From Candidatus Rifleibacterium amylolyticum (lineage in GTDB: Bacteria; Muiribacteriota; Ozemobacteria; Ozemobacterales; Ozemobacteraceae), in the NCBI GenBank assembly GCA_009917695.1, contig JAACJG010000005.1, positions 62,001-126,000 of the forward strand: a stretch of 64,000 nt of DNA. Reading direction: 5' to 3'. The notes under the pieces are model-generated. The model did not search any database. It had not been told where the DNA came from and worked only from the letters and a program-made list of their open reading frames with translations. Numbering within the stretch: position 1 is the stretch's first letter; every line of letters begins with the position of its first letter. The translations under genes were made by a program, and so were the position numbers. Of this stretch, positions 1-64,000 are shown piece by piece.

Positions 1-2
1 TT

Positions 3-365
3 ATTTTTCCGAAGGTAGTGGGCGGCATCTTTCTCTGTGGCCTTCTTGCCGCTGCTTTCCCGCTGGTCAATTTCATGAAATTTTTTGACAGCAACGATTT
101 TAGTGGAAATTTTGTTGCATCGGTACTGGGAAGTATGATGTACTTTGGTACCATAGTCGGTGTGACAATCGTATCGACATTAAAAGATTTCGGTATGCAT
201 GCAGGGCCGGCGATGACGCTGCTGTTATCGGCTCCAGCGGTAAGTTTGCCCAGCATAATAGCTTTGGTGCCCATAGCCGGGGCCAGAAAATCGGCGACAT
301 ATCTGGCACTTGTAGTTGTTTTCAGCGCGTTGAGCGGTTATATTTTCGGTATGACTTTCGATTAA
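3..365 (+). CDS. Predicted ArsP/DUF318-type permease, C-terminal part
   Basis: The reading frame is open from the first bases of the window, so the start lies outside. About 120 residues remain, with three or four hydrophobic helices. The segment around codons 65-85, with a G-P-A-M then S-A-P-A-V-S-L-P-S pattern, resembles the conserved second-half core of the DUF318/ArsP_1 permease family (UPF0718), which includes arsenical exporters but mostly proteins of unknown substrate. It would act in the inner membrane. A GTG at 18 exists but is internal to the longer frame. The substrate cannot be told from this fragment. Confidence 0.6.
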   Translation: MFPKVVGGIFLCGLLAAAFPLVNFMKFFDSNDFSGNFVASVLGSMMYFGTIVGVTIVSTLKDFGMHAGPAMTLLLSAPAVSLPSIIALVPIAGARKSATYLALVVVFSALSGYIFGMTFD

Positions 366-395
366 CCAATGTAATTAACCTGGAAAGGATACTAT

Positions 396-1094
396 ATGGG
401 AGAAGTAACACAAGACCTGGGCCGAATCCAGAAAATTCTGGAAAACGGGAACTATGAAGAGGCTCGCCCGATGCTCAAGGAATACCTTGCCGGCAACCCC
501 AATGATCCGCTTGCCATAAGACTTTATGGCAACACCTATGCCTACACAGGTTTTCTCGGCAAAGCCAAAAAAATCTGGCACGACGGGCTGCGCAAATTCC
601 CGGAAAACGTCGACCTGCTCTATAATTATGCGCTGGCTCACTATCTCCAGGGGAATCTTTTCCACGCCAGGCGTTACTGGAAAAAAGCCCTGAAATTCGC
701 TCCCGAAGATTCAGAAATCTATTTCAATCTTGGCCAGATCGCCCGCGACGAAGGACGCCTCAAGCGTGCGGTCAATTACTGGCGCAAAGCTCTGCAGTTC
801 AAGCCAGACAACGTTGAAGTGATGAATAACATTGGCGTTGCTTATGCTACTTTGCGCAGTTTTGGCAAAGCCGCAACCTGGTATAAAAAAGCTGTAAAGG
901 CCGATGAAAATTACGCTCTCGCCCATTTCAATCTCGCCAACGCCCTGTTTGAAACCGGGGAGTTCGAAAATTCGCAGAAACACGCAGAAGCAGCAGCCAG
1001 GCTCGATCCGGCGGCACACATGGAAACAGTGTCCCTGCTTCTTCGCAAAATCAAGGACAAACTGGCGGGCAGCAGCTCACCAAGCGCGGCCTGA
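396..1094 (+). CDS. TPR-repeat protein
   Basis: This 232-residue protein is made almost wholly of tetratricopeptide repeats: successive 34-residue helix pairs with the typical W/L-G-Y-A-F-P signature, for example LYGNTYAYTG and NIGVAYATLR. There is no signal peptide or membrane helix, so it is likely a cytoplasmic scaffold or assembly factor. The ATG follows a GGAAAGGA ribosome site by about 6 nt. It begins 30 bp after the permease and may be cotranscribed with it. It ends 2 bp before the stop of a convergent gene. The partner protein is unknown. Confidence 0.85.
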   Translation: MGEVTQDLGRIQKILENGNYEEARPMLKEYLAGNPNDPLAIRLYGNTYAYTGFLGKAKKIWHDGLRKFPENVDLLYNYALAHYLQGNLFHARRYWKKALKFAPEDSEIYFNLGQIARDEGRLKRAVNYWRKALQFKPDNVEVMNNIGVAYATLRSFGKAATWYKKAVKADENYALAHFNLANALFETGEFENSQKHAEAAARLDPAAHMETVSLLLRKIKDKLAGSSSPSAA

Positions 1095-1096
1095 AG

Positions 1097-1618
1097 TTAA
1101 TTTACCAGCTGATCGTCGAGGTCTTCCTCGTCGTTCTCGGCACTCTGCCGTAGATGGCTCATCAGAGCCAGCTCACGATTACGCAGGGTGCTGAGTTCTT
1201 TTTCAAGCGTAATGTTTTTGGCCTGAGAAATGTTGAGCTCTTTGACGAGGTGATCGTATTTGAGCATCAGGGCACGCAGCTGAACCTGCAGAGTCTCTGC
1301 TTCAGCTGAAACGGCGTCGAAGGCGGTGAGCAGTCTCTCACAGGCGTTTTCAGGCTGATCAACATCTTTAAGCTCGGGCGTTTTGATCAGTTCGCAGGCG
1401 GCAAACGAACTCAAGGTTCCGCCCTTTTCAAGCTGACTTATGAACAGAAGCCGCCGAAACGATACTTCATCGAGGAACACTTCTTTTTTGCCATTGCCGC
1501 GATCTTCGCGATCAACATTCAGGTAATGGCTGTTCTGCCTGATCAGCTTTTGTATCTCTGACGGGCTAATATCAATGATCTTCTGAATCTGATCGATAGA
1601 GTATCTTTTTTCTTTCAT
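1097..1618 (-). CDS. MerR-like helix-turn-helix protein with C-terminal coiled coil
   Basis: The first 70 residues look like a MerR-type winged helix: an initial Y-S-I-D-Q-I-Q-K-I-I-D-I-S helix-turn-helix, then a second helix and a short beta wing. From about residue 105 to 160 the sequence is heptad-rich and predicted to be a coiled coil, followed by a very acidic tail. MerR proteins commonly have an N-terminal DNA-binding domain and a dimerising coiled coil, so a transcription factor or a DNA-associated structural protein is likely. No effector-binding domain is visible. AGGAAAGGG precedes the ATG. Targets are unknown. Confidence 0.6.
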   Translation of the reverse strand: MKEKRYSIDQIQKIIDISPSEIQKLIRQNSHYLNVDREDRGNGKKEVFLDEVSFRRLLFISQLEKGGTLSSFAACELIKTPELKDVDQPENACERLLTAFDAVSAEAETLQVQLRALMLKYDHLVKELNISQAKNITLEKELSTLRNRELALMSHLRQSAENDEEDLDDQLVN

Positions 1619-1759
1619 CGGCCCTTTCCTGCGAAGTAAATTTGCACTATCTATCGTAAGAGCCGGTCAATTTTGTAAGGATTTTTTTGTCAGGCATCAA
1701 AAAATAGACGCCAGAACTCAAAAAAAGTTAAACAGGGGGATTTGTCGCAAAGAACTTTG

Positions 1760-2809
1760 TCAGTCCGGGCGCTTTACCAGGAGGCGTTCAACCTCTGAAC
1801 CGGGTTCTTTCATTCCAATCGAATCGGGATAAATGGCAGTGACTCGATACGTTCCGATTGAACTGCCAACCGAAACAGACAGCTCGTTGCTGTTGTATTT
1901 TACCAGCGCTGATCCGCCTGAGCCGGATGAATATACCTGAAGCAGCTCAAGATATTCGCCACCGGCGAATTTAACGACCTGTACGTTATTGATTACCGAA
2001 CACTGGTCGCTCAACCAGATTTTATTGTCTTTGGGGTGGCTGACGGTAATATTAACTGAAACCAGAATTCTCTTGTTGGTTACCGGGTATTTATCGCCAT
2101 CTTTGGTAACAACCAGACCGCGAAGTTCTTCGATTTCAAAAGTGTTAACCTCAACGGCATTAACATCGCTGATTATCTCACGAGAACGCGTTACCCCCAT
2201 CGATCTGTCGAACTCATCGGTCAAGCCGTATACCCGATCAGTAGAGCCTCTGGTGTCGTAACTTTTTTCGCGTTCAACGATGAACAACGAGCCAAGACCG
2301 CTGGTGGAATAGTCCGGGCCAGGTCTGAGCACGAGTTCAACCCAGTTGAGAACTCCGGCAGTATATCCGGTATCAAGATCTTTCTCGGGTTCACAGGCAG
2401 GAAAATACATGATAGTCTGTTCCTGAAAAGTTGGCCTGATCATGTTTCCGTCGCTTATAGTGTGCATGTCGAAGGATTTGCTGTCATTTATTTCCATTTT
2501 GCGCAGACGGCCGCTGATATCATATTCGCGCTTCTCTTTGAATGAGGTGACAGTCTCATTACCGCCGCTGTCTCGCACGATAGTTGTCGGATAAGAAGTC
2601 TTCTTGAGCATGTCGGTAATTGCCCGCGTGCCGTTGCGCAACTGAGTTATCGCCTGTTGGATCCAGAATCCTTTCTCGGTCTCGCGGCGTGAATAGCTTA
2701 AAACGCTGTTGGCAGCGCCAAACAGCAGGCTCAGCAGAATAACTGCCAGCATTGTTTCGATAAGAGTAACACCACGGGAATGATGATTAACAATGCGACA
2801 GGTCATCAT
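1760..2809 (-). CDS. Prepilin-like protein, PilW/GspJ type
   Basis: The protein (349 aa) starts with a short basic leader and then G-V-T-L-I-E followed by a hydrophobic helix, the prepilin peptidase site of type IV pilins and type II secretion pseudopilins (cleavage after Gly, Glu at +5). The size and a long C-terminal beta-rich region fit the GspJ/PilW minor pseudopilins. It is the last gene of a three-gene minus-strand operon and its ATG overlaps the stop of the preceding gene; GGGAGG lies just upstream. It probably helps form the tip of a pilus or pseudopilus. No assembly ATPase or secretin is in the window. Confidence 0.8.
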   Translation of the reverse strand: MMTCRIVNHHSRGVTLIETMLAVILLSLLFGAANSVLSYSRRETEKGFWIQQAITQLRNGTRAITDMLKKTSYPTTIVRDSGGNETVTSFKEKREYDISGRLRKMEINDSKSFDMHTISDGNMIRPTFQEQTIMYFPACEPEKDLDTGYTAGVLNWVELVLRPGPDYSTSGLGSLFIVEREKSYDTRGSTDRVYGLTDEFDRSMGVTRSREIISDVNAVEVNTFEIEELRGLVVTKDGDKYPVTNKRILVSVNITVSHPKDNKIWLSDQCSVINNVQVVKFAGGEYLELLQVYSSGSGGSALVKYNSNELSVSVGSSIGTYRVTAIYPDSIGMKEPGSEVERLLVKRPD

Positions 2810-3339
2810 ATACCTCCCGTGAATCTTGAGACGATCATTTCTTCAGTCATTTCGTCAGTACTCTTCTTATTGTATCCGTTGTCTGATTCTGACTTCACGA
2901 CAACGCGATAGCCGTCCTGAATCATTTTCATGCTCTTATGCGAACCGGTCAACTCAATACTCTCGACACGGTAATTGCCGGCATAGGGAAAACCTTCATC
3001 GGGAGCTTTACCTTCTTCGAAAAGATCGTAGGCCTCCTGTTGCGTTTTGAAAGCCCCCATTGCCAGCTGAATATGAATTGTTGAATCAACATCATCAAGC
3101 GGGTTGCCGCTGCCACCCGCCTTGAAAAACTCGTATAATTCTTTGGGAAGCAGGCGGATTTTGAGCTTTGCGTGCTGCATGCCTGAGTGCGCAAGATAAT
3201 AGGCCTGCATCTGATAGAGCGTTTGTTTGTTCTGATACGCCAGGTTGGTGTTTGAATGCGCCATGAAGAAAAATATAGTCGCAATTGAAAAGGCAAAGAA
3301 AAGAACCAATACAACTGCTATGCCTGATTTTTTACGCAT
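2806..3339 (-). CDS. PilX/GspK-like minor pseudopilin
   Basis: A 177-residue protein starting with a basic stretch, then G-I-A-V-V-L-V-L and one hydrophobic helix (about residues 6-27), followed by a soluble region containing a Y-L-A-x-S-G-M-Q-x-A-K motif. That motif is typical of PilX/GspK proteins, whose mature N-terminus often lacks Glu5, as here. It lies between two genes with classic prepilin sites, which supports the call. A TTG 6 nt upstream is possible, but the ATG has the better-spaced AAGG ribosome site. Probably a minor tip subunit. Confidence 0.7.
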   Translation of the reverse strand: MRKKSGIAVVLVLFFAFSIATIFFFMAHSNTNLAYQNKQTLYQMQAYYLAHSGMQHAKLKIRLLPKELYEFFKAGGSGNPLDDVDSTIHIQLAMGAFKTQQEAYDLFEEGKAPDEGFPYAGNYRVESIELTGSHKSMKMIQDGYRVVVKSESDNGYNKKSTDEMTEEMIVSRFTGGI

Positions 3340-3341
3340 TT

Positions 3342-3974
3342 TCAACCTTCCAGATCAGATTTGAAGCCAACCAGAAAAACGCTGTTCGCCCGCGTATCTT
3401 CGTTGGGATCAAGGTTTTTGATATTCGACCATTTTACCTGCACAACTATTTTTTTCATAAGATTGAATTTGCCATAGCTGTCTTTGGGGACAAGATCTTT
3501 GATTTTAAAATACTGTGTCGGTTTGCCGGGCAACTGCATGGTGAACTGAATTGGCGCACCAGAGGAATCCTGGTCGAGGTCTACGACTTTTACGCGCGCC
3601 CTGAACTTAAAGCCCTTGCGGCAGGTGTAGAGACCGTCGCCCTTGAACACCTCAGGATCGCTTGTTTCACAGCCTTCACCAAACATCTGTGGCACAGATC
3701 TGCTGATGAACTGCTTTATGCCAGCTACGCCTTTCCGGTCTTCAAATGAGCACGGATTTCCGGCACCAATTGCCTGCCATGGCATCTGAAACATCAGGGA
3801 ATCCATGATGAACTTGGCGCGGGATATAGCTATTGTCTCGGTGTAGAAGCGTTCGGTTTCTTTTACCGATCCGGTCAGAAATTGAAAAACCGGCAGGACA
3901 ACAAGCCCAAGAATAAGGAATGCCAGGCAAACCTCGACAAAAGTGATGCCGGTTTTTCTTAGAAGTTTAGTCAT
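3342..3974 (-). CDS. Prepilin-like protein, PilV/GspI type
   Basis: The first gene of the pseudopilin operon. The N-terminus carries K-T-G-I-T-F-V-E-V, a type III signal with Gly before the cleavage site and Glu at +5, then a hydrophobic helix to about residue 32. At 210 residues it matches PilV/GspI-like minor pseudopilins, and the order PilV-like, PilX-like, PilW-like is familiar from minor pilin operons. The stop overlaps the beginning of the next gene. The terminator of the upstream exported-protein genes lies about 50 bp before its start, so it probably has its own promoter. Confidence 0.78.
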   Translation of the reverse strand: MTKLLRKTGITFVEVCLAFLILGLVVLPVFQFLTGSVKETERFYTETIAISRAKFIMDSLMFQMPWQAIGAGNPCSFEDRKGVAGIKQFISRSVPQMFGEGCETSDPEVFKGDGLYTCRKGFKFRARVKVVDLDQDSSGAPIQFTMQLPGKPTQYFKIKDLVPKDSYGKFNLMKKIVVQVKWSNIKNLDPNEDTRANSVFLVGFKSDLEG

Positions 3975-4023
3975 TTTTGTTAACTCTCTAACTTAAAGAT
4001 AACATAAACTTGTACAAGGTGCT

Positions 4024-4058
4024 AAAAAAAATCGCCAGGGGGGTGTCCTCCCTGGCGA
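4024..4058 (-). terminator. Rho-independent terminator of the exported-protein genes
   Basis: A 9-bp perfect stem (TCGCCAGGG with CCCTGGCGA) with a G/C-rich loop is followed on the minus strand by eight T residues. It lies 15 bp after the stop of the gene at 4073-5092 and should end that transcript before the pseudopilin operon. Confidence 0.9.
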
Positions 4059-4072
4059 CTCAGCTCTAGATC

Positions 4073-5092
4073 TTACTTTTCAGTTACTGAGAGAGGAACG
4101 AAAAGTATCTGTCGGTTACCGGTAGTATCGGTAGCATCGACGAAGATGTAAGGTTTTTCAGGCAACTCAAGATTTGCCAGATCGATTGTTTCTTCATTGA
4201 TCGGGCCTACTGGTATCGGTTCACCGCCACCGGCATTGCAGATACCATATTTGAGTTTCGCATTGTCGAGCTTATAGTTGTCGCCACCGATAACTCTGAT
4301 GGAAAGCTTTGCATCGGGAGCTACCTTTACGGCAACCTGCTCTGCTGCCACGACCATGTTAGCGCCAAGCTCAAGGCCTTCGACGACAATTTCCTTGTCA
4401 ACTGCGTCAAATAGACCGCCGGAAAAATATACATTGGCCGTTTTGGGCAACGGATATTTGTCGGGTGGGAATTCGACCGGCCAGAACGAGCCACTTTTGC
4501 CCTTCTCAACTGAGATTTCGAGGCCACAGAGAGGCGGTGTGATGTCAAGAACCCTGACATCTCGGCCGACGCTTGAGTTGGCATAAGAAACCTTGCTGCG
4601 GCCAGGTTCTGGCGCATCATAGCGAAGTCTTCTCGCCATGTGACAGGTGATGGCTCCTTTGCCGGTCGGAGTTGTCGGAATCACTATCATCTGATTCGCT
4701 GCCAGGCCCGGAGTGGTCGAAGCATTGAAGTTCTGGTTCTTTTCCCAGTCGATGAAATACCATGACACGGCTGCCGCGGCATCCCATCTCGGGTTGGGAA
4801 TTTCCTGGTCATTGGCATGCGTTGGCGGATCATTGTCAAAAATGGCGGTGTCTGCAACCAGAACCAGTGGAACATCTTCGGTAACGGTTGCTGGAACAGC
4901 TTCGCCATTCTCAAGGTAAATAGCCAATGGCAAAGTCGGGGTAAGGTCGGTCGGGTAAGGACTGAGCTCTACTCCCTTTAGCCAGGGCGTCTTTTCGAGG
5001 TCGACAGGAGCCCCCTGAGGGGGCTCCTGAGCACTGACCATCGAACCGAACATCACAACTGCTGCAAATACTGCTGCTTTAATTTTTTTCAT
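4073..5092 (-). CDS. Exported protein of unknown function
   Basis: A 339-residue protein with a clear Sec signal peptide (K-K-I-K-A-A-V-F-A-A then a hydrophobic core, cleavage after S-A-Q near residue 22). The mature part is beta-rich, with a V-L-D-I-T-P-P-L strand junction near the middle that resembles the edge motif of HYR/Ig-like extracellular domains. Its upstream neighbour contains the corresponding V-H-D-V-T-A-P-D-I, so the two may be distant paralogues. They form a two-gene minus-strand unit next to pseudopilin genes. Role in the envelope or as a secreted substrate is inference. Confidence 0.6.
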   Translation of the reverse strand: MKKIKAAVFAAVVMFGSMVSAQEPPQGAPVDLEKTPWLKGVELSPYPTDLTPTLPLAIYLENGEAVPATVTEDVPLVLVADTAIFDNDPPTHANDQEIPNPRWDAAAAVSWYFIDWEKNQNFNASTTPGLAANQMIVIPTTPTGKGAITCHMARRLRYDAPEPGRSKVSYANSSVGRDVRVLDITPPLCGLEISVEKGKSGSFWPVEFPPDKYPLPKTANVYFSGGLFDAVDKEIVVEGLELGANMVVAAEQVAVKVAPDAKLSIRVIGGDNYKLDNAKLKYGICNAGGGEPIPVGPINEETIDLANLELPEKPYIFVDATDTTGNRQILFVPLSVTEK

Positions 5093-5113
5093 AATTCTGC
5101 AAACTACCCCTGC

Positions 5114-6424
5114 TTACTGATTTCTGCCACCTTCAAAGGCAGCCTGAATGTTAACGATGTAAAGGGGCATTCTTACGGTAGTCAGGTTGCCTGACTTGTC
5201 CATGGCCTTGGAAACGAAGAAATATTCGGGCTGATCTTTGTATTCTTCGCGAGGATAGTTGGGAACGCGGAACAGGTAAGCTTTGCCGTCTTTTTCAACT
5301 TCTTTGCCATCAGCGGTTTCGATGCGGCAGGCAACTTCGGCAGTAGAGCCGCGGTTATTGCCGTTATCTACTGACATGGCAGCGAAGATGAAAGGCACAT
5401 TGCGTCTTACGAAAACGCCCTTGAGAGCTTCGTCTTCGCCACCGGCAACGTGGATCTGGCGGGTCATGTTTTCTTCGCTTAGGGTCTTTGATTCAACAGT
5501 CTTGGTTTCGAACTTCGGAGCGCCGCGATCGTTAAAAAGAGCACCGGCAACCGAAAGACGAGCAGTTTTCTTCCAGGGCTCGAGGTTGCGCTCATCTGAA
5601 GTGCCTTCATCTACGAATACGTAGCTGGCGTCTTCATATTCTTCAGCCTTCTGTGAGAAGGGGCGACCAAGATTGGCAACGATTTTTTCGACCATCTTGT
5701 TCTTGAGTTCCTGCTCGGTAGCTGCCATATCGATATTACCGGCGCCTTCCTGGAAAGCGATCCAAATATCGGGGGCAGTTACGTCATGCACGAGAACGCC
5801 CATGGCCTGATTGGCAGTAACGGTCTTGGCGCCGCCTTCAGCGGTTTCGCCATTTTCACCGACGAGAGCTTCATCGGTCTGATTGCCACCAGCTGCTCCG
5901 CCATCTTCATCACCTTCATTGCCAGTCGCAACGTCTTCGGCACCTTCACCGCCGCCGACCTGTCTGGCGCCGCCGTTACCGATCTGGTATTCACCAGGAG
6001 CGAAAAATTTACCGCCGTTACCAGCCATATTGGTGTTAACTGATGACACGGTCTGGAAATTACCATCGGCGTCTTTTACTTTGGTGTCCCAGGTGATGTT
6101 GGGGTCGCCTTCAAAAGAAGCGCCTTCGGCAACTTCACCGGCGTCTTCCTTGTAAAGAATAGAATGTTCATGCTGTTCGTAGAAAACGTCTTCAAGAGCA
6201 TTAACAAGGCCCCTGTCAGGATCGCCACCGCGGAAGTTAGCGGGCATCACGAACTTGTCGGGCTTCATTTCGAGCGTCATATCGACGCTGCCGGGAATTT
6301 CTACTGCCTGTTCGGTAGCTTCGTCAGCAGCCGCGTCATCTGTGTTTTCTTCCTGGGCAGAGATTACCACCGCAAAAGAAAAGAAAACAGCAAACACAAC
6401 CAAGAACACTCCAAATTTTTTCAT
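5114..6424 (-). CDS. Exported acidic protein of unknown function
   Basis: A 436-residue protein with a signal peptide (M-K-K-F-G-V-F-L-V-V, cleavage after S-A-Q near residue 24). The mature N-terminus is very acidic. A low-complexity G/E/A/D/N stretch at about residues 150-205 looks like a linker between two folded halves. The second half holds V-H-D-V-T-A-P-D-I-W-I, similar to a motif in the next gene. It is the first gene of a two-gene unit ended by the terminator at 4024-4058. No catalytic motif was recognised. Surface or matrix protein is a guess. Confidence 0.6.
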   Translation of the reverse strand: MKKFGVFLVVFAVFFSFAVVISAQEENTDDAAADEATEQAVEIPGSVDMTLEMKPDKFVMPANFRGGDPDRGLVNALEDVFYEQHEHSILYKEDAGEVAEGASFEGDPNITWDTKVKDADGNFQTVSSVNTNMAGNGGKFFAPGEYQIGNGGARQVGGGEGAEDVATGNEGDEDGGAAGGNQTDEALVGENGETAEGGAKTVTANQAMGVLVHDVTAPDIWIAFQEGAGNIDMAATEQELKNKMVEKIVANLGRPFSQKAEEYEDASYVFVDEGTSDERNLEPWKKTARLSVAGALFNDRGAPKFETKTVESKTLSEENMTRQIHVAGGEDEALKGVFVRRNVPFIFAAMSVDNGNNRGSTAEVACRIETADGKEVEKDGKAYLFRVPNYPREEYKDQPEYFFVSKAMDKSGNLTTVRMPLYIVNIQAAFEGGRNQ

Positions 6425-6726
6425 AGTTCCCTCCGTTGATTGAAATTCCTCATGTCACTGCCGGGCGACTGCCAAACACTGGCTTTAACGTCCTTCAATG
6501 AACAATACGTAGTAATACCGCCAAATGTTACAAGATTTTATTTTCTGCCATGTGTTGATTTTTATATTGTCTAAGCAGCGGGTTGTGCCCGGCTGGTTGC
6601 AGAGGCTGTTGTGTACATTGGCTCAAAACATTTTTATTATAGGCCTGTGCCATAAAATAGTCCAACATTTTATTCAATACTCAGCAAATTGTTACAGAAC
6701 AAAGCAGATCGACAAATCAGCGAAAC
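6425..6726. other. Divergent intergenic region
   Basis: About 300 bp separate the exported-protein genes (minus) from fabH (plus). It is AT-rich toward the fabH side. It holds a weak 83-codon plus-strand frame (6525-6776) without ribosome site that overlaps the fabH promoter and is not believed to be a gene. Apart from presumed promoters I see no repeat or RNA motif here. Confidence 0.5.
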
Positions 6727-6755
6727 TTGACTTGGCAGATATCATAAAGTATTAT
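6727..6755 (+). promoter_or_regulatory. Sigma-70-type promoter of fabH
   Basis: TTGACT (6727-6732), a 17-bp spacer and TATTAT (6750-6755) form a near-consensus housekeeping promoter. It is 30 bp before the fabH ATG, with AAGGAG at 6775-6780, giving a short leader. Confidence 0.8.
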
Positions 6756-6784
6756 GCGGCAGCATTAACCTTTTAAGGAGTCAC

Positions 6785-7798
6785 ATGAAAGCGTTAAGAA
6801 AAGCCGTTGTTTCCGGCACTGGCATCAGCCTCCCCGACAAGGTACTCACAAACCAGGATCTCGAAAAAATCGTCGATACCACAGACGAATGGATAATAAC
6901 CCGCACAGGAATTCGCGAAAGACGCCAGATTCCTGATGAGCAGACTCTGCTTGAGCTTTCAATCCCGGCCGCACGTCAGGCCATAGAAAATGCCGGCCTG
7001 ACACCGCTTGACATAGATCTCATCATTTATGCCACCTTCACGCCGGACTATCAGGTGCCTGCAACCGCATGCCTGCTTCAGAACAAGCTTGGCTGCACCA
7101 AAGCCGGCGCCTTTGATCTGCAGGCTGCCTGCACCGGCTTCGTCTACGCTTCTTCAATAGCGGCACAATTCATTGCAACCTCTGTATATGATCATGTTCT
7201 CGTTGTTGGCGGCGACATCACCACAAGAATTCTCGACTTCACCGACCGCAACACCTGCGTTCTCTTTGGCGACGGAGTAGGTGCCACCGTATACTCGCCG
7301 GCCAAAGGCGATCAGGGAATCTTCGACAATATTCTCGGAGCCATCGGCAGCGGTGGCGAATACATCATGATCGAAGCTGGCGGCTCAGCCAGGCGCCCGA
7401 CCGAAGAGATGATCAGAAACCGCGAGCACTACCTCAAAATCAACGGCAAGGAAGTGTTCAAATTCTCGACCAAAATCGTCGGCGACATCATCGATGAGCT
7501 GCTGAAACGCAACAACATGACTCTTGACGACATAGCTCTCATCATTCCGCATCAGGCAAATATAAGAATTCTCGAATCGGCAGCCAAAAGATTCAACTGC
7601 CCCATCGACAAATTCTATGTAAACATCGATCGCTACGGCAATACCGTAGCCGCCTCGATTCCACTTGCACTGCACGATGCCCTCAAAGAAGGCCGCATCA
7701 AGGAAAACGACAACATCATGTTCGTCGGTTTCGGTGGTGGCCTGACCTATGGCGCCATGCCGATCAAATGGGGCTCCTACACTACCCCGAAAAACTGA
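6785..7798 (+). CDS. fabH: Beta-ketoacyl-ACP synthase III
   Basis: KAS III condenses an acyl-CoA primer with malonyl-ACP to start fatty acid synthesis. The 337-residue protein aligns over its length with FabH. The catalytic triad is visible: Cys116 in A-A-C-T-G-F, His256 in I-P-H-Q-A-N and Asn286 in Y-G-N-T-V-A. The glycine-rich C-terminal G-F-G-G-G-L-T-Y-G is also present. The start is fixed by AAGGAG 5 nt upstream and by the promoter at 6727. It stands apart from other fab genes and is followed without a gap by a ferredoxin gene, so the two are probably cotranscribed. Confidence 0.95.
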   Translation: MKALRKAVVSGTGISLPDKVLTNQDLEKIVDTTDEWIITRTGIRERRQIPDEQTLLELSIPAARQAIENAGLTPLDIDLIIYATFTPDYQVPATACLLQNKLGCTKAGAFDLQAACTGFVYASSIAAQFIATSVYDHVLVVGGDITTRILDFTDRNTCVLFGDGVGATVYSPAKGDQGIFDNILGAIGSGGEYIMIEAGGSARRPTEEMIRNREHYLKINGKEVFKFSTKIVGDIIDELLKRNNMTLDDIALIIPHQANIRILESAAKRFNCPIDKFYVNIDRYGNTVAASIPLALHDALKEGRIKENDNIMFVGFGGGLTYGAMPIKWGSYTTPKN

Positions 7799-8374
7799 TT
7801 GAAAACTGATCGCGCCGGCTTCTTCAAAAGCTACCTGCTTGATCTGCTCGATGGCATACACTCGGCTTTTCCCGATGAGCTCGAGGAAATTGCCAGCAGT
7901 TTCCCCGAGCTGATTCGCCCACCAGGTGCGCCAGCGGAGCAGCAGTTTCTGGAAAAGTGCCGACGCTGTGGCGCCTGCATCAAGGCATGCCCTTTTTTCG
8001 CATTGAAGCCAGTATTTAAAGCCAATCAGTTCGACGAAGGGACGCCGGCCCTGCGCACAGGCGAGTCATACTGCCGTTTCTGCAGCGATTTCCCATGCGT
8101 CAAAGCCTGCCCTTCCGGTGCGCTGTCTCTGCATAATGTCGCAGCACTCAAAAAAATTGCAACCGCTGTAGTGCTGGCTGATGAATGCCTGCGCCGCAAA
8201 GGTGAACCCTGCCAGACCTGCCGCGAAAAATGCGATGAACTGGCTGGTGCAATTTCATACCCTGACAAGGCGCAACCACCGAAGATAGACGCTGGCGCCT
8301 GCACCGGTTGCGGGGCCTGCGCTGTTTTCTGCCCGGCTTATCCAGAAAACGCGATAAAGCTGCTCAAGCTATGA
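7799..8374 (+). CDS. Multi-cluster 4Fe-4S ferredoxin-like protein
   Basis: The 191-residue protein contains cysteine patterns for several iron-sulfur clusters: C-R-R-C-G-A-C-I-K-A-C-P near residue 54, C-R-F-C-S-D-F-P-C-V-K-A-C-P near 92, a C-x-x-C-x-x-x-C group near 142, and C-T-G-C-G-A-C-A-V-F-C-P near 170. This layout recalls NapF/MauM-type ferredoxins, which act in cytoplasmic electron transfer or cofactor loading. The TTG start directly abuts the fabH stop and is the only plausible one. It overlaps the 3' end of the convergent next gene by 11 bp. Its redox partner is unknown. Confidence 0.8.
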   Translation: MKTDRAGFFKSYLLDLLDGIHSAFPDELEEIASSFPELIRPPGAPAEQQFLEKCRRCGACIKACPFFALKPVFKANQFDEGTPALRTGESYCRFCSDFPCVKACPSGALSLHNVAALKKIATAVVLADECLRRKGEPCQTCREKCDELAGAISYPDKAQPPKIDAGACTGCGACAVFCPAYPENAIKLLKL

Positions 8375-8894
8375 GCTCTTTGTGTTGCCGGCCGAGTTCA
8401 ACATAACGTCTCGCCGATACAACTATTTTTTCGCGCCACTCTGGTGAGACCTGCCCCTTGATTTTACCCGGCAGTCCAGCTACCAGTGACCCGGCCGGGA
8501 TCTTTTCGTTTTCACGCACGACGCTGCCGGCCGCAACAATACAACCTTCGCCGATTTCAGCTCCAGACAGAATTATTGCACCCATCCCGATAAGGCAGTT
8601 ATCACCAATTCGACAGGCATGCAGAAGAGCCTTGTGCCCGACTGTAACATTGTTACCGATCAATACTGCACCAGAATCCGTTTCAGCGCCGGCAGTATCG
8701 ACATGAATAACGCTGCCATCCTGAATGTTAGTGTCGCTGCCAATTTCTATGCGATTTATATCGGCGCGGATAACAGTGCCATACCAGACATTGACGTTTT
8801 CACCAAGTTTGATATCGCCGATCAGCTCTACTCCGTCAGCAATAAAACAGGATTCTGGAACCTGCGGCGACAGCCTGCCAAATTTTCTTATCAT
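8364..8894 (-). CDS. Gamma carbonic anhydrase-like hexapeptide-repeat protein
   Basis: A 176-residue left-handed beta-helix protein with repeated [LIV]-G-x-x-x-x hexapeptides. It carries the gamma-class features R-A-D-I-N, Q-D-G-S-V-I-H and V-G-H-K-A-L-L-H, supplying three His residues that bind metal in this family (Cam, YrdA, PaaY). Activity as carbonic anhydrase versus thioesterase or orphan function cannot be decided. The ATG at 8894 has GCAGGAG upstream and starts the conserved fold; an upstream ATG would add 20 unrelated residues. Confidence 0.85.
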   Translation of the reverse strand: MIRKFGRLSPQVPESCFIADGVELIGDIKLGENVNVWYGTVIRADINRIEIGSDTNIQDGSVIHVDTAGAETDSGAVLIGNNVTVGHKALLHACRIGDNCLIGMGAIILSGAEIGEGCIVAAGSVVRENEKIPAGSLVAGLPGKIKGQVSPEWREKIVVSARRYVELGRQHKELIA

Positions 8895-9062
8895 TGTATG
8901 ACTCCTGCAAAAATTTTTCCCCTGTATTACAGACTGAATCTCACAATTTTGCAAGCCTCCAGATTAAAATTTCGCTACTACCGCCCCTTTAAAAAATTGT
9001 CGTTTTGTGTTATTATGTGACACTGTAATGTATGGCGATCATTTTGCCGATAATTTTTCAGT

Positions 9063-9395
9063 ATGCAAAATGAAAAATTCTGGGCAAGAAACCAGGCACA
9101 AAAACTGTTCGAACAAGCATTACAGCTGGAACTGGAAGGAAAAACCAGTGACGCGATCGCTGCTTATCAGAGTTCTCTGGCCTGCTGGCCCAATAACAGC
9201 CAGGCACAGTATAACCTTGGGGTCGTGCTCGCTACCAGCGGTCTGATCGATCAGGCCCTGCGTGCCTGGACTCGCGCGGTGTGGCTGGACCCTTCGCTCA
9301 AATACGAACTGGTCAAAGCATTCGATCTTGATGACGATGCGCGTGAAGACCTTCTTGGTTGCCTTACTTACGATGATATGGCCAAAGCGGCCTGA
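9063..9395 (+). CDS. Small TPR protein
   Basis: A 110-residue cytoplasmic protein with two TPR units (about residues 8-75), including the signature A-Q-Y-N-L-G-V-V-L-A-T-S-G, then a short acidic helical tail. It probably mediates a protein contact. It is followed 17 bp later by a small cysteine-containing ORF with a good ribosome site, suggesting a two-gene unit. Confidence 0.75.
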   Translation: MQNEKFWARNQAQKLFEQALQLELEGKTSDAIAAYQSSLACWPNNSQAQYNLGVVLATSGLIDQALRAWTRAVWLDPSLKYELVKAFDLDDDAREDLLGCLTYDDMAKAA

Positions 9396-9412
9396 ATACA
9401 GGAGACATCACG

Positions 9413-9556
9413 ATGACATACTGCTGGGAAATCTTCAACAACAATTCAAAATGCGAAACCTGCAAGCACTATATCGCTTTTCAAAATGGCACTCTCAACC
9501 TCGACGAAGTAAAAGAAGTCGTAGTAGTAGATGACGAGGGCAGCGACGGCAACTGA
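9413..9556 (+). CDS. Small CxxC-containing protein, 47 aa
   Basis: A short reading frame with an AGGAG ribosome site at the proper distance. The protein has Cys4, Cys13 and Cys16 (Y-C-W-E-I-F then K-C-E-T-C-K-H-Y), which resembles half of a zinc ribbon or an iron-sulfur/redox cysteine set, followed by a valine strand and an acidic tail. It begins 17 bp after the TPR gene and ends 3 bp before the stop of a convergent gene. Function unknown; conservation in relatives would decide whether it is real. Confidence 0.6.
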   Translation: MTYCWEIFNNNSKCETCKHYIAFQNGTLNLDEVKEVVVVDDEGSDGN

Positions 9557-9559
9557 TTT

Positions 9560-9925
9560 TCAGTTGTGATTGCGGCGCATTTTCCAGGGTCTGAACAACC
9601 TGTCGTATAGAGAGAATCTGGCAAAATAGCTTTTGTCGAGTTTTTCGTCGGCCGGCGGTTCCCATGGTTTTACTTCGCGAGCCGGTGCCGCCAGCATCAG
9701 TACAGCTTTGCGCTCGACGGTCAGCAGTCTTGCCTGATCGCTGAATGCTTTCTCCATGCCGGTCAGTTTGTTCTCAAGCTGCTCCATACGGCGGGCCATG
9801 TTTTTCAGCAGGGCCTGGTTGGCAGCAAGAATCTGGCCAATATCTATCGAGACATCGCAGGTTGGCAGATGCGTTGCCGGCTGCTGACCATTAACTGATT
9901 CCTGGTTGCTGTTTTCTTCATTCAT
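9560..9925 (-). CDS. Small coiled-coil protein, unknown function
   Basis: A 121-residue soluble protein. Residues 1-25 are polar and disordered; about residues 30-75 form a heptad-rich helix (I-L-A-A-N-Q-A-L-L-K-N-M-A-R-R-M-E-Q-L-E-N-K) likely to be a coiled coil; the C-terminus is basic and aromatic (F-S-L-Y-D-R-L-F-R-P-W). GGAGCC-like Shine-Dalgarno bases precede the ATG. No family was recognised. Confidence 0.5.
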   Translation of the reverse strand: MNEENSNQESVNGQQPATHLPTCDVSIDIGQILAANQALLKNMARRMEQLENKLTGMEKAFSDQARLLTVERKAVLMLAAPAREVKPWEPPADEKLDKSYFARFSLYDRLFRPWKMRRNHN

Positions 9926-10031
9926 GTTCAGGCTCCTGAAATTACTTTTTCAATCACTAATCGACCAGAGACGTAAATAATTTTAGTCTTAACGTTGTTT
10001 GCCCGTTAACCTCTATGTTATATTGCTCAAC

Positions 10032-11819
10032 ATGGACGGACTTAAATTACCGATTATTTTACTGGTTGTTGTTCTGGCGCTCGGCGTTTTCCTGTTCAAT
10101 CCTTTTGCTCCGCCGAAAAAAGGCACCAAGGTTCAACCTGAACCGGCAAAAGTCACAGAACCGGTCAAAAGCCCGGAAGAGGTAATAAAGTCAGCGCAGG
10201 CTGCTCTCGAAAAAAGTGATTTCGAACAAGTAGTCAAGCTGCTCGAACCACACAGGAACTCTGCTGATTTCGAAATTCAGCGACTTCTCGGCTTTGGCTA
10301 TTCTGGAGTCAAGCGCTTTGACCCAGGCATAGTCGCTTTTGAAAAAGCTCTCGAGCAGAGAAAGATTCCAGAAGTCGGTTATTCGCTTGTATACCTTTAT
10401 GAGATAACCGGCCGCGTTACTGTAGCGAGAATGCTCTATGAAGATCTGCGCTCAGCCAAACTTCCGCCGCGCATGGAACGAGCCGTCTATGAAGGTCTTG
10501 CCCGCACCTCGGCATTCGAAAACGATCCCAGGCAGACTCTCAAATACAATTACGAACTGATAAAAAAATACCCGGATTCACCCGAGGGTTATGTCGCTCT
10601 AATCAAACTGTTCAGACATCTTGGGCATACCCGCGACCTGCCGACTCTGATAAAGGCAGGCGACGTTCACCAGCTCGAGAACTTCGACTACAATTTCTGG
10701 CTGGGTACAATATATTTCGATACCGGCAATTTTGACGAGGCGCTCAAGCGTTTCCAGCGCTGCATAAAGCTCAATCCAGCGAACTCGACCCCCTATTATT
10801 ACAGCTATCGCATTCTCAAGCGCCAGAAAAACATCGAGCAGGCTCTGAAGGAACTCGAAAAATACCACCGCCTCAACCCGCTACTGCCCCACATCTTCTT
10901 CGAAGCTGCCATTGACGCAAAGAATGAGGGAAAAATTCTTCTTGCCTACAGATTTCTCAGGTCAGCGCTCACCATGGACAGAATACTCCTTGGCCGTGAC
11001 GACAAAGGTGCCATGCAGGCGGTTGAGCGACAAATCAAGAGCAAGGGCTCAGAGCTCGATAAAAAATTCCTGACCGCCTTCATGAATTATGTGAATGGTG
11101 ATTATAAAATCGCGCGTGAACAGATTATTCATTTAACCGAAGCGGTAAAAGGAACTGAATACGAAGATGACGCCCGCCGCGTTCTGCGCGAATGCGACCT
11201 GCTCGAAATGCAGGACGTACGGTATCAGAACCACGTGCGCGAACTGCAGCGCCAGAAAGAACTTGAGAATGCCGCGAGAATGCAGGAAATGACGGTAAAA
11301 ACCGAAATCGAAGACGAAACTGAGGCTGACCTGATCAAACGCAAGGCCATGATGAATCCGAACGACCTGCGCCTGCAGTATGCCGCTGGACTCAAACTCG
11401 CAAGAATGGGCCATATCGCAGATGCCAAGCGGTTTCTCGACAGCGCCATCCGCCTCAACCCGAATATTCTTGAGCCTAATTATTCGATGGCAAAAATCCT
11501 CATCCATGAAGATAATCTTTCTGAGGCACGCAGCTACATCGATCGCGCGCTCAAGATCAACCCCAACAACAGCCAGACGCTCTCTATTTCAGCCGATCTC
11601 TATCTTCGCAACCAGGATTTTTCACAGGCGAAAAGCCACGCCGAAGGCGCGCTCAAAACAAATCCGAACAATGGCGAAGCAAGACTGGTGCTGGCTCAGA
11701 TCGACCTCAAGAATGGCGACAACCGTGGCGCCCTGCAGCAGCTCAACATGGGGCTCGAAGTCGAAAGAGACCCCGAACGCCGCCAACAGATGGTCAGACT
11801 CAAAGAAAGCCTTAAATAA
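10032..11819 (+). CDS. Membrane-anchored TPR protein
   Basis: The protein begins with a single hydrophobic helix (about residues 5-24) and then a long periplasm- or cytoplasm-facing domain of many TPR-like repeats to the end (about 595 aa in all), with a charged linker near residues 405-440. A signature repeat is A-R-S-Y-I-D-R-A-L-K-I-N-P-N-N. I prefer the ATG at 10032, directly before the hydrophobic helix, to a TTG at 9999; neither has a strong ribosome site. Such proteins often scaffold envelope assemblies. The hairpin at 11834 lies 15 bp after the stop. Confidence 0.75.
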   Translation: MDGLKLPIILLVVVLALGVFLFNPFAPPKKGTKVQPEPAKVTEPVKSPEEVIKSAQAALEKSDFEQVVKLLEPHRNSADFEIQRLLGFGYSGVKRFDPGIVAFEKALEQRKIPEVGYSLVYLYEITGRVTVARMLYEDLRSAKLPPRMERAVYEGLARTSAFENDPRQTLKYNYELIKKYPDSPEGYVALIKLFRHLGHTRDLPTLIKAGDVHQLENFDYNFWLGTIYFDTGNFDEALKRFQRCIKLNPANSTPYYYSYRILKRQKNIEQALKELEKYHRLNPLLPHIFFEAAIDAKNEGKILLAYRFLRSALTMDRILLGRDDKGAMQAVERQIKSKGSELDKKFLTAFMNYVNGDYKIAREQIIHLTEAVKGTEYEDDARRVLRECDLLEMQDVRYQNHVRELQRQKELENAARMQEMTVKTEIEDETEADLIKRKAMMNPNDLRLQYAAGLKLARMGHIADAKRFLDSAIRLNPNILEPNYSMAKILIHEDNLSEARSYIDRALKINPNNSQTLSISADLYLRNQDFSQAKSHAEGALKTNPNNGEARLVLAQIDLKNGDNRGALQQLNMGLEVERDPERRQQMVRLKESLK

Positions 11820-11833
11820 ACACTTTATCTCTC

Positions 11834-11860
11834 ATTCTGCGCGAGCCGCAGAATCCATTT
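11834..11860 (+). terminator. Hairpin after the TPR gene, remnant of the ATTCTGCG repeat family
   Basis: ATTCTGCG and CGCAGAAT form an 8-bp perfect stem with a 5-nt loop, followed by CCATTTT. It can act as a weak terminator. The same word occurs in the GTCATTCTG repeat family at 28652, 60312 and 62086, so it is probably a cut-down repeat copy reused as a terminator. Confidence 0.5.
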
Positions 11861-11867
11861 TCAGGCA

Positions 11868-12671
11868 TTATTTGTTTTCTTTGATCTTATCCCAGTAGCG
11901 GTCAAGCTCTTCGAGACTTTTGCCGGAAAAACCGCCGTCAGCTTCGACCAGAGGCTCGATCTGCGCAAAACGCTCGACAAACTTGGCAGTAGCTTTACGC
12001 AGGCTCTTTTCTGCGCTGATATTTGCCAGTCGCGACACATTGAGAACCGAAAACAGCAGATCGCCCAGTTCTTCTTCGATTTCTTCCGGGGTTCCGTCGC
12101 TCAATGCCTTGTCGATTTCTGAGGCTTCTTCATGAATTTTAGCCAGGGCCGCCCTGGCATCAGCAAAATCAAACCCGATCGCCGCCGCTTCTGACTGCAC
12201 CTTTTCTGCTCCGGAAAGGGCCGAAGGGAATTCCATGGCCGCGCGCATGCGATTGCTTATGCGACTGCGGTCAAGCTTTTCCTTTTTCTTGATTTCTCCC
12301 CACATTTCCATGACTTTGTCAGGTTCTATGGCATTTTCATGAGCACCGAACACATGCGGATGCCGGTTGATCAGCTTGCTGCAGATGCCCCGCGCCACGT
12401 CAGCGAGATCGAACTTGCCTTCTTCAGCGGCAATCTGGGTCTGAAATACAATCATCATCAACAGATCGCCAAGCTCTTCGCAGATGTGCAGAGAATCCTT
12501 GCTGTGAATGGCTTCGACAACCTCATTTGCTTCTTCTACCACGTTTTCAGCGAGACTTTCCATGGTCTGTTTGCGATCCCACGAGCAGCCTTGCGGACTG
12601 CGCAGCCGCCGCATTATATCGACCAGCCTGAGATATTCTTCAGCGATCTGCTGATTGTTATGTTCTTTCAT
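11868..12671 (-). CDS. mazG: MazG nucleoside triphosphate pyrophosphohydrolase
   Basis: MazG hydrolyses (d)NTPs to monophosphate and pyrophosphate, cleaning aberrant nucleotides. The 267-residue length matches the two-domain bacterial form. The first domain shows C-S-W-D-R-K-Q-T, E-E-A-N-E-V-V-E-A-I and E-E-L-G-D-L-L (metal-binding acidic residues); the second repeats E-E-L-G-D-L-L-F-S-V near residue 215. The ATG overlaps the stop of aroK by 4 bp, so the two are translationally coupled. Confidence 0.93.
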   Translation of the reverse strand: MKEHNNQQIAEEYLRLVDIMRRLRSPQGCSWDRKQTMESLAENVVEEANEVVEAIHSKDSLHICEELGDLLMMIVFQTQIAAEEGKFDLADVARGICSKLINRHPHVFGAHENAIEPDKVMEMWGEIKKKEKLDRSRISNRMRAAMEFPSALSGAEKVQSEAAAIGFDFADARAALAKIHEEASEIDKALSDGTPEEIEEELGDLLFSVLNVSRLANISAEKSLRKATAKFVERFAQIEPLVEADGGFSGKSLEELDRYWDKIKENK

Positions 12672-13180
12672 TTTGCTTTAACCTCTTGTACGATTCTGCT
12701 GCAAAGCGCGCTCAGTTCAGCCATATCTTTTACCACAAAATCGGCGGTATTTACATATATTTGCCGACGTGCTTCCCACAGCTGTCTGATTCCCTCTTCA
12801 TCCAGGCCGGCCAACAACGGGCGCACTTCGCCGGTGTCTTTAATGCGCCGCAGAAGCTCCTTAAAGCAGGTGTCGAGAAAAACTACGCAAGCCTGTTTGA
12901 GCATAAGCCTGTTCTGCTCAAGTAGCACCACACCACCGCCGGCATCTATTATGGTTGGCTCGTCGCTGTCAGCCAGAACCTGCTTCAGCAAACGACTCTC
13001 GATCTGCCGAAAGCCGGCTTCTCCAATATCGGCAAAAATTTCTGCAACCGACCGACCACAGCTTTTTTCAATGGTGCGGTCGAGACAAACCAGCTGCCAG
13101 CCATTTTCAGCTGCCAGCTGCGAAGCCGCCGTGCTTTTTCCGGCTCCCATGAATCCTGTAATGACTATCGGCTGTGGCAT
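12668..13180 (-). CDS. aroK: Shikimate kinase
   Basis: Shikimate kinase phosphorylates shikimate at the 3-hydroxyl in aromatic amino acid synthesis. The 170-residue protein has the P-loop G-F-M-G-A-G-K-S-T at residues 9-17, an L-D-R-T-I-E shikimate-binding segment, the F-R-Q-I-E-S arginine motif, G-G-G near residue 83 and the lid motif R-P-L-L. It heads a two-gene operon with mazG (4-bp overlap) and begins just after the terminator of the upstream gene. Confidence 0.93.
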   Translation of the reverse strand: MPQPIVITGFMGAGKSTAASQLAAENGWQLVCLDRTIEKSCGRSVAEIFADIGEAGFRQIESRLLKQVLADSDEPTIIDAGGGVVLLEQNRLMLKQACVVFLDTCFKELLRRIKDTGEVRPLLAGLDEEGIRQLWEARRQIYVNTADFVVKDMAELSALCSRIVQEVKAK

Positions 13181-13185
13181 AAATG

Positions 13186-13212
13186 AAAAAGCGGCGGTAA
13201 ATACCGCCGCCG
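13186..13212 (-). terminator. Rho-independent terminator
   Basis: On the minus strand a 9-bp perfect stem GCGGCGGTA/TACCGCCGC is followed by five T residues. It separates the exported-protein gene at 13237-13824 from aroK. Confidence 0.85.
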
Positions 13213-13236
13213 TTAAAAAAACTTACTCAGTATCGC

Positions 13237-13824
13237 TCAGCGAACCGGAACGACCCCTGAAGGAAGAGTCGGCATCGGGTTCGGTGAAAACTGGCCATTA
13301 ACCGGAACTTCGGGGCGAACCGGAACGCCGCCGGACGGATTAACATTGCCGTATCCAGGATTGTAGCCGGTATTGCCGGGATTGTAACCGTTGTAGCCAC
13401 CGTAGTTGCCAGTATTTGGAAGGTTGCCACCACCGATTACACTTCTGATGACCATGGTGAGCTGATGGAGACGCTCAGCCGCAGCCCGGCGCTCGTTCAT
13501 GACCAGATAGAACTTGATCTTGCTGATACGCTTGTCGATTTCTCCGATAAGAGTGTAATAAGCAGGATCAATTTCAGATTTCTTAAGTGCTGACTGAGCA
13601 TTATTCAGGTGCCCGATCGCAGAAACGTTGTCCATGACAGAATTATTCATGGACTGCCGGCACATCTGGAGGTCAGACATGACCATCCACAGCATGGCGA
13701 TAACAGCGTGATCGTTCGCATCTATCTGAGTTGAACCGTAATTACCATAGCTGCCACCACCGGCCATTACCGGAGCACTGGCAAATACAAGAACGGCCAG
13801 AAGCGCAATAATTAACTTTTTCAT
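13237..13824 (-). CDS. Exported protein with Gly/Asn/Pro/Tyr-rich tail
   Basis: A 195-residue protein with a signal peptide (K-K-L-I-I-A-L-L-A-V-L-V-F, cleavage after V-M-A near residue 21). Residues 30-125 are helical with no recognised domain. From about residue 130 the chain is a low-complexity tail of G-Y-N-P-G-N-T repeats and proline-rich turns, typical of surface or adhesive proteins. GGAGG precedes the ATG at 13824; a more upstream TTG would disrupt the signal peptide. Own terminator follows. Function unknown. Confidence 0.65.
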   Translation of the reverse strand: MKKLIIALLAVLVFASAPVMAGGGSYGNYGSTQIDANDHAVIAMLWMVMSDLQMCRQSMNNSVMDNVSAIGHLNNAQSALKKSEIDPAYYTLIGEIDKRISKIKFYLVMNERRAAAERLHQLTMVIRSVIGGGNLPNTGNYGGYNGYNPGNTGYNPGYGNVNPSGGVPVRPEVPVNGQFSPNPMPTLPSGVVPVR

Positions 13825-14029
13825 CTGAAGTCCTCCAGAGTTAAACTTACTAGTATAATATAACATATAGTTTAATTAACCGTAAGAGTACCGACAGAAA
13901 TTTCATTATTTTTTATGAATTTACTTTATTTTGTTGAATTTGCCGGTTAAACTTGCAATAGAAAAACTTAGTTGCATCCCGGAACTCAAGAACCGGGACT
14001 GACTCAAACAACCTCATACGGAGTCGATC

Positions 14030-14527
14030 TTGATAAATCCCATCCGAGACCGTTCAGGCAAAATTAAAACCAGAATTTTCGCACTCATTTTGCTGATGCT
14101 CAGCTGCAGCATGTTGATCTCAGCTTATCGCTCACTGGGGAGAGAATTCAGCGGGATCGTAGTCAAACGCACAACTTCACCAGGCATTACTTCTACCCAG
14201 TATCATCTTCATATCCGACCAGACGCCGGAACTCTGTCGAGGAACGAAGTTATTGCTGCGCTGACCGAGAGCGACCAGCCGTCACATCGCTATGGAGTGT
14301 CATCGATAGTTTACGAGCAAGCGCAACTTTTTGAAAAGGTTTCCAAAGACAGCTTTTCATTTTTCATAGTGGTAGGTGGCGAAAGCTACTTCGACCAGGG
14401 CCTCTTGTGGCTGCTCATGGGCCTGGCGGGCAACATCATCGCACTGATCATGCATTTTCAAACCCGGGAAAGACGGACAGGACCAAGATACCGGTCTGAA
14501 GATATCGACATTCCCGGACTCGAGTAG
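14030..14527 (+). CDS. Membrane protein of unknown function
   Basis: A 165-residue protein with two membrane helices (about residues 15-33 and 122-141) enclosing a roughly 85-residue exported domain, and a basic then acidic cytoplasmic tail. The TTG start has CGGAG 7 nt upstream and no better start exists before the first helix. No family was recognised. It stands alone, with 500 bp of non-coding sequence after it. Confidence 0.55.
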   Translation: MINPIRDRSGKIKTRIFALILLMLSCSMLISAYRSLGREFSGIVVKRTTSPGITSTQYHLHIRPDAGTLSRNEVIAALTESDQPSHRYGVSSIVYEQAQLFEKVSKDSFSFFIVVGGESYFDQGLLWLLMGLAGNIIALIMHFQTRERRTGPRYRSEDIDIPGLE

Positions 14528-14797
14528 CTCACAAACACCCTGCTGTTCAATTTTTGAGCAAAAAAGTGAATTTTTTGCACAGCCGCGCGTGTTGTACATG
14601 CCCACTTTTCGGCAGTTTTGCCGACCAGTGCTGAAATTTCACCAACCCGCAAAGCATCGCAGAGTCCCGCAAACCCTGCCTTCCCCGACGGCAGGCCGCT
14701 AAAAAAGCTATGTACACAAGCCTTTTCAAAGAACTGGCACAGATTTTGCTTTGTTTATACACGGTTACACTGAATTTTATCAACATGGTTAATATTT
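14528..14797. other. Intergenic region without recognised content
   Basis: AT-rich sequence between a membrane-protein gene and a small candidate ORF. It contains a short inverted run (AAAAAAGTG/ATTTTTT near 14560) but no repeat-family member or RNA motif that I recognise. Confidence 0.4.
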
Positions 14798-14902
14798 ATG
14801 CAGACTCAGTCTCAAACAAAATATCAAGACTACGTGATGGTCAGGATCGACGAAAAGTCGAAACTTCAGGTATGGGTTAAGTTGCCGCCTTCAGGCAAAT
14901 AA
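14798..14902 (+). CDS. Candidate small protein, 34 aa
   Basis: An ATG-initiated frame of 34 codons, rich in Gln and Lys at the start with a V-M-V-R-I-D-E-K then L-Q-V-W-V-K-L-P-P pattern that could form a beta hairpin. It is followed 33 bp later by a strong stem-loop. There is no clear ribosome site, so this is only a candidate. Confidence 0.3.
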   Translation: MQTQSQTKYQDYVMVRIDEKSKLQVWVKLPPSGK

Positions 14903-14934
14903 AAACAAACCCTTACCCTGTTCTTTAAACCTGG

Positions 14935-14980
14935 CGCCGCCGAAAAGGTTAAGCATCCCTTTTCTGGCGGCGTCTCATTT
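14935..14980 (+). terminator. Stem-loop, possible terminator
   Basis: GCCGCCGAAAAGG pairs with CCTTTTCTGGCGGC (one bulged T) around a 9-nt loop. The following bases (TCTCATTT) form only a weak U-tract. It would end a transcript covering the small ORF at 14798. Confidence 0.55.
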
Positions 14981-15024
14981 CAGCAAAAGATCTGTATATG
15001 AAGCCACCCGGCATAATGCCGTAC

Positions 15025-15066
15025 AAAAAAAAGCGCCGGCAGGCTTATAACCTGCCGGCACTTTTA
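15025..15066. terminator. Bidirectional terminator
   Basis: A 9-bp stem GCCGGCAGG/CCTGCCGGC with a 7-nt loop is flanked by eight A residues on the left (T-tract for the minus-strand peptidase gene) and CTTTTATTT on the right. It lies 9 bp after the stop of the gene at 15075-15770. Confidence 0.88.
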
Positions 15067-15074
15067 TTTCAATT

Positions 15075-15770
15075 TCAATTGCTGAGATAGCGGAACGGAT
15101 TGCGCACGTTGCCATTGCGACGAACTTCAAAATGCAGGTGAGAGCCAGTCGCAACCCCGGTGCTGCCAACATAGGCTATACGCTGACCGGCATTAACAGT
15201 TTGACCAGCCTTGACCGCCACTTTTGAGCAGTGGGCATAAACAGTCTGCAGATCATCGCCATGATCAACTATAACGACCAGGCCATATCCACGGCGCCAG
15301 CCGGTAAACGAAACCTTACCAGATTTGCTGCTCGCTATAGGAGTACCCTTGCGCGCAACGATATCGATTCCAGAATGAAATCTGACAATTTTCGAAGTTG
15401 GGTGACGACGATTTCCAAACAGAGAACTTATTCTGCCCATGACTGGCATGAGCATATTATGCGGACCAGCATTATCGACTGCTCCGGCAACGCTCTTACC
15501 ACTCTTTGGCGAATAAACGCCAGTATCACGCTTTACGACCTTAACAGCATAAGTCTTGACTGCTCCCTTTTCTGATGCTCCCGGGTCGAGAGTGCCAAAA
15601 AAGCAATCTGAAGATCTCTCCTGCTCGAGGTCAGGTGGAGCTTCCATACCGGCCAGCAGACCGACCGACCTTACGCTTCGAAATGGAACCGCAAAAACCG
15701 TAGAACTGACAAAAACCGAGAAGCATAGCAAAGCTATCAGCGATTTTCGTCTCTTTGATTCATTTACCAT
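15075..15770 (-). CDS. Exported M23 (LytM-type) peptidase
   Basis: A 231-residue protein with a signal peptide (L-I-A-L-L-C-F-S-V-F-V, cleavage after V-F-A near residue 27), a linker, then an M23 domain from about residue 115. Zinc ligands are present: H-S-G-I-D and the H-L-H-F-E motif near the C-terminus, with H-G-D-D and Y-A-H-C between. LytM enzymes cut peptidoglycan cross-bridges or activate amidases. It is a single-domain form without LysM. The ATG at 15770 is preferred over a TTG one codon upstream. It is monocistronic with its own terminator. Confidence 0.9.
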   Translation of the reverse strand: MVNESKRRKSLIALLCFSVFVSSTVFAVPFRSVRSVGLLAGMEAPPDLEQERSSDCFFGTLDPGASEKGAVKTYAVKVVKRDTGVYSPKSGKSVAGAVDNAGPHNMLMPVMGRISSLFGNRRHPTSKIVRFHSGIDIVARKGTPIASSKSGKVSFTGWRRGYGLVVIVDHGDDLQTVYAHCSKVAVKAGQTVNAGQRIAYVGSTGVATGSHLHFEVRRNGNVRNPFRYLSN

Positions 15771-15986
15771 CAATTTTCTCTCTCTTTTTTAGGTTTGGTT
15801 CAAGAGTGCAATATTTATAACTGTATTTTAAAACATTGTCAAGTATGCCTCAAACCGCGTTTAGATCTGAGCTTCTCGCGGCGCCTTAAAAAAATTCTCT
15901 ACACCCGGTACACTTGCGGATGACCGATAAGAGATCTCACGCAGGTCATATTAGAGTACCTGCTCAGATTTGCTACTAAAATAGTA
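15771..15986. other. Divergent spacer between peptidase and nifU
   Basis: About 215 bp upstream of the nif promoter, containing the presumed minus-strand promoter of the M23 peptidase. No repeat or conserved RNA motif was seen apart from the promoter listed next. Confidence 0.4.
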
Positions 15987-16016
15987 TTGAACTATCTGAG
16001 GGTTTAGTTATATTAT
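15987..16016 (+). promoter_or_regulatory. Promoter of nifU-nifS
   Basis: TTGAAC (15987-15992), an 18-bp spacer and TATTAT (16011-16016). It resembles a sigma-70 promoter rather than a -24/-12 sigma-54 nif promoter, in keeping with a general iron-sulfur role. Confidence 0.65.
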
Positions 16017-16023
16017 TAGTGAC

Positions 16024-16041
16024 CCGGCGGTTCACCGCCGG
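16024..16041 (+). promoter_or_regulatory. Perfect inverted repeat in the nifU leader
   Basis: CCGGCGGT and ACCGCCGG are separated by 2 nt and begin 8 bp after the -10 box, so they lie at or just after the transcription start. No T-tract follows. It may be an operator or a 5'-end RNA hairpin that stabilises the message. Confidence 0.5.
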
Positions 16042-16089
16042 ATATGCCACAGCAAAGCGGCAACTCATGATGCAGGCAGGTAAACAGAC

Positions 16090-16929
16090 ATGTGGGATTA
16101 TACAAAATCAGTAATGGACCACTTTTCAAACCCCAGAAACGTCGGCAAGATCGAAAATGCTGATGGCGTAGGCGAAGTAGGCTCTCTCGCCTGCGGTGAC
16201 GCACTAAAGCTTTACCTAAAGATTAACAAGGAAACCGGGAAGATCGAAGACGCCCGTTTTCAGACATTCGGTTGCGCCAGTGCCATTGCCAGTGCTTCAG
16301 CACTTACGGAGCTTATCAAAGGCATGCCACTCGAAGAAGCAGAAAAGATTACCAACGACGATATCGCCCGTTTCCTCGGTGGGCTGCCTGAACAGAAGAT
16401 GCACTGCTCGGTCATGGGCCGCGAGGCACTCGAAGCTGCTCTTGCCAATTACCGTGGAGTCAAGGTCGAAGAACACGCCGACGCCCAGGTAATCTGCAAA
16501 TGCTTCTGGGTCGATGAACACAAACTACGTGAAGTGATCACCGAGAACAAACTGAAAACGGTCGAGGAAGTCACTCACTACACCAAGGCCGGCGGCGGCT
16601 GCGGCGGCTGTGTTCCCGACATCAAACGAATTCTCGCCGACATCAACGGCCCGGAAGCGAAACCAGAACCCGAAGAGAAACCACGCATGACCAACCTTCA
16701 AAGAATCAAACTGATAACCGAAACTATCGCAGTCAAAATAGCTCCAATGCTTCGCCAGGACGGCGGCGACATTGAACTTGTCGACATCGACGGCTATGAC
16801 GTTTATGTCAAGCTGCGCGGCGCCTGTGCCGGCTGCCCCGGCGCCAAGGCGACGCTGCAGAACATCGTCAGAGAAACCCTGCGCCGCGAAGTCGATAGTG
16901 AAATCAATATCATCGAGGCGACAAAATGA
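16090..16929 (+). CDS. nifU: NifU, three-domain iron-sulfur cluster scaffold
   Basis: NifU assembles Fe-S clusters from sulfur supplied by NifS. All three domains of classic NifU are present in 279 residues: an IscU-like domain with Cys35, Cys62 and Cys106; a central [2Fe-2S] BFD-like domain with Cys136, Cys138, Cys171 and Cys174; and a C-terminal Nfu domain with C-A-G-C (Cys246, Cys249). nifS follows with a 4-bp ATGA overlap. No nitrogenase genes are nearby, so this is probably the general cluster assembly system, as in several anaerobes (inference). The ATG starts at the usual M-W-D-Y. Confidence 0.95.
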   Translation: MWDYTKSVMDHFSNPRNVGKIENADGVGEVGSLACGDALKLYLKINKETGKIEDARFQTFGCASAIASASALTELIKGMPLEEAEKITNDDIARFLGGLPEQKMHCSVMGREALEAALANYRGVKVEEHADAQVICKCFWVDEHKLREVITENKLKTVEEVTHYTKAGGGCGGCVPDIKRILADINGPEAKPEPEEKPRMTNLQRIKLITETIAVKIAPMLRQDGGDIELVDIDGYDVYVKLRGACAGCPGAKATLQNIVRETLRREVDSEINIIEATK

Positions 16930-18101
16930 CAGAACCAAGACAGGTGTATCTCGACAACAACGCGACCTGTAGAGTGTCGCCAGCAGTAGTCGAGGCTATG
17001 CTTCCGTTTTTTGGAGAACTGTATGGCAACCCGAGTTCGATGCATTCATTTGGCGGCAGGGTGGCAGAACATGTCACCCGTGCCCGCGAGCAGGTAGCCG
17101 CGCTTCTCAATGCATCACCCGAAGAAATAGTTTTCACTTCATGCGGTACAGAATCTGATAACCACGCGATTCGCGGCACGCTCGAAGCAAACCCCGAAAA
17201 AAAGCATATAGTTACGACCAAAGTCGAACACCCGGCCGTACTCAATGTTTTCCGTTTTCTTGCCAAGCGCAAGGGCTACCATGTTACCGAACTCGGCGTC
17301 AACAAACAGGGAGACCTCAATCTTGACGAACTCAGGGCAGAGCTTACCCCGGACACGGCTCTTCTATCCGTGATGGCAGCCAATAACGAAACTGGCACCC
17401 TTTTTCCGATCGATGAAATTGGCGCGATTGCACGCGAAAAAGGCGTAGTCTTTCATACCGACGCGGTGCAGGCGGCCGGCAAGATTCCTCTCGACCTGAA
17501 GAAGCTGCCAGTCGATCTGCTGTCGATCTCAGGCCACAAACTTCACACGCCAAAAGGCATTGGCGCCCTCTACATCCGCAAAGGCACCCGCATATCGCCA
17601 TTCATGATCGGAGGCCACCAGGAACACGGCCGCCGCGCCGGCACCGAAAACGTGCCCTATATCATTGGCTTTGGCAAAGCCTGCGAAGAAGCAATGAACG
17701 GCATTTTCGAAGAAAACAATCAGGTTCGCAAACTCCGCGACAAGCTCGAAAGTGGCCTGATGTCACAGATAAAGCACACCTATATCAACGGCAACCCGCG
17801 CTGGCGACTGCCCAACACCACCAACATCGGCTTTGAATTCATCGAAGGCGAAGCGATTCTGCTGCATCTCAGTGCCGCCGGCATCGCCGCCAGTTCTGGC
17901 TCGGCCTGCACCAGCGGCAGCCTTGAACCATCGCATGTTCTGATGGCCATGGAAGTCCCCTTCACCTACGCACACGGCTCGGTGCGCTTCTCGCTTTCGC
18001 GCTATACCACCGAAGAAGAGATCGATTACACCCTCGCCGCCGTGCCGCCGATCATCCAACGACTGCGTGACATGTCGCCATTCTACGACCCCAACAAATA
18101 A
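16926..18101 (+). CDS. nifS: Cysteine desulfurase NifS
   Basis: A PLP enzyme that takes sulfur from L-cysteine and passes it as persulfide to NifU. The 391-residue sequence has Y-L-D-N-N-A-T near the start, the PLP lysine Lys205 in S-G-H-K-L-H, T-E-S-D-N-H, and the mobile-loop catalytic Cys328 in S-S-G-S-A-C-T-S-G. The short S-G-S-A-C loop places it with group I (NifS/IscS) desulfurases. Translationally coupled to nifU and closed by the terminator at 18112-18149. Confidence 0.95.
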   Translation: MTEPRQVYLDNNATCRVSPAVVEAMLPFFGELYGNPSSMHSFGGRVAEHVTRAREQVAALLNASPEEIVFTSCGTESDNHAIRGTLEANPEKKHIVTTKVEHPAVLNVFRFLAKRKGYHVTELGVNKQGDLNLDELRAELTPDTALLSVMAANNETGTLFPIDEIGAIAREKGVVFHTDAVQAAGKIPLDLKKLPVDLLSISGHKLHTPKGIGALYIRKGTRISPFMIGGHQEHGRRAGTENVPYIIGFGKACEEAMNGIFEENNQVRKLRDKLESGLMSQIKHTYINGNPRWRLPNTTNIGFEFIEGEAILLHLSAAGIAASSGSACTSGSLEPSHVLMAMEVPFTYAHGSVRFSLSRYTTEEEIDYTLAAVPPIIQRLRDMSPFYDPNK

Positions 18102-18111
18102 TCTGCATAAC

Positions 18112-18149
18112 AAAAAGCACCGGCCAACCCAGCCGGTGCTTCTGTTTTT
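18112..18149. terminator. Bidirectional terminator between nifS and coaD
   Basis: AGCACCGGC/GCCGGTGCT, a 9-bp perfect stem with a 6-nt loop, has TCTGTTTTT on the right and AAAAA on the left (T-tract on the minus strand). It serves the two convergent operons. Confidence 0.9.
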
Positions 18150-18154
18150 AGAAT

Positions 18155-18631
18155 TCAGGCGAATTTGTGGCGGATGAGTTCGGCAATGTTGGGCGGCAGA
18201 AGATCTTCGATCTGGCCACCGTAGCGCGCGACTTCCTTGGCGATACTCGAACTCAGAAACGAAAATTTCGGCGATGACATGAGAAAAACCGTTTCGGTAT
18301 CAGGCGAAAGCTGATGGTTTACCGAAAACATCTGCATTTCGTATTCGTAGTCAGAAACGGCGCGCAACCCTCTGATGATGGCGCAGGCCCCGGCACTTCG
18401 GCAGAAATCGACGAGCAGACCATTGAAATGAATAACCCTTATATTCTCGTTCTCTTTGACCACCTCGCTGATCATTTCAACCCGTTCTTCAGGTGAAAAC
18501 AGACATTTTTTGGCAGGGTGCACGAGCACCCCGACAATAATGTGGTCAAACAGCACAGAAGCGCGCTGTAGAATATCAAGATGCCCGTTGGTGAACGGAT
18601 CGAAACTACCAGGATAAATCGCTACCCGCAT
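18155..18631 (-). CDS. coaD: Phosphopantetheine adenylyltransferase
   Basis: CoaD makes dephospho-CoA from 4'-phosphopantetheine and ATP. The 158-residue length is standard. Motifs: Y-P-G-S-F-D-P-F-T-N-G-H-L-D (nucleotidyl transferase T/H-x-G-H, here T-N-G-H), R-G-L-R-A-V-S-D-Y-E-Y-E, and the C-terminal S-F-L-S-S-S-I-A-K-E-V in place of I-S-S-T-x-x-R-E. It is the last gene of the minus-strand operon that begins with apbE; 3 bp separate it from maf. Confidence 0.95.
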   Translation of the reverse strand: MRVAIYPGSFDPFTNGHLDILQRASVLFDHIIVGVLVHPAKKCLFSPEERVEMISEVVKENENIRVIHFNGLLVDFCRSAGACAIIRGLRAVSDYEYEMQMFSVNHQLSPDTETVFLMSSPKFSFLSSSIAKEVARYGGQIEDLLPPNIAELIRHKFA

Positions 18632-18634
18632 TTT

Positions 18635-19243
18635 TCACCTTTTGATAAAATCCAGAATATCGTAGCCAAGCTGCTGCATCAGCCCTCTGAATGCCACGAT
18701 TGGAAAACCCACCACATTGAAATAACAGCCTTCGACCCTCTCGACAAACAGCGCTGCGTGACCCTGAATGCCATAAGACCCAGCTTTGTCATAAGGCTCA
18801 CTGGTATCTAAATACATATCGACATCTTTGCGCGAGAGTTCACGAAAAAACACATGTGTTACCTCGGCGCAGCTGAAGGTGCGAAAACCCTCGGCATCGA
18901 CGACCGACACGCCGGTTATCACACGATGCCGACGCCCCGACAGCGAAAACAGCATTTCGGCCGCATGATCGCGGTCGCGCGGCTTCCCCAGAATACTGTC
19001 ACCTTGAACAACAATGGTGTCGGCGCCAATTACCAGACCCTTGCGCAAAGTGCCCGAGGCATGAAAGGCTTTTAGCCCGGCCAGTTTGGAGGCTGCCTGT
19101 TCTGGCGTCATGTCAGCGATGTCAGCTTGCTTTTCTTCGTAAGGCGACTCGATAACTTCAAAATCTATGCCGAGGCCGGCGAGAATTTCGCGGCGGCGGG
19201 GCGATTTCGAGGCAAGATAGATTGGCGGCAGGTTGTGCGACAT
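18635..19243 (-). CDS. maf: Maf-family nucleotide pyrophosphatase
   Basis: Maf proteins hydrolyse dTTP/UTP or modified nucleotides. The sequence begins with the classic L-A-S-K-S-P-R-R-R-E-I-L, then A-D-T-I-V, G-K-P-R-D, and Y-D-K-A-G-S-Y-G-I-Q-G, and is 202 residues from the ATG at 19243, which has AAGGAG upstream. Longer starts would add 31 non-conserved residues. Its ATG overlaps the stop of the Gx-transporter gene (TGATG). The Y-D-K-A-G-x-Y-x-I-Q-G motif fits the YhdE subfamily. Confidence 0.92.
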   Translation of the reverse strand: MSHNLPPIYLASKSPRRREILAGLGIDFEVIESPYEEKQADIADMTPEQAASKLAGLKAFHASGTLRKGLVIGADTIVVQGDSILGKPRDRDHAAEMLFSLSGRRHRVITGVSVVDAEGFRTFSCAEVTHVFFRELSRKDVDMYLDTSEPYDKAGSYGIQGHAALFVERVEGCYFNVVGFPIVAFRGLMQQLGYDILDFIKR

Positions 19244-19782
19244 CAGGGTGTTCTCCTTAACAGTTCCTGGGTAACTTTGGCGACGATGAGCCCGGAAGGC
19301 AACGCCACCCAGATCATCAGTGCCAGGTGTAACCATATCGACATATTTGAAGCGAACATGAACTGTACTACGGCAAGTTGCGCAAAATTATTAACCAATG
19401 CACCAGAAACGCTTAAAGTCGCCAGTCCGGCGGCGGGAAAAAGCCGGCGCAGAATGGTCATGCTGGCAGCCGCACTGGTTGCCCCGGCGAATGATATGAG
19501 ATGAACCGGTGACAGCAGGCTGCCCATAAAAAGAGCTGCGATCGAGGTTCTCAGCACGGCCACGCTCATTGCCGCCGATGCTGAAAGTCGCAAAAGCGCA
19601 TAAAGCGTCATGGCATTGGCTAGGCCGGGCTTGAGCCATGGCAAAAAGCGCGGCAGCGGCGACTCGACAACCTGCAGGGCAGCAGCTGAAGCGACGAGCA
19701 CCGCAGTGAGCGCCAGTCGGCCGGTAGTTCCGGCCATCAGGTTGCCGGCATGACCTGTTGTCTGTTGCTGCTGGTCTATCAT
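19243..19782 (-). CDS. Gx-transporter family membrane protein (Hpre_diP_synt_I; EetB-like)
   Basis: A 179-residue protein with five or six hydrophobic helices, including L-K-P-G-L-A-N-A-M-T-L and a G-S-L-L-S-P-V-H-L-I-S-F-A-G-A segment typical of the Gx transporter family (also labelled heptaprenyl diphosphate synthase component I). In Listeria the family member EetB works with a NusG-II protein (EetA) and ApbE in flavin-based extracellular electron transfer; the same three types are adjacent here. No prenyl synthase gene accompanies it. The start overlaps the preceding stop (TAATG). Role by context is inference. Confidence 0.75.
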   Translation of the reverse strand: MIDQQQQTTGHAGNLMAGTTGRLALTAVLVASAAALQVVESPLPRFLPWLKPGLANAMTLYALLRLSASAAMSVAVLRTSIAALFMGSLLSPVHLISFAGATSAAASMTILRRLFPAAGLATLSVSGALVNNFAQLAVVQFMFASNMSIWLHLALMIWVALPSGLIVAKVTQELLRRTP

Positions 19783-20180
19783 TATCTCGTTACCGCGTCT
19801 ATCTGCTGGTCGCCAGTAATCATCGGCTCGACGACAACACCATTAGGCACACAAATCAAGCTTGAACTGTTGGTCCAGCCCATATTGACACAGGTCTTGC
19901 AGGGGCACGACGAAGATGAAATACGAATTCTTCTGTCGCTCCCCCACTCTATCACTGCCGGCCCGGTTCGTCCGCGAACTTCGACCGGCTGTGCCTGCGG
20001 CCCGCTGAACAATATTTCCTGCGGTGGCTCGGTCAGGATTCTTACGCGGCAGGCGCCGCTGAAACCTTTGCTACTGCCATAGTTATGAACAGCCCAGGCG
20101 AGTAATGACACGACCAGCAGCACCAGCAGTATCAGCCAGTCATGCTTTCCGGCAAAAATCGGCGGAAGATTATCATTCAT
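19782..20180 (-). CDS. NusG domain II-containing membrane-anchored protein (EetA-like)
   Basis: A 132-residue protein with one N-terminal membrane helix (about residues 15-30) and an exported NusG-II beta domain ending in S-S-C-P-C-K-T-C-V-N-M-G-W-T and I-C-V-P-N-G-V-V-V. That cysteine-rich end is characteristic of the family, which is not related in function to transcription factor NusG. Its ATG overlaps the apbE stop by 4 bp and its stop overlaps the Gx gene. The cysteines could bind metal or a redox group; the exact role is not established. Confidence 0.78.
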   Translation of the reverse strand: MNDNLPPIFAGKHDWLILLVLLVVSLLAWAVHNYGSSKGFSGACRVRILTEPPQEILFSGPQAQPVEVRGRTGPAVIEWGSDRRIRISSSSCPCKTCVNMGWTNSSSLICVPNGVVVEPMITGDQQIDAVTR

Positions 20181-21175
20181 TGCGTCTTAACCTGGCTGAA
20201 ATAAAGCCGGCCGGCACTGCTCAGATGAATTGTACCGGTTGCAGTCAGAAAGAGTGCGGCCAGATTGCGTTCTTCAACCCATTTGAAGGCGATTTCCGGT
20301 GGCATCGCAAAAACTGCCGTGCTTAAAGCATCGGCCGCCACCGGCTCACTGGCGATTATCGTTACCGACGAATAGTAATCGACCGGCCGGCCGTTGTGCG
20401 GATTCATAATGTGGCCGTAACGTTTGCCGTCAACTGTGATAAAACGTTCGTAATCGCCAGACGTCGATATTGCCAGGGGCTTACGTGTCTCGACCAGCGC
20501 AAGAGTTCCGTTGTCACGCGGGTCGCGCACTGCAATACGCCAGGGACTGTCATCTGGCTTGCCGCCCTCGACCCAGATGTCTCCGGCATCGTCAATCAGA
20601 AAGCCGCTACAGCCAGATTCCCGCAGCACGCGTGCCGCCTTTTCGATGGCATAGCCACCGGCAATACCGCCAAGGTCGAGCAGACTGCCTGAAGCCAGCT
20701 CAAATCCGTCGGCGCTTTGCCGAAAAACCTGGCTGAGCCCGCAGCGATCGCGCAGCAGCTCAGTCAGCTCATCCTCGGCCGGCAGGCGCCCTTCCCCCGA
20801 ATAAAAGCCGTAGGCCTTCTGCAGACTCGCAAAAGACACATCGAAATAGCCATCTGTTTTTGTATAATAATCGACGGCAATACGCAGCAGCGGCGTCAGG
20901 GAAGAAGTCTCAGCCAGAGTGCCCGTGCGGTTTAACACACTCAGCTCTGATCCTTCGAGATGAAAAGAAGCCATGTTCTCGACGCTGGCGAACTCAGCAA
21001 AAGCGCCATCAATCTGCTCTCTGGCAACCGGCGGGTATGCCCTGAGCGAAATTATCGTATCCATCATCAGGCGGCTCTCGAACAGCGGCGCCGCCGGGCG
21101 TGGACTTTTCAGCAACATAATCGCGACAGTTATTGCCGCAATCACCAGCAGAACTTTGGCTCTGATACCCGTCAT
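20177..21175 (-). CDS. apbE: FAD:protein FMN transferase
   Basis: ApbE attaches FMN through a phosphoester to Thr/Ser of target proteins outside the cytoplasm. The protein has an N-terminal hydrophobic anchor (about residues 8-24) without a lipobox cysteine, then the ApbE domain: M-M-D-T-I, F-D-V-S, D-L-G-G-I-A-G-G-Y-A-I (FAD binding), D-A-G-D-I, H-I-M-N-P-H-N-G-R-P-V and A-D-A-L-S-T-A-V-F. It starts the operon apbE, NusG-II, Gx, maf, coaD. The target flavoprotein (RnfG, PplA or similar with an S/T-G-A-T motif) is not in the window. Confidence 0.93.
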   Translation of the reverse strand: MTGIRAKVLLVIAAITVAIMLLKSPRPAAPLFESRLMMDTIISLRAYPPVAREQIDGAFAEFASVENMASFHLEGSELSVLNRTGTLAETSSLTPLLRIAVDYYTKTDGYFDVSFASLQKAYGFYSGEGRLPAEDELTELLRDRCGLSQVFRQSADGFELASGSLLDLGGIAGGYAIEKAARVLRESGCSGFLIDDAGDIWVEGGKPDDSPWRIAVRDPRDNGTLALVETRKPLAISTSGDYERFITVDGKRYGHIMNPHNGRPVDYYSSVTIIASEPVAADALSTAVFAMPPEIAFKWVEERNLAALFLTATGTIHLSSAGRLYFSQVKTQ

Positions 21176-21318
21176 CGATTGCCTACACACTGCTGCCACC
21201 GGCAATAACCGGGCAAATCAGCAGACTCCATCAAAAAGAATACACTGTCTCATGCCATCACAAACAGCTTCTCTAGAATACTTCGCCGGAGTCTGATAAT
21301 CAACCGCCAACAATATTC

Positions 21319-21348
21319 TTGACATACGAAGATATTTTCGTGTATTTA
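21319..21348 (+). promoter_or_regulatory. Promoter with embedded inverted repeat before the HTH-MFS pair
   Basis: TTGACA (21319-21324) and TATTTA (21343-21348) with an 18-bp spacer. The spacer holds ACGAA-6 nt-TTCGT, a perfect dyad inside the polymerase footprint, so it is a plausible operator for the winged-helix protein encoded just downstream (autoregulation, inference). Confidence 0.65.
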
Positions 21349-21380
21349 TATTCGCGTCTTAAGTTTCTAAGGAAAAACAC

Positions 21381-21689
21381 ATGAACAGACAAGAATTCAA
21401 CCCCGCCAGCTGGACTTTTTTAACCAATCATTCACATGTGCTGCTCTGTCTTGCTCAGAATCCGGGCATTCGCATGCGGGAAATCGCGGAGCGGGTTTTG
21501 ATTACCGAGCGCGCCGTTCAGCGCATCATTGCCGAGCTGACCGAAGCCGGTTACATAAGCCATCAAAAAGACGGGCGCTGCAACCGCTATCACATCAATT
21601 ACGACCGGCACCTGCGGCACCCGATCGAATCGGGCAAAACGATTTCAGAATTGATCAACCTTTTGATTCCGGACTTTACAGAGGAGTAA
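21381..21689 (+). CDS. Small winged-helix transcriptional regulator
   Basis: A 102-residue protein with a MarR/ArsR-like winged helix: L-L-C-L-A-Q-N-P-G-I-R-M-R-E-I-A-E-R-V-L then R-A-V-Q-R-I-I-A-E-L (recognition helix) and the wing G-Y-I-S-H-Q-K-D-G-R-C-N-R-Y. No sensor domain or cysteine metal site is obvious. It is 3 bp from the MFS gene and probably controls it, likely through the dyad in its own promoter. Confidence 0.75.
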   Translation: MNRQEFNPASWTFLTNHSHVLLCLAQNPGIRMREIAERVLITERAVQRIIAELTEAGYISHQKDGRCNRYHINYDRHLRHPIESGKTISELINLLIPDFTEE

Positions 21690-21692
21690 ACA

Positions 21693-22943
21693 TTGATCGA
21701 AGCAAATACAGAATTTCAGAATGGCTCAACCGAAAAGTGGATTGTCCTGGCTGCCGGCGTGGTATTGCAGGCTGTGCTGGGTGGAATTTATGCCTGGAGC
21801 GCCTTTGTTCCGCAATTGATTGAAGCTGCCAATCTCTCACGTGGAGAATGTGGAGCGATCTTCGGCCTGACCATCGCCACCTTCGCGGTGACGACAATGC
21901 CCGCGGGGCATTTTTTGCAGAAACACGGGCCAAGACTGACAGCAATGATCGGATCACTTCTTTTCGCCTGTGGTTACCTGCTGGCTTCTTTCACTGCTGG
22001 TAATTTTATTCTGATGGTTCTCAGTTACAGCCTCGTCATTGGCACCGGTATCGGCTTTGGCTATGTCTGCCCGCTATCTACCGGCATGAAGTGGTTCCCC
22101 AACAACAAGGGTCTGGTCACCGGAGTCGCCGTAGCCGGCTTCGGAGGTGGCGCCATTATTCTCAGTTCATTCAGCGAGTATCTGATCGTCGATTTGAACT
22201 TTGGTGTATTCGAAGTATTCAGAATCATTGGCATTGCGATGGGTGCTCTCGCCTTTTTCAGCAGCATGTTTATCGTCGAGCCGAATTCAGAACACGACCA
22301 AGCCGCGCAAGATGATCAGCAGCCGCTGCGCGAACATCTGCAAAAGCGCCAGTTCCTTCTTGTCTTTATCGGAATGTTCGCCGGAACTTTTGCGGGGCTT
22401 CTGATCGTTGGCAATCTGAAGCCAATGATGCTCGACTTTGGACTCGACCCGCATTCTGCCACCATAACTATTTCGCTGTTTGCAATGGGAAACATTCTCG
22501 GGCGAATCTTCTGGGGCCAGGTTCATGATCGGCTAGGTTCCAAGATAACAATACTGCTCAATTTTTCATTCTTCTTCATGAGTTTGATGCTGTTGTTGCA
22601 CGCACACGGATCACAAAATCTCATGATGCAGATTACGCCGATGATCGGGGCTGGCTTTGGCGGCTGCTTCGTCATTTTTGCCTCCACTATCGTCGAGTAT
22701 TTCGGGGTAAAACTTTTCGCCAGACTTTATCCAGTCTGCTTTCTCGGCTATGGCCTGGCAGCTCTGACCGGGCCGGCAATCGGCGGCTGGCTGGCAGACA
22801 CGACAAATTCTTTCTACACTGGTATCAACCTCAGCCTAGCAACAGTTTTGCTCGCAGGCATGCTGGTCTTCGTTTTCTTCGAGGACAGACTCGATGAGGA
22901 TTTCATTAAAACGGGCCAGAGCATGATATCAGAGCAGGATTGA
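21693..22943 (+). CDS. MFS transporter, oxalate/formate antiporter (OFA) family
   Basis: A 416-residue, 12-helix major facilitator. The early motif G-G-I-Y-A-W-S-A-F-V-P and the G-T-G-I-G-F-G-Y helix are typical of the OFA family; the MFS A-motif-like region R-I-F-W-G-Q-V-H-D-R-L-G is present in the second half. OFA members exchange organic acids (oxalate/formate) or carry monocarboxylates; the substrate here is unknown. The TTG start has GAGGAG 7 nt upstream. It sits in one unit with the regulator at 21381. An acidic, glutamine-rich loop lies between halves. Confidence 0.85.
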   Translation: MIEANTEFQNGSTEKWIVLAAGVVLQAVLGGIYAWSAFVPQLIEAANLSRGECGAIFGLTIATFAVTTMPAGHFLQKHGPRLTAMIGSLLFACGYLLASFTAGNFILMVLSYSLVIGTGIGFGYVCPLSTGMKWFPNNKGLVTGVAVAGFGGGAIILSSFSEYLIVDLNFGVFEVFRIIGIAMGALAFFSSMFIVEPNSEHDQAAQDDQQPLREHLQKRQFLLVFIGMFAGTFAGLLIVGNLKPMMLDFGLDPHSATITISLFAMGNILGRIFWGQVHDRLGSKITILLNFSFFFMSLMLLLHAHGSQNLMMQITPMIGAGFGGCFVIFASTIVEYFGVKLFARLYPVCFLGYGLAALTGPAIGGWLADTTNSFYTGINLSLATVLLAGMLVFVFFEDRLDEDFIKTGQSMISEQD

Positions 22944-23110
22944 ATATCTCTCGCAATCAGCTTCTCTGGCTGCAATCAGCGTCAGCTCATTTCCTGCAAA
23001 ATGATTAATCTGCTGCAAAAACAACCAGGTATTGACAATGCCTGAGCAGAGCTTTAATCTCAACGATAGAGCTGTGATACTTAATCATAACCAGGAAGTG
23101 GATTGACGGG

Positions 23111-23863
23111 ATGGAGAAACCTGAACTTCTGATTGCCGGCCTCTGCGTGCTTGCAATAGGCGTTTACCTGTTTTATCGCTGGTATGTGCTGCGCAAAAAG
23201 ATTATCGATATAATTGCGACGCCGACCTCAAAAATCGGCACTCTGCTCAACGCGAAAAAGAACGCCGGCAACGTCGTTGAAGTAAAAGGCAAGCTGGTTG
23301 GCGAAGACGAACTGCTCAAATCACCCTATGCCAACAAAGACTGCGTCTATTACCATTCCACCGAAAAGAACAAAATACGCGAAGTCACGCAGTCTTCCGG
23401 CTCGCGCGGCAAAAGTGTGCGTACCTACGTCGAAACTTTCTCTGAAAGCAAAAGCGACCGCAGATTCTTTATTGAAGATGAAACCGGCCGCATTCCAATT
23501 GATCCCGAAGGCGCCGAAGTCGACGGCATGGTCGTGCACAAGACCATCGAGCCGGTCGGCGGTGGCGACAGCACCGGCTTTTTCGGCAGCATGTTCGAAC
23601 CCTGCGGCTCAAAAATAATTGCGGTAATCAAAGAAGAGCAGATACTGCCGGCAAACCGCAAGGCCTATTTGATTGGCGAACTTTTTGTCGGCAGCAAAGG
23701 CCCCTTCATTGGTGGGTCTCCGGCGAAAGACAAGACGTTTTTCATCTCGCTCAAAACCGAAGAGGCGCTCGTTGGCGAAGGCCAGCGCGAGATGAACTTT
23801 CTCACCCTCGGCTGGGCCGTCTTCGGTGCTGCCGGCCTCGCACTGCTGATGATGGCATTCTGA
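23111..23863 (+). CDS. GIDE-domain membrane protein
   Basis: A 250-residue protein with an N-terminal membrane helix (about residues 6-23) and a C-terminal one (about 229-248), framing a domain that resembles the GIDE/BAM region of mitochondrial MUL1: V-V-E-V-K-G-K-L, C-V-Y-Y-H-S-T-E, F-F-I-E-D-E-T-G-R-I-P-I-D-P. Bacterial versions lack the RING finger, as here, and their role is unknown. It is monocistronic; a duplicated repeat follows immediately. Confidence 0.75.
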   Translation: MEKPELLIAGLCVLAIGVYLFYRWYVLRKKIIDIIATPTSKIGTLLNAKKNAGNVVEVKGKLVGEDELLKSPYANKDCVYYHSTEKNKIREVTQSSGSRGKSVRTYVETFSESKSDRRFFIEDETGRIPIDPEGAEVDGMVVHKTIEPVGGGDSTGFFGSMFEPCGSKIIAVIKEEQILPANRKAYLIGELFVGSKGPFIGGSPAKDKTFFISLKTEEALVGEGQREMNFLTLGWAVFGAAGLALLMMAF

Positions 23864-24031
23864 AAAAGAAGCATTCCTTCAGAAAGCCGAAGCTTTTGAT
23901 AGAATGTTACTGGATCAAAACTTTGGACTACGGCGAGGCCTGAAGACGGGTTTGCTTTTTCGTAAGCTTGTGAGCGAAGCGAATCGCTGAAGAAAAAGCA
24001 TCCCGGCTGAAGGCCGAAGCTTTTGATAGAA
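23863..24031 (+). repeat. Intergenic repeat region with copy D of the foldable element
   Basis: Two related blocks (23863-23906 and 23991-24031) end in the same GCCGAAGCTTTTGATAGAA. Between and over the second lies a foldable element (23937-24015): GGCC (23937) with GGCC (24012), CGGG (23947) with CCCG (24002), and an inner GCTTTTTC/GAAAAAGC stem. The closing-stem layout, including CGGG-TTT on the left and AT-CCCG on the right, matches elements at 48540 and 60490. It ends about 58 bp before the next ATG. Confidence 0.6.
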
Positions 24032-24072
24032 ATGAGCTTTTGTGTGAAATTGAGGAGTTGTCGAGAATTGAT

Positions 24073-25272
24073 ATGTTAAAAAAATTCTTCAGCTGCCGGG
24101 TCTGCCGGGGAATCACTTCGCTGCTGCTGGCAGCCGCTATCTGGCTGCCTAACGCACACCGTTTTTTCGATCAGCCCGCAGGCAATTACATAGCGGGCGC
24201 CAAGGCGCCGCCCAAGGCCATGGCAATAGCCGGTCGCCACATAAGGCTCTGGACCGACCCGGAACTGCGCAAGCTCAAACTCGAAAAGATGCGCTCGCGC
24301 AATGCCGAATGGGACTTCATGGCGCGTTGCTTTTTCGTGTGGTCGCTGGCGAACATGGGACTGCGCGACCCTTCGCTGACCGCAACAGTATTGCCGGTCA
24401 TGGACAGCATCATCGACGAGACGATCAAACTCGAAGAACAGCACGGCATTCATTTTTTTCTTATGCCCTATTCGCGCATATCTGAATTCAAACTGCAGCC
24501 GGAACGCTCGATCTTCATCGATGGTGAAATCGCCCTGATGCTCGGCCTGCGCCGCCTGCTCGAAGAAAAGCCCGAATACAAAAAGCTGCACCGTGATCGC
24601 ATCGACATCATGCTCGAGCGCATGCAAAAAAGTCCGGTGCTCTGTGCCGAAAGCTACCCTGATGAATCATGGCTGTTCTGCAACAGCATCGCGCTGGCTT
24701 CGATCAAGGTCGGCGACTACCTTGACGGCACCGATCACTCTGAATTCTTCACGCGCTGGCTGGCAAGCGCCAAAGCAAATCTGATCGACAAAGAAACCGG
24801 CCTGCTCGTCTCTTCATTTGATTTCGAGGGCAAACGGATATCAGATGGCCCGGAAGGCAGCACGATCTGGCTGGTCGCGCACTGCCTCAAACTGCTCGAT
24901 CCTGAATTTGCCGCCGAGCAGTACAAGCTCGCCACAAAGCATTTGAGAACCAGCATGGGCTATTTTGGTTACGCCTACGAATGGCCGGGCGGAACCGGAC
25001 ACGACGACGTCGATTCGGGCCCGATCATTCCGCTGCTGAACCTGTCGGCCGGCTCGACCGGTCTGGCCTTCGTCGGTGCCTCAACCTTTGGCGACCGCGA
25101 ATATCTCGCAGCGCTCTACCGTTCACTCGAACTCGGCGCTTTCCCGGTTTATGACTCACTCGGGGTCAGATACTGCGCCAGCAATACCGTCGGCGATGCC
25201 GTGCTGCTCTATTCGATGGCACTCGGTCCGGCCTGGGATAAAATCATGAAAGGCAGGCCTGCAGATGAGTAA
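24073..25272 (+). CDS. Putative alpha-barrel protein, distant linalool dehydratase/isomerase-like
   Basis: A 399-residue protein with an N-terminal hydrophobic helix (about residues 10-24), then a helical repeat domain with conserved tryptophan and aromatic motifs (D-E-S-W-L-F-C-N-S, G-P-E-G-S-T-I-W-L, Y-E-W-P-G-G-T). The W-x-F-C-N and paired aspartate features recall the alpha/alpha barrel of the linalool dehydratase/isomerase family, but this is recognition from memory at low identity. It is exported or membrane-anchored. The ATG at 24073 is preferred to an upstream TTG; ribosome site is weak. It overlaps the next gene by 8 bp. Confidence 0.45.
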   Translation: MLKKFFSCRVCRGITSLLLAAAIWLPNAHRFFDQPAGNYIAGAKAPPKAMAIAGRHIRLWTDPELRKLKLEKMRSRNAEWDFMARCFFVWSLANMGLRDPSLTATVLPVMDSIIDETIKLEEQHGIHFFLMPYSRISEFKLQPERSIFIDGEIALMLGLRRLLEEKPEYKKLHRDRIDIMLERMQKSPVLCAESYPDESWLFCNSIALASIKVGDYLDGTDHSEFFTRWLASAKANLIDKETGLLVSSFDFEGKRISDGPEGSTIWLVAHCLKLLDPEFAAEQYKLATKHLRTSMGYFGYAYEWPGGTGHDDVDSGPIIPLLNLSAGSTGLAFVGASTFGDREYLAALYRSLELGAFPVYDSLGVRYCASNTVGDAVLLYSMALGPAWDKIMKGRPADE

Positions 25273-25546
25273 CAGCAAGTTCAATCCGTTCAAGGCCAAA
25301 CTCTTTTCCGGCTGGGGTTTTCTGTCACGCGGCCTGCTGATAATAGCCGTATTTGCTCTGCTGCATCTGCTCGGCCTGCGCGAATACACGAGCTTTATCA
25401 GCGGCACCACTTCAGGAGGGGTCGGCGACCTGCTCGGCGTCACTTACTTTATTCTCTATTCGCTGACGATATTCGTCGCCCCGGTTCTCATCATCGCGAC
25501 AGCCTTCATGAAAATATTGAGCCGCTACGCCGGCGTCGAAGACTGA
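25265..25546 (+). CDS. Small membrane protein
   Basis: A 93-residue protein with two hydrophobic helices (about residues 22-41 and 58-82), a basic start and short polar tail. It overlaps the previous gene by 8 bp and so is probably translated with it; it may be its membrane partner. No family recognised. Confidence 0.55.
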   Translation: MSNSKFNPFKAKLFSGWGFLSRGLLIIAVFALLHLLGLREYTSFISGTTSGGVGDLLGVTYFILYSLTIFVAPVLIIATAFMKILSRYAGVED

Positions 25547-25578
25547 TGACATGCCCAGATTCAATATGGGTTTAATCT

Positions 25579-25669
25579 GTCATTGCGACTGCGAGGCATA
25601 GCCGAAGCAGGAAGCAATCCCTCTGTCTGTGAGATTGCTTCGTCGGGCTGACGCCCTCCTCGCAATGAC
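25579..25669. repeat. REP-like palindromic intergenic repeat
   Basis: A 91-bp element bounded by perfect 10-bp inverted ends GTCATTGCGA / TCGCAATGAC, with an inner GAAGCAATC/GATTGCTTC pair, giving a nested hairpin. Its right end also occurs at 30798-30844. Similar elements are common in environmental bacterial genomes and may be moved by RAYT-type transposases; none is present here. Confidence 0.8.
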
Positions 25670-25719
25670 GTCAAACTACACGCTCAATATTGCCAAAGCA
25701 CTAGTAAAGGAGTCTACTG

Positions 25720-26121
25720 ATGGCAAGTCCTGCATATAACTGGTATTCGCAGTTGATAAAGCCGAGCTGGTCGCCGCCAGCATGGGTGTTTGGGCCGGTC
25801 TGGTCAGTGCTTTACACTGTTATCGCGATTTCGTTCGGTACCGTATTTTATCGAGCCTGGCGCCGACAGGTGCCGCCGAAGCTGGCCTTGCCATTCGCGC
25901 TCAACCTCGTCTTCAACTTCGCTTTCACGCCACTGCAATTCGGCCTGAAAAACAACCTGCTGGCGGCTATCGACATACTGTTTATTCTGGCTACGCTCAT
26001 CTGGAGCCTTCTTACAGCCTGGAAGCACCTGCGCTGGGTAGCGGTCGTGAACATCCCCTACCTGCTATGGGTCAGCTTCGCCACAGTATTACAGCTCACC
26101 ATCACCTGGATGAACCGTTAA
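25720..26121 (+). CDS. tspO: TspO/MBR family protein
   Basis: A 133-residue, five-helix membrane protein of the tryptophan-rich sensory protein/peripheral benzodiazepine receptor family. The motif K-P-S-W-S-P-P-A-W-V-F-G-P-V-W-S-V-L-Y is diagnostic, as is N-L-V-F-N-F-A-F-T-P-L-Q-F-G. TspO binds porphyrins and may act in tetrapyrrole or stress responses. AAGGAG precedes the ATG. The gene is monocistronic after the REP-like repeat. The function in this organism is unknown. Confidence 0.92.
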   Translation: MASPAYNWYSQLIKPSWSPPAWVFGPVWSVLYTVIAISFGTVFYRAWRRQVPPKLALPFALNLVFNFAFTPLQFGLKNNLLAAIDILFILATLIWSLLTAWKHLRWVAVVNIPYLLWVSFATVLQLTITWMNR

Positions 26122-26195
26122 TAACCTGCATAAAAGAGCCAAGCCAGGGTTAATGGGCTGATCCCAGACAGGCGGCCGGCAGCTTCAGGCTGAAA

Positions 26196-27146
26196 TCAGG
26201 CAGAACTGGCTGATCTGCTGGCGTCTATCTCTTTCTGTAAGTCTTTTGCCAATTCCTGGGCCTGCTGGATCCTGTCGAACTTCATTGACTGAGCAAGTTC
26301 GTCGCGGCAGCGGGAAGCAAGTATTTCACCCATTCTGAAGCCTTGCGACGCAGCAAGATTGAACCAGGCATGCGCCTGAACCGGGTCGTGTTCTACGCCC
26401 AAACCTTTGGCACAAAAGCTCGCAAGCATGAACTGAGAGAGCGCATCTCCCTTGCGGGCAGCGATCTGGTAGCATTTTGCCGCCTCACAATGATTCTGCT
26501 TAACTCCTTCGCCTTTGGCGTACATATTGCCAAGATGCTGCCAGGCGGTGATATTTCCATGCTCAGCCGCCATCTGCAACCATTTCAGAGCTTCGACTTC
26601 ATCCTTTTTAACACCTTCGCCGCTGCTCAACATTTCGGAAAGTCGCATCTGCGCCGCAACATTGCCCTGCCGGGCTGCCTCGCGGTATCTCTGCGCGGCA
26701 AGACCGGCGTTCTTCTTAACGCCCTCCCCCTTCTCATGCATTTGAGCCAGCGCAAATTGTGCTTTTTCTTCGCCATTTTCGGCGGCCTTGCCATACCATA
26801 CGGCGGCTTCAGTGAGGTCTATTTCGGCGCCACGGCCATTGTGATACATGTTGCCGAGTCGGAGCTGGGCGATTGAATAACCACGCTCAGCAGCAAGACG
26901 GAACCAGCTCAAGGCCTCTTTATAATCCTGCAAAACGCCTTCGCCGTTATAATACATCATGCCGATATTGAACTGAGCAACGGCATCTCCCTGACCGGCA
27001 GCCATGCGATACCATTTGAGAGCCTGCTGAAAATCCTGTTTTCCGCCGACTCCCTTGGCGCACACGGCACCGAGCAGGGTCTGCGCCAACGCATCGCCCT
27101 TTTCCGCCAGTTTCTGAAGCTTTTCTACCTCTACACTTCCACTCAT
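26196..27146 (-). CDS. Sel1-repeat protein
   Basis: A 316-residue cytoplasmic protein built of about seven Sel1-like repeats of 36 residues, each with A-x-x-x-L-G-x-x-Y-x-x-G-x-G-V-x-x-D/N-x-x-x-A-x-x-W-Y/L (for example M-Y-Y-N-G-E-G-V-L-Q-D-Y-K-E-A). No signal peptide is visible. Sel1 proteins are adaptor solenoids. The ATG at 27146 is preceded by a GAGGTG ribosome site; GTG two codons upstream is less likely. Confidence 0.9.
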   Translation of the reverse strand: MSGSVEVEKLQKLAEKGDALAQTLLGAVCAKGVGGKQDFQQALKWYRMAAGQGDAVAQFNIGMMYYNGEGVLQDYKEALSWFRLAAERGYSIAQLRLGNMYHNGRGAEIDLTEAAVWYGKAAENGEEKAQFALAQMHEKGEGVKKNAGLAAQRYREAARQGNVAAQMRLSEMLSSGEGVKKDEVEALKWLQMAAEHGNITAWQHLGNMYAKGEGVKQNHCEAAKCYQIAARKGDALSQFMLASFCAKGLGVEHDPVQAHAWFNLAASQGFRMGEILASRCRDELAQSMKFDRIQQAQELAKDLQKEIDASRSASSA

Positions 27147-27237
27147 AACCACACCTCAATTTTTATCTTCTTCAGTAATTTTACCATAGTTCTTATGGTG
27201 GCAACATCCTCTGAGTTTGATTTTTGCTTTTGGACTA

Positions 27238-27266
27238 TTGACAAATCGCGGGATTGTGAATATGAT
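27238..27266 (+). promoter_or_regulatory. Consensus-like sigma-70 promoter
   Basis: TTGACA, 17-bp spacer, TATGAT: only one base from the ideal. It lies about 270 bp before rsgA on the plus strand and is followed by a short reading frame with a strong ribosome site at 27327. Confidence 0.75.
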
Positions 27267-27326
27267 CTAGTATTAGTTGCGATATATGACTCGCGACCAG
27301 CCTCGACACCGGGAGGTACAAATTTA

Positions 27327-27353
27327 TGACTGCAGGAATTAACAGAAGCTGAT
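27327..27353 (+). CDS. Eight-codon leader ORF before rsgA
   Basis: GGGAGG sits 8 nt before an ATG that opens only eight codons (M-T-A-G-I-N-R-S) and then stops. The good ribosome site and the promoter at 27238 suggest real translation initiation. It may be a leader peptide or the start of a decayed gene. Confidence 0.35.
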
Positions 27354-27534
27354 TTTTTAACAGCCCGTTTCCGTGCGTCTTCCGGTTGTATGAGAGAATG
27401 CTCAAAACAGACCCTTAAGCTGTTATGCTGCACCTGATATTGTATTTCATGCACCGCGACGTTCCCGGTGTTCTGCCAGCCCTCTGACTGACATGAGACA
27501 CCCCCGACCAAATCAAAACAGGAACAATCAACAA

Positions 27535-28626
27535 ATGCATTGTGAACTTAAAAACTACGGTTTCGGCTTCTTTCAGGAGCAATACCGCAGCGAAAACGAG
27601 ATAAAAATGGAAAATGTCGCGCGAGTTCTCTCTGACTCGCATGAGATCTACCTGCTGCAAACCAGCAGTGGTGTCTGTCGCGGCTCGATGACCGGCAAAA
27701 TGCGCTTCAACGCAGAAAACCGGCATGATCTGCCGGCAGTCGGCGACTGGGTCGTCATCTCAAAACCCGATGCGCACAGCGCAGTAATCGAAGAAGTGTT
27801 TCCACGACGCACCAGCCTGTGCCGCTCGGCCGTGCTGGCCAAGTCTACCAGTACCCAGGCCGACGTTCAGATCATCGCCGCCAACGTTGACCTGGTCTTC
27901 ATCGTGATCGCGGTCGATCGTGATTTCAGCATCAACCGAGTCGACCGCTACCTCGCTTTGATTCTTGACAGTGGCGCTCTTCCAGCTGTTCTGCTCAACA
28001 AATGCGATCTGACCGACGAAGACACCTGGAAATCTCAGCAAAACCAGCTATACAAAAGACACCCCGGCGTTGAAGTCATCGCTACCAGCCTGGTAACCGG
28101 TCAGGGACTCGATCTGCTCAAAGCCGCCGTGGCGCCGGGCCAGACCTGCTGTTTCGTCGGTTCATCAGGCGTCGGCAAATCTTCGCTGATCAACTACTTT
28201 GCCGGCGAAGAGCTGATCACTACCTCAGAAATCAGCGAAGCGAACCTGCGCGGTCGCCACACCACGACCAGTCGGCACCTGCATCTGCTGCCATCAGGCA
28301 TGCTGCTGCTCGACACGCCCGGCATGCGTGAAATAGCCATGTCAGATGCCAGCAGCGGCATCGGCGAAGCCTTTGCCTTTATCGAAGAGGTCGCTCTGAA
28401 ATGCCGTTTCACCGATTGTCGTCATGTCGATGAACCCGGTTGTGCGGTAATCGAGGCAATAGAGCGCGGAGAGCTCGATTATGAGACTCTGAGCAGCTAC
28501 AAAAAACTTCTGCGCGAATCTGCCAGATTCGAGAAAAAAATCAACGAAAAGCGTCGGGCCGAGCGCGGCTTCGGCAAAATGGTGCGCGAGGTGCTAAAAA
28601 TCAAAAAACAACTCAAAGGCTGCTGA
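27535..28626 (+). CDS. rsgA: Ribosome small subunit-dependent GTPase A
   Basis: RsgA is a circularly permuted GTPase that assists late 30S subunit maturation. The order N-K-C-D (G4), then G-S-S-G-V-G-K-S-S (G1) and D-T-P-G (G3) shows the permutation. An OB-fold precedes (about residues 25-85) and a C-terminal zinc knuckle C-R-F-T-D-C-R-H-V-D-E-P-G-C follows. The ATG at 27535 with AGGA upstream gives 363 residues; a more upstream start adds 14 poorly conserved residues. Possibly transcribed from the promoter at 27238. Confidence 0.93.
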   Translation: MHCELKNYGFGFFQEQYRSENEIKMENVARVLSDSHEIYLLQTSSGVCRGSMTGKMRFNAENRHDLPAVGDWVVISKPDAHSAVIEEVFPRRTSLCRSAVLAKSTSTQADVQIIAANVDLVFIVIAVDRDFSINRVDRYLALILDSGALPAVLLNKCDLTDEDTWKSQQNQLYKRHPGVEVIATSLVTGQGLDLLKAAVAPGQTCCFVGSSGVGKSSLINYFAGEELITTSEISEANLRGRHTTTSRHLHLLPSGMLLLDTPGMREIAMSDASSGIGEAFAFIEEVALKCRFTDCRHVDEPGCAVIEAIERGELDYETLSSYKKLLRESARFEKKINEKRRAERGFGKMVREVLKIKKQLKGC

Positions 28627-28651
28627 AGTCAAGTCCAGGCTACGGCAGACA

Positions 28652-28764
28652 GTCATTCTGAGCAGAGCAGAGCGTAGTCGCAGAATCCATGTCTTTGCTG
28701 CAATTCTGGATCCTGCGACTTTCTTCTTCGCCAAGGCTTCGAAGAACAGGTCGCGCATGATGAC
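28652..28764. repeat. GTCATTCTG intergenic repeat, full copy
   Basis: A 113-bp block starting GTCATTCTG and ending GCATGATGAC, with an internal arm pair GTCGCAGAATCCA / TGGATCCTGCGAC (one mismatch) that forms a strong hairpin. A second full copy is at 62086-62167 and partial ones at 11834, 37989, 38792, 40781 and 60312. It lies after rsgA and may also terminate its transcript. Confidence 0.75.
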
Positions 28765-28919
28765 TTTTGTCAGAGGGTTGACTAAGCTCGGTACACATTG
28801 TACGCTGTATGGGCAACTGCATGAACACCCGGTAGCAGGATACGTGCCGGCAGCCCGGTTGATGGCCGAGGCTTATGATGAAATAGCAGCAATGAGCTTT
28901 TGAATAGAGGAAACCGGTT

Positions 28920-29459
28920 ATGAAATGCCCAAATTGCGAAGGTTTTTTGAATGACGATACTCCGGTCTGTGAGAGCTGCGGATTCGACATACACGAATTC
29001 GACAAGGTTCTGACGATACCGGCAGAGCGCGACGGCCTGATCAACGACTGGGCCGGCGCTTTGAGTGAAGACGGCAGCGGTCGCATCAAAGAGCGGCTAC
29101 ATAATTTCTGCGAGCAAACCGGTATGGATTGCTGCCTGGTTACGCTCGAATCAGCAGCGCCGCGCTCGCCGCGCGAATTCGTGTTCTGGCTGTTCAACCG
29201 CTGGCAAATTGGTGGCGAAGGGCATCTCGGCGTGCTGGTTCTGCTGTCGCTGGCCGAACGCCGCATCGAAGTCGAAGTCGGCAACGTGCTCGAAAAATAC
29301 ATCACCGACGACGAAGCCGCAGGCGTTCTCGAGCATCATGCCGTGCCGTTCTTTAAAAAGAGCGATTACGACAACGGCCTTTATCATTCGCTCGACATAC
29401 TGGCACGCATTATCGAGCATGGCGTGAGCGAGGAGAAAGCCAATGAAACTGCGAACTAA
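28920..29459 (+). CDS. Zinc-ribbon TPM-domain protein
   Basis: A 179-residue cytoplasmic protein. It starts with a zinc ribbon (C-P-N-C at 3-6 and C-E-S-C-G at 17-20). A TPM domain follows (about residues 33-165), with L-S-E-D-G and D-N-G-L-Y features. TPM domains (TLP18.3/Psb32/MOLO-1) occur in exported proteins of mostly unknown activity, some being phosphatases; a cytosolic zinc-ribbon form is less usual. It overlaps the exported TPM gene by 17 bp, pointing to joint function. Confidence 0.7.
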   Translation: MKCPNCEGFLNDDTPVCESCGFDIHEFDKVLTIPAERDGLINDWAGALSEDGSGRIKERLHNFCEQTGMDCCLVTLESAAPRSPREFVFWLFNRWQIGGEGHLGVLVLLSLAERRIEVEVGNVLEKYITDDEAAGVLEHHAVPFFKKSDYDNGLYHSLDILARIIEHGVSEEKANETAN

Positions 29460-30636
29460 CGCGCTTTTATACGGTGTTCTCGCTTTCATGATACTGACGC
29501 TTGCCGGCAGCAGCTGCCTGGCACGCAGCATGCCGGTTCGACGGGTTCCGCTCAACGATGAAATGGGCCTGCTTGACGATCAGATGGCGCTCGAAGTCAA
29601 ACGCATGAGCCAGCTGCTTTATCGTGACTTCAAGAGCGAACTGGCGGTTCTTATCATTAGTTCGACCGATGGTGTCAATGCCAGCGATTATGCATTGAAG
29701 GTGTTCAACCACTGGGGGCTTGGCCAGGCCGGCGTCGATAACGGCATGCTGATCATGTTCGCCATCGATGACCGCCGTGTCGAGATCAAACCAGGCACCA
29801 GATATAAACACAAGTTCAGTGAATCTTTCTGCACAAGCCTGCTGAGTAACTATGTCGTGCCGGAAATGCGTGCCGGCCGACCGGCACAGGGCGTCTTCAT
29901 GGCGACTCGCGAGGTTGCGGCCGAAATCAGGCGCTTCGAAGAAGCCAAAGGATCGTCCGGCAGCTCTTCACCGGGCGAAGCGCTCCCCGGCCACAGCCAG
30001 AGCACTTCAAGCCAGGTCAGCAATAATTACCGGAACAGCTCAACAAGCTCTGGCAGCGGCAGTTCAGGCTCATCCGGGAGCAGCGCCGGGACTTCCAGAT
30101 CTTCTTACAGCGGCTCTTCTGGTTACAGCAGTCCGTTCAACAGCCCGGTGTTACGCTTTGTTCTCTACGGATGCATGGCATTGTGGATCGCCGGCGGCAT
30201 ATTCTATTACTACATGACTTTCAGCAAAGGCACACTGCTGATGAGCCCATGGCTGTTCATCATACTCATGCTGCTGTCAGGTTTCATAATAGCTTTTGTC
30301 GCGAGCAAGGCTTTCAACATTGCCGACAACACGCTCGATCAGGTGGCTTCGGGCAGCGGCGGCATTTCGCTGATCAGCTTTCTCTGGATGTTTTCCCACA
30401 TCTGTCCGCGCTGCAACAAATATATGAACGTGCACACCAGAACGCTGCATTACGCGACCTATTACTCGTCGGGTCTTGGCGAAAAAACCGAGCACTGCGA
30501 CCATTGCGGATATCACCGGGTCAGCACCTACACGATTCCGAGAAAAACGCGAAGTTCGAGCTCAAGTTCAAGCAGTTCGCGCAGTTATAGCGGGGGTGGG
30601 CGCTCGTCCGGTGGTGGCGGCGGGGCCAGCTGGTAA
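29443..30636 (+). CDS. Exported TPM-domain membrane protein with zinc ribbon
   Basis: A 397-residue protein: signal peptide (about residues 1-28), TPM domain (about 35-165) with V-D-N-G-M-L-I-M, a long Ser/Gly-rich linker (170-230), two membrane helices (about 242-260 and 268-288), a cytoplasmic zinc ribbon (C-P-R-C and C-D-H-C-G near 325-350) and a Ser/Gly tail ending G-G-G-G-G-A-S-W. The glycine tail is typical of YgcG-type TPM proteins. It is coupled to the preceding TPM gene. Function unknown; envelope role inferred. Confidence 0.8.
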   Translation: MKLRTNALLYGVLAFMILTLAGSSCLARSMPVRRVPLNDEMGLLDDQMALEVKRMSQLLYRDFKSELAVLIISSTDGVNASDYALKVFNHWGLGQAGVDNGMLIMFAIDDRRVEIKPGTRYKHKFSESFCTSLLSNYVVPEMRAGRPAQGVFMATREVAAEIRRFEEAKGSSGSSSPGEALPGHSQSTSSQVSNNYRNSSTSSGSGSSGSSGSSAGTSRSSYSGSSGYSSPFNSPVLRFVLYGCMALWIAGGIFYYYMTFSKGTLLMSPWLFIILMLLSGFIIAFVASKAFNIADNTLDQVASGSGGISLISFLWMFSHICPRCNKYMNVHTRTLHYATYYSSGLGEKTEHCDHCGYHRVSTYTIPRKTRSSSSSSSSSRSYSGGGRSSGGGGGASW

Positions 30637-30797
30637 TGACTTTTCATGATATTCGCACAGGCTCATTTGCAGAGTTATACACAGATAAGAGAATTGCAGC
30701 AGCAAACAGCAATTCCTGAAGCCTTTTAAACCCTGCACGAGCGAAGGATCGAAGATTGTATAGTTTTGGCATGACAAGGAGCTTACCGACAGGGCAA

Positions 30798-30844
30798 TCT
30801 CATGATCAGAAAGATTGCTTCAGGGCTTTGCCCTTCGCAATGAC
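30798..30844. repeat. Partial REP-like repeat overlapping a gene start
   Basis: GCAATCT...AGATTGC forms a hairpin and the right boundary TCGCAATGAC equals the end of the repeat at 25579-25669. The ATG of the ABC transporter gene is the ATG within this terminal sequence. Confidence 0.65.
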
Positions 30845-33086
30845 AAATTCTCTGCAAAAATTGCGGCTGATAAAAATCGTGCGTTGCGCGTTTCTGCTGA
30901 TAATGCTGCTGATTTGCCATGCTGGAATGGCGGAAGACATAACTCTGCGCGTCTGGTGCATGGGCGGCGAAGCTGAGAAGCTGCCCAAAATGGCGCGACG
31001 GTTCGAATACGAAAACCCTGGCGTCAAAGTGCGGATTCAGGCGCTTTCGTGGGGTGGCTCGTATGAGAAGCTGGTAACCGCATTTCTCGGTGGCGCTCCG
31101 CCTGATGTCTGCCAGCTGGGCACAACCATGATGCGCGATTTTTACGCCATGGGCGCGCTCGAAAGCCTGCAACCGATGTTCGATTCAGGCGACCTGCGGG
31201 CGGAAGATTTTTTCAGTGAATCGCTCAAAACCTGCACTTATGACGGCCTGTATTTCGGCATGCCCTGGTATGTCGATACCAGGGTGGTTTATTTCAGACG
31301 TGAATATCTCGACCGCTTTGGCTGGCAGCAGTTTCCGCAGACATGGGAAGAATATTTCAAGCTTGGCCAGCAAGTAACGGCGGCAAAGCTTGCGGCCGGC
31401 GACGAAATTGGCTATTTTTGCAGTTTGCAGGGATTCACCTTCGAAATGTTCTACTGGCAGGCCGGCGGCGACTTCATGCCTCTTCAGGCCGGATATCCGG
31501 CATTCGATGCCGCAAAAATGGCTGAAGCAATCAGCTATGAGCGCAGCATGCGCCAGGCCGGCTTTCTCGGCAAGCCGCATGATTCAGGCATCGATTACAT
31601 AACTGAATTCGATCAGGGTCGTTACGAGGTAGCAATATCAGGCCCCTGGATGGCCGCCGATCTGAAAAAGAACCAGCATCGGCTCAAGAATGCCTGGGGC
31701 ATGGCGCCGATGCCGAAAAACAAGAGGCGAACTTCGTTTATTGGCGGCTCCAACCTCGTGCAATTCAAAGAATCAAGGCACAAGGAAATCGGCCGCCGCT
31801 TCATTCACTTTCTCGGCCGGCCCGATATTCAGACAGACTGGTATGAGATTTCGAACGATATTCCGGCAAACCGCCGGGCCATGGAAACACCGCAGCTGAT
31901 CAACGACCCGGTCATGCAGGTATTTCGCGATCAGCTGGAAGACACCCGGCTGCCGCCGGCGGATCGCGAATGGAGCATCTTCTGGGATCGCTTCTATCGC
32001 CAGTATGACGCTTTCATGGAAAGCGACGATGACGTTAAGGACTTTGTCAGAAAGATGAGCACGGTCATGGCAGAAGTGATCGCCGAGCGAGATGCTTCCG
32101 GGAAACCGACAACCGGTGGGGTTTACTGGGTGGCGCTTACGCTCTTCCCGGTTGTTCTGCTATCTGCTTACATCTTGCAAGGCATTGGTCGGCGACAGCC
32201 GCTAAAAGTGCTTACCAGCACACCCCTGCGAACCGTTGCCCTCTTTCTGGTTCCGGCCATGACGGTCATGTTGATATTCCGTCTGCTGCCACTCTGCGTG
32301 GCGTTTGCCGCCAGTTTCACCGATCTCGGAGCCGCCAATATAACCGATCCGACCCGCGCGCTGTTTACAGGATCCGGCAATTATCTGCGCCTTTACCAGG
32401 ACGAAATCTTCTGGAAAAGCGTAAATAACACCCTGATTTATCTGCTGGTCGGCGTGCCTGCCAACCTGCTGATCGCATTGACGCTGGCTCTGGCGATAAG
32501 CCGCTTTCGCGGCTGGCAGCGAACTCTGCTGGCCACTGGTCTGTTTCTGCCTTCGGTCATTACCATGGTAGCGTCGGCGGTGACCTGGCGCTGGCTCTAC
32601 TGTCAACAAAGCCCGCTCAACCTCGCGATCAACTGGCTCGGAATCGGCCCGCTAAACTGGCTGGGCGATCCCGATCTGGCGCTGCCTTCGCTGATCATCT
32701 TTTCGGTCTGGCGCAGTTACGGGCTGAGCATGCTGATCATTCTGGCCGGACTTGAGCTGATCAACCGCGAGCTTTACGAGGCCGTGCGTATCGATGGTGG
32801 CAGTCGCTGGCATGAATTTCGCCATGTCACCCTGCCCGGCCTTCGCGGCACGCTGTTTGCGGTTGCCGTTGGCATAGTCGTCGCCAATATTCAGTTTTTC
32901 ATCGAGCCCTACGTTCTGACCGGCGGCGGGCCGAAAGACGCGACCATGTCGCTGCTGCTGTTTTCGTATAATCGTGCCTTTGGCTCGTTTCAGCTGGGTT
33001 ATGCCTCGTCGGTAATCACGGTTCTCTTTGTCTTTTTCTTTATCTTCAACCTCTGGCAGAGACATTTCCGCCAGAAACTAAGCTGA
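30840..33086 (+). CDS. Sugar-type ABC transporter: binding protein fused to MalF-like permease
   Basis: About 748 residues from the ATG at 30840. A signal/anchor helix (about 10-28) leads to a family-1 solute-binding domain (about 32-420; motifs L-R-V-W-C-M-G-G, A-I-S-G-P-W-M, S-F-I-G-G-S-N-L). A membrane helix (about 427-447) connects to a MalF-type permease (about 460-745) with the EAA loop E-A-V-R-I-D-G-G-S near residue 646. CUT1 importers usually encode these as two proteins. The MalG-like partner follows 14 bp later; no ATPase gene is near, so one may be shared. Longer upstream starts would translate repeat DNA. Confidence 0.85.
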   Translation: MTNSLQKLRLIKIVRCAFLLIMLLICHAGMAEDITLRVWCMGGEAEKLPKMARRFEYENPGVKVRIQALSWGGSYEKLVTAFLGGAPPDVCQLGTTMMRDFYAMGALESLQPMFDSGDLRAEDFFSESLKTCTYDGLYFGMPWYVDTRVVYFRREYLDRFGWQQFPQTWEEYFKLGQQVTAAKLAAGDEIGYFCSLQGFTFEMFYWQAGGDFMPLQAGYPAFDAAKMAEAISYERSMRQAGFLGKPHDSGIDYITEFDQGRYEVAISGPWMAADLKKNQHRLKNAWGMAPMPKNKRRTSFIGGSNLVQFKESRHKEIGRRFIHFLGRPDIQTDWYEISNDIPANRRAMETPQLINDPVMQVFRDQLEDTRLPPADREWSIFWDRFYRQYDAFMESDDDVKDFVRKMSTVMAEVIAERDASGKPTTGGVYWVALTLFPVVLLSAYILQGIGRRQPLKVLTSTPLRTVALFLVPAMTVMLIFRLLPLCVAFAASFTDLGAANITDPTRALFTGSGNYLRLYQDEIFWKSVNNTLIYLLVGVPANLLIALTLALAISRFRGWQRTLLATGLFLPSVITMVASAVTWRWLYCQQSPLNLAINWLGIGPLNWLGDPDLALPSLIIFSVWRSYGLSMLIILAGLELINRELYEAVRIDGGSRWHEFRHVTLPGLRGTLFAVAVGIVVANIQFFIEPYVLTGGGPKDATMSLLLFSYNRAFGSFQLGYASSVITVLFVFFFIFNLWQRHFRQKLS

Positions 33087-33100
33087 GCGGAGAACGGACA

Positions 33101-33937
33101 ATGAATACACACACCCGAAACCGCCTGCTTAAAGAAATGCTGTTTTTCAGTTTTCTCATCTGTACGCTGGCGATAACCATGCTGCCGTTCATCTTCATGT
33201 CGGCCGAGGCGCTGGCACCCTCGCCAATGGCCAATGTAGAAGGTTCTCGCTATCTGCCGCAGAACTGGTCGCTAGAGTCTTTCCGGCAGCTGATGGGTGT
33301 CGGCGACATCGCCCGCTTCACCATGAACAGTATGATTCATGCCTTCGGCTACACTTTTCTGTCACTGCTGCTCAATTCGCTGGCGGCCTTCGCCTTTGCA
33401 CGCATGGTTTTTCCGGGGCGCGACCGTCTGTTCACCATGCTGATACTGGCGATGATGGTGCCCGGTCAGGTCATCATGATACCGGTTTTCATAATAGTCA
33501 AATCACTTGGCCTGCTCAATTCGTTCGCCGGCCTGATATTACCGGGATGCGCGCATGCGTTCGGAATTTTTGCGGTGCGCCAGTTCATGCGTGACCTGCC
33601 CGACGAAATTTTCGATGCCGCCAGAACTGATGGCTGCAGCGACTTTGAATTGTTCACACATATCGCTCTGCCGCTGTGTCGCCCGATACTGGCGAGTCTG
33701 GCGGTCACCAGTTTCATCTACACCTGGGATCAGTTCCTTTACCCGCTGGTAATCATGCAGGACGAACCGATGTTCACGCTGCCGGTCGCGCTGGTTTCTT
33801 TGACGTCGCAGCATTTTGGCAGCTGGGGCATGCTTCTGGCAGGCGGCGTCGTTACCGCCCTTCCCTCGCTCATCGTCTTCATGCTGGCGCAGCGCGCCTA
33901 TGTCGCCGGCATCACCGGCGGCAGCACTAAGGGATAG
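33101..33937 (+). CDS. MalG-like sugar ABC transporter permease
   Basis: A 278-residue, six-helix inner-membrane permease of the CUT1 family. The EAA loop is D-A-A-R-T-D-G-C-S-D-F-E-L-F-T-H-I-A-L-P, which contacts the ATPase. It forms the second half of the channel with the permease part of the upstream fusion protein. Start: ATG with GGAG 9 nt before. Likely substrate is a sugar or oligosaccharide by family; not provable here. Confidence 0.9.
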   Translation: MNTHTRNRLLKEMLFFSFLICTLAITMLPFIFMSAEALAPSPMANVEGSRYLPQNWSLESFRQLMGVGDIARFTMNSMIHAFGYTFLSLLLNSLAAFAFARMVFPGRDRLFTMLILAMMVPGQVIMIPVFIIVKSLGLLNSFAGLILPGCAHAFGIFAVRQFMRDLPDEIFDAARTDGCSDFELFTHIALPLCRPILASLAVTSFIYTWDQFLYPLVIMQDEPMFTLPVALVSLTSQHFGSWGMLLAGGVVTALPSLIVFMLAQRAYVAGITGGSTKG

Positions 33938-33946
33938 GGTCATCTC

Positions 33947-34558
33947 ATGCAAAAAGACAGCATAAAATCAGCCCGGTCACCGCGACAAGACAGCAATGGC
34001 AATCAAACCAACCGCCAAAGGTCACAAGCCGTAAACGCAGACAAAGCGGCCAGATTGGGCCGGAACGGCGGCTGCATGCTCCTGATCTCCAAATTTCTTC
34101 TGCTGATGTTTCCGCTGCTGTTTATAGGCTTTGGCGTGCAGATGTTCTACAAGAACTGGCAGGCACTTGACTGGCCCGAGGTGCCCATCGTCATCGGCGG
34201 TTCCGATGCCGGCAGCAGCTATGACGAGGATTCAGAAACCGGCGAAAAAACCTGGTCAATCGACGTCAGGCTGCACTTTGACGGATCTTATGAGGGGAAG
34301 CCGATTTCCGGAAGCTTTGTGCGCTCGAGCCGTTTTGGCAGTGCCGAGCCAACTCCGGATGAGATCGAAAAGCAGCGCCAGGCAACGCTGGTCAGCTACC
34401 AGCGCGACGGCCTGACCGCCCGCGTCAACCCTCTGGATACCAGCGAGACCCTGGTCGAACCGTCTCTGGTCGGCGCGACTTTCATGGTTCTGATCGGCAT
34501 CGGCCTGCTCATTCTGTTCATCCGCAAACACCACAAAATCTCAGAAGACGACATATGA
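33947..34558 (+). CDS. DUF3592-type membrane protein
   Basis: A 203-residue protein: a polar 40-residue start, a membrane helix (about 44-65), an exported beta-rich domain with W-x-x-V-P-I-V-I and Y-x-x-x-G-L-T-A-R-V-N-P features of DUF3592, and a second helix (about 172-192). It begins 10 bp after the permease gene with AAGGGA upstream, so it is probably in that operon, though no transport role is known for the family. An internal ATG at 34076 could be the real start. Confidence 0.6.
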   Translation: MQKDSIKSARSPRQDSNGNQTNRQRSQAVNADKAARLGRNGGCMLLISKFLLLMFPLLFIGFGVQMFYKNWQALDWPEVPIVIGGSDAGSSYDEDSETGEKTWSIDVRLHFDGSYEGKPISGSFVRSSRFGSAEPTPDEIEKQRQATLVSYQRDGLTARVNPLDTSETLVEPSLVGATFMVLIGIGLLILFIRKHHKISEDDI

Positions 34559-34734
34559 GAACTGGCAAACTCGCCACTGCCTCGCGTGTCTTCGAAATCA
34601 GCCTGTTTGTCGCTTCTCCGGGCTATGTCGGTAGAATCGAATAAATGCTTTTTCTGATCGCTGATGCAATGATTGCAATAGTTCTGTTTAACATCAATCT
34701 TAACCAGAACCAGTAATTTTTCTTGCCACTTTTG

Positions 34735-34768
34735 GCAATAATTGGTAATAATTATTACCAGTTATTGC
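34735..34768. promoter_or_regulatory. 34-bp near-perfect palindrome, candidate operator
   Basis: Left half GCAATAATTGGTAATAA and right half TTATTACCAGTTATTGC are complementary at 16 of 17 positions, the exception being a T-G pair. It ends 35 bp before the ATG of the AAA ATPase gene. A further short dyad TTGCCA-4 nt-TGGCAA (34723-34738) overlaps its left edge. This looks like a repressor-binding region or a leader hairpin. Confidence 0.7.
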
Positions 34769-34803
34769 ATTAATCGGTAAAATTAAAAGCCGGAGGCTTC
34801 TTC

Positions 34804-36102
34804 ATGATCGACATGCTTAAAGAAGTGATCCTGGATTTTCAGGAGCTTGATCTGCCAAACAGCGTACCCAGACGGCTCGCTGTTACGCCCGTACCCGGCA
34901 AGGCCACAGTTTGCATCGGGGTACGTCGCAGCGGCAAATCGACTTTCATGTTCCAGCTTATGAAAAAGCTGCAAAAAGCTGGGGTTGCCAGTCAGAACAT
35001 TCTCTATCTCAATTTTTTCGATGATCGTCTGCACGGATTGCAACATGATAATTTGAGCGTGATTATGGAAGCCTATTTCTCGCTCTATCCTGAGAAGAAA
35101 AACGCCGAGAAAATATACTGTTTTTTTGATGAAATACAGGTTGTGCCGGGCTGGGAGCCATTCGTAGACCGTCTGATGCGGACAGAAAAGTGCGAGGTGT
35201 ATATAACCGGTTCGTCGGCTCAGATGCTCTCACGTGAGATCGCAACCCAGATGCGCGGCAGGGCACTATCCTGGGAGATATTCCCCTTTTCATTCCGGGA
35301 ATTTCTCGACTGCAAAAAGATAAAGAGCGACGGTTCGCTCTCGACCAAAACACGTCTGACAATCCAGAAGGCGTTCGAAGAATTCTGGGAAACCGGCGGT
35401 TTTCCTGAAGTTGCAGGCCTTGAAAAAATGATGCGGATAAAGATACATCAGGAGTATTTCAACGCAATGCTGTTCCGCGACCTGGTTGAACGCCATGATA
35501 TCCCTCACCCCAGGGCGGTCACTGATCTGGCGCATTGGCTGGTCGACAACACAGGCTCTCTGTATTCAATCAACAACCTGACAGGCTATCTGAAATCCCT
35601 CGGTCACAGGGTTCCAAAATCAGCCGTATCCGACTATCTGGAATGGTTTGAAGACGCCTATATTTTGTTTACTGTTCGCATCTTTGATGCATCTCTGTCC
35701 AGGGCCAATGCGAACCCCAAGAAAATTTACTGCATCGACCACGCGCTGGTAACGTCGATCAGTTCAGGCATTCTGGTCAACTCAGGCCATCTTCTGGAAA
35801 ACCTTGTATTCAGCGCGCTGCGCCGGGTCACGCCAGACATCTTTTACTACAAAACCAGGGCGGGGCGCGAGGTTGATTTCATCTACGGGCGAAAGGGGTC
35901 ATCTCGCGGGCTCATTCAAGTCTGTGAATCAATCGCCGACCAGCAGACCCGCAAACGCGAAACTGCCGCCCTGACAGAAGCCATGATCGAGCTGAAACTA
36001 TCACAAGGCCTCATCGTTACGCGTAACGAAGAAGAACAGATACTGGTAGATTCCGGTAAAATCGACGTGGTTCCTGCCTGGCGTTTTCTGCTGGACATGT
36101 AG
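34804..36102 (+). CDS. AAA ATPase with DUF4143 domain
   Basis: A 432-residue protein of the widespread AAA_14/DUF4143 group: Walker A G-V-R-R-S-G-K-S-T near residue 40, Walker B-like C-F-F-D-E-I-Q, sensor I-T-G-S-S-A, R-G-R-A and, in the C-terminal DUF4143/nuclease-like part, Y-Y-K-T-R-A-G-R-E-V-D-F-I (a PD-(D/E)xK-like E-V-D-F motif). The biological role is unknown; the family is often strain-variable and may have toxin- or defence-like roles. It is monocistronic and preceded by a large palindrome. GGAGG lies 8 nt before the ATG. Confidence 0.85.
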   Translation: MIDMLKEVILDFQELDLPNSVPRRLAVTPVPGKATVCIGVRRSGKSTFMFQLMKKLQKAGVASQNILYLNFFDDRLHGLQHDNLSVIMEAYFSLYPEKKNAEKIYCFFDEIQVVPGWEPFVDRLMRTEKCEVYITGSSAQMLSREIATQMRGRALSWEIFPFSFREFLDCKKIKSDGSLSTKTRLTIQKAFEEFWETGGFPEVAGLEKMMRIKIHQEYFNAMLFRDLVERHDIPHPRAVTDLAHWLVDNTGSLYSINNLTGYLKSLGHRVPKSAVSDYLEWFEDAYILFTVRIFDASLSRANANPKKIYCIDHALVTSISSGILVNSGHLLENLVFSALRRVTPDIFYYKTRAGREVDFIYGRKGSSRGLIQVCESIADQQTRKRETAALTEAMIELKLSQGLIVTRNEEEQILVDSGKIDVVPAWRFLLDM

Positions 36103-36167
36103 AAATAATCTTTCCACATTTACCTGCAGACCTTTGCGGGAAAAGCGCAGCCAGAATCGGCATTTGC

Positions 36168-36332
36168 TCAGCTGCGGTCTTTTTCGTCTTCGGCTTTGAG
36201 TTCGGCGAGTTCGCGTTTGATCATGCCGATTTTCATGTCGTGATAAGGCGAGTCTTCCCAGAACTGGGATTCCTTGTAGGCCAGCTCTTTTTCGAGCTCT
36301 TTAATTCTGACCTGTCTCGCAGCCCGATCCAT
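36168..36332 (-). CDS. Small helical protein, 54 aa
   Basis: A short frame with a strong AGAGGTGAT ribosome site. The protein is highly charged and helical: V-R-I-K-E-L-E-K-E-L-A-Y-K-E-S-Q then D-M-K-I-G-M-I-K-R-E-L-A-E-L-K, a probable two-helix coiled coil. It lies just after the terminator of the lyase gene. No family recognised, but codon use and ribosome site support a real gene. Confidence 0.6.
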   Translation of the reverse strand: MDRAARQVRIKELEKELAYKESQFWEDSPYHDMKIGMIKRELAELKAEDEKDRS

Positions 36333-36377
36333 AATCACCTCTAAATCTGAACAAAATGCATTCCTTTAAATTACTAC

Positions 36378-36413
36378 AAAAACTGCCCTGCCGAATCTAC
36401 CACGGCAGGGCAG
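36378..36413 (-). terminator. Terminator of the tryptophanase-type gene
   Basis: An 11-bp perfect stem CTGCCCTGCCG/CGGCAGGGCAG with a 9-nt loop is followed on the minus strand by five T residues, 17 bp after the stop codon. Confidence 0.9.
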
Positions 36414-36429
36414 AGCTATAGTTTCAGGA

Positions 36430-37803
36430 TTACTTTACCGGTGCGAAGCGGGCGGTGAAATGGCGCAGGAAAGGAGCTTCCCAGACGATTTTGAGGCCTT
36501 TCGCCTTTTTGCGCTGCTGATAGGTTTCGATAATCGCTTCGACGGCGTAGTCGAAATGGCTCTGAGTGTAGACGCGACGCGGAAAAGCGAGGCGCACGAG
36601 TTCCATCGCTGCCGGAATTTCCTTGCCGGTCTTCTTGTCTTTTTTGCCGAACATGACGGTGCCGATTTCGACGCCGCGAATGCCGCCGGTGCGATAGAGT
36701 TCACAGCAGAGCACCTGTCCCGGATACTGTTCGGCCGGGATGTGCGGATAAACCGACTTCGCATCTATGTACACCGCGTGACCGCCGGTCGGGCGGATGA
36801 TGCCGATTCCGGCTGCGAGCAGGCGCTCGCCCATGTATTCGGCAGTGCGCACGCGATAGCGCAGATAGTCTTCGTCAAGCGCTTCCATCAGACCAACGGC
36901 AAGCGCATCGAGGTCGCGGCCGGCCAGCCCGCCGTAGCTCGGAAAGCCTTCGGTGAGAATCAGCAGATTGCGGCAGCTGGCGGCGAGATCGCCGTCGTTC
37001 ATGGCGAGGAAGCCGCCGATATTGACCATACCGTCTTTTTTGGCGCTCATTGTGCAGCCGTCGGCATAAGAAAACATTTCCTGCGCGATTTCGAGCGGCG
37101 TCTTCTTCTCGTAGCCCTTCTCGCGAATCTTGATGAAATAGGCGTTCTCGGCAAAGCGGCAGGCGTCGATGAAGAACGGCACCTTGTATTTTTTGTAAAT
37201 CTTCGCGGCGGCCTTGATGTTTTCCATCGAAACCGGCTGGCCGCCGCCCGAATTGTTGGTGACGGTCATCATACCGAGCGGCACCTTTTTGTGGTTCTTT
37301 TTGAGAAATTCTTCGAGTTTGGCCAGGTCGATGTTGCCCTTGAACGGGTGTATCAGAGCCGGCTGTTTGCCTTCGGGAATGACGAGATCGACGGCTTCGG
37401 CGCCCTGATACTCGACATTGGCGCGAGTCGTGTCGAAATGCGTATTATTGGGAACGCAATCGCCCTTTTTGAGGGCGGTTGTGAACAGAATCTTTTCGGC
37501 GGCGCGACCCTGATGAGTAGGAATCACGTGCTTGAAACCGGTGATCTTCTGCACAGTGCTTTCGAAATTGTAAAAGCTCTTGCTGCCGGCATAGGCTTCA
37601 TCGCCGGTTATCATGGCAGCCCACTGTTTGTCGCTCATGGCACCGGTTCCGCTGTCGGTGAGAAAATCGAGCAGAACGTTGTCAGCCTTGATCAGAAACG
37701 GGTTGTAAAAAGCCTCTTTCAGCAGCTGCACGCGCTGTTTTTCGGTAGTCTGGCGAATCGGCTCGACCATCTTGATTTTGAAAGGTTCAATCAAAGTCTT
37801 CAT
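36430..37803 (-). CDS. tnaA: Tryptophanase / tyrosine phenol-lyase family enzyme, tryptophanase-like
   Basis: A PLP beta-eliminating lyase of 457 residues. Family motifs: D-L-L/F-L-T-D-S-G-T, G-D-E-A-Y-A-G-S, I-P-T-H-Q-G-R, PLP lysine in S-A-K-K-D (Lys256), G-G-H-A-V and I-P-R/F-P-R-R-V-Y-T. The substrate loop reads G-V-E-I-G (Val378, Ile380), as in tryptophanase (V-E-I-G), whereas tyrosine phenol-lyase has M-E-R-G with a phenol-binding Arg. The length is nearer to the phenol-lyase. Expected reaction: L-tryptophan to indole, pyruvate and ammonia. No tnaB permease or TnaC leader is present. Confidence 0.85.
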   Translation of the reverse strand: MKTLIEPFKIKMVEPIRQTTEKQRVQLLKEAFYNPFLIKADNVLLDFLTDSGTGAMSDKQWAAMITGDEAYAGSKSFYNFESTVQKITGFKHVIPTHQGRAAEKILFTTALKKGDCVPNNTHFDTTRANVEYQGAEAVDLVIPEGKQPALIHPFKGNIDLAKLEEFLKKNHKKVPLGMMTVTNNSGGGQPVSMENIKAAAKIYKKYKVPFFIDACRFAENAYFIKIREKGYEKKTPLEIAQEMFSYADGCTMSAKKDGMVNIGGFLAMNDGDLAASCRNLLILTEGFPSYGGLAGRDLDALAVGLMEALDEDYLRYRVRTAEYMGERLLAAGIGIIRPTGGHAVYIDAKSVYPHIPAEQYPGQVLCCELYRTGGIRGVEIGTVMFGKKDKKTGKEIPAAMELVRLAFPRRVYTQSHFDYAVEAIIETYQQRKKAKGLKIVWEAPFLRHFTARFAPVK

Positions 37804-38148
37804 ATCACACCTCGTGTATATCTGATTCCATGCGACAACGCACGACAGTCAGCAGAATAACACGCCGCGCCCACCAGGTAAAGAAAAACCCGCACCCTTC
37901 GCCAGCACCGGAGAAATCTTGAGGACATCCACAGATTGCTCGATTACGCAGATAAGAAGCAGCAATTCGCGGCAAAAAGTCAGGCTTGGATCCTGCGACT
38001 GCGCCCGCCTTCGCTCATCCGCCTACGCTGGCGCTTCGGCGCAGGCGAATTGTGATTTGCCGGGAATCGCTGAAAAACGGCCACGGATTTCGCACAATTA
38101 TTACAGGAATGTTATAATCAAATAAAACTTACTTGGAGAAAACTTATC
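37804..38148. repeat. Intergenic repeat debris before hicBA
   Basis: Contains a fragment of the CCGCAGATT-type repeat (about 37928-37960) and a piece of the GTCGCAGAATCC family (GGATCCTGCGACTGCGC from 37989) followed by a GC-rich palindromic stretch ending about 38052. The hicBA promoter should lie at 38090-38130, which is AT-rich. No gene is seen. Confidence 0.5.
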
Positions 38149-38397
38149 GTGCTGAACAGATATCTTGAGGCCGCCCTGAAGCATGCAAAATACGAAATGA
38201 TTGACGATGAAGAGTCTTTTTATGCTGAAATACCCGGTTTTAAGGGAGTCTACGCCTCGGCGGCAAACCTCGAGGACTGCAGGAATAAGCTTGCAGAAGT
38301 TCTTGAAGAATGGGTGCTCTTCCGCATCTATCAGCATCTTGAACTGCCTACGGTCGATGGCCTGAAAATCCAGATCATCAAAGACCTCGCCGCCTGA
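38149..38397 (+). CDS. hicB: HicB-family antitoxin
   Basis: An 82-residue protein with the HicB partial RNase H-like fold: F-Y-A-E-I-P-G-F-K-G-V-Y-A-S-A-A-N-L-E-D-C, then a C-terminal G-L-K-I-Q-I-I-K segment. It would neutralise HicA and repress the operon; no clear C-terminal ribbon-helix-helix is visible, so DNA binding is uncertain. GTG start with GGAG upstream. Its stop overlaps the hicA ATG (TGATG). The antitoxin-first order is less usual than hicAB. Confidence 0.82.
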   Translation: MLNRYLEAALKHAKYEMIDDEESFYAEIPGFKGVYASAANLEDCRNKLAEVLEEWVLFRIYQHLELPTVDGLKIQIIKDLAA

Positions 38398-38615
38398 TGC
38401 CGCCATTCAAACCAATATCTCGTGAGAATCTGATCAAAGCTCTCAGAAAAGCCGGATTTGAAGGCCCTTTTTCTGGCGGGAAGCACCAGTTTATGTTACG
38501 TGGCGATCTGTCGCTGACCCTTCCCAATCCTCATCGCGGCGAAATCGGCCGCGATCTTTTACAGAGGATTCTGAGGCAGGCCGAAATCTCCAGAGAAGAG
38601 TTCGAAAATCTCTGA
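38397..38615 (+). CDS. hicA: HicA-family mRNA interferase toxin
   Basis: A 72-residue double-stranded-RNA-binding-fold toxin. Features: L-I-K-A-L-R-K-A-G-F, the catalytic His in G-G-K-H-Q-F-M, and the L-P-N-P-H-R-G-E-I-G-R-D-L-L-Q-R-I-L-R-Q-A motif. HicA cleaves mRNA when released from HicB. The catalytic residue is intact, so it should be functional. Coupled to hicB. Confidence 0.88.
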   Translation: MPPFKPISRENLIKALRKAGFEGPFSGGKHQFMLRGDLSLTLPNPHRGEIGRDLLQRILRQAEISREEFENL

Positions 38616-39145
38616 TTTAGAAATACAACCCAATTTTGATGTCATTGTTTTAGAAAAACAACTCTTTTTAACAATCAAATCAACCTGAATGTATATTCCC
38701 AGCATCTGATAAGCTGTTACAGAGTAAAACAGCTGAAGAAAATCCACAGATTGCGCCGATGAAAACTGCAATTCTAAATAAAAAGCAGGCATGGATCCTG
38801 CGACTGCGCGCAGGATGCGCTTATTGTTGCCCCGTTTTGGTCATTCTACGCGTATCACAACGTAGGGGTTCAACATGTTGAACCCCTACACAGAAATCAC
38901 TGTTGACAGCAAATTTCTTAAAAAGAAATCTGCGGTCATCTGTGTAATCACCCAAACGGCCTGCTTATCTTTAATCTGCGGGTATCTGCGAAATCGGCGG
39001 ATAACTCTTAACTGGCCGGCTGATTTCCGGCGGACTATGAATAATTATGTCAGGTCTTACATTGTGCAGACCGACATGATAGAATTTCGTCTGTTATCGT
39101 AAGGAAATTCGCAGACTGACGAGTGAAGTCGAGCCTCAGCAAAGG
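38616..39145. repeat. Intergenic region made of repeat fragments
   Basis: About 530 bp without a gene. It holds CCACAGATTGCGCCGATGAAAA (from about 38744), GGATCCTGCGACTGCGCGC (38792), the 28-bp palindrome at 38862-38889, and two inverted CTGCGG/ATCTGTGTAATC fragments (about 38930-39003). The last 100 bp before 39146 should contain the promoter of the SEC-C protein gene. The pieces look like nested decayed mobile repeats. Confidence 0.55.
38862..38889. repeat. 28-bp perfect palindrome
   Basis: GTAGGGGTTCAACA on the left is the exact reverse complement of the right half. It could fold into a 12-bp hairpin. Short palindromes of the form GTAGGGG...CCCCTAC are frequent in environmental genomes and may be minimal transposable repeats. 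Confidence 0.8.
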
Positions 39146-40138
39146 ATGGCAGCAATGAACGACACACAACAGTCGCCCATACAGAAAATAGAATGGGATT
39201 GGAAACCCTACCCTGAGCAGGCCCTCAACGAAATAATTGCCGACAAAGAAATATATCTTCCGCAGATGCGGGCGATAATGCAGCGTGTCATCGATGAACC
39301 CGACTTTTTCATTAAAGAAGAAGATTACATGGGCCATCTGTTTGCGGTCTATCTACTTTCGTTTTGGCGCGACACAGAATCCTTCGAGCTGATCATCGAT
39401 GCCTTTGTCGATAAAGAAGTCGATATAATCTGGAACGACATTTTACACGAAATTGGCAGATTCATCGTTTCGACCTGGAATGGCAACCTCAGAAAAATCT
39501 TAGATTTCATAAAGAACGACGGTGTTGATAAATATGTACGCATGAATGCTTTCGGCGGTCTGGTCAGTCTGTTTTTCAGGGAAAAAATCACGCGGGAGCA
39601 ACTGCTCGAAAGCGCACGCGAAATTATCCGAGACTGCCGGCGCCATAAAAACCAGGTGTTTTTTGCCGGATTTATCTGCGAATGCAGCGATTTTTACTGC
39701 CCGGAACTGCATGAAGAAATACGTGGTCTCTTCGAAAATAAGCTTGTCGATACTGACTGGGTGGGCCTTGAAAATTTCGAAAAAGACCAGAAAACCAGGC
39801 AAAACGAAAACGAAAAAAAAGACAGTCCTCGTCGGCAACCGATCGAAAATATCCATGAAGAGCTTTCAGACTGGGCAATGTTCAGTGAGTCGGAAGATGA
39901 AGCCTTTGACGATTACGATGGCTATTGGGACGATGACGATTCGGATGAAGATGATTTTGATGAAGATGATTTGAACGAAGACTATCTGGACGAAGACTAT
40001 CTGGACGAAGATGAGGATCTCGATGAATTTGAACCTCAACAGGTTCAGTCCTCGACCGAAAAATACCCCGGCACCGGCCGCAATGACCCCTGCCCCTGCG
40101 GCAGCGGCAAAAAATACAAAAAGTGCTGCCTTGAATAA
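39146..40138 (+). CDS. DUF1186-like protein with acidic tract and SEC-C motif
   Basis: A 330-residue protein. Residues 1-205 are helical and resemble DUF1186. About residues 245-295 are a strongly acidic tract with D-Y-L-D-E and D-E-D-D repeats. The C-terminus is a SEC-C zinc motif, N-D-P-C-P-C-G-S-G-K-K-Y-K-K-C-C. SEC-C domains occur in SecA and in many small proteins with nucleic acid or metal links. Start is the ATG at 39146 or the one 9 nt later. Monocistronic. Function unknown. Confidence 0.75.
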   Translation: MAAMNDTQQSPIQKIEWDWKPYPEQALNEIIADKEIYLPQMRAIMQRVIDEPDFFIKEEDYMGHLFAVYLLSFWRDTESFELIIDAFVDKEVDIIWNDILHEIGRFIVSTWNGNLRKILDFIKNDGVDKYVRMNAFGGLVSLFFREKITREQLLESAREIIRDCRRHKNQVFFAGFICECSDFYCPELHEEIRGLFENKLVDTDWVGLENFEKDQKTRQNENEKKDSPRRQPIENIHEELSDWAMFSESEDEAFDDYDGYWDDDDSDEDDFDEDDLNEDYLDEDYLDEDEDLDEFEPQQVQSSTEKYPGTGRNDPCPCGSGKKYKKCCLE

Positions 40139-40147
40139 AGCACAGGG

Positions 40148-40426
40148 CTATTTATAAGCTGATTTCCGTGGCGCCAGATTTATTATGAATACGATGACCT
40201 TTTCGTTGTCTACTTTATAGAAAAGTCTGTAGTCGCCGATGCGATAGCGGTGATAGTCAGACAGCTCGCCTTTCAGGCGCTTTATGTTGGGGCCAAAGAA
40301 TGGATTCTGCCTCAGTATCGGGTAGACATAGTCAGTGATCTTTTTGTAAATCCTGCTCAAATTATTGTTTTGTGCAATAAGCTTCGAGAAGGTTTCTGTT
40401 TCAGCGATCTTGAATCTGTCAGACAA
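40148..40426 (-). CDS. RelE/ParE-family toxin
   Basis: A compact protein of about 92 residues with the RelE/ParE fold: F-S-K-L-I, I-K-R-L-K-G-E-L-S-D-Y-H-R-Y-R-I-G-D-Y-R-L-F-Y and V-F-I-I-N-L-A-P-R-K-S-A-Y. The R-I-G-D-Y-R-L-F-Y strand is diagnostic. These toxins cut mRNA on ribosomes or block gyrase. I take the TTG at 40426, which overlaps the antitoxin stop by 8 bp and has AAGGG upstream; a further upstream ATG would overlap by 50 bp. Confidence 0.82.
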   Translation of the reverse strand: MSDRFKIAETETFSKLIAQNNNLSRIYKKITDYVYPILRQNPFFGPNIKRLKGELSDYHRYRIGDYRLFYKVDNEKVIVFIINLAPRKSAYK

Positions 40427-40658
40427 TTTTGTATCTACCCTTTTTGATATCGGCTTCGGCATTTTCAAAAGATTTCAGCAGATTTTCGTCGCTCAAAATT
40501 TCCTGCAATTCCAGATCAGAAACTGAATTCTCGTCTGTCAGATACTTCAGGGCAGCATATTCAATAAAATTTGAGATAGTTCTAAGTTCACCCTGAGCCG
40601 CAGTCTTTATCAGCTCATAGATTTTATCATCGAGCCTGATCGTTATGGTTTTAGTCAT
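40419..40658 (-). CDS. Ribbon-helix-helix antitoxin
   Basis: A 79-residue protein starting M-T-K-T-I-T-I-R-L-D-D-K-I-Y-E-L-I, the ribbon and first helix of a CopG/RelB-type RHH protein. The acidic, helical C-terminus should wrap the toxin. The ATG at 40658 is 8 nt after AGGAG; earlier ATGs are too close to that site. It precedes the RelE-like toxin and probably represses the pair. Confidence 0.82.
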   Translation of the reverse strand: MTKTITIRLDDKIYELIKTAAQGELRTISNFIEYAALKYLTDENSVSDLELQEILSDENLLKSFENAEADIKKGRYKIV

Positions 40659-40907
40659 TTTCATTCTCCTATGCTTCAAAAGTATTCTAAAATGAAGAAA
40701 TTGTCAAGAAGCGAAAAACATCCGCAGATTACACCGATTACGCAGATGAAAAGCATTTATTCGCAGTGAGAAACAGGCATGAATCCTGCGACTGCGCGTA
40801 GCAAAGCGAAGTCGCAGAACCCAGGTTTCGATGCGCGGTTAAGCCTCAAAAATAATCTGCGGTCATCTGTGTAATCGGCGGAAAAGTTCTGCGAGGTCTG
40901 CTGCGCG
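40659..40907. repeat. Repeat-filled spacer
   Basis: Holds a CATCCGCAGATTACACCGAT fragment (from about 40718), a GAATCCTGCGACTGCGCGTAG fragment of the GTCATTCTG family (40783-40829) and an inverted CTGCGGTCATCTGTGTAATC piece (about 40858-40878). The two Cgcagatt-type pieces face each other and may be the ends of one decayed element enclosing the other. No gene. Confidence 0.55.
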
Positions 40908-42968
40908 TCAGCCGGCTGGAGTGGTGCGGTTGCGGCCGGCCTGCTTGGAGCGGTAGAGGGCTTCGTCGGCGGTTTTGATCAGAGCTTCCTTGTCGGCGGC
41001 GTGGTCGGGGAAAGTGGCGCAGCCAAGGCTGATAGTGACGCTGATCGGCTTGTCTTCGTGCATCAGAATTGTCTGCTCGACATTGGTGCGGATGCGTTCG
41101 GCCAGGTGCACGGCGCCTTCCAGCGGCGTGTTGGGCATGATCACGGTGAACTCTTCGCCGCCATAGCGGGCGGGCAGGTCGATGCCTTCGCGCACGGTAG
41201 CAGCGGTGATTTCGGCGACCTTTTTCAGCACGCGGTCGCCAATCTGATGGCCCCAGGTGTCGTTGAACTTCTTGAAATGGTCGACATCAAAGAGAATAAG
41301 CGACACCGGCTCTTCGCGGCGTTTCGCTTTGGCGATCGCGGCATCGAGGCGCAGCTGGAAATAGCGATGAATATAGAGGCCGGTCAGACCATCGGTGATC
41401 GCCAGCTGATGCAGCTGTGCCTTTTGTATGGCAATCGCGATCTGAATAGAAATGTCTGACAGCAGCTCGACATCATCATCAACAAAGCCCTGCGGATGAT
41501 CGACAAGATAGAGAACCCCGAGGATGCCCTTGTCACCCGACAGCGGCAACGCCAGAAGATTCTTGCCGGTCTGCACCCAGGCCGGCTCAACAGCGAGCGA
41601 TGCCGCCGGCTCTTTAGCAAGATTGTTGCAGACAATCGCCCCTGAACTCTTTACAGCTTTCCCGGCAAAGCCGCAGCCAGTTTCGAGCTGTGCGACAGCT
41701 GAACGGTCACCAGCTTCAGGTGCGGCGTCGAGCGTGGTGAGGGTCATACGTTCGCTTATCGGGTCGAACATGAACATGGCGGCAATCCTGACCTGAATCG
41801 TTTCGCGCAAAATTTCGAGAATACCCTTGATCAGATCGCTTTCTTTCTGATAGATGATGGCCTGGTTGATCAGATTGCGCAATGACAGATCAAAAACCTG
41901 CCTGTCAAGCTTGATCTTGGCAGCTTTCAACTTATCCACCGTGCTCTTGATTTCGCAGCGCATGTCGTCCATAGTCTTGCCGAGAAAAGCGAATTCATCA
42001 TGCGACTCAACGCCGATGCGGCTCTCGAAATCACCGGCACCGATCGCCTGGGCCGACGCGACCAGCGAATTGATCGGCCGGGTCAGGGTACGCGAAAACA
42101 GCAGCGCCAGCAGAATTGCAAAAAGAATCGCCGCTACACCGATTTGTATCAGGTTGTCACCCAGCAGAACGATCATTTCGCTGACCAGCGCCTTTTCAAC
42201 CGCGGTGGCGATAAACAGACGACCATTCTGAGCTTCGAGCGGCATGGTCTGAAACAAATAGCCACGGCCGGCAAGGGTCTTGTCAAAAGCCGGCTGCCTT
42301 GACTCGGCCGCGCAGATCTCGACCGGCAGTAGCTCGCCCGCTTCCCTGAAAGTCGAGCCGAACAGCAGGCAGCGCTCGTCGACGAATCCGAAAAAGATCA
42401 GATCGGTGCCGATGATTTTTTTGATTTCCTCGGCGAACTGATGCGTTGAAAACAGCGAGATGACAACCACGCCGATCGGGCCGGCCGCGTTCTCGTGATA
42501 CATCGGGGCGGCCGAGCAGATGCGCAGATGGCCATTGACGATTTCGCGAAAGCTCATGATTTTACCCTGCAGAACCTCCGCAACGACAGCGGGCGGGCAG
42601 AGCGGGTAGCGCGTGCAGGGTTCGCCGGCAAGCAGAGTGGCATCGCGCCCGTAAATCTCAGTTACGGCATCGTAGGCATTCAGTTTGAGATGACGGTTGG
42701 CGAGATGAACGCGGTCGATCAGCTCAACTATATCACCGCTGCGCACTGCCTCGCGGATATCCTTGCTCTGCGCCAGAATCTGCACCTTCAACGCCATTTC
42801 GTCTAGCGTATCGAGGAAAAAGTTATGCGCCACCGCCAGACTGTCACGCGCGCGCTTCTGCAGCATATCGGTCAGATGGCTGGTCACCAGCCGGGAAGTC
42901 GTGTAGATCGCCAAGAACATCGGCACAACAACCACAATCAGAAAAAGCAGGGCGAGTTTACGCTTCAT
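40908..42968 (-). CDS. Membrane diguanylate cyclase: Cache-HAMP-GAF-GGDEF
   Basis: A 686-residue sensor that makes c-di-GMP. Order: membrane helix (about 5-25), periplasmic Cache-like domain (30-270), second helix (about 275-297), HAMP (298-350), GAF (375-515), GGDEF (520-680). The active-site motif is G-G-E-E-F at 603-607 and F-D-V-D-H-F-K metal/substrate residues are intact, so it should be active. The inhibitory site reads R-E-G-I-D, one residue longer than R-x-x-D, so product inhibition may be changed. Its ATG overlaps the stop of the binding-lipoprotein gene, which suggests a ligand relay to this sensor. Confidence 0.9.
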   Translation of the reverse strand: MKRKLALLFLIVVVVPMFLAIYTTSRLVTSHLTDMLQKRARDSLAVAHNFFLDTLDEMALKVQILAQSKDIREAVRSGDIVELIDRVHLANRHLKLNAYDAVTEIYGRDATLLAGEPCTRYPLCPPAVVAEVLQGKIMSFREIVNGHLRICSAAPMYHENAAGPIGVVVISLFSTHQFAEEIKKIIGTDLIFFGFVDERCLLFGSTFREAGELLPVEICAAESRQPAFDKTLAGRGYLFQTMPLEAQNGRLFIATAVEKALVSEMIVLLGDNLIQIGVAAILFAILLALLFSRTLTRPINSLVASAQAIGAGDFESRIGVESHDEFAFLGKTMDDMRCEIKSTVDKLKAAKIKLDRQVFDLSLRNLINQAIIYQKESDLIKGILEILRETIQVRIAAMFMFDPISERMTLTTLDAAPEAGDRSAVAQLETGCGFAGKAVKSSGAIVCNNLAKEPAASLAVEPAWVQTGKNLLALPLSGDKGILGVLYLVDHPQGFVDDDVELLSDISIQIAIAIQKAQLHQLAITDGLTGLYIHRYFQLRLDAAIAKAKRREEPVSLILFDVDHFKKFNDTWGHQIGDRVLKKVAEITAATVREGIDLPARYGGEEFTVIMPNTPLEGAVHLAERIRTNVEQTILMHEDKPISVTISLGCATFPDHAADKEALIKTADEALYRSKQAGRNRTTPAG

Positions 42969-44164
42969 CGGCGACCCTCCAGCTGTTCGATGCGCCCCTG
43001 CGCTTCGGCGAGGATTTCGCTGATCGGTCGCTGCTGATTTGTGAATATTTCGTTGAGAATCCAGTTGGTTTCCTGCCAGACGAACTTCATACTTTCGCCG
43101 GGCGGAAGCGGCACGCCATGTCTGGCGCCGGCGAGAAAGCCGCGCTGGTAGAGAGTCAGTTGATCTGGCGCGATATCACAGCATGGCAACAGACCGATGC
43201 GCTGCGCAGCCAGTGTCTGCACCTGCTTTGAACAGAGCATTTCGACGACTTTGAGTGCCTCATCACGATGCGATGTGTGGGAGTTGATAGCGAAAGCCTT
43301 GATGCCGATGAAAGGACGTGCCGGTCGCCCATCATCGATGTCAGGAATCGCGGTAACTGCGAAGTTTACCGGGCTTCGCTCGATTTCTGGAAGAGACCAG
43401 GGGCCGGTAATGATCATCGGAACTTTGCTACGGCCAAACAGATTGATCATCGCCGGATAATTCGCCTTTGCCGGCAGCAGTTTCCAGCGTGTATGCAGGT
43501 CACGCGCAAAGTTCAGCGACTCTTCATGCGCCGCTGACTGCAGGTTTATATGACCATCGGCAGCGAAAATATCGGCGCCAAAGCCGAAAAACAACGCGGC
43601 ATGATAATAGAAATTCTTGTTTTCGTACATAAAAGGGTGCAGACTGCCGGTAGCCAGCACCCCGCCGAGAGTGACAAGTTCGTTGAAGCTGCGCGGCGGT
43701 GTGGCGACCAGGTCGGTGTTATAAAAGAAGGCCAGCGACTCGAAGCTCCAGGGCACGGCATGAACCTGCCCTTCTACTTTTACGCCATCGAGCATGGTCG
43801 GCAATATATGCGTTAAACTGGCTGTAATAGGCAGCAAAAGCTTCTGGCGTGACAGTTCGCCGATCCAGTCGTTTACCAGCAGAATGATGTCGGGTGAAGC
43901 AGCACGTTCGGCGTTACCGAGAAATTCTGGTTTGAGGTCGTTGAGCCTTGCGACTTTCCAGTTCAGGGTGACGCCAGGCATTTCCTTTTCGATACGACCG
44001 CCAATTTCGCGAAAGAATTCGAGTTCGCGCGGGTTGGCGTCGAGCCAGATGTTGATCATCTTGCGCGCCAGGTCGTTCTTTGCTGGAGGCTGGCATCCTG
44101 TTATCGCAAAAATCGCCAGCGAAACTGCCAGCACAACCTTCATCGCCAGTTCGTAAATCTTCAT
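42965..44164 (-). CDS. Extracellular solute-binding lipoprotein, sugar type
   Basis: A 399-residue family-1 solute-binding protein. The signal ends in a lipobox A-I-T-G-C, so it is lipid-anchored. Motifs include W-L-D-A-N-P-R-E, A-V-P-W-S-F-E-S-L-A-F-F-Y-N and I-T-G-P-W-S-L. The ATG at 44164 with AAGGCAG upstream is preferred over starts 114 bp earlier. No permease or ATPase is adjacent; the next gene (4-bp overlap) is a Cache-GGDEF sensor, so ligand sensing rather than transport is a good possibility. Confidence 0.85.
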   Translation of the reverse strand: MKIYELAMKVVLAVSLAIFAITGCQPPAKNDLARKMINIWLDANPRELEFFREIGGRIEKEMPGVTLNWKVARLNDLKPEFLGNAERAASPDIILLVNDWIGELSRQKLLLPITASLTHILPTMLDGVKVEGQVHAVPWSFESLAFFYNTDLVATPPRSFNELVTLGGVLATGSLHPFMYENKNFYYHAALFFGFGADIFAADGHINLQSAAHEESLNFARDLHTRWKLLPAKANYPAMINLFGRSKVPMIITGPWSLPEIERSPVNFAVTAIPDIDDGRPARPFIGIKAFAINSHTSHRDEALKVVEMLCSKQVQTLAAQRIGLLPCCDIAPDQLTLYQRGFLAGARHGVPLPPGESMKFVWQETNWILNEIFTNQQRPISEILAEAQGRIEQLEGRR

Positions 44165-44187
44165 GATCACTGCCTTATTTTTCTTTG

Positions 44188-44212
44188 TGTACAAAATATC
44201 ATAAATTGTACA
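44188..44212. promoter_or_regulatory. Inverted repeat upstream of the lipoprotein gene
   Basis: TGTACAA and TTGTACA, perfect 7-bp arms with an 11-nt AT-rich spacer containing TATGAT on the minus strand (a possible -10 box). It lies 24 bp before the ATG and may be an operator for the binding-protein/diguanylate cyclase operon. Confidence 0.5.
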
Positions 44213-44261
44213 ATGCGACACCTGCCGATTGAACGCGAAGAAAAGCAGACACAGCAGGAGG

Positions 44262-44336
44262 GCATCCGTAGATTGCACCGATGACGCCGATGAGAGCTTG
44301 CTTTAATCTGCGTATATCCGCGCAATCTGCGGAAAA
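44262..44336. repeat. Inverted repeat of the CGCAGATT family
   Basis: GCATCCGTAGATTGCACCGATG on the left and GCGCAATCTGCGGA on the right are partly complementary, giving a 75-bp hairpin-like element. Related pieces occur at 38744, 40718, 60362 and 61960. Confidence 0.6.
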
Positions 44337-44424
44337 GAGTGATATCTGCCTGCATACTTTGATGCAGTCGAAAAATAAATCAACCTGCTTGCATTAAGGT
44401 ACTTACTTGCAATAGTCTGAATCC

Positions 44425-44943
44425 ATGGGCTGCATATTTCAATTTTTTCTGCTGGTGACATTTTTTTCGGTCAGCGAAGTCTATCTTCTGCTGCTCGTCG
44501 CGCAGCACACCAGCCTGCTGTTCACCATGGCCTGCTGCGTGTTTACCGGCATCGTCGGCGGCTACTTCGTCAGACAGCAGGGCATGCAGACTCTGGTTCG
44601 CATCCGGCAGACGCTGGAAGGGGGCGCACTGCCGGCTGATGAGGCGGTCGAAGGCCTGCTGCTGCTGATAGTTGGCGTGCTGCTTTGCGTGCCAGGCTTC
44701 ATAACAGACACCCTGGGCTTTCTCATAATTGTTCCGGCCATCCGCAACTTCGTCGCAAAGCGTCTGGTGAAGCGCTTCAAGACAGGAATCGACACCGGGC
44801 AGTTCAAGGTCTACACTTCAGGCAGTTCAACCCGGCCAGATCCAGCCGGTCCGCGACAATATGACGAACCGGCGCGCCCGTCCGAAGCCGAAATCGAAAA
44901 CGCTACCATCGTAGATCAGCCTGATAACGACGAAAATCCGTAA
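44425..44943 (+). CDS. fxsA: FxsA-family membrane protein
   Basis: A 172-residue protein with the FxsA core in residues 1-125: four helices, E-V-Y-L-L-L-L-V-A near the start, T-G-I-V-G-G-Y-F-V-R-Q-Q-G, and the signature L-L-L-I-V-G-V-L-L-C-V-P-G-F-I-T-D-T-L-G. FxsA of E. coli relieves phage F exclusion when overproduced, but its normal role is unknown. A polar acidic tail of about 40 residues follows. Monocistronic. Confidence 0.9.
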   Translation: MGCIFQFFLLVTFFSVSEVYLLLLVAQHTSLLFTMACCVFTGIVGGYFVRQQGMQTLVRIRQTLEGGALPADEAVEGLLLLIVGVLLCVPGFITDTLGFLIIVPAIRNFVAKRLVKRFKTGIDTGQFKVYTSGSSTRPDPAGPRQYDEPARPSEAEIENATIVDQPDNDENP

Positions 44944-45033
44944 ATACTCCTCGTTTTAAAGAGCAGAAGCCGCTGACTACCTACAAAAGCAGTCACACAG
45001 CGCAGCCTGTTCTTCGAAGTCCTTAATCTTCAA

Positions 45034-45873
45034 TTATGACAGGTATTTTTTCAGTTCTGAGCGGATAAAATCCTGATCGGCCGCAGGAAATTCATCCACC
45101 GGAACATCAGAGAATGCAAACCAGTAGAAGGTCTGCTTTCGTGCTGGATTTACCATTCGCGGAGACTGCTCAGAGTCGCTGCTTAGAATGACATAGCCAA
45201 TCCTGCGCCCATCCCGACTTTCGCCACACACAGTAGAAACGCTCTTGCAGCCGGTTAAACCAGTCTCTTCGCGCAGCTCGCGCATCGCAGCCACTTCGAA
45301 AGTCTCGCCCTCATCTACCGATCCGCAGGGAAACTCAAATACCATCCCGGCCGACGCCCGGTATCTGTGCTGTACCAGCACCTTTCGGTCACGAACGACG
45401 ACAGCCACGGCAATGCTTTTCAGAACAGCATTGTCGCCAGCACCATCTTTGTCGGCGGCCAGAAGGATTTCGCGCACTTTGCGATATTCTTCGATTCGTG
45501 CATAATCTTTTTGAGTCGGCGAAGCAATGCGCGAAAGATCCATGTTTTCGGCATTGTCGGCGAGCTTTACCGCAAGCGCAATCCGATTGGCAGCCGCGCG
45601 GCGGGCGGCGTCAATTCTGGTTTCGCCCTTGCGCTTGGTAAGCGCATCGACCGCCGCGATCACGGTCGGCGAAAAGCCTTGCTGTGAAAGGGTTTCGAGC
45701 GTTACCGAAGTGTCTTCGACAATGTCATGCAGCACGGCTGCGATCTGCTGCTGCGGATCCTGCAGCCTGAACATGACGCGAAGAGGGTGAAGAATGTAGG
45801 GCTGACCGGCTTTGTCGACCTGCCCGGCATGCGCTTCGGCGGCAAGCGCGATGGCCTTTTCCAATGTTGCCAT
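45034..45873 (-). CDS. HD (alarmone hydrolase-like) and Nudix fusion protein
   Basis: A 279-residue two-domain protein. Residues 1-145 match the HD hydrolase of the RelA/SpoT/MESH1 group: H-A-G-Q-V-D-K-A-G-Q-P-Y-I-L-H-P, the HD pair His49-Asp50 followed by I-V-E-D-T, and K-L-A-D-N-A-E-N-M (Asp106). Residues 150-279 are a Nudix domain with box G-S-V-D-E-G-E then R-E-L-R-E-E-T-G-L. The first could remove pyrophosphate from (p)ppGpp and the second could act on a nucleoside diphosphate derivative. Domain assignments are firm; substrates are inferred. Confidence 0.85.
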   Translation of the reverse strand: MATLEKAIALAAEAHAGQVDKAGQPYILHPLRVMFRLQDPQQQIAAVLHDIVEDTSVTLETLSQQGFSPTVIAAVDALTKRKGETRIDAARRAAANRIALAVKLADNAENMDLSRIASPTQKDYARIEEYRKVREILLAADKDGAGDNAVLKSIAVAVVVRDRKVLVQHRYRASAGMVFEFPCGSVDEGETFEVAAMRELREETGLTGCKSVSTVCGESRDGRRIGYVILSSDSEQSPRMVNPARKQTFYWFAFSDVPVDEFPAADQDFIRSELKKYLS

Positions 45874-46252
45874 GGCAATTCCTTTCTTGCGTAACAGCTT
45901 GAATCAGCAGCACGAATTTAACGACTCCGGTATTCACAATACTATGAAACAATAAGATACAGAAGTTATCAGTTGCACTCTCCTGAAGAGTCGTCCGCAG
46001 ATAATAGAATTATCGCAGATATTTGAGAAATCATTTCAACTCTTTTGTCACTTATCATAACAGTTGGAAATCATGCGATCAAAATTCATAACAGCAGGCA
46101 TAACTTAGGGGCAAGCGCACTAACACACTTTAGACTGCAACTGAGCCGGATTTCCGCGCGCGCGGGAACGACGAAATTAGTTTCTGCCATTCCGGTCGCA
46201 GACCCTGAATCTATGAGTTTAATGCGCCTGCCCTGGCACAACAAAAAACAGT
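45874..46252. other. Intergenic region before the DsbD-like gene
   Basis: Contains a short hairpin GATAAT-3 nt-ATTATC (about 46000) and a GC-rich CCGCGCGCGCGG palindrome (about 46153). A 76-codon frame at 46045-46275 runs across the palindrome and has no ribosome site; it is not believed to be coding. Confidence 0.4.
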
Positions 46253-46281
46253 TTGACATTAAACTATTTTTTTAACATATT
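46253..46281 (+). promoter_or_regulatory. Probable promoter of the DsbD-like gene
   Basis: TTGACA (46253-46258), 17-bp T-rich spacer, CATATT (46276-46281). About 85 bp of leader separates it from the ATG at 46370, which has TGGAGAACTGAGG upstream. Confidence 0.55.
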
Positions 46282-46369
46282 AGTAAAAAAAGAGAAATAT
46301 ATGAACTACAAGAGGTTGCCCCGCCGCTCTTAAGTTAACCCTGCAACCCCTGGAGAACTGAGGCCGATA

Positions 46370-48493
46370 ATGATACTAAAATCGAGTCAGATAAAACTTC
46401 TGCTTAAATTCGCTGGCATAGCGCTGGCGATAGTTCTTGTGATTTTCATTGCCGCACCAGGCTATGGCGAAGAAGCGCTGACCGGCGAAGCGGCAGGGCT
46501 GGCTGCCAGTCTTAACGAAAGCCTGTTGCTGACTTTTGTCGGCATATTCCTGATCGGGCTCGCGCTCAACCTGACGCCCTGTGTATATCCGATGCTGGCA
46601 ATCACCGTCTCGATCTTCGGCCAACAGAGCGAGAGCCGCAGCGGCCTGGTCTTTTTGCGTGCGCTCTCTTATGTACTCGGCATCTCGACAATGTACAGCA
46701 TACTCGGCCTGTTCGCCGCGTTAACCGGCGGCCTGTTCGGCAGCATTCTGCAGTCGCCGGTCGTGCTGCTGCTCGTCAGTCTGCTGTTCTTTGTGCTGTC
46801 ACTCAGCATGTTCGGTTTCTACGAACTGCAGATGCCCTCATCTCTGCTCAGCCGCCTCGGCGGGCAGCGCTCGGCCAGCCTCTTCGGCACCTGGCTCTCA
46901 GGTCTCTTCGTCGGCATCTTCGCGGCCCCCTGCGTCGGCCCGCCGGTCATCGGCCTGCTGACGCTGGTCGGCCACCGCGGCGAGCCGTTGTTCGGCTTTC
47001 TCGTGTTCTTCGTGCTCAGTCTCGGCCTCGGTTTCCCGTATCTGATACTTGGCACATTCACCGGTCTGCTGCAAAAGCTTCCGCGCTCGGGCGCCTGGAT
47101 GAACTGGGTCAAGAAGCTGCTTGGAACAGTACTCGTCGCTGTCGGATGCTTCTACCTGTCGCTAGCTGCTGAGCCGTCTCTGACATTCATACTGATTCCT
47201 CTGACCATGTCCCTGGGTGGCATTTACCTCGGTTTTGTCGACAAAACTCAGACCAGCTCATACCTGTTCACCTGGTTCAAACGCTTAACCGGCGCGGCAC
47301 TGATTGTTGGTTCGGCTCTTTTCTATCAGGCCGGCCATGTGCCTTCGATCAACTGGGACAAGTATACCGGGCAGCCAATAGAATCAGGCCCGGCCGCCAT
47401 CTACTTTTCGGCCAGCTGGTGTATACCCTGTCTTGAGCTTGATCGCATGACATTTACAGAACGCACTGCCATCGAGGCGATGGGCCAGCTCAAGCGCTTC
47501 AAGGTCGATCTGTCAAATTACGACTCGCCCGAATCGAAGGCTGTGCGCGAAAAATACCGCATTGTGGGAGTCCCCACCATTGTCTTTCTCGACAAGAACG
47601 GCCAGGAAGTCCGTCAGGAACGGGTCGTTGGCTTCGTCAGCGCTGAAGAACTGATCAACCGCATCGACCGGGTAAAAACTGCCGGAGATGCTGGCAACGA
47701 AACAGTGGCGCTGATATACGCACCAGAAGCAGCAGAAGAAGAGCCGTCAGAGGCTTCTCTGGTCGCAGATACCACATCTATAGTTCCCGGTTCATCATTC
47801 AACCTTGGTGTATTCTTTAAAATGCGCGAGGGCTGGCACGTCTACTGGCTGAACCCCGGCGATTCAGGCACTGAGCCACAGATCAGCTGGCGACTGCCCG
47901 AAAGCTTCTCAGTCGGCAAACCTGAATGGCCGGCGCCACAGCGTTTCGACAAACCGCCGTTCGCCACGTTCGGACACGAAGGCGAGCTGCTGCTGGCACA
48001 CGAAGTAAGTGTTCCAGCCAATCTCGAACCCGGCACAGTCGTAAAAATAGGCGCTGACATCGAATGGCTGGTATGTGACGAAATCTGCATCAGCCAGAGC
48101 GCCAGCGTCGAAATCGAACTGCCGGTGGCTCAAACGGCATCCCCTTCCTCAGCCGACCCATTATTTGCCAATGCAAAATATCTGTTGCCAGAAACATCCC
48201 CCGACTGGAAATTCTCAGCCATCTACGATAATCGCTCTGCCAAGCTGATCATAGAACCGCCAGCCAGCGTTTCACTGCAGAATGCCGACGCTCTGACGTT
48301 CTTTCCGGCGCAACAGGGTGTCTTCCGGCACGGCAGCATCAAAACCAGCATCGATGAAGGCACAATCCGGGTAGACATGCAACGAACCGGCCTGCCGCCC
48401 GACGAAAGACTGCGCGGCGTCATCGTTCTGAACGAAGTTATCTCAGACCAGCCCCGCAGCATAATAGTCGATACCGAATGGCATAAGAAGTGA
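46370..48493 (+). CDS. DsbD/ScsB-like thiol:disulfide reductase with permuted domains
   Basis: A 707-residue membrane protein that should carry electrons from cytoplasmic thioredoxin to exported proteins. Order: signal-like helix (about 10-28); CcdA/DsbD-beta core with Cys71 in T-P-C-V-Y-P and Cys188 in A-P-C-V-G-P (50-320); thioredoxin-like gamma domain with W-C-I-P-C (Cys351, Cys354); then a DsbD-alpha/ScsB-type domain (about 465-700) with W-H-V-Y-W-L-N-P-G-D-S-G and Cys569/Cys573. In DsbD and ScsB the alpha domain is at the N-terminus, so the order is permuted. All key cysteines are intact. A redoxin gene follows 310 bp later. Confidence 0.88.
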   Translation: MILKSSQIKLLLKFAGIALAIVLVIFIAAPGYGEEALTGEAAGLAASLNESLLLTFVGIFLIGLALNLTPCVYPMLAITVSIFGQQSESRSGLVFLRALSYVLGISTMYSILGLFAALTGGLFGSILQSPVVLLLVSLLFFVLSLSMFGFYELQMPSSLLSRLGGQRSASLFGTWLSGLFVGIFAAPCVGPPVIGLLTLVGHRGEPLFGFLVFFVLSLGLGFPYLILGTFTGLLQKLPRSGAWMNWVKKLLGTVLVAVGCFYLSLAAEPSLTFILIPLTMSLGGIYLGFVDKTQTSSYLFTWFKRLTGAALIVGSALFYQAGHVPSINWDKYTGQPIESGPAAIYFSASWCIPCLELDRMTFTERTAIEAMGQLKRFKVDLSNYDSPESKAVREKYRIVGVPTIVFLDKNGQEVRQERVVGFVSAEELINRIDRVKTAGDAGNETVALIYAPEAAEEEPSEASLVADTTSIVPGSSFNLGVFFKMREGWHVYWLNPGDSGTEPQISWRLPESFSVGKPEWPAPQRFDKPPFATFGHEGELLLAHEVSVPANLEPGTVVKIGADIEWLVCDEICISQSASVEIELPVAQTASPSSADPLFANAKYLLPETSPDWKFSAIYDNRSAKLIIEPPASVSLQNADALTFFPAQQGVFRHGSIKTSIDEGTIRVDMQRTGLPPDERLRGVIVLNEVISDQPRSIIVDTEWHKK

Positions 48494-48539
48494 AACTACA
48501 CAGGAGAAGTGCATTATACTATGAGTAGTGATAAACAAA

Positions 48540-48741
48540 GGGCGTAGGCGGGTTTCTCAAAAGCGTAAGCTTGTGAGCCGAGCACTTTTGACTCAAAGAC
48601 TTCAGCAATCGAGAAGCAGATGAGGCGGTTTGCCAAAGGCAAAGGCCAGCTCTGAGCCAATCCTGAAGCGTTGAGCCCCTAAAGGGATCCGCAGATCTAA
48701 CGACTGAAGCCGTAAGATCTGCCTAATCCCGCCGAGAGCCC
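48540..48741 (+). ncRNA. Foldable intergenic element, copy A
   Basis: The ends pair: GGGC (48540) with GCCC (48738), and GGCGGG (48547) with CCCGCC (48728). After the left strand comes a hairpin CTCAAAAGC-GTAA-GCTTGTGAG with a GNRA-type loop; near the right end is GCAGATCT...AGATCTGC. It ends 64 bp before the ATG of the exported redoxin gene. The same closing layout occurs at 23937, 56201 and 60490. Transcription is not shown; it might instead be a mobile DNA repeat. Confidence 0.45.
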
Positions 48742-48805
48742 GGGTAAGAAATATAGAGTTGGAATAAATTTTTGAATAAGTTAAAAAAAATCAAAGGAGA
48801 CAAAT

Positions 48806-49432
48806 ATGAAGTATATTTATCTGACACTCGTGATTGTTCTGGCCCTTTTCGTTCACCATGGTCTCACCGCCGAAGAAGCGGCAGCGCCGACCGGCCCGGT
48901 TCTCGGCGAGGCTGCCCCGAATTTTACTCTCAATGATCTCGATGGCAAACCGGTCGAGCTCGCTTCATTCAAGGGCAAATACGTCGTGCTTGAATGGACG
49001 AACTACGACTGCCCTTTCGTCAAAAAGCACTATTCTAGCGGCAACATGCAGGCGCTGCAGGACAAAAACGTCGCTGAAGGCGTGATCTGGCTGACCATCA
49101 ACTCATCAGCAGAAGGCAAACAGGGCAATTTCCCGCCGGCAAAATGGAAGGAACTGGCAGCCGAGCGCAAATCATCGCCAACAGCGATTCTTCTCGACCC
49201 CGACGGCAAGGTCGGCCAGCTCTACATGGCCAAAACCACGCCCGAAATGTTCGTGATCGACCCGAATGGTTCGCTGATCTACATGGGCGCGATCGATGAC
49301 AAATCGAGCACAAACGTCGCAGACATCAAAACCGCCAAAAATTACGTGCAGCAGGCTCTCGACGAAGCGAAAGCACTCAAGCCGGTTTCGGTGCCAATAA
49401 CCAGATCCTACGGCTGCTCGGTTAAATACTGA
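48806..49432 (+). CDS. Exported thioredoxin-like redoxin
   Basis: A 208-residue protein with a signal peptide (about residues 1-21, cleavage after L-T-A) and a peroxiredoxin/TlpA-like fold: G-E-A-A-P-N-F-T-L-N-D-L-D-G-K, then W-T-N-Y-D-C-P-F-V-K-K-H-Y in place of the usual C-x-x-C, so only one active cysteine there. A second Cys lies in the conserved C-terminal S-Y-G-C-S-V-K-Y and may form the partner. It is probably a periplasmic redox protein reduced by the DsbD-like protein encoded upstream (inference). AAAGGAG precedes the ATG. Confidence 0.85.
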   Translation: MKYIYLTLVIVLALFVHHGLTAEEAAAPTGPVLGEAAPNFTLNDLDGKPVELASFKGKYVVLEWTNYDCPFVKKHYSSGNMQALQDKNVAEGVIWLTINSSAEGKQGNFPPAKWKELAAERKSSPTAILLDPDGKVGQLYMAKTTPEMFVIDPNGSLIYMGAIDDKSSTNVADIKTAKNYVQQALDEAKALKPVSVPITRSYGCSVKY

Positions 49433-49484
49433 TCGGCGAGTTGCGATCAAACACCGGTGTTATTGGCCAGGCTTGAATGAAAGC

Positions 49485-49520
49485 CTCAGCAGGCTGAAGC
49501 AGTCTGCTGAGACTTCTTTA
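49485..49520 (+). terminator. Probable terminator after the redoxin gene
   Basis: CTCAGCAG/CTGCTGAG, an 8-bp perfect stem with an 11-nt loop, is followed by ACTTCTTTATC. The T-tract is imperfect. Confidence 0.5.
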
Positions 49521-49564
49521 TCTCTGTCAAATTCTATGCCTGGCTGAATCAGTGACAGAACCGC

Positions 49565-50671
49565 TCACTGCTCATCGTCGGCAAGCTGCTGACGAACTCG
49601 GTTGAATTCGGCTTCGACACTTTTGAACGCTTCGAGAACCATTGGATCGAAGTGCTCCGGCCTGATGCGGCTGTCGCCTTCTAGAATAATTCGGCACGCC
49701 TGCTCATGAGAGAAAGGCTCTTTGTATGGGCGCCGCGAACGCAGAGCATCGTAGACGTCGGCCATGGTCATTATTCGTGCCGCCAGAGGAATTGCCTCGC
49801 TGACCAGACCATCAGGATAGCCGGTGCCATCCCAGCGCTCGTGATGAGATCGCGCTATACACACGCCCATGTTGAGAAAATAGTTCTTCGGATATCTGTC
49901 GGCAACAGTCTTTAACGCATCGGCACCGATCGTCGTATGAGTTTTCATGATTTTGAACTCATCAGGGGTGAGCGGGCCGGGCTTGAGAAGAATCGCATCG
50001 GGAATTCCGACCTTGCCGACATCGTGCAGAGGCGCGGCTCGCCCAATCTGCTCGATGAAAGCATCGTCGATGACGCCGGCATCTCGTGCATTACTGCGCA
50101 TAGCTGCAGCAAGAATTTCGCAGAAGGCCCGGGTACGCTCAATGTGGTGCCCGGTTTCTTCATCGCGACATTCTGACAGTTTTGACAAAGCCAGAATCGT
50201 TGCCAGCTGAGAATCAGATATTTCGCGAACCTGCTCTTCGACAAGTTCACGAAGATGCAGGTTATGCTTCTGCATTTCCTGCTGCATCTTTCGCATCTTA
50301 AGATGAGTGCTGACTCTCGCCTGCAGCTCCTCTATCTGAAAGGGCTTGGTTACGTAGTCCTGCCCACCCACAGCGAAGGCTTCGACTTTGTCAGCAGAAC
50401 CATCCAAAGCGCTGAGAAACAGCACTGGGATATCTTTTAAAGCAGCAGCGGCTTTAAGCCGCCGACAAACCTCAAAACCGTCCATTTCAGGCATATTGAT
50501 GTCTAGTAATATGAGATCTGGCGGGTATTTTTCTGCTGCCTGCAATGCTAATGCCCCGCCGGGAAATGTCACGACCCGATAAGCCTGAGCTTGCAGCATC
50601 ATTTGTAACAGCTTGAGGTTCTCTGGGTTATCATCAACCACCATTATGGTTGAGTTCCTGATGTCAGGCAT
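49565..50671 (-). CDS. Response regulator with HD-GYP phosphodiesterase domain
   Basis: A 368-residue protein: REC domain (about 8-125; V-V-D-D-N and phospho-acceptor in L-L-D-I-N-M-P-E-M-D-G), a coiled linker, and an HD-GYP domain (about 155-350) with H-H-I-E-R-T, H-D-V-G-K-V-G-I-P-D and H-H-E-R-W-D-G-T-G-Y-P. HD-GYP domains degrade c-di-GMP; the canonical residues are intact. It is the last of four overlapping signalling genes and probably the output of the kinases. ATG at 50671 has GGAGGAAAAG upstream; 8-bp overlap with the preceding gene. Confidence 0.93.
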   Translation of the reverse strand: MPDIRNSTIMVVDDNPENLKLLQMMLQAQAYRVVTFPGGALALQAAEKYPPDLILLDINMPEMDGFEVCRRLKAAAALKDIPVLFLSALDGSADKVEAFAVGGQDYVTKPFQIEELQARVSTHLKMRKMQQEMQKHNLHLRELVEEQVREISDSQLATILALSKLSECRDEETGHHIERTRAFCEILAAAMRSNARDAGVIDDAFIEQIGRAAPLHDVGKVGIPDAILLKPGPLTPDEFKIMKTHTTIGADALKTVADRYPKNYFLNMGVCIARSHHERWDGTGYPDGLVSEAIPLAARIMTMADVYDALRSRRPYKEPFSHEQACRIILEGDSRIRPEHFDPMVLEAFKSVEAEFNRVRQQLADDEQ

Positions 50672-53600
50672 CGTCTTTTCCTCCCTTTGCAAGCAGAGCC
50701 GCCAGCCTCAGATAGTCGTAGCGGTCAGCCAGAAAACGTAAAATCCTGGCAGACTCTGCATCAAGTTTATCGACTCTGTCGAGCAGAGCAAGAAATTGTG
50801 TCATGTCACCTTCTTCAACCGACTGGCGCATTGCCTTGAGTATATCGTCAGGAAGCGCTGCAATCCGCGCAGCATCGATTTCATGTACATTAACTCGAGC
50901 AGGCTTTTTACTTATAACTGGCTTTGCGTCAGCATACTGATAGTGAAGACCAAGACATTCTCCGAGGGCATCCCATAGCTCTTCTGGCCGAAACGGCTTG
51001 CGCAGATAAGCCGAAACTCCGGTTGCGCGCACAAGGTCTTCTGAATCTTTAAATGCGCTGGCAGTTACTGCTATTACCGGCGTATCCCGACCCTTTTCAG
51101 AGGCCTTTATACGTCTGGTCGCTTCATAACCATCCATGACCGGCATTCGCATATCCATGAGCACGGCATGCGGAGACCACTCTTCGAATATTTTTAGAGC
51201 CTCTGCGCCATTTGTCGCTTCGCGTATTTCGAAGCCAAGAGGCTTCAGCAGGGCACATAAAAGCTCGCGATTATTCGGCTGATCATCGACCACCAGAATA
51301 CGGTTATGGGCACTACCCTCTGCCAGACCTGTGACTGTTCGCTGCTCAGCTCTTCCTTCCTTATGTTCTTTTCCCGAGCGCTCGAGCAGCATGTCGAAAC
51401 GGAAACAACTGCCATGCCCTACCTGCGTCGTAACTGTGATGCTGCCATTCATCATTTCAGCAAGACGGCGGCTGATAGCCAGACCAAGACCGGTGCCGCC
51501 GGCATTAGCCCCCGCTTCTCCCTGGTTGAAAGGAGTAAAGATTCGGGCGAGTTCAGCATCGGAAATTCCTGGCCCACTGTCCTCAATTTCTACTGTGAGC
51601 TGCAAGGTTTCGGGCTTTTCTGTTGACGGTAATTCGGGTCGTGTTGCTCTAACCCGCATCGAAACACCGCCAACCTCAGTAAATTTGATGGCGTTGCCGA
51701 GAAGATTGATCAGAACCTGCCTGACTTTGTTTTCGTCTGCCAGAACGTAGTCCGGAACACTCTCATCACGCTCCACCACGAACTGAATGTTCTTGCCTTC
51801 GGCTCGTGATTGAAACATCATGGCAAGATCATCGAGAAGGTCACAAAGACTGAACACTTTTGGCTTCAACACGCTCATTCCGGCTTCGATTTTGGACATG
51901 TCGAGAATGTCGTTGATCAGACCAAGCAGATGATAACCGCTGCGATTTATGCTTCTGATCTGCTCTAGTTGCCTGGGAGAGAGACCGGGGTCGCGTTCGA
52001 GTATCTGAGCAAAACCGAGAATGGCATTCATCGGTGTACGAATCTCATGACTCATGTTCGACAGAAACAGACTCTTCTGCTGATTGGCCGCTTCAGCAGC
52101 CTTGCGGGCGATGCGCTCGCCTTCTATCTGTTTCTGATCGGTAATATCGAGACCGAGCTGTAAAACCAGATTCGAGCCATCAGTATCAGTGTAGGGATAA
52201 TCGTGAATCTGATAAATACGCCCATCTGGAGCTTTCATCTCCCAGAATTCCGGTGAACCGGCATTGAAAACCTCCATGGTTTTGCATTCTGCACAAGGTG
52301 TTTTGCTGCCGAAAACCGCCTCTTGCCAGAGCTTCCCGGCCGGATCGCCAAAGCGTTCGCGAAACTTGCGGTTGACATAGTAAAGAGAATGATCGTGCCC
52401 GATAAGAGCGACAAAAGCCGGCAGAGTCTCGAGCACGAGATAAAACCGCTGGCGCTCGGCTGCTATCTTTGCCTGAACATTTTTTCTCTCTGTAATATCT
52501 CTGATAACCGTGACAATTCCTATGTCATCAAGCGGGTTTTGGGCAGAAATCGAAACTTCGACGGGAAATTCCTGGCCATCTTTGCGCATGGCTATGAATT
52601 CTCTGGTCATACCATGTATTTGAGAAGCATCCTCCTGCTGCAACGATTTCAGCCCGCTGGCTGCCTCATCGTAAAAGCGCGGTGGGAAGATAAGTCGGTT
52701 GAGTTCCTTGCCCAGTGCCTCTTCAGATGAATAGCCAAAGAGTTGAACTGCCGATGAATTCCAGATCAAAACCTTACCGTCCGGATCCATGGCGATTATA
52801 GCATCTATCGCAGTATTGATAACTGCATTCAGCCAGGCTTTCTCGTTCTCAAGCTCACCGGTCAAATCGCGGGCGAAGGCCAGGGCTCTTTCACCGGTAC
52901 CTTCGAGCATTTTGAGAAAAAGAAAGATCAATAAACTTATAACTAGTAAGCCGGCAAACAGGGTGCCTGGCACCCTGTCATCCACCTGCGCCTCAAAATC
53001 AGGAGTAGTGTGAAAAAAAAGAGTCCAGTTGCGGCCATACAGCTCAAGATTCTTACTATCGACAAACATCGAATTTTTACATTCTTCGCTATAAGCATGG
53101 CTGGCATACATCAATCTTGCTGAATCAAGCTCAGAACCATCAAAAATTTTGAATTCGATTTTATGAACGCTGTCTGTAATTATTTCCTTCATAAGATCTT
53201 CAACATAAAAAGCAGAGACCACATAGCCCCACAGAGCCGAAGTTCTTTTATTATCTGTTGCTAATGAGTCGGTGGAAGCATAAATGGGCAAACACAAAAG
53301 AAAGCCCGGGCCACTGTATTTACCGGAAGAGTGCTTGAGAATAATTTTTTCTGACATGGCACTCGTTCCTTGAACCCGGGCTCTTTCAAGAGTATCTCGG
53401 CGAGCTGGCTCCGATAGCAGGTCATACCCAAAAACAGATTCGCTGTCATCATTACGCGGCTCAAGATAAACCAGAGGGCAGTATTCAGCTCGCTCACCAG
53501 TGGGATGAACTGCATAATCGGCAACCCCCTCAGCCCTTATCTCCTGCTGATGTTGTATTAAATCAGCATTACGCACCAACCTGGCGATACCTATCGACAG

Positions 53601-53951
53601 AATTCCAGGAAAAAGCTCCTGTATCTGGCGATACAATACGTATTTCTGCCATTCTTCTCGAGTCACCTGAGTTGATGACATGAAGAGGCCGGCGCCACCC
53701 CTCATGATCATCTCATATCCAGACAAACGCTCCCGAATCTTTCTGAACATACTGCTTACATGTTCATCAAACTGCAATTTTTGTCTTGCTCTTGCATGCT
53801 CTTCGAAGTGCTGCCAGGAAATCAGGGAAATTACGATCAGAATGACCAGAGTCACGTATGGCAGCGCCTTTCGACCACGGGTTGGCGCTACACGCAATTT
53901 CAGCAGGTCCTCGACTACATCAGAAACTGTTTTTACTGTTTTTTCGCTCAT
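50664..53951 (-). CDS. Hybrid histidine kinase: CHASE-PAS-PAS-HisKA-HATPase-REC
   Basis: A 1095-residue membrane sensor. Order: helix (about 30-48), periplasmic CHASE domain (70-310; S-I-G-I-A-R, P-T-G-E-R-A-E-Y-C-P-L-V-Y), helix (about 330-348), two PAS domains (about 365-500 and 500-615, the second with a C-A-E-C pair), HisKA with phospho-acceptor His635 in S-H-E-I-R-T-P, HATPase (N-L-L-G-N-A-I-K-F-T, D-S-G-P-G-I, G-G-T-G-L-G-L), REC with Asp933, and a C-terminal helical domain that may be Hpt-like. It overlaps both neighbours, so signals probably pass between them. Confidence 0.92.
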   Translation of the reverse strand: MSEKTVKTVSDVVEDLLKLRVAPTRGRKALPYVTLVILIVISLISWQHFEEHARARQKLQFDEHVSSMFRKIRERLSGYEMIMRGGAGLFMSSTQVTREEWQKYVLYRQIQELFPGILSIGIARLVRNADLIQHQQEIRAEGVADYAVHPTGERAEYCPLVYLEPRNDDSESVFGYDLLSEPARRDTLERARVQGTSAMSEKIILKHSSGKYSGPGFLLCLPIYASTDSLATDNKRTSALWGYVVSAFYVEDLMKEIITDSVHKIEFKIFDGSELDSARLMYASHAYSEECKNSMFVDSKNLELYGRNWTLFFHTTPDFEAQVDDRVPGTLFAGLLVISLLIFLFLKMLEGTGERALAFARDLTGELENEKAWLNAVINTAIDAIIAMDPDGKVLIWNSSAVQLFGYSSEEALGKELNRLIFPPRFYDEAASGLKSLQQEDASQIHGMTREFIAMRKDGQEFPVEVSISAQNPLDDIGIVTVIRDITERKNVQAKIAAERQRFYLVLETLPAFVALIGHDHSLYYVNRKFRERFGDPAGKLWQEAVFGSKTPCAECKTMEVFNAGSPEFWEMKAPDGRIYQIHDYPYTDTDGSNLVLQLGLDITDQKQIEGERIARKAAEAANQQKSLFLSNMSHEIRTPMNAILGFAQILERDPGLSPRQLEQIRSINRSGYHLLGLINDILDMSKIEAGMSVLKPKVFSLCDLLDDLAMMFQSRAEGKNIQFVVERDESVPDYVLADENKVRQVLINLLGNAIKFTEVGGVSMRVRATRPELPSTEKPETLQLTVEIEDSGPGISDAELARIFTPFNQGEAGANAGGTGLGLAISRRLAEMMNGSITVTTQVGHGSCFRFDMLLERSGKEHKEGRAEQRTVTGLAEGSAHNRILVVDDQPNNRELLCALLKPLGFEIREATNGAEALKIFEEWSPHAVLMDMRMPVMDGYEATRRIKASEKGRDTPVIAVTASAFKDSEDLVRATGVSAYLRKPFRPEELWDALGECLGLHYQYADAKPVISKKPARVNVHEIDAARIAALPDDILKAMRQSVEEGDMTQFLALLDRVDKLDAESARILRFLADRYDYLRLAALLAKGGKDDA

Positions 53952-54847
53952 TTTGCTACCACAGCAGCAACCTTCTTAAGCAGCCGAACCCGGTTTCCTT
54001 TATCAAGATACTCAAATTCATCGAACTGAAGTCTGCTCAGCATGATTCCGCGTCCGTGCGAAGCCAGAAGATTCTCAGGATCATTGGGATCCGGAATGTC
54101 GTTAAAATTGAAACCGGCTCCTTCATCAGATATCAGCCATTCACAATGATTTCGATTCATAGTGAATTCGATTGTCACGCGTCTGGAAGCGAATGCAGGG
54201 TCGCTGCTCCGACGATCGATAAGAGTTCGCCACTCATTGCCGCCAGCGTCCAGTGCTTCAGATTTTTCATCGTAGGTTATCGCCAGGTTGCCGTGTTCGA
54301 TTGCATTGGTAATTATCTCTACCAGCCCGAGATGAATTCCGAGGCGGTCTGCCGGCAGAAAAGCCTGCTCAGTTTCGAGCATCAGACGGTCTGCGATCTT
54401 GCCGACCAGGTCGAGCTGATTGCCTACTTCCATTGTCAGTTCACGGCGGCTTATCAGGCCCACTACTTCTCTGGCCTTCGTTCTGCTGGCAAGTATATTT
54501 TTATATTTGTCGAGCAGTTCGACTATATCTTTGTGCATGACAGGTTTGACCAGATAATCATTAGCCTTAAGTCGCAACGCTTTTAAAGTGTACTGTGGTG
54601 AATCGAGCGAGGAAATGATTATCACCAGCGAATCTGAATCTTTACGGCGAATTCGCTCGAGCATTTCCAGGCCGTCCATGTTCGGCATCTGAATATCGGT
54701 CAGCACTATATCCGGCTGAAAAGTCCCAAACAACCGCAACCCTTCAGCCCCATCTGCCGCCGAGGCAGTTTCATAGCCACAGCTTTTTACCGCGCGCACA
54801 ATAATAGTTCTGACTGCTGCATCATCTTCGACAATCATTACTCTCAT
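53948..54847 (-). CDS. Response regulator with serine-kinase-like HATPase domain
   Basis: A 299-residue protein: REC domain (1-120; V-E-D-D and T-D-I-Q-M-P-N-M-D-G), then an RsbW/SpoIIAB-type GHKL ATPase (about 145-295) with E-I-I-T-N-A-I-E-H-G-N, D-E-G-A-G-F and G-R-G-I. Anti-sigma-factor kinases of this type phosphorylate STAS proteins or bind sigma factors; none is in the window. It overlaps genes on both sides by 4 bp, within the four-gene signalling operon. Confidence 0.9.
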   Translation of the reverse strand: MRVMIVEDDAAVRTIIVRAVKSCGYETASAADGAEGLRLFGTFQPDIVLTDIQMPNMDGLEMLERIRRKDSDSLVIIISSLDSPQYTLKALRLKANDYLVKPVMHKDIVELLDKYKNILASRTKAREVVGLISRRELTMEVGNQLDLVGKIADRLMLETEQAFLPADRLGIHLGLVEIITNAIEHGNLAITYDEKSEALDAGGNEWRTLIDRRSSDPAFASRRVTIEFTMNRNHCEWLISDEGAGFNFNDIPDPNDPENLLASHGRGIMLSRLQFDEFEYLDKGNRVRLLKKVAAVVAK

Positions 54848-55992
54848 TGCTCGAACCTCCGCGACATTTCAATTTTCTGTTTCTGATTCTGCGGCAAAAC
54901 AAAAGTCAGAGTGGTGCCCGCGACCACATCAGTAACGAATGAAAGATCTCCACCCATGGTTTTTGCCATCAGACGGGCAGAAAAGACTCCCAGCCCGGTT
55001 CCTCGTTCTTTGCCGCTCGTTACATATCTTTCGAAGAACCTGTCTCTGATATTCTCTGGTATTGCGCCAAAATTGTGTATAGAAAGCGAAAATTCCGGCT
55101 GCGAAACCAGACTGATCGTTATCTTTCCGCCCTCTGGCGAGGCTTCAATCGCATTTCTGATCAAATTGGCGAGCATCGAATGAAAAACGAATTCTTCTCC
55201 CGGTATGTTCAAAGCTTCCGTATCAGACGCCAGACGCCCATCCAGTTGTAACTCAAGATGAAGTTTCTTCTGCGACATCAGGCCATCCAGTTCAAAGAAG
55301 ACCTGTCGAACGACCTTCAAAAAATCGACTGGAACTGCTACGAACTCGTAAATCCCTTTCTCCATCTTTATCAGATCAAGAGAACGCCTGATCATCTCTG
55401 ACATGCGACGACCCGAGTTGCTAAGCAGCTGCAAAAGTTCTTTCTGATCAGGCAGAAGATTTTCTTCTTCCAATAACATTTCTGGAATATTGAGAAATAC
55501 TGTCAGCGGGCTTTTCAGGTCATGCCGCGAAATCTGGTCGACAAGCTCGCGCAGCCTCAAATTCTCATGCAGAATATCGTTCTGCCTCTTCAGCTCACGA
55601 CGGGCCCGGCAGAGATCGAGATGAGTCCTGACGCGGGCGCGCACTTCTTCGAACTGAAAGGGTTTTGTGACATAATTGACACCACCGGCAGTGAAAGCCC
55701 GAACTTTGTCCTGCGTTTCGCTGAGAGCACTGACGAATATAACTGGTATATCTTTAAGAACCTCATCAGTCTTGAGTTGCCGACAAACCTCGAATCCGTC
55801 CATTTCAGGCATGTTGATATCCAGCAGAATTATATCTGGTGGATTTTTGCACGCAGCAGCAAGAGCAAGCTTTCCTGAGGGAAATGCCACTACGCGGTAT
55901 TCAGCATTATCGAACATTTCGCGCAGCAGCTGGAGGTTTTCGGGCGTATCGTCAACGATCATGATCGTTGGTTTTGTTGAGTCAGGCATCAT
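54844..55992 (-). CDS. REC-HisKA-HATPase protein
   Basis: The first gene of the operon, 382 residues. REC domain (about 8-125; V-D-D-T-P-E-N and L-L-D-I-N-M-P-E-M-D-G), coiled linker, HisKA-like with S-R-H-D-L-K-S-P-L, then HATPase with N-L-I-R-N-A-I-E-A-S and G-T-G-L-G-V. A kinase controlled by its own receiver, soluble. Start: tandem ATGs at 55992/55989 with AGGAG upstream; a longer frame to 56088 adds residues outside the REC fold. The intergenic element at 56201 lies before it. Confidence 0.9.
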   Translation of the reverse strand: MMPDSTKPTIMIVDDTPENLQLLREMFDNAEYRVVAFPSGKLALAAACKNPPDIILLDINMPEMDGFEVCRQLKTDEVLKDIPVIFVSALSETQDKVRAFTAGGVNYVTKPFQFEEVRARVRTHLDLCRARRELKRQNDILHENLRLRELVDQISRHDLKSPLTVFLNIPEMLLEEENLLPDQKELLQLLSNSGRRMSEMIRRSLDLIKMEKGIYEFVAVPVDFLKVVRQVFFELDGLMSQKKLHLELQLDGRLASDTEALNIPGEEFVFHSMLANLIRNAIEASPEGGKITISLVSQPEFSLSIHNFGAIPENIRDRFFERYVTSGKERGTGLGVFSARLMAKTMGGDLSFVTDVVAGTTLTFVLPQNQKQKIEMSRRFEQ

Positions 55993-56200
55993 TCGCTCCT
56001 GTGTCAGTGTTACCGTGTTGGATTGCTGATTAAACGACATCCTGACAGGGAACAACGCCTCAAATCTGAACTCGTCTCTCACCAACAATCGTACTCAATC
56101 TATATAAAATACAGAAAACATATTAAAATCTAATTAAGCCGAACGCAAGAATTATTGCCAGTAAAAAAAGATTCAGTTACGGGTGGAATAATTATTGTGA
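55993..56200. other. Upstream region of the signalling operon
   Basis: About 200 bp, AT-rich around 56095-56165, which should carry the minus-strand promoter of the four-gene operon. No convincing operator was found. Confidence 0.4.
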
Positions 56201-56374
56201 GTGCGCAGACAGGGATCTCATAAGCGAAAACTTTTGCACAGGGATGTGCTTATGCCGATCTGCGCAGGATAGAGCAACTCGGCCGAGCCTGGCAATATTG
56301 ACGCAAAGCCATAGCTTTACAAATGAGCCTTCGTCCAGGGAGAGTTGTAGCGAATGAGATCCCGCCGAGAGCCC
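56201..56374 (+). ncRNA. Foldable intergenic element, copy B
   Basis: GGGATCTCA (56212) pairs perfectly with TGAGATCCC (56355). Inside are CATAAGC/GCTTATG closing a GCACA-GGGA-TGTGC hairpin, CCTG (56288) with CAGG (56336), GACG (56300) with CGTC (56332), and CAACTC (56275) with GAGTTG (56342). The right part, from GAGAGTTGTAGCGAATGAGAT on, is nearly identical to copy C at 60490. On the minus strand it would lie in the leader of the signalling operon. Strand and transcription are unknown. Confidence 0.45.
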
Positions 56375-56435
56375 GATTTTGAAAGCATTTCTTGTGAAAA
56401 GAGCATGAAAAAACCGGATGATACAATAACGAGCT

Positions 56436-57368
56436 TCAGCCCAGGTTAGTGATGCCGAAGGGAATGTGAACCGACGGTATGTGCTTACCTGAAGACGACT
56501 TGAGATGAACCATCTGGTCGTCGAAGAAAATATGAGGGTGCATCACTTCAAGGATGCGCCTTTTTTCTATGCCGCCGAGAAAGAAAGCTTCATCGACAAA
56601 GATTTTCCATTTGCGCAAGGTGTTGATCGCACGCTCATGTGCCGGGACACTGCGGGCAGTGACGATCGAGATGCGCAAAAAGCGTTTGTAGTTCTTGTTA
56701 CGGCGCTCCTGCAGGCGATCAAACTTTTGAAAAAATGACAATTGCCGGAACAGCTTGAACAGAGGGCCGGGGTCCATTGGCAAAGCCGCTTTGCGCGCTT
56801 CTGACTCGTGAAACTGGTCGATATCATGAGTTGTTTGAAAGACCTTTTCGGCCTCGTCGTTGACGATAACGCCATCGAAATCGAAGGCGATGCGCAGTTC
56901 GTCGTCATCTAAATCGTCTGCATGACCCGTGCCGAGAACGGTTCCAGCGGGAAAGCCGGCAGTAATAGCTTCTTTAACGTCAGCAGCGTTGGCCGACAGA
57001 AACAGCGCGGCGTTGAAAGCCGGAATATACTTGATCGGCGATTTGTCATTGAGAAAGCCGGCACGAATGATTTCGAGGCCGTAATGCTGAATCGAGTTGA
57101 ACACGCGCAACCCGGTATCGGGGTCGTTCTTCGACAGCAGCACGACTTCGATCAGCTGACGGCCGGTGAAGCGCTTGTTGATATTCAAAAGCCGTCTGAC
57201 AAAAGGAAAAGCCACGCCCTGCTTGAGCGGCACATTCTGCTTCTGGCGTTGGTAACGGTGATAGGCTTCGCAACCTTTTTCCCTGAAAACGCGGTCCGAC
57301 TCACTCAGATCGAAAAGCGCGCTCGAAGCAACAGCAATGACAAGCTTATCCTTGATTTCAAATGGCAT
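56436..57368 (-). CDS. Cytosolic 5'-nucleotidase family protein
   Basis: A 310-residue protein matching the bacterial 5'-nucleotidase family related to NT5C1. The haloacid dehalogenase core has D-F-D-G-V-I-V-N-D near residue 168 (nucleophile Asp), T-A-R-S with the Ser/Thr motif, and F-F-D-D-Q near the end. N-terminal motifs A-V-A-S-S-A-L-F-D, F-P-F-V-R-R-L-L and V-V-L-L-S-K-N-D-P-D-T-G-L-R are typical. It should dephosphorylate nucleoside monophosphates. Monocistronic. Confidence 0.88.
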   Translation of the reverse strand: MPFEIKDKLVIAVASSALFDLSESDRVFREKGCEAYHRYQRQKQNVPLKQGVAFPFVRRLLNINKRFTGRQLIEVVLLSKNDPDTGLRVFNSIQHYGLEIIRAGFLNDKSPIKYIPAFNAALFLSANAADVKEAITAGFPAGTVLGTGHADDLDDDELRIAFDFDGVIVNDEAEKVFQTTHDIDQFHESEARKAALPMDPGPLFKLFRQLSFFQKFDRLQERRNKNYKRFLRISIVTARSVPAHERAINTLRKWKIFVDEAFFLGGIEKRRILEVMHPHIFFDDQMVHLKSSSGKHIPSVHIPFGITNLG

Positions 57369-57508
57369 ACAGTTTTCCGGTTAACACAGATTTCTGCCCA
57401 TCCGGCAGCACCCCAACTATCGGCAAAAAGATAGATATGCTTAACCTTCATAGATCTGACATGAGAAATTACAGGTCTGCGGGAGTCAATGAAGAGTTAT
57501 CCGCAAAC

Positions 57509-59404
57509 TTACTGCTGGTCGTGGCGGGTTTGCAGGTCTTCCCAGCGTTGCATGTCGGTCAGAAGTTCTTCTTCGAGCTGGTTGAGGCGGGCAGCGAGAT
57601 CGGCGGCGGCGCCACCGGTTTTGTAAAATTCGGGATCAGACAGCTTCTGCTCGATCTGGCTGATTTCGAGTTCTTTCTGCTCGATCAGGCCGGGAAGCTG
57701 CTGCAGATCCTGCTTTTCTTTGAAGCTCAGCTTTGCCGGGCGTTTTGCCGGCTCTTCGCTGCGCGGTGCCGGGCGGGCGGCGGCCGGCTTTTTGCGCGCC
57801 TCTTCTTCGCGCAGGGCGCGGTCGGCCAGCCAGTCGTCGTAGCCGCCGACAATTTCGCGCACTTCGCCGTTTTCGGCGAACACTATAGTGCTCGACACAA
57901 CATTGTTGAGAAAAGTGCGGTCATGGCAGATCAGCAGGACGGTACCGGGAAAATCGACGAGCATTTCTTCGAGCAGTTCGAGAGTTTCTACGTCAAGGTC
58001 GTTGGTCGGCTCATCGAGCACCAGCAGGTTGGCAGGTTGTGCGAATAATTTCGCGAGCAGTACACGGTTGCGCTCACCACCAGAAAGCACGCTAACCTTA
58101 GTTTTGGCGCGGTCTGGCGTGAACAGAAAATTCTGCAGATAACCGATAATGTGTACACTGCGCCCGTCGATTTCGACGGTATCACCGGCCGGTGCTACGT
58201 TTTCCCAGACGGTGCGGCTTTCATCGAGCTGCTCACGCATCTGGTCGTAATAGAGCACTTCAAGGTTGGTGCCATAAACGACTTCGCCAGACTGCGCCCT
58301 CAGCTGGCCGAGCAACAGCTTTATCAGAGTGGTTTTGCCGCAGCCGTTCGGCCCGATTACACCGATCTTGTCGCCACGCGTGACCTTGAGCGAAAAGTCG
58401 CGCAGGATCTGGCGATCTGGCCAGGCAAAGCTGATATTCCGTGCTTCGAGAACATCGCGCCCGGAATCCTGGCTCATGGCAAGCTGCATATTGACGCGGC
58501 CGACGTGCTGGCGGCGCTGCCGGCGCTCTTCGCGCATCTTCTTGAGTGCGCGCACACGGCCTTCGTTGCGGGTGCGTCGCGCCTTGATGCCGCGCCTGAT
58601 CCAGACTTCTTCCTGGGCCAGTTTTTTGTCGAAGCGTTCCCAGTCTTTGGCTTCGGCTGCCAGCAGTTCTTCCTTGCGCTGCAGGAAAATATCGTAACCG
58701 CATGACCAGTCGTAAAGACACCCGCGGTCTAGTTCGATGATGCGGTTGGAAAGCCGGCGCAGCAGCATGCGGTCGTGCGTCACGAACAATATGGTAATGC
58801 CGATGCGCTGCAAAAACTCTTCTAGCCAGGCGACCGTTTCGATATCGAGATGGTTGGTCGGTTCGTCGAGCAGCAGCACATCAGGCTTCGAAACCAGCGC
58901 CGCCGCCAGCAGAACCCGACGCTTCTGGCCGCCCGACAGGTTTTCATAGATCCAGTCGCTCTCGATATCGAGCCGCGAAGTGACGCGACCGATCTCGTCG
59001 AGGCAGTTCCAGGCGTCTGCTTCTTCGATCTGGTGACGCAGTCGCTCGATCTGGGCGACTGCGTCATGATTATCGGGACTGCATGTCTTTTCGAGTTCGT
59101 GATAGCGCACCAGCAGCTCGCCGCTACGACCCAGCCCGGCAGCGATCAGCGAAAACACGCTTCCCGAAAGATTATCGGGAATTTTCTGGGCAAAATAGGA
59201 AACGCGCACGCCCTGCGACACCTGCACCGAACCGGTGTCTGGCTTTACTTCGCCGGCGATGGTGCGCATCAAAGAAGTCTTGCCGGCGCCGTTGCGGCCG
59301 AGCAGACAGATGCTCTGATTCTTTTCTATCTGCAGGTTGAGGTTCTCGAACAGCGGCGCGCCGCCGAACGAGAGGCTGACGTTCTGCAGTGATACGAGTG
59401 CCAT
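57509..59404 (-). CDS. uup: ABC-F ATPase, Uup type
   Basis: A 631-residue soluble protein with two ATP-binding cassettes. First: Walker A G-R-N-G-A-G-K-T-S, signature L-S-G-G-Q-K-R-R, Walker B L-L-L-D-E-P-T-N-H-L-D. Second: G-P-N-G-C-G-K-T-T, L-S-G-G-E-R-N-R, L-V-L-D-E-P-T-N-D-L-D. The inter-domain linker is arginine-rich and the C-terminus (about 540-631) is a coiled coil typical of Uup. ABC-F proteins act on ribosomes or nucleic acids rather than transport. Monocistronic; its stop is near a fragment of the GATGAAGAGTTATCCGC repeat. Confidence 0.93.
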   Translation of the reverse strand: MALVSLQNVSLSFGGAPLFENLNLQIEKNQSICLLGRNGAGKTSLMRTIAGEVKPDTGSVQVSQGVRVSYFAQKIPDNLSGSVFSLIAAGLGRSGELLVRYHELEKTCSPDNHDAVAQIERLRHQIEEADAWNCLDEIGRVTSRLDIESDWIYENLSGGQKRRVLLAAALVSKPDVLLLDEPTNHLDIETVAWLEEFLQRIGITILFVTHDRMLLRRLSNRIIELDRGCLYDWSCGYDIFLQRKEELLAAEAKDWERFDKKLAQEEVWIRRGIKARRTRNEGRVRALKKMREERRQRRQHVGRVNMQLAMSQDSGRDVLEARNISFAWPDRQILRDFSLKVTRGDKIGVIGPNGCGKTTLIKLLLGQLRAQSGEVVYGTNLEVLYYDQMREQLDESRTVWENVAPAGDTVEIDGRSVHIIGYLQNFLFTPDRAKTKVSVLSGGERNRVLLAKLFAQPANLLVLDEPTNDLDVETLELLEEMLVDFPGTVLLICHDRTFLNNVVSSTIVFAENGEVREIVGGYDDWLADRALREEEARKKPAAARPAPRSEEPAKRPAKLSFKEKQDLQQLPGLIEQKELEISQIEQKLSDPEFYKTGGAAADLAARLNQLEEELLTDMQRWEDLQTRHDQQ

Positions 59405-59558
59405 GTGGTCGGGTCTCCGGTCAGTCGAATTTCAGCTGCCAATGATACTGCAATTTACCCGACAAAACCAGCATTGACTGCAAGATTGTTTTTATATAAG
59501 CATGAGCTTATACTGGTAAAAATTGCCAGACCCACTTGAAATCAGAAAAGAGGTAACA

Positions 59559-60254
59559 ATGAACTGGCTCATGGATAACATGGAGGGCATCGCTTTCGGT
59601 TTTGTCGCTATTTCGGTATTGGGTGCTTTCGCCTGGCTTTTTTATTCAGAAAAGAAGCGCATAGACACGATCAAAGCGATGGCCGAACCAATGGGGTTCA
59701 CCTATAATAGGCGCGACGAGAAGAGTATCGTGTTTCTCAAAGAATTCTCACTGTACTGCGATGGCGACGACCACCAGTTCAACAACGTGATAGATGGCAC
59801 TCGTAACGGGGTCAAAGTGCTGATGGGAGAATACGACGTGATTTACGGCAAAAGATCTAACAATCGCATGCACCGCCCACAAACGATCTGCGTCATCGAA
59901 GACCCCGAACTGGCATTACCGCATTTCATGCTGCGCCGCGAAATGAAGGTTGCCGACGCTATCGGCGCCATGCTCGGCGGCCAGGATATCAATTTTGCCG
60001 ACGACAAAAAATTCTCAGCAGCATTTGTTCTACAGGGGGAAAAGGCCGAAGAAACCCGCAGTTTTTTCACAGCGCGTGTGCGCAGCGCTTTCATGAAGTT
60101 CGCCAACACCGAAACCAGGGTCGAAGGCAGCGGCAACCGGCTGTTGATTACACGCAGCATTATCATCGAACCGGAAAAGTGGTCGCAGCTGCTTAAAGAC
60201 ACCTTCGCCCTCTACGAAATCCTCAAAAAGCCCGAACAGGACGCAAAAGCATGA
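59559..60254 (+). CDS. Membrane-anchored protein of unknown function
   Basis: A 231-residue protein with one helix (about residues 10-28) and a cytoplasmic domain (about 35-225) with M-G-F-T-Y, G-V-K-V-L-M-G-E-Y-D-V and a repeated R-S/R-x-F-M-K pattern, resembling anonymous DUF3137-like domains but not firmly assignable. The ATG at 59559 has AAAGAGG upstream; an earlier ATG-like start at 59523 lacks one. Monocistronic. Repeats follow directly. Confidence 0.6.
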   Translation: MNWLMDNMEGIAFGFVAISVLGAFAWLFYSEKKRIDTIKAMAEPMGFTYNRRDEKSIVFLKEFSLYCDGDDHQFNNVIDGTRNGVKVLMGEYDVIYGKRSNNRMHRPQTICVIEDPELALPHFMLRREMKVADAIGAMLGGQDINFADDKKFSAAFVLQGEKAEETRSFFTARVRSAFMKFANTETRVEGSGNRLLITRSIIIEPEKWSQLLKDTFALYEILKKPEQDAKA

Positions 60255-60311
60255 TACCCTCAAAATCGCTATCGGGATCGGGATCGGGATCGAGCACGAA
60301 AAACGCAAGAG
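60255..60311. repeat. Hexamer tandem repeat
   Basis: A run of CGGGAT-type hexamers (ATCGGG three times from about 60272, then ATCGAG). Similar degenerate 6-bp arrays occur at 60700, 62244 and 62470. Confidence 0.6.
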
Positions 60312-60344
60312 GTCATTCTGCGCGAAGCGAAGTCGCAGAATCCA
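60312..60344. repeat. Partial copy of the GTCATTCTG repeat
   Basis: GTCATTCTGCGCGAAGCGAA followed by GTCGCAGAATCCA: the left end of the family found complete at 28652 and 62086. ATTCTGCG and CGCAGAAT pair. Confidence 0.7.
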
Positions 60345-60346
60345 GA

Positions 60347-60421
60347 GATGAAGAGTTATCCGCAGATTTCGCAGATTGATCGAAAGGGTTAAGCAGGCCG
60401 TAGACGACATGACCTGGAGAC
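60347..60421. repeat. Duplicated block, left copy
   Basis: A 75-bp sequence starting GATGAAGAGTTATCCGC and ending GACATGACCTGGAGAC, repeated at 61947-62021 with few differences. The right flank of the downstream copy (GATCGATGAA...TTAAGCTTCGTTTTAG) continues here only after the element at 60421-60670, showing that the element was inserted. Confidence 0.85.
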
Positions 60422-60670
60422 TAGTCCTCTGTCACATTTGAATTATGAGGTAGATTGGTAGAATTCACGCCTGGTGAAAAATCATACAAGGGCGCAGGCG
60501 GGTTTCTCAGGCGCGGAAACTTCGAGCCAGGCAACTTTGACGCATAGCTATAGCTATTAAACAATACTTGCGTCTGGTGAGAGTTGTAGCGAATGAGATT
60601 CCGCCGAAAGCCCGGCAAAAGCAGAGACTCTCAGATTGAATTCTTGAACTCTTATGTGACAGAGGACTAG
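60421..60670. mobile_element. MITE of 250 bp with perfect 17-bp inverted ends
   Basis: Ends CTAGTCCTCTGTCACAT (60421-60437) and ATGTGACAGAGGACTAG (60654-60670) are exact reverse complements. It has no gene. The related duplicated block at 61947-62062 lacks it, so the unoccupied site is visible at 62022-62023. A TA at each end would fit a TA target duplication as in IS630/Tc1-type elements, but the counterpart site reads AA. It carries the foldable element C. No transposase is in the window. Confidence 0.8.
60490..60613 (+). ncRNA. Foldable intergenic element, copy C, inside the MITE
   Basis: GGGC (60490) pairs with GCCC (60610) and GGCGG with CCGCC. Inside: CCA (60527) with TGG (60575), GACGCA (60539) with TGCGTC (60569), a TAGCTATAGCTA hairpin, and CAACT (60532) with AGTTG (60582). 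Against copy B, the third pair of the CC(T/A)G stem changes from T-A to A-T, a compensatory change. The MITE ends lie outside it, and copies A and B lack those ends. Confidence 0.5.
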
Positions 60671-60724
60671 ATCGATGAAGCAGTTAAGCTTCGTTTTAGT
60701 AACGATTACGACAACGATTAGAAG

Positions 60725-61885
60725 ATGGATATGAAGCCGAAGAGTGTATATGTTGCGTTCGATACATACCCGGCGCCAAAGGGGGCGGCGGTGCATATTC
60801 GCGAGTTTGCGCAGACGCTGTTTGCGCACACCGGCAGTGGATTGCTGCTGGTGCTTGGCGAAGAAGGTTTGCCGGCATGGCAGATCGAGGGAACGACCCA
60901 GATAAGGCGCCTGGTATCAGATGAACAGAATTACCTGAAACGGGCGATGCAGTTCGGCGATTTCGTGCAGACACACGCCGAAATGCTGAAAAACGACGTA
61001 AAAATCGCACATTTTCGCGACCCATGGGGCGGAATGCCACTACTCTCTGTCGAAAACCGCGCATACAAAACAGTATACGAAGTCAACGCCCTGCCTTCGA
61101 TCGAACTGCCGGCGCGCTACCCGGCGGTTACCACGAGAACCTGCGAACGGATACGCGAACTCGAGCGCCGATGCTGGCAGCAGGCCGACCACATCGTCTG
61201 CCCGTCGCAGATTATCAAGAATTGTCTGATCGAGCTGGGTGCTGATGCCGGCAAAATTACAGTGATCCGTAATGGCGCGCAACCGGTCGATCTGGCACAG
61301 ATAAGTCGCCCACCCGACGCGCCAGCGCAATACCTGTTATACCAGGGTGCTGTACAAAGCTGGCAGGGCATTGAAGTGTTGTTCAAAGCCATGACCTTTC
61401 TGCGCGACATGCCTGAGCTGAAGCTGGTAATGTGTGCTTCCGGCAGCAAACCGCGCCTCAAATATCTGCAGAAGCTGGCAATCCGTCTAAATATCGACTC
61501 ACAGGTAATCTGGCATCTGAAAGTTCCACAGACAACAGTCATGCAATGGCTGGTCGGAGCGACAATCTCGCTGGCTCCGCTGGTTGAGTGCTCACGCAAT
61601 CTGGTACAGGGCTGCTGCCCTCTCAAAATCGTCGAATCGATGGCGACGGGCACGCCGGTTATCGCTTCTGACCTGCCGGTAGTCCGCGAACTGCTCGAAC
61701 ATGGCAAAACCGGCTGGCTGGTAAGGCCCGACCGACCTTCAGAACTCGCTCGTGCAATACGCATTCTGCTTGCCCACCCCGAACAGCGCGCCAGTATCGG
61801 CGCCAGCGCCAGAGAAAAATTCAGTGCCGAGCTGACCTGGCAAATTTCGACGCGTGCACTTACGACAATCTACCAGGCATTGTAA
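60725..61885 (+). CDS. GT4-type glycosyltransferase
   Basis: A 386-residue GT-B glycosyltransferase. N-terminal half: F-D-T-Y-P-A-P-K-G-A-A-V-H-I-R-E (acceptor side). C-terminal half: V-I-R-N-G, the sugar-nucleotide site V-E-S-M-A-T-G-T-P-V-I-A-S-D-L-P-V-V-R-E with the E-x7-E pattern, and G-W-L-V-R-P-D. Donor and acceptor are unknown; likely surface polysaccharide or glycolipid. The first ATG (60725) follows repeat sequence with a weak AGAAG site. It is bracketed by the duplicated blocks at 60347 and 61947. Confidence 0.85.
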   Translation: MDMKPKSVYVAFDTYPAPKGAAVHIREFAQTLFAHTGSGLLLVLGEEGLPAWQIEGTTQIRRLVSDEQNYLKRAMQFGDFVQTHAEMLKNDVKIAHFRDPWGGMPLLSVENRAYKTVYEVNALPSIELPARYPAVTTRTCERIRELERRCWQQADHIVCPSQIIKNCLIELGADAGKITVIRNGAQPVDLAQISRPPDAPAQYLLYQGAVQSWQGIEVLFKAMTFLRDMPELKLVMCASGSKPRLKYLQKLAIRLNIDSQVIWHLKVPQTTVMQWLVGATISLAPLVECSRNLVQGCCPLKIVESMATGTPVIASDLPVVRELLEHGKTGWLVRPDRPSELARAIRILLAHPEQRASIGASAREKFSAELTWQISTRALTTIYQAL

Positions 61886-62551
61886 GAATTCGCCAAACCA
61901 GCACACCCGTTATACAGCGCGAAGCGAAGCGCAGTCGCAATCTGAAGATGAAGAGTTATCCGCCGATTTCACAGATTGATCGGAAGGGTTAAGCTGTCCT
62001 TAGACGACATGACCTGGAGACAAGATCGATGAAAAGCTGTTAAGCTTCGTTTTAGTTACGATAACGAGCACGAAAAGCACATGGCGTCATTCTGCGCGGA
62101 GCGAAGCGGAGTCGCAGAATCCACGACTTCAACGAATTCTGGATCCTGTGACATCGCGCATGATGACGATTAAGAGAGTGCGGTTAACTCTATAGCCAGT
62201 CTCCCGACTTAGTGTCTCTGCGTCTTTGTGCGAGGATAAATTAAAACGATTGCGAGAACGATTGCGAGAACGATTGAGAGCACGAGCACGATTGTACGGT
62301 TTTGCTATCGCAATCGGCTTCGGGATCGCTATCGAGATTCTCTCCTTCTTCAGAACAAATCTGCGGTCATCGGCGCAATCTGCGGATGCTCTCTTTCTTC
62401 TTCTTCTTCTTCTTCTTTGTTTTTGTTTTTGTTTTTGTGTCTTTGTGTCTTTGTGCGAGGATAAATAAGTGCGATTACGATTACGATTACGACAACGATT
62501 ACGAGAAAAAGAATTTGTGTTATCATGGAACAAACAGACGAGAGGTGAGCT
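61886..62551. repeat. Long repeat-rich intergenic region
   Basis: In order: GCGAAGCGAAGCGCAGTCGCA (61918), the right duplicated block (61947-62062), a full GTCATTCTG repeat (62086-62167), CGATTG/CGAGAA hexamers (62244-62295), an inverted CTGCGG fragment (62360-62392), a CTT run (62397-62420), TTTTTG runs, a second TCTTTGTGCGAGGATAAA (first at 62224), and ACGATT hexamers (62470-62505). No gene; frames of 80-120 codons here arise from the repeats. Confidence 0.65.
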
Positions 62552-63448
62552 ATGAAATTTTTTGGCGCGTTTTCGCAATACAAGGCGCTGAGCGATGAGC
62601 AGAAGTCTTTCATCAGCAATGCACAAAAGAAGTTCGTTAAAACCCCTGACGAACTGGTGAAATTCTTCAAACCCATGGCGGTTTTCGATAAGACTTGTGA
62701 CGAAGCCAGAGCACAACTGCTCAATTACGTGATACTTTTCGGAATACTGTCATTTCTAGGCATCTTTGCCACAGCTGCTCTGGCCGAAGATTATTCGATA
62801 ATTATCGCCGTCGAACTGCTGATGGTGCTGCTGACTTTCGTTGGCATCATTATTCGCTGGCGACTGGGCAAAATTGATATTCACAATAATCTGCGCGAAT
62901 TTGTCGTGCCGGTCGTCAATCTGATCGGCCAGGACATGGAAGCCGGCACAAAAGTCAGCCTCGACCTCGATCTGCGCGGGAAAACGCTCGACAGCAAGCT
63001 CAAAGATACGCGCAAAGACGATCCGGGCTGGTTTTCTTACCCCAAAGTGACGACACGAATCTACGACGACCCCTGGTTCAAACTGACCGGACAACTCGTC
63101 GATGGCTCGAAGCTGATACTCAATGTCGACGACCAGGTTACGCGACTCGACAAAACCTATAAAGGCAGCAGCGGCAAAATCAAGAGCAAGACCAAATACA
63201 AGGTGAAACACGAGATTATGGCCGGCCTCGCATTGAAACACAAAAAATATGCAGTGGCAGGCGAAAATGAGCTCAGCGTGCTTGGTGACGGCCTTAAATA
63301 CAAAGATGGCGATAATCGCCAGCTTATCTGCCTGCGCGACAAAATCAAAACCCAGGATGTCGATGCCCACGTCGATCCGCAACGCTGCCTGGCGTTACTC
63401 GGCAAAATCTTCATGAGCGTGCAGCCTGCCGCAGAGAAAGGAAGCTGA
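62552..63448 (+). CDS. Membrane protein of unknown function
   Basis: A 298-residue protein with a soluble helical start, two close membrane helices (about residues 56-77 and 82-102) and a C-terminal domain (about 110-290) rich in charged residues with P-W-F-K-L-T-G-Q-L and a lysine-rich loop. AGAGGTGAG lies just before the ATG. It is 2 bp from the next gene, so they form one unit. No family recognised. Confidence 0.6.
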   Translation: MKFFGAFSQYKALSDEQKSFISNAQKKFVKTPDELVKFFKPMAVFDKTCDEARAQLLNYVILFGILSFLGIFATAALAEDYSIIIAVELLMVLLTFVGIIIRWRLGKIDIHNNLREFVVPVVNLIGQDMEAGTKVSLDLDLRGKTLDSKLKDTRKDDPGWFSYPKVTTRIYDDPWFKLTGQLVDGSKLILNVDDQVTRLDKTYKGSSGKIKSKTKYKVKHEIMAGLALKHKKYAVAGENELSVLGDGLKYKDGDNRQLICLRDKIKTQDVDAHVDPQRCLALLGKIFMSVQPAAEKGS

Positions 63449-63450
63449 AC

Positions 63451-63873
63451 ATGGAAAATTGCAATATGAAAAGAGGATTCTTCTTTCTGCGCGATTGCGA
63501 CCATCCGGCGCATCAGAGCTGCTGTACGTGCGGCAAAGCTTTCTGCAACGACCATCTGCGCATAAAACCAGGCAGCAATGAACCGGTTTGTCTTGACTGC
63601 CTTGGCAAAACCATGCAGCAATCGCCGCAGAACAAGGCGAACACAGCCAGTCGCGACCGCTACAATGACGATTATTATTACGACGATGTCTGGTGCTACG
63701 GCTATCGCCACAACTACTATTCGAGCTACCGGCCCTGGTATGTGGGGCATACATCAGACCTGCAGGGCTCACATTTTGGTGAGAACGACATCAGAGTTTT
63801 CGAGCCTTCAGCCGAAATCGACGACATGGATGCAGAAGCTCCTGATCCTGAAGCCAACGTCTTCGACAGCTGA
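63451..63873 (+). CDS. Cysteine/histidine-rich zinc-binding-like protein
   Basis: A 140-residue protein. Residues 15-53 contain C-D-H-P-A-H-Q-S-C-C-T-C-G-K-A-F-C-N-D-H and C-L-D-C-L, a B-box- or FYVE-like set of paired Cys/His residues likely to bind two zinc ions. The middle is Tyr/Asp-rich and the tail acidic; no membrane helix. It sits between the membrane protein gene and a glycosyltransferase gene in the same direction. Role unknown. Confidence 0.55.
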   Translation: MENCNMKRGFFFLRDCDHPAHQSCCTCGKAFCNDHLRIKPGSNEPVCLDCLGKTMQQSPQNKANTASRDRYNDDYYYDDVWCYGYRHNYYSSYRPWYVGHTSDLQGSHFGENDIRVFEPSAEIDDMDAEAPDPEANVFDS

Positions 63874-63879
63874 TCAGGC

Positions 63880-64000
63880 ATGCATATTCTCTGGCTGACC
63901 GAAAACTACCCGCCACGCCGGGGCGGCATGGCGCAGGCGTGTGACCGCATTGTCAGCAATCTACGCCAGGCCGGCACCAATATCGATGTCGTTTCCTTAA
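63880..64000 (+). CDS. Glycosyltransferase, GT4-like N-terminus (partial)
   Basis: Forty codons before the window ends, frame open. The start M-H-I-L-W-L-T-E-N-Y-P-P-R-R-G-G-M-A-Q matches the first beta strand and glycine loop of GT4 glycosyltransferases, which use E-N-Y/F-P-P-x-x-G-G. It begins 7 bp after the zinc-binding-like protein gene, so an operon is likely. Confidence 0.7.
   Translation, partial: MHILWLTENYPPRRGGMAQACDRIVSNLRQAGTNIDVVSL

Follow-up and report, generated by a model that had tools for sequence, protein, structure and literature searches.

Dispersed Hairpin Repeats in the Window

The window, that is, the whole stretch of 64,000 nucleotides that was analyzed, belongs to the genome of a Candidatus Riflebacteria MAG (G000; 5.39 Mb, 35 contigs). 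An earlier note on this DNA described four sites, at 23937, 48540, 56201, and 60490, as sharing one architecture in the same orientation. For three of them, this description holds. The sites at 48540, 56201, and 60490 are copies of one hairpin repeat of ~125 nt, referred to here as the core repeat (Table 1), with both ends in common (GGGCGYAGGCGGG... and ...CCGCCGARAGCCCG) and an identical orientation. The right arm said to be common to 56201 and 60490 is present in the sequence, and so is the compensatory T-A/A-T change, which is seen as AAAGC..GCTTT at 56201 and as ATAGC..GCTAT at 60490. A blastn search with positions 60485–60620 revealed ~40 further copies in G000, with the best paralogue showing 95% identity. 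The covariance model R1, built on an alignment of 24 insert-free core copies (A1), identifies 55 strong places in this genome. Its E-values in the window are far beyond chance (1.6e-31 for 60490, 3.9e-10 for 56246–56375, and 1.5e-4 for 48540). Each core copy is one long imperfect hairpin whose ends are imperfect inverted repeats, and the RNA fold of the 48540 copy has a z-score of -3.3.

The site at 23937 had to be rejected as a member of the core. R1 misses this site, which belongs to F2, a different, second dispersed hairpin family of ~90 nt with about 20 copies in the genome. What this copy has in common with the 48540 subtype is limited to an inner segment (CGTAAGCTTGTGAGC...GCGAATCGCTG). 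Intact F2 copies end in inverted repeats of the TATACAAAAGCTCATT type. A partial duplicate of the F2 right arm occupies positions 23868–23904, just upstream of the copy at 23935–24046. The window also contains further dispersed repeats of the GTCATTCTGCGCGAAGCGAAGTCGCAGAATCC and CCGCAGATTnCGCAGATT types, at 28652, 60312, 61909, and 62086.

Table 1. Repeat features located in the window.
Feature	Position	Strand	Details
F2 hairpin, not a core copy	23935–24020	+	right terminal repeat AATGAGCTTTTGTGTG at 24031–24046
Core repeat, type-2 interior with inserted modules D and B	48540–48742	+	203 nt; R1
Module D, two small hairpins	48628–48663	+	inside the 48540 copy
Module B hairpin	48676–48725	+	19 genomic matches, nearly all at the same site inside core repeats
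Core repeat, type-1 interior with module A	56201–56375	+	175 nt; R1
Module A, twin-hairpin GGA module	56232–56283	+	R2, E = 1.4e-15
Module A, hairpin 1	56236–56249		GCAC-AGGGAU-GUGC
Module A, hairpin 2	56255–56282		loop CAGGAU
Alpha terminal inverted repeat, left arm	60421–60444	+	CTAGTCCTCTGTCACATTTGAATT; 250-bp element around 60490
Core repeat, type-1 interior, no inserts	60490–60614	+	125 nt; blastn, R1
Alpha terminal inverted repeat, right arm	60647–60670	-	250-bp element around 60490

Modular Architecture and Distribution

Core copies are modular, with a type-1 or a type-2 interior between identical ends. Module A is inserted after AAACTT/AAGCTT and module B ahead of the right arm. When its inserts are removed, the 48540 copy is the same as insert-free type-2 copies of 123 nt, such as L081. 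Module D recurs in the F2 copies L181 and L184 and in the GTCATTGCGAG-type hairpins L131 and L142. Modules A and B were considered as free mobile units and rejected as such: in G000, A is found solely and B almost solely in core repeats, but A-like modules occur in other families. Loci L101 and L107, which apparently differ by module A alone, were not retained as a gain/loss pair, with L101 lying at a contig end and possibly being an assembly variant.

Many copies, but not all, are surrounded by outer repeats of the alpha, beta, or F2 type. A feature overlooked in the earlier note is that the 60490 core lies within a larger element of 250 bp, which has inverted repeats of 24 bp of its own. These alpha repeats (CTAGTCCTCTGTCACAT), which often terminate in CTAG, enclose either the core (60421–60670) or a GTCATTGCGAG hairpin; the arms are the same and the centers are exchanged (loci L128–L144). 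Beta repeats (TGTAAAGATTCAGTT) enclose other copies, and the left flank of the 56201 copy, at 56170–56185, resembles a beta terminal repeat. No autonomous alpha element was found, and no inward pair of alpha repeats occurs at IS length.

Among 57 relatives and outgroups, R1 matches are confined to one genus. The number of copies per genome is 55 in G000, 28 in G002, 4 in both G001 and G005, and 0 in G003 and G004. The exact bipartite core pattern, searched in 84,980 GTDB genomes, matches solely Candidatus Riflebacteria MAGs, namely HGW-Riflebacteria-1 (G002), GWC2_50_8 (G001), and MM_PC_MetaG.mb.182 (G005), and a pattern scan of IMG/VR gave no match. Since the relatives derive from separate MAG projects, the core repeat is not an assembly artefact. 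A distribution limited to one lineage, with 0 to 55 copies per genome, points to a dispersed palindromic element, such as BOX, ERIC, or NEMIS, that is probably mobile, rather than to a conserved leader or riboswitch.

Pairing, Strand, and Gene Context

The earlier note proposed a covariance model with a covariation analysis as a check and regarded a lack of covariation, or a random strand, as evidence against its proposal. In A1, 98.2% of cells pair, with double changes at eight pairs in 15 cells, and none of 500 shuffles reached the covariation score. Alternative arms replace the common ones (GGCAGGCTTCCCAA / TTGGGATCCTGCC, GCGTGCTTCTCAT / ATGAGATCACGCC, and GTGC / GCAC). Across the plus-strand structure of 41 type-1 copies, there are 70 G.T pairs vs. 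a single A.C; this excess stems from a few columns and is supportive rather than independent evidence (6 vs. 1 among mainly Watson–Crick pairs). The plus-strand fold is more stable than the minus-strand fold in 36 of these copies.

The surroundings of the copies were examined with gene calls made by a script written for this analysis. No called gene is overlapped by 90 of 92 copies, and the copies are oriented with the flanking genes. In G000 alone, co-orientation with tandem genes is found for 30 of 35 copies (p = 2e-5), and in the other species for 12 of 17, which is not significant; both counts take in the 23937 copy. Orientation by GC skew or lagging strand was ruled out, as no correlation was observed (27/57). 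Because the arms covary, G.U pairs far outnumber A.C, and, of 51 copies flanked by tandem genes, 41 run in the gene direction, the pairing of the core is under selection on one defined strand and is kept by compensatory changes. Neither of the outcomes that the earlier note would have counted against its proposal was therefore obtained.

The position before a plus-strand gene, also pointed out earlier, is correct for the window, where such a gene follows 63 bp after the 48540 copy and 110 bp after the 60490 copy. It is not a genome-wide rule: of the downstream neighbors, 55 share the strand of the copy and 34 do not, whereas of the upstream neighbors, 65 do and 24 do not. No recurrent gene family and no recurrent transposase were found beside the copies. 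Coherent same-strand downstream genes, the mark of a leader or riboswitch, were likewise not found; the downstream genes are unrelated, and the suggestion of a leader is not sustained.

At several orthologous sites of two species, an element is present in both or missing from one, with flanks too diverged for target duplication to be recognized. The orthologous intergenic region in G002 has no L030 copy, and its flanks do not align with single-base precision. The comparison of empty sites from species to species was abandoned because the intergenic DNA is too diverged; neither a target duplication nor a clean empty site was found in it. Loci L075 and L120, in an orthologous intergenic region of two species, carry different subfamilies in opposite orientation, which suggests a recurrent insertion site.

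The Twin-GGA Module

The repeats form a new family, ordinary in kind, of modular hairpins that are dispersed in the genome. The unusual part of the family is the strongly covarying twin-GGA module, module A. In G000, it is present in no more than 11 of the roughly 55 core copies and thus cannot account for the core repeat. It also occurs, in inverse orientation, in some F2 copies. The model R2, trained exclusively on 15 core-embedded modules, also detects the F2 module, located on the opposite strand, with E-values of about 3e-4 to 2e-3, together with homologous modules in G001 and G004. The rebuilt model R3, applied to 40 Riflebacteria genomes, finds 24 modules in G000, 40 in G002, 19 in G005, 12 in G004, 6 in G001, and 0 in G003. 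Outside the genus, it finds two in G019, which represents a second genus of the family, and one weak match in G009. Modules outside the core have no orientation bias (4 vs. 5), and at some loci they are arranged in tandem (L112, L260, and L265). In G004, loci L193 and L201 are compact: three or four twin-GGA modules, alternating in strand, surround a hairpin that resembles module D.

An alignment of 58 distinct module copies from several repeat families (A5) has 95.1% of its cells paired, with 187 double-change cells vs. 48 after shuffling. Its covariation is 0.689, compared with 0.161 for shuffled alignments, and slid structures do not exceed 0.113; A5 was fitted to its model, so these absolute values lean upward. 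Individual hairpin-1 sequences nevertheless show the exchange of stems directly: GCAC/GUGC, GCCC/GGGC, GACC/GGUC, GGCC/GGCC, GCGCC/GGCGC, and GCUGAC/GUCAGC are all found. Stems carry 0.74 bits of information, with single columns down to 0.06 bits, vs. 1.29 bits at unpaired positions. The nearly fixed elements are CA.GGA in hairpin 1, the linker UUAUGC that joins the two hairpins, and CAGGAU in hairpin 2. Among 51 distinct hairpin-1 loops, 24 are CANGGANG, 11 are CAGGANG, and 13 have no GGA, and CAGGA occurs in 39 of 51 hairpin-2 loops. The distance between the two GGA loops is mostly 22–24 nt.

Relation to Known Systems

The statement that no named RNA family matches is borne out by Rfam, where no match exceeds the threshold. 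Strict and permissive searches gave nothing credible, and the TwoAYGGAY, CsrB, and RsmX/Y/Z models were unmatched. Like the core, the BOX elements of Streptococcus are intergenic, present in many copies, foldable as RNA, and equipped with optional hairpin modules between conserved ends (PMC3049150). They differ in sequence and phylum, and in the present repeats the modules are common to several unrelated families, one module having GGA loops. ERIC and NEMIS (Correia) elements are palindromes of about 107–155 bp with internal insertions at fixed sites; they are co-transcribed, and the effect of ERIC depends on orientation (PMC2229807). They do not match the core in sequence. QMITE1 and QMITE2 of Coxiella are MITEs that yield small RNAs, and QMITE2 lies for the most part in intergenic regions and 3'UTRs (PMC5896051). 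Their sequence is different, and the accessible part of that report describes no CsrA-type module (PMC5896051).

REP/REPIN elements with RAYT and the hairpins of the IS200/IS605 type are likewise strand-specific, intergenic, and multi-copy, and the type-2 core has GTAG before its palindrome, as they do. The core is much longer and is unlinked to the RAYT of the genome, which has its own GTAG repeat; for this reason, mobilization of the core by RAYT was rejected. At L162 (G000:C1:111277) and L164, there is a separate REP/RAYT system, in which GTAGGGAACGGTCGC palindromes flank a gene for a RAYT-like Y1 transposase. The core does not fall into the REP/RAYT class, defined by a GTAG-tagged palindrome of 20–40 nt and a RAYT, as the GTAGGGAACGGTCGC repeats of the L162 gene are without core ends. 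The properties of MITEs, i.e., a short length (about 100–300 bp), many copies, an intergenic location, and terminal inverted repeats, are all present. A cognate transposase with matching ends was not found in the genome; membership of the class does not strictly demand one, as the mobilizing IS may be lost or located in missing sequence.

Module A resembles TwoAYGGAY RNA (RF01731) and the CsrB/RsmZ sRNAs in its twin hairpins with GGA loops. It differs in being embedded in mobile repeats instead of forming a free sRNA gene and in its hairpin-2 loop, CAGGAU. The twin GGA hairpins of TwoAYGGAY and Bacillaceae-1 were proposed in silico as CsrA ligands outside Gammaproteobacteria (PMC4333381), but the repeats fit the model of neither.

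A Possible Role in CsrA Regulation

A CsrA site consists of an ANGGAN hexaloop closed by C-G or of a CsrB-type CAGGA(U/A/C)G, the SELEX consensus is RUACARGGAUGU, and sites are used in pairs 10–63 nt apart, with the best distances above 18 (PMC7652899). Module A conforms to the loop rule, with GGA in the loop, an ANGGAN hexaloop, and C-G closure, except for the 13 of 51 hairpin-1 loops noted above; most modules also conform to the pair distance. The loops (CANGGANG / CAGGAU) and their spacing agree with published dual CsrA sites. CsrA is encoded in five of the six genomes of the genus. The G000 protein has 88 aa and keeps L4 and R44 by position. Its gene, at L188 (G000:C6:277616), lies directly downstream of a fliW-like gene, whose product is read as FliW on the basis of its sequence.

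The earlier note left a choice between a structured RNA and a mobile structured DNA, and the repeats have properties of both: they are dispersed and limited to one lineage, and they have a one-strand structure and are co-oriented with genes. In the proposed explanation, non-autonomous palindromic repeats of the MITE/BOX kind would have spread through the intergenic regions of one Riflebacteria genus, with copies assembled from exchangeable hairpin modules and sometimes placed inside further terminal repeats. The copies would be transcribed within neighboring mRNAs, mostly in 3'UTRs or between cistrons, and would fold there. The twin-GGA module would then recruit a CsrA dimer of the FliW–CsrA system to the transcript, and this recruitment might alter transcript stability or titrate CsrA. 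The part of this explanation that concerns the repeat and its single-strand structure is very likely, and CsrA binding is somewhat less likely than not; the explanation as a whole, from spread to folding and CsrA recruitment, is favored with some reserve.

The main rival holds that the structure is selected solely as single-stranded DNA, the substrate of an HUH or another structure-reading transposase or recombinase (IS200/IS605-, REP/RAYT-, or attC-like), with the RNA being incidental. The asymmetry between strands is expected equally for single-stranded DNA, modules are found after T-runs and on both strands within the arms of hairpins that belong to several repeat families, and both G000 and G002 have a Y1/RAYT-like gene. 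Nevertheless, the sole Y1 gene that G000 has is bordered by a GTAG repeat of its own, with neither core ends nor modules, and the copies are oriented according to genes rather than GC skew. In known cases of Y1 recognition, it is the stem sequence that is read, whereas the stems of the module vary freely and its loops are fixed. This rival is considered rather improbable. Another reading, also unlikely, is that of a selfish palindromic MITE with no cell function, whose orientation bias would come from a harmful reverse orientation, for example, a terminator- or promoter-like minus strand. The fixation of GGA loops amid stem turnover would be left unexplained by such an element, unless the transposition machinery needs the loops, even though the hallmarks of a mobile element, with beta- and F2-type terminal repeats and nesting, speak for it. 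Covariation and strand bias would also suit a cis-regulatory leader or a free-standing ncRNA with a conserved, riboswitch-like physiological role. This possibility is strongly disfavored and highly improbable, given copy numbers of 55, 28, 4, 4, 0, and 0 within a single genus of six genomes, the absence of copies elsewhere, the lack of a recurrent neighboring gene family and of an Rfam match, and downstream genes that are often on the opposite strand.

Under the explanation based on MITE/BOX-like spread and CsrA recruitment, the mobile repeats of Riflebacteria could spread a twin-hairpin CsrA module, so that many transcripts gain sites or the copies act together as a distributed sponge for a CsrA that is otherwise controlled by FliW in this phylum. 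This more specific idea is somewhat doubtful. Even without CsrA, a covarying motif that hops between families and keeps its loops fixed while its stems change freely would need a dedicated reader, for which an RNA-binding protein and a structure-reading transposase are candidates. If the module binds CsrA, transposable repeats would rewire a global post-transcriptional regulator in an uncultured phylum by carrying its site, and the in silico proposal of CsrA-ligand RNAs beyond Gammaproteobacteria (PMC4333381) would gain support.

Follow-up and report, generated by a model that had tools for sequence, protein, structure and literature searches.

A CTAG-flanked MITE of Candidatus Rifleibacterium amylolyticum carries a structured core that recurs in other transposon shells and as bare copies

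In the analysed window, a stretch of 64,000 nt from the genome of Candidatus Rifleibacterium amylolyticum, two copies of an intergenic block enclose a putative glycosyltransferase-like gene (60725–61885, read by eye), and one of the copies is interrupted by a short insert (Table 1). The terminal inverted repeat of this insert, CTAGTCCTCTGTCACAT, is perfect over 17 bp and extends to 24 bp at 88%; it forms the sole perfect 17-bp inverted pair at a spacing of 40–400 bp in the window, where 0.0013 would be expected, and none arose in 60 mononucleotide shuffles. No ORF of at least 80 aa lies wholly within the insert, and a 90-aa minus-strand ORF (60557–60829) crosses its end. The left flank matches the uninterrupted block over 86 bp at 88% and the right flank over 51 bp at 82%; read through with the insert left out, the filled block is GGAGACTAGATCGATG and the empty one GGAGACAAGATCGATG. 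CTAG flanks the insert on both sides, and the empty copy has one CAAG, one base off a single CTAG. The initial annotation, which had described perfect inverted ends, a gene-free insert and a duplicated flank that elsewhere runs straight through, is borne out in these respects. Its reading of the insert as a miniature inverted-repeat transposable element (MITE) is likewise supported, by how often its ends and its interior recur, by the CTAG at either side and by the presence in the genome of an IS630-family element whose ends are related. With terminal inverted repeats, a length below ~600 bp, no transposase gene, and a target-site duplication with its empty site, the insert is an ordinary MITE, and finding the block filled and empty within one window shows insertion neatly, if in no unusual way. 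Both blocks also contain a short GTCATTCTGCGCGAAGCGAAGTCGCAGAATCCA-type repeat, which recurs at dozens of further sites in the genome (in the window at 60312–60345, 61909–61946 and 62086–62123). After the empty block, at 62209–62505, units resembling (CGATTACGA) and the motif TTCTTC form runs, and simple repeats of this kind seem common in the intergenic DNA of the genome.

Table 1. Features of the MITE locus and of core-family copies in the window
Feature	Position	Strand	Remarks
MITE, 250 bp including CTAG on both sides	60421..60670	+	perfect 17-bp inverted ends; closest near-full genomic copies 94% and 92%
Left terminal inverted repeat	60421..60437	+	first four bases are a CTAG target copy
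Right terminal inverted repeat	60654..60670	-	last four bases are a CTAG target copy
Duplicated block, filled copy, left part	60312..60420	+	
Duplicated block, filled copy, right part	60671..60728	+	
Duplicated block, second copy, uninterrupted	61909..62084	+	
Empty site CAAG	62021..62024	+	
Structured core (element C of the initial annotation), 127 nt, with hypervariable apical stretch	60488..60614	+	28 consensus pairs, 8 compensatory
Core copy with extra 5′ hairpin (ins1)	56199..56375	+	different-type MITE arm precedes at ~56167
Third core-family copy, type B apical domain and extra 3′ hairpin (ins2)	48538..48742	+	

A 331-bp query returned 50 BLAST pieces from the source genome. When the genome was searched for the MITE ends, as the initial annotation had advised, the 16-mer end was found at 103 sites with up to three mismatches (16 of them exact), compared to 48 sites for a reversed-pattern control. 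Among the fetched loci from the source genome and its relatives, 39 pairs of terminal inverted repeats were found, of which five were dropped as spurious, leaving 34 elements. Their fillings differ: 21 contain the core described below, eight a different palindrome (ATTGCGAGCGAAGCGAAGCAATC) and five neither, so that two or more unrelated foldable fillings share one kind of end. The eight elements with the other palindrome and its partner (L049, L051, L052, L056, L065, L068, L020 and L021) have the same CTAG ends and are ~130–170 bp long. A CTAG MITE with the core also occurs in the same intergenic region of the source genome (L029, 915–1370) and of the congener G002 (L161, ~1990–2270), their orthology being unproved; for a second candidate pair at a shared position, L024/L173, the flanking genes are common and the inserts do not align convincingly.

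IS630-family elements insert at TA, preferably at CTAG, and duplicate the TA. CTAG stands on both sides of 16 of the 34 elements, and four identical flanking bases accompany 19. In 33 of 34 elements, the left and right flanks agree in the base before TA (27.6 on average after shuffling, P = 1e-4), G/G and A/A cases included, and in 23 of 34 they agree in the base after it (P = 0.32). The target duplication may therefore be longer than TA, although many of the copies are old. Adjacent elements at times have one CTAG in common (for example, C10:48890/48902), which a CTAG target would predict.

A likely mobiliser of the MITE, judging from related ends, is an IS630-family insertion sequence. Ten contig ends of the source assembly (G000) break within one repeated IS630-type element with related CTAG ends, which indicates that the element was collapsed in the assembly. 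Left-end pieces of 216 bp lie at six of these contig ends (C9, C11, C14, C16, C21 and C23) and right-end pieces of ~125–127 bp at the other four (C1, C10, C19 and C20), all at CTAG where this could be read. The left end starts with CTAGTGGTCTGTCAAAGTTGAA, followed by MGRKKQFVVKLSDSQRKFLKK, and the right end, read backwards, gives TVDWQFSTEDARIKLKSLYP and stops inside the end repeat. With near-identical ends at no fewer than six places, the element has probably been active recently. The IS630 label comes from tblastn of the N- and C-terminal pieces of its transposase: the C-terminal 37 aa are 55–66% identical to annotated IS630 transposases, and the N-terminal piece matches Deinococcus ones weakly, at 53–57% (E 0.07–0.3); Pfam and NCBIfam searches with these two short pieces yielded no credible match. 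The ends CTAGTGGTCTGTCAAA and CTAGTGCTTTGTCAAA resemble the MITE end CTAGTCCTCTGTCACA, with differences at several positions and with intermediate ends in existence; the same kind of end, CTAGTGTTCTGTCAA, is found in an IS630 copy of Pseudanabaena. No full-length transposase gene was found in the source assembly, and the N-terminal piece occurs at six contig ends of this genome and nowhere in 55 relatives. A target of CTAG is by itself not diagnostic of IS630: the available text of PMC3189936 has a MITE that duplicates CTAG or YTAA and assigns it, with a question mark, to IS5.

The interior of the insert contains a core that folds better than its shuffles on both strands (plus z −4.5, minus z −3.2). 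Its structure was derived from the window copy aligned with 26 other copies of the same genome: 98.8% of 754 alignment cells are paired, a value reached in none of 500 shuffles, and pairing drops to at most 46% when the partner is slid. G-U exceeds A-C at 59:1, counted over cells that stem from few pairs and are not independent; this large excess argues that the core is read from one strand. An independent set of 25 copies from relatives has 375 basal cells, of which 98.7% are paired, and three of its pairs have both partners changed. This check refers to the 25 copies only, since a count over all 79 takes in those with the 3′ hairpin, whose pairing register is shifted. The basal stem (AAGGGCG.AGGC.GG ... 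CCGAGAGCCCG) is common across copies. At least three kinds of apical part are seen, and additional hairpins occur at two set positions, one on the 5′ side (ins1) and one on the 3′ side (ins2). Such extra hairpins were seen in L024, L037, L040, L142–L146, L158, L160 and L170, the last of which has a further palindrome nested inside. A protein-coding core was rejected, with stops in at least 23 of 48 copies in every frame.

Under stricter filters, a covariance model search of genomes found 56 copies in the source genome, 34 in G002, five in G005 and four in G001; the 52 further genomes, two of them congeneric, gave no match. The exact pattern of the 3′ end of the core was met in 25 stretches among 84,980 species genomes, all from Ca. 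Riflebacteria (HGW-Riflebacteria-1, GWC2_50_8 and MM_PC_MetaG.mb.182), and a scan of viral contigs for the core end returned none. At the gathering score, Rfam reported no family in the window or in 18 loci; scattered matches far below threshold, obtained for the insert and two other core types at E up to 1 or 5, were judged to be due to chance. The foldable element noted inside the insert by the initial annotation is hence real, while its importance was underrated: it is a structured module found across the genus and also apart from the MITE.

The core is found in different shells. Among 79 cores, the CTAG arms shared by most clustered copies accompany 28 on the left and 33 on the right. A second type of MITE, recognised by its GTAAAGATTCAGT ends, surrounds the same core with nine left arms and seven right ones, and a third group comprises four left arms. 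Copies of the second type include L142, L143, L144, L147, L038, L041 and L042, as well as one at window position 56167. More than 30 copies have no recognisable partner arm on one or both sides, and L157 combines a left arm of the second type with a right arm of the first. A tree of 50 cores, many forks of which are weakly supported, mixes the shell types (14 changes for bare copies, 11 for CTAG shells).

Taken as a whole, these observations are probably explained by a MITE shell mobilised in trans and an RNA-hairpin module kept by selection on its fold. An IS630-family transposase would have acted in trans to cut and paste the MITE into the CTAG of the intergenic block, the MITE being made of two arms that enclose, as a shell, a structured module that existed already. 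Read from one strand, this module would most likely be an RNA hairpin; it would travel in small transposons of at least two kinds, with its fold kept by selection after insertion and the arms and apical loop free to drift.

The contrast between core and arms fits such selection. Ten copies of the window's subtype that lack arms differ by 2.0% in the paired columns and by 44% in a 17-column apical stretch, a contrast inflated to an unknown degree because the copies were found by BLAST with the window's core and judged arm-less by eye, a choice that favours conserved scaffolds (one of them, L023, has a left flank common to three other copies). The flanks of these ten copies differ by 59–62%, as a raw value read without a shuffled yardstick, and variable columns number 4 of 56 among the paired and 15 of 17 among the apical ones (Fisher P = 3e-10). 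Seven copies of the second type differ by 16–18% in their arms and by 0.8–5.8% at the core ends (0.8% over the first 35 nt). The contrast is weaker in CTAG-shell copies (own arms 19–33% versus core 12–14%) and in those of G002 (arms 24–39% versus core 12–16%).

A plain MITE could also be envisaged, in which the core is just the foldable middle, conserved because the copies are young or because its structure aids transposition, and the arm-less copies are decayed MITEs. We regard this as unlikely, although part of the evidence favours it: 10 of the 47 copies outside the set from which a right-arm profile was built match that profile at E < 0.01 (best reversed control 1.2), five of these ten (L018, L021, L026, L035 and L163) are otherwise devoid of CTAG left arms, and G002 copies sit mostly in CTAG shells. 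Decay should, however, strike core and arms alike, while the ten bare copies combine flanks at ~60% and an apical stretch at 44% with paired columns at 2%; moreover, the core also resides in the second shell, the ends of which are unrelated.

Alternatively, the core itself might be the mobile unit, for instance a single-stranded DNA hairpin with its own recombinase, which enters both MITEs and intergenic DNA. Its equally sharp ends in varied surroundings and the crosswise combination of shells in L157 would suit this scenario, which we nevertheless consider improbable on account of locus L030 and of the core ends, where inspection of 24 copies by eye revealed no duplication. At L030, the one bare copy with a clear empty site, three congeners have that empty site in common, and the extra DNA consists of the core plus ~48 nt on each side. 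At least this bare copy thus arrived with arms that are now unrecognisable, the core being intact, which weakens the idea that bare cores were inserted alone and makes L030 the best single argument for selection after insertion.

Comparison with congeners also bears on the direction of the event at the window locus. Orthologues of the glycosyltransferase-like gene were found at 61–75% identity in all five congeners searched, and in G001 (locus L201) and G002 (locus L202) the upstream gene, as judged by eye, still adjoins it, with intergenic DNA that contains neither the duplicated block nor the MITE; block and insert are thus late additions in the source genome. The block has two genomic copies only, the remaining matches to it being short pieces, mostly of another repeat. 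The initial annotation had named deletion as the better explanation should every copy of the block turn out to be filled; one is filled and one is empty. Since congeners with the same gene order are devoid of block and insert, and since the filled copy has two CTAGs, insertion into one block copy, as proposed there, is favoured as the simplest history. That both blocks were once filled and the element was then lost at 62022 is very hard to credit: with a single filled copy, the two blocks by themselves leave the direction unfixed, but precise loss would have required a single target copy to stay behind, an element of this kind is missing from both sides in congeners that have these genes, and similar elements vary in presence between species at other loci. 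The second-type copy L038 of the source genome, for example, is missing at the matching place in G002, which in turn has a CTAG-ended MITE copy where the window (~9544) has none.

Returning to the trans-mobilised MITE with its selected module, the core would be transcribed and would serve either as a transcript-level signal, such as a processing or protein-binding hairpin of the kind proposed for NEMIS of Neisseria, or as a small RNA. A transcript-level hairpin or a small RNA is the most likely function; a strand-specific fold of single-stranded DNA, which would likewise give covariation and a G-T bias, is possible, and a mere by-product of transposition is the reading least able to explain the bare copies. 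The 25 bare copies compared with their neighbouring genes distribute over the four possible arrangements as 9/6/5/5, with no fixed orientation; this mixture makes a fixed leader or terminator role unlikely and speaks against a fixed gene context or a single cis-regulatory role.

More tentatively, though the idea seems to us nearly as likely as not, the cores could represent an undescribed structured-RNA family of Riflebacteria, with ~100 copies in four genomes, that resides in several unrelated MITE shells and stays under purifying selection after the transposon parts decay. In this candidate family, a constant basal stem would be combined with a hypervariable loop and with apical domains that can be exchanged, and side hairpins could be present or absent at two set positions. 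MITEs are usually viewed as empty shells of insertion sequences. If the proposal holds, small transposons would act as a delivery system for non-coding RNA, the same fold occurring in different shells and seemingly outliving them. Since ~100 copies, closely related genomes and unambiguous empty sites are available, comparison alone can test whether MITEs of bacteria give rise to lasting RNA elements.

The bcr1 repeats of Bacillus cereus are likewise dispersed and have a conserved RNA fold with compensating changes; unlike the core, they are stand-alone elements and not MITE-borne modules, and host and sequence differ. The 127-bp enterobacterial consensus ERIC has the same length as the core, which, with length as the sole feature compared, we think is a coincidence. 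A loosely matched literature search combining Riflebacteria with transposon and RNA terms gave no match that names Riflebacteria. MITEs with stable transcripts have been described (in the available text of sources among PMC10969869, PMC2229807, PMC3189936 and PMC5896051). QMITE1 and QMITE2 of Coxiella burnetii likewise reach ~50 copies per strain, and some of their copies are sources of small RNAs; in contrast to the elements described here, the main text of that report, as available, makes no mention of covariation and describes no core common to the families (PMC5896051). RUP of Streptococcus pneumoniae, a MITE thought to be moved by IS630-Spn1, is similar to our insert in being short, in having inverted ends that resemble those of a resident IS630-type element and in its TA-containing target, and differs in its unrelated host and sequence and in that the available text describes no exchangeable conserved core (PMC2229807). 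The Correia/NEMIS elements of Neisseria are also MITEs, and the stem-loop in their transcripts is proposed, in the available part of the same source, to affect neighbouring mRNAs via RNase III (PMC2229807). There, the stem-loop arises from pairing of the two ends of the element, whereas here it is an inner, sharply delimited module that occurs in several shells.
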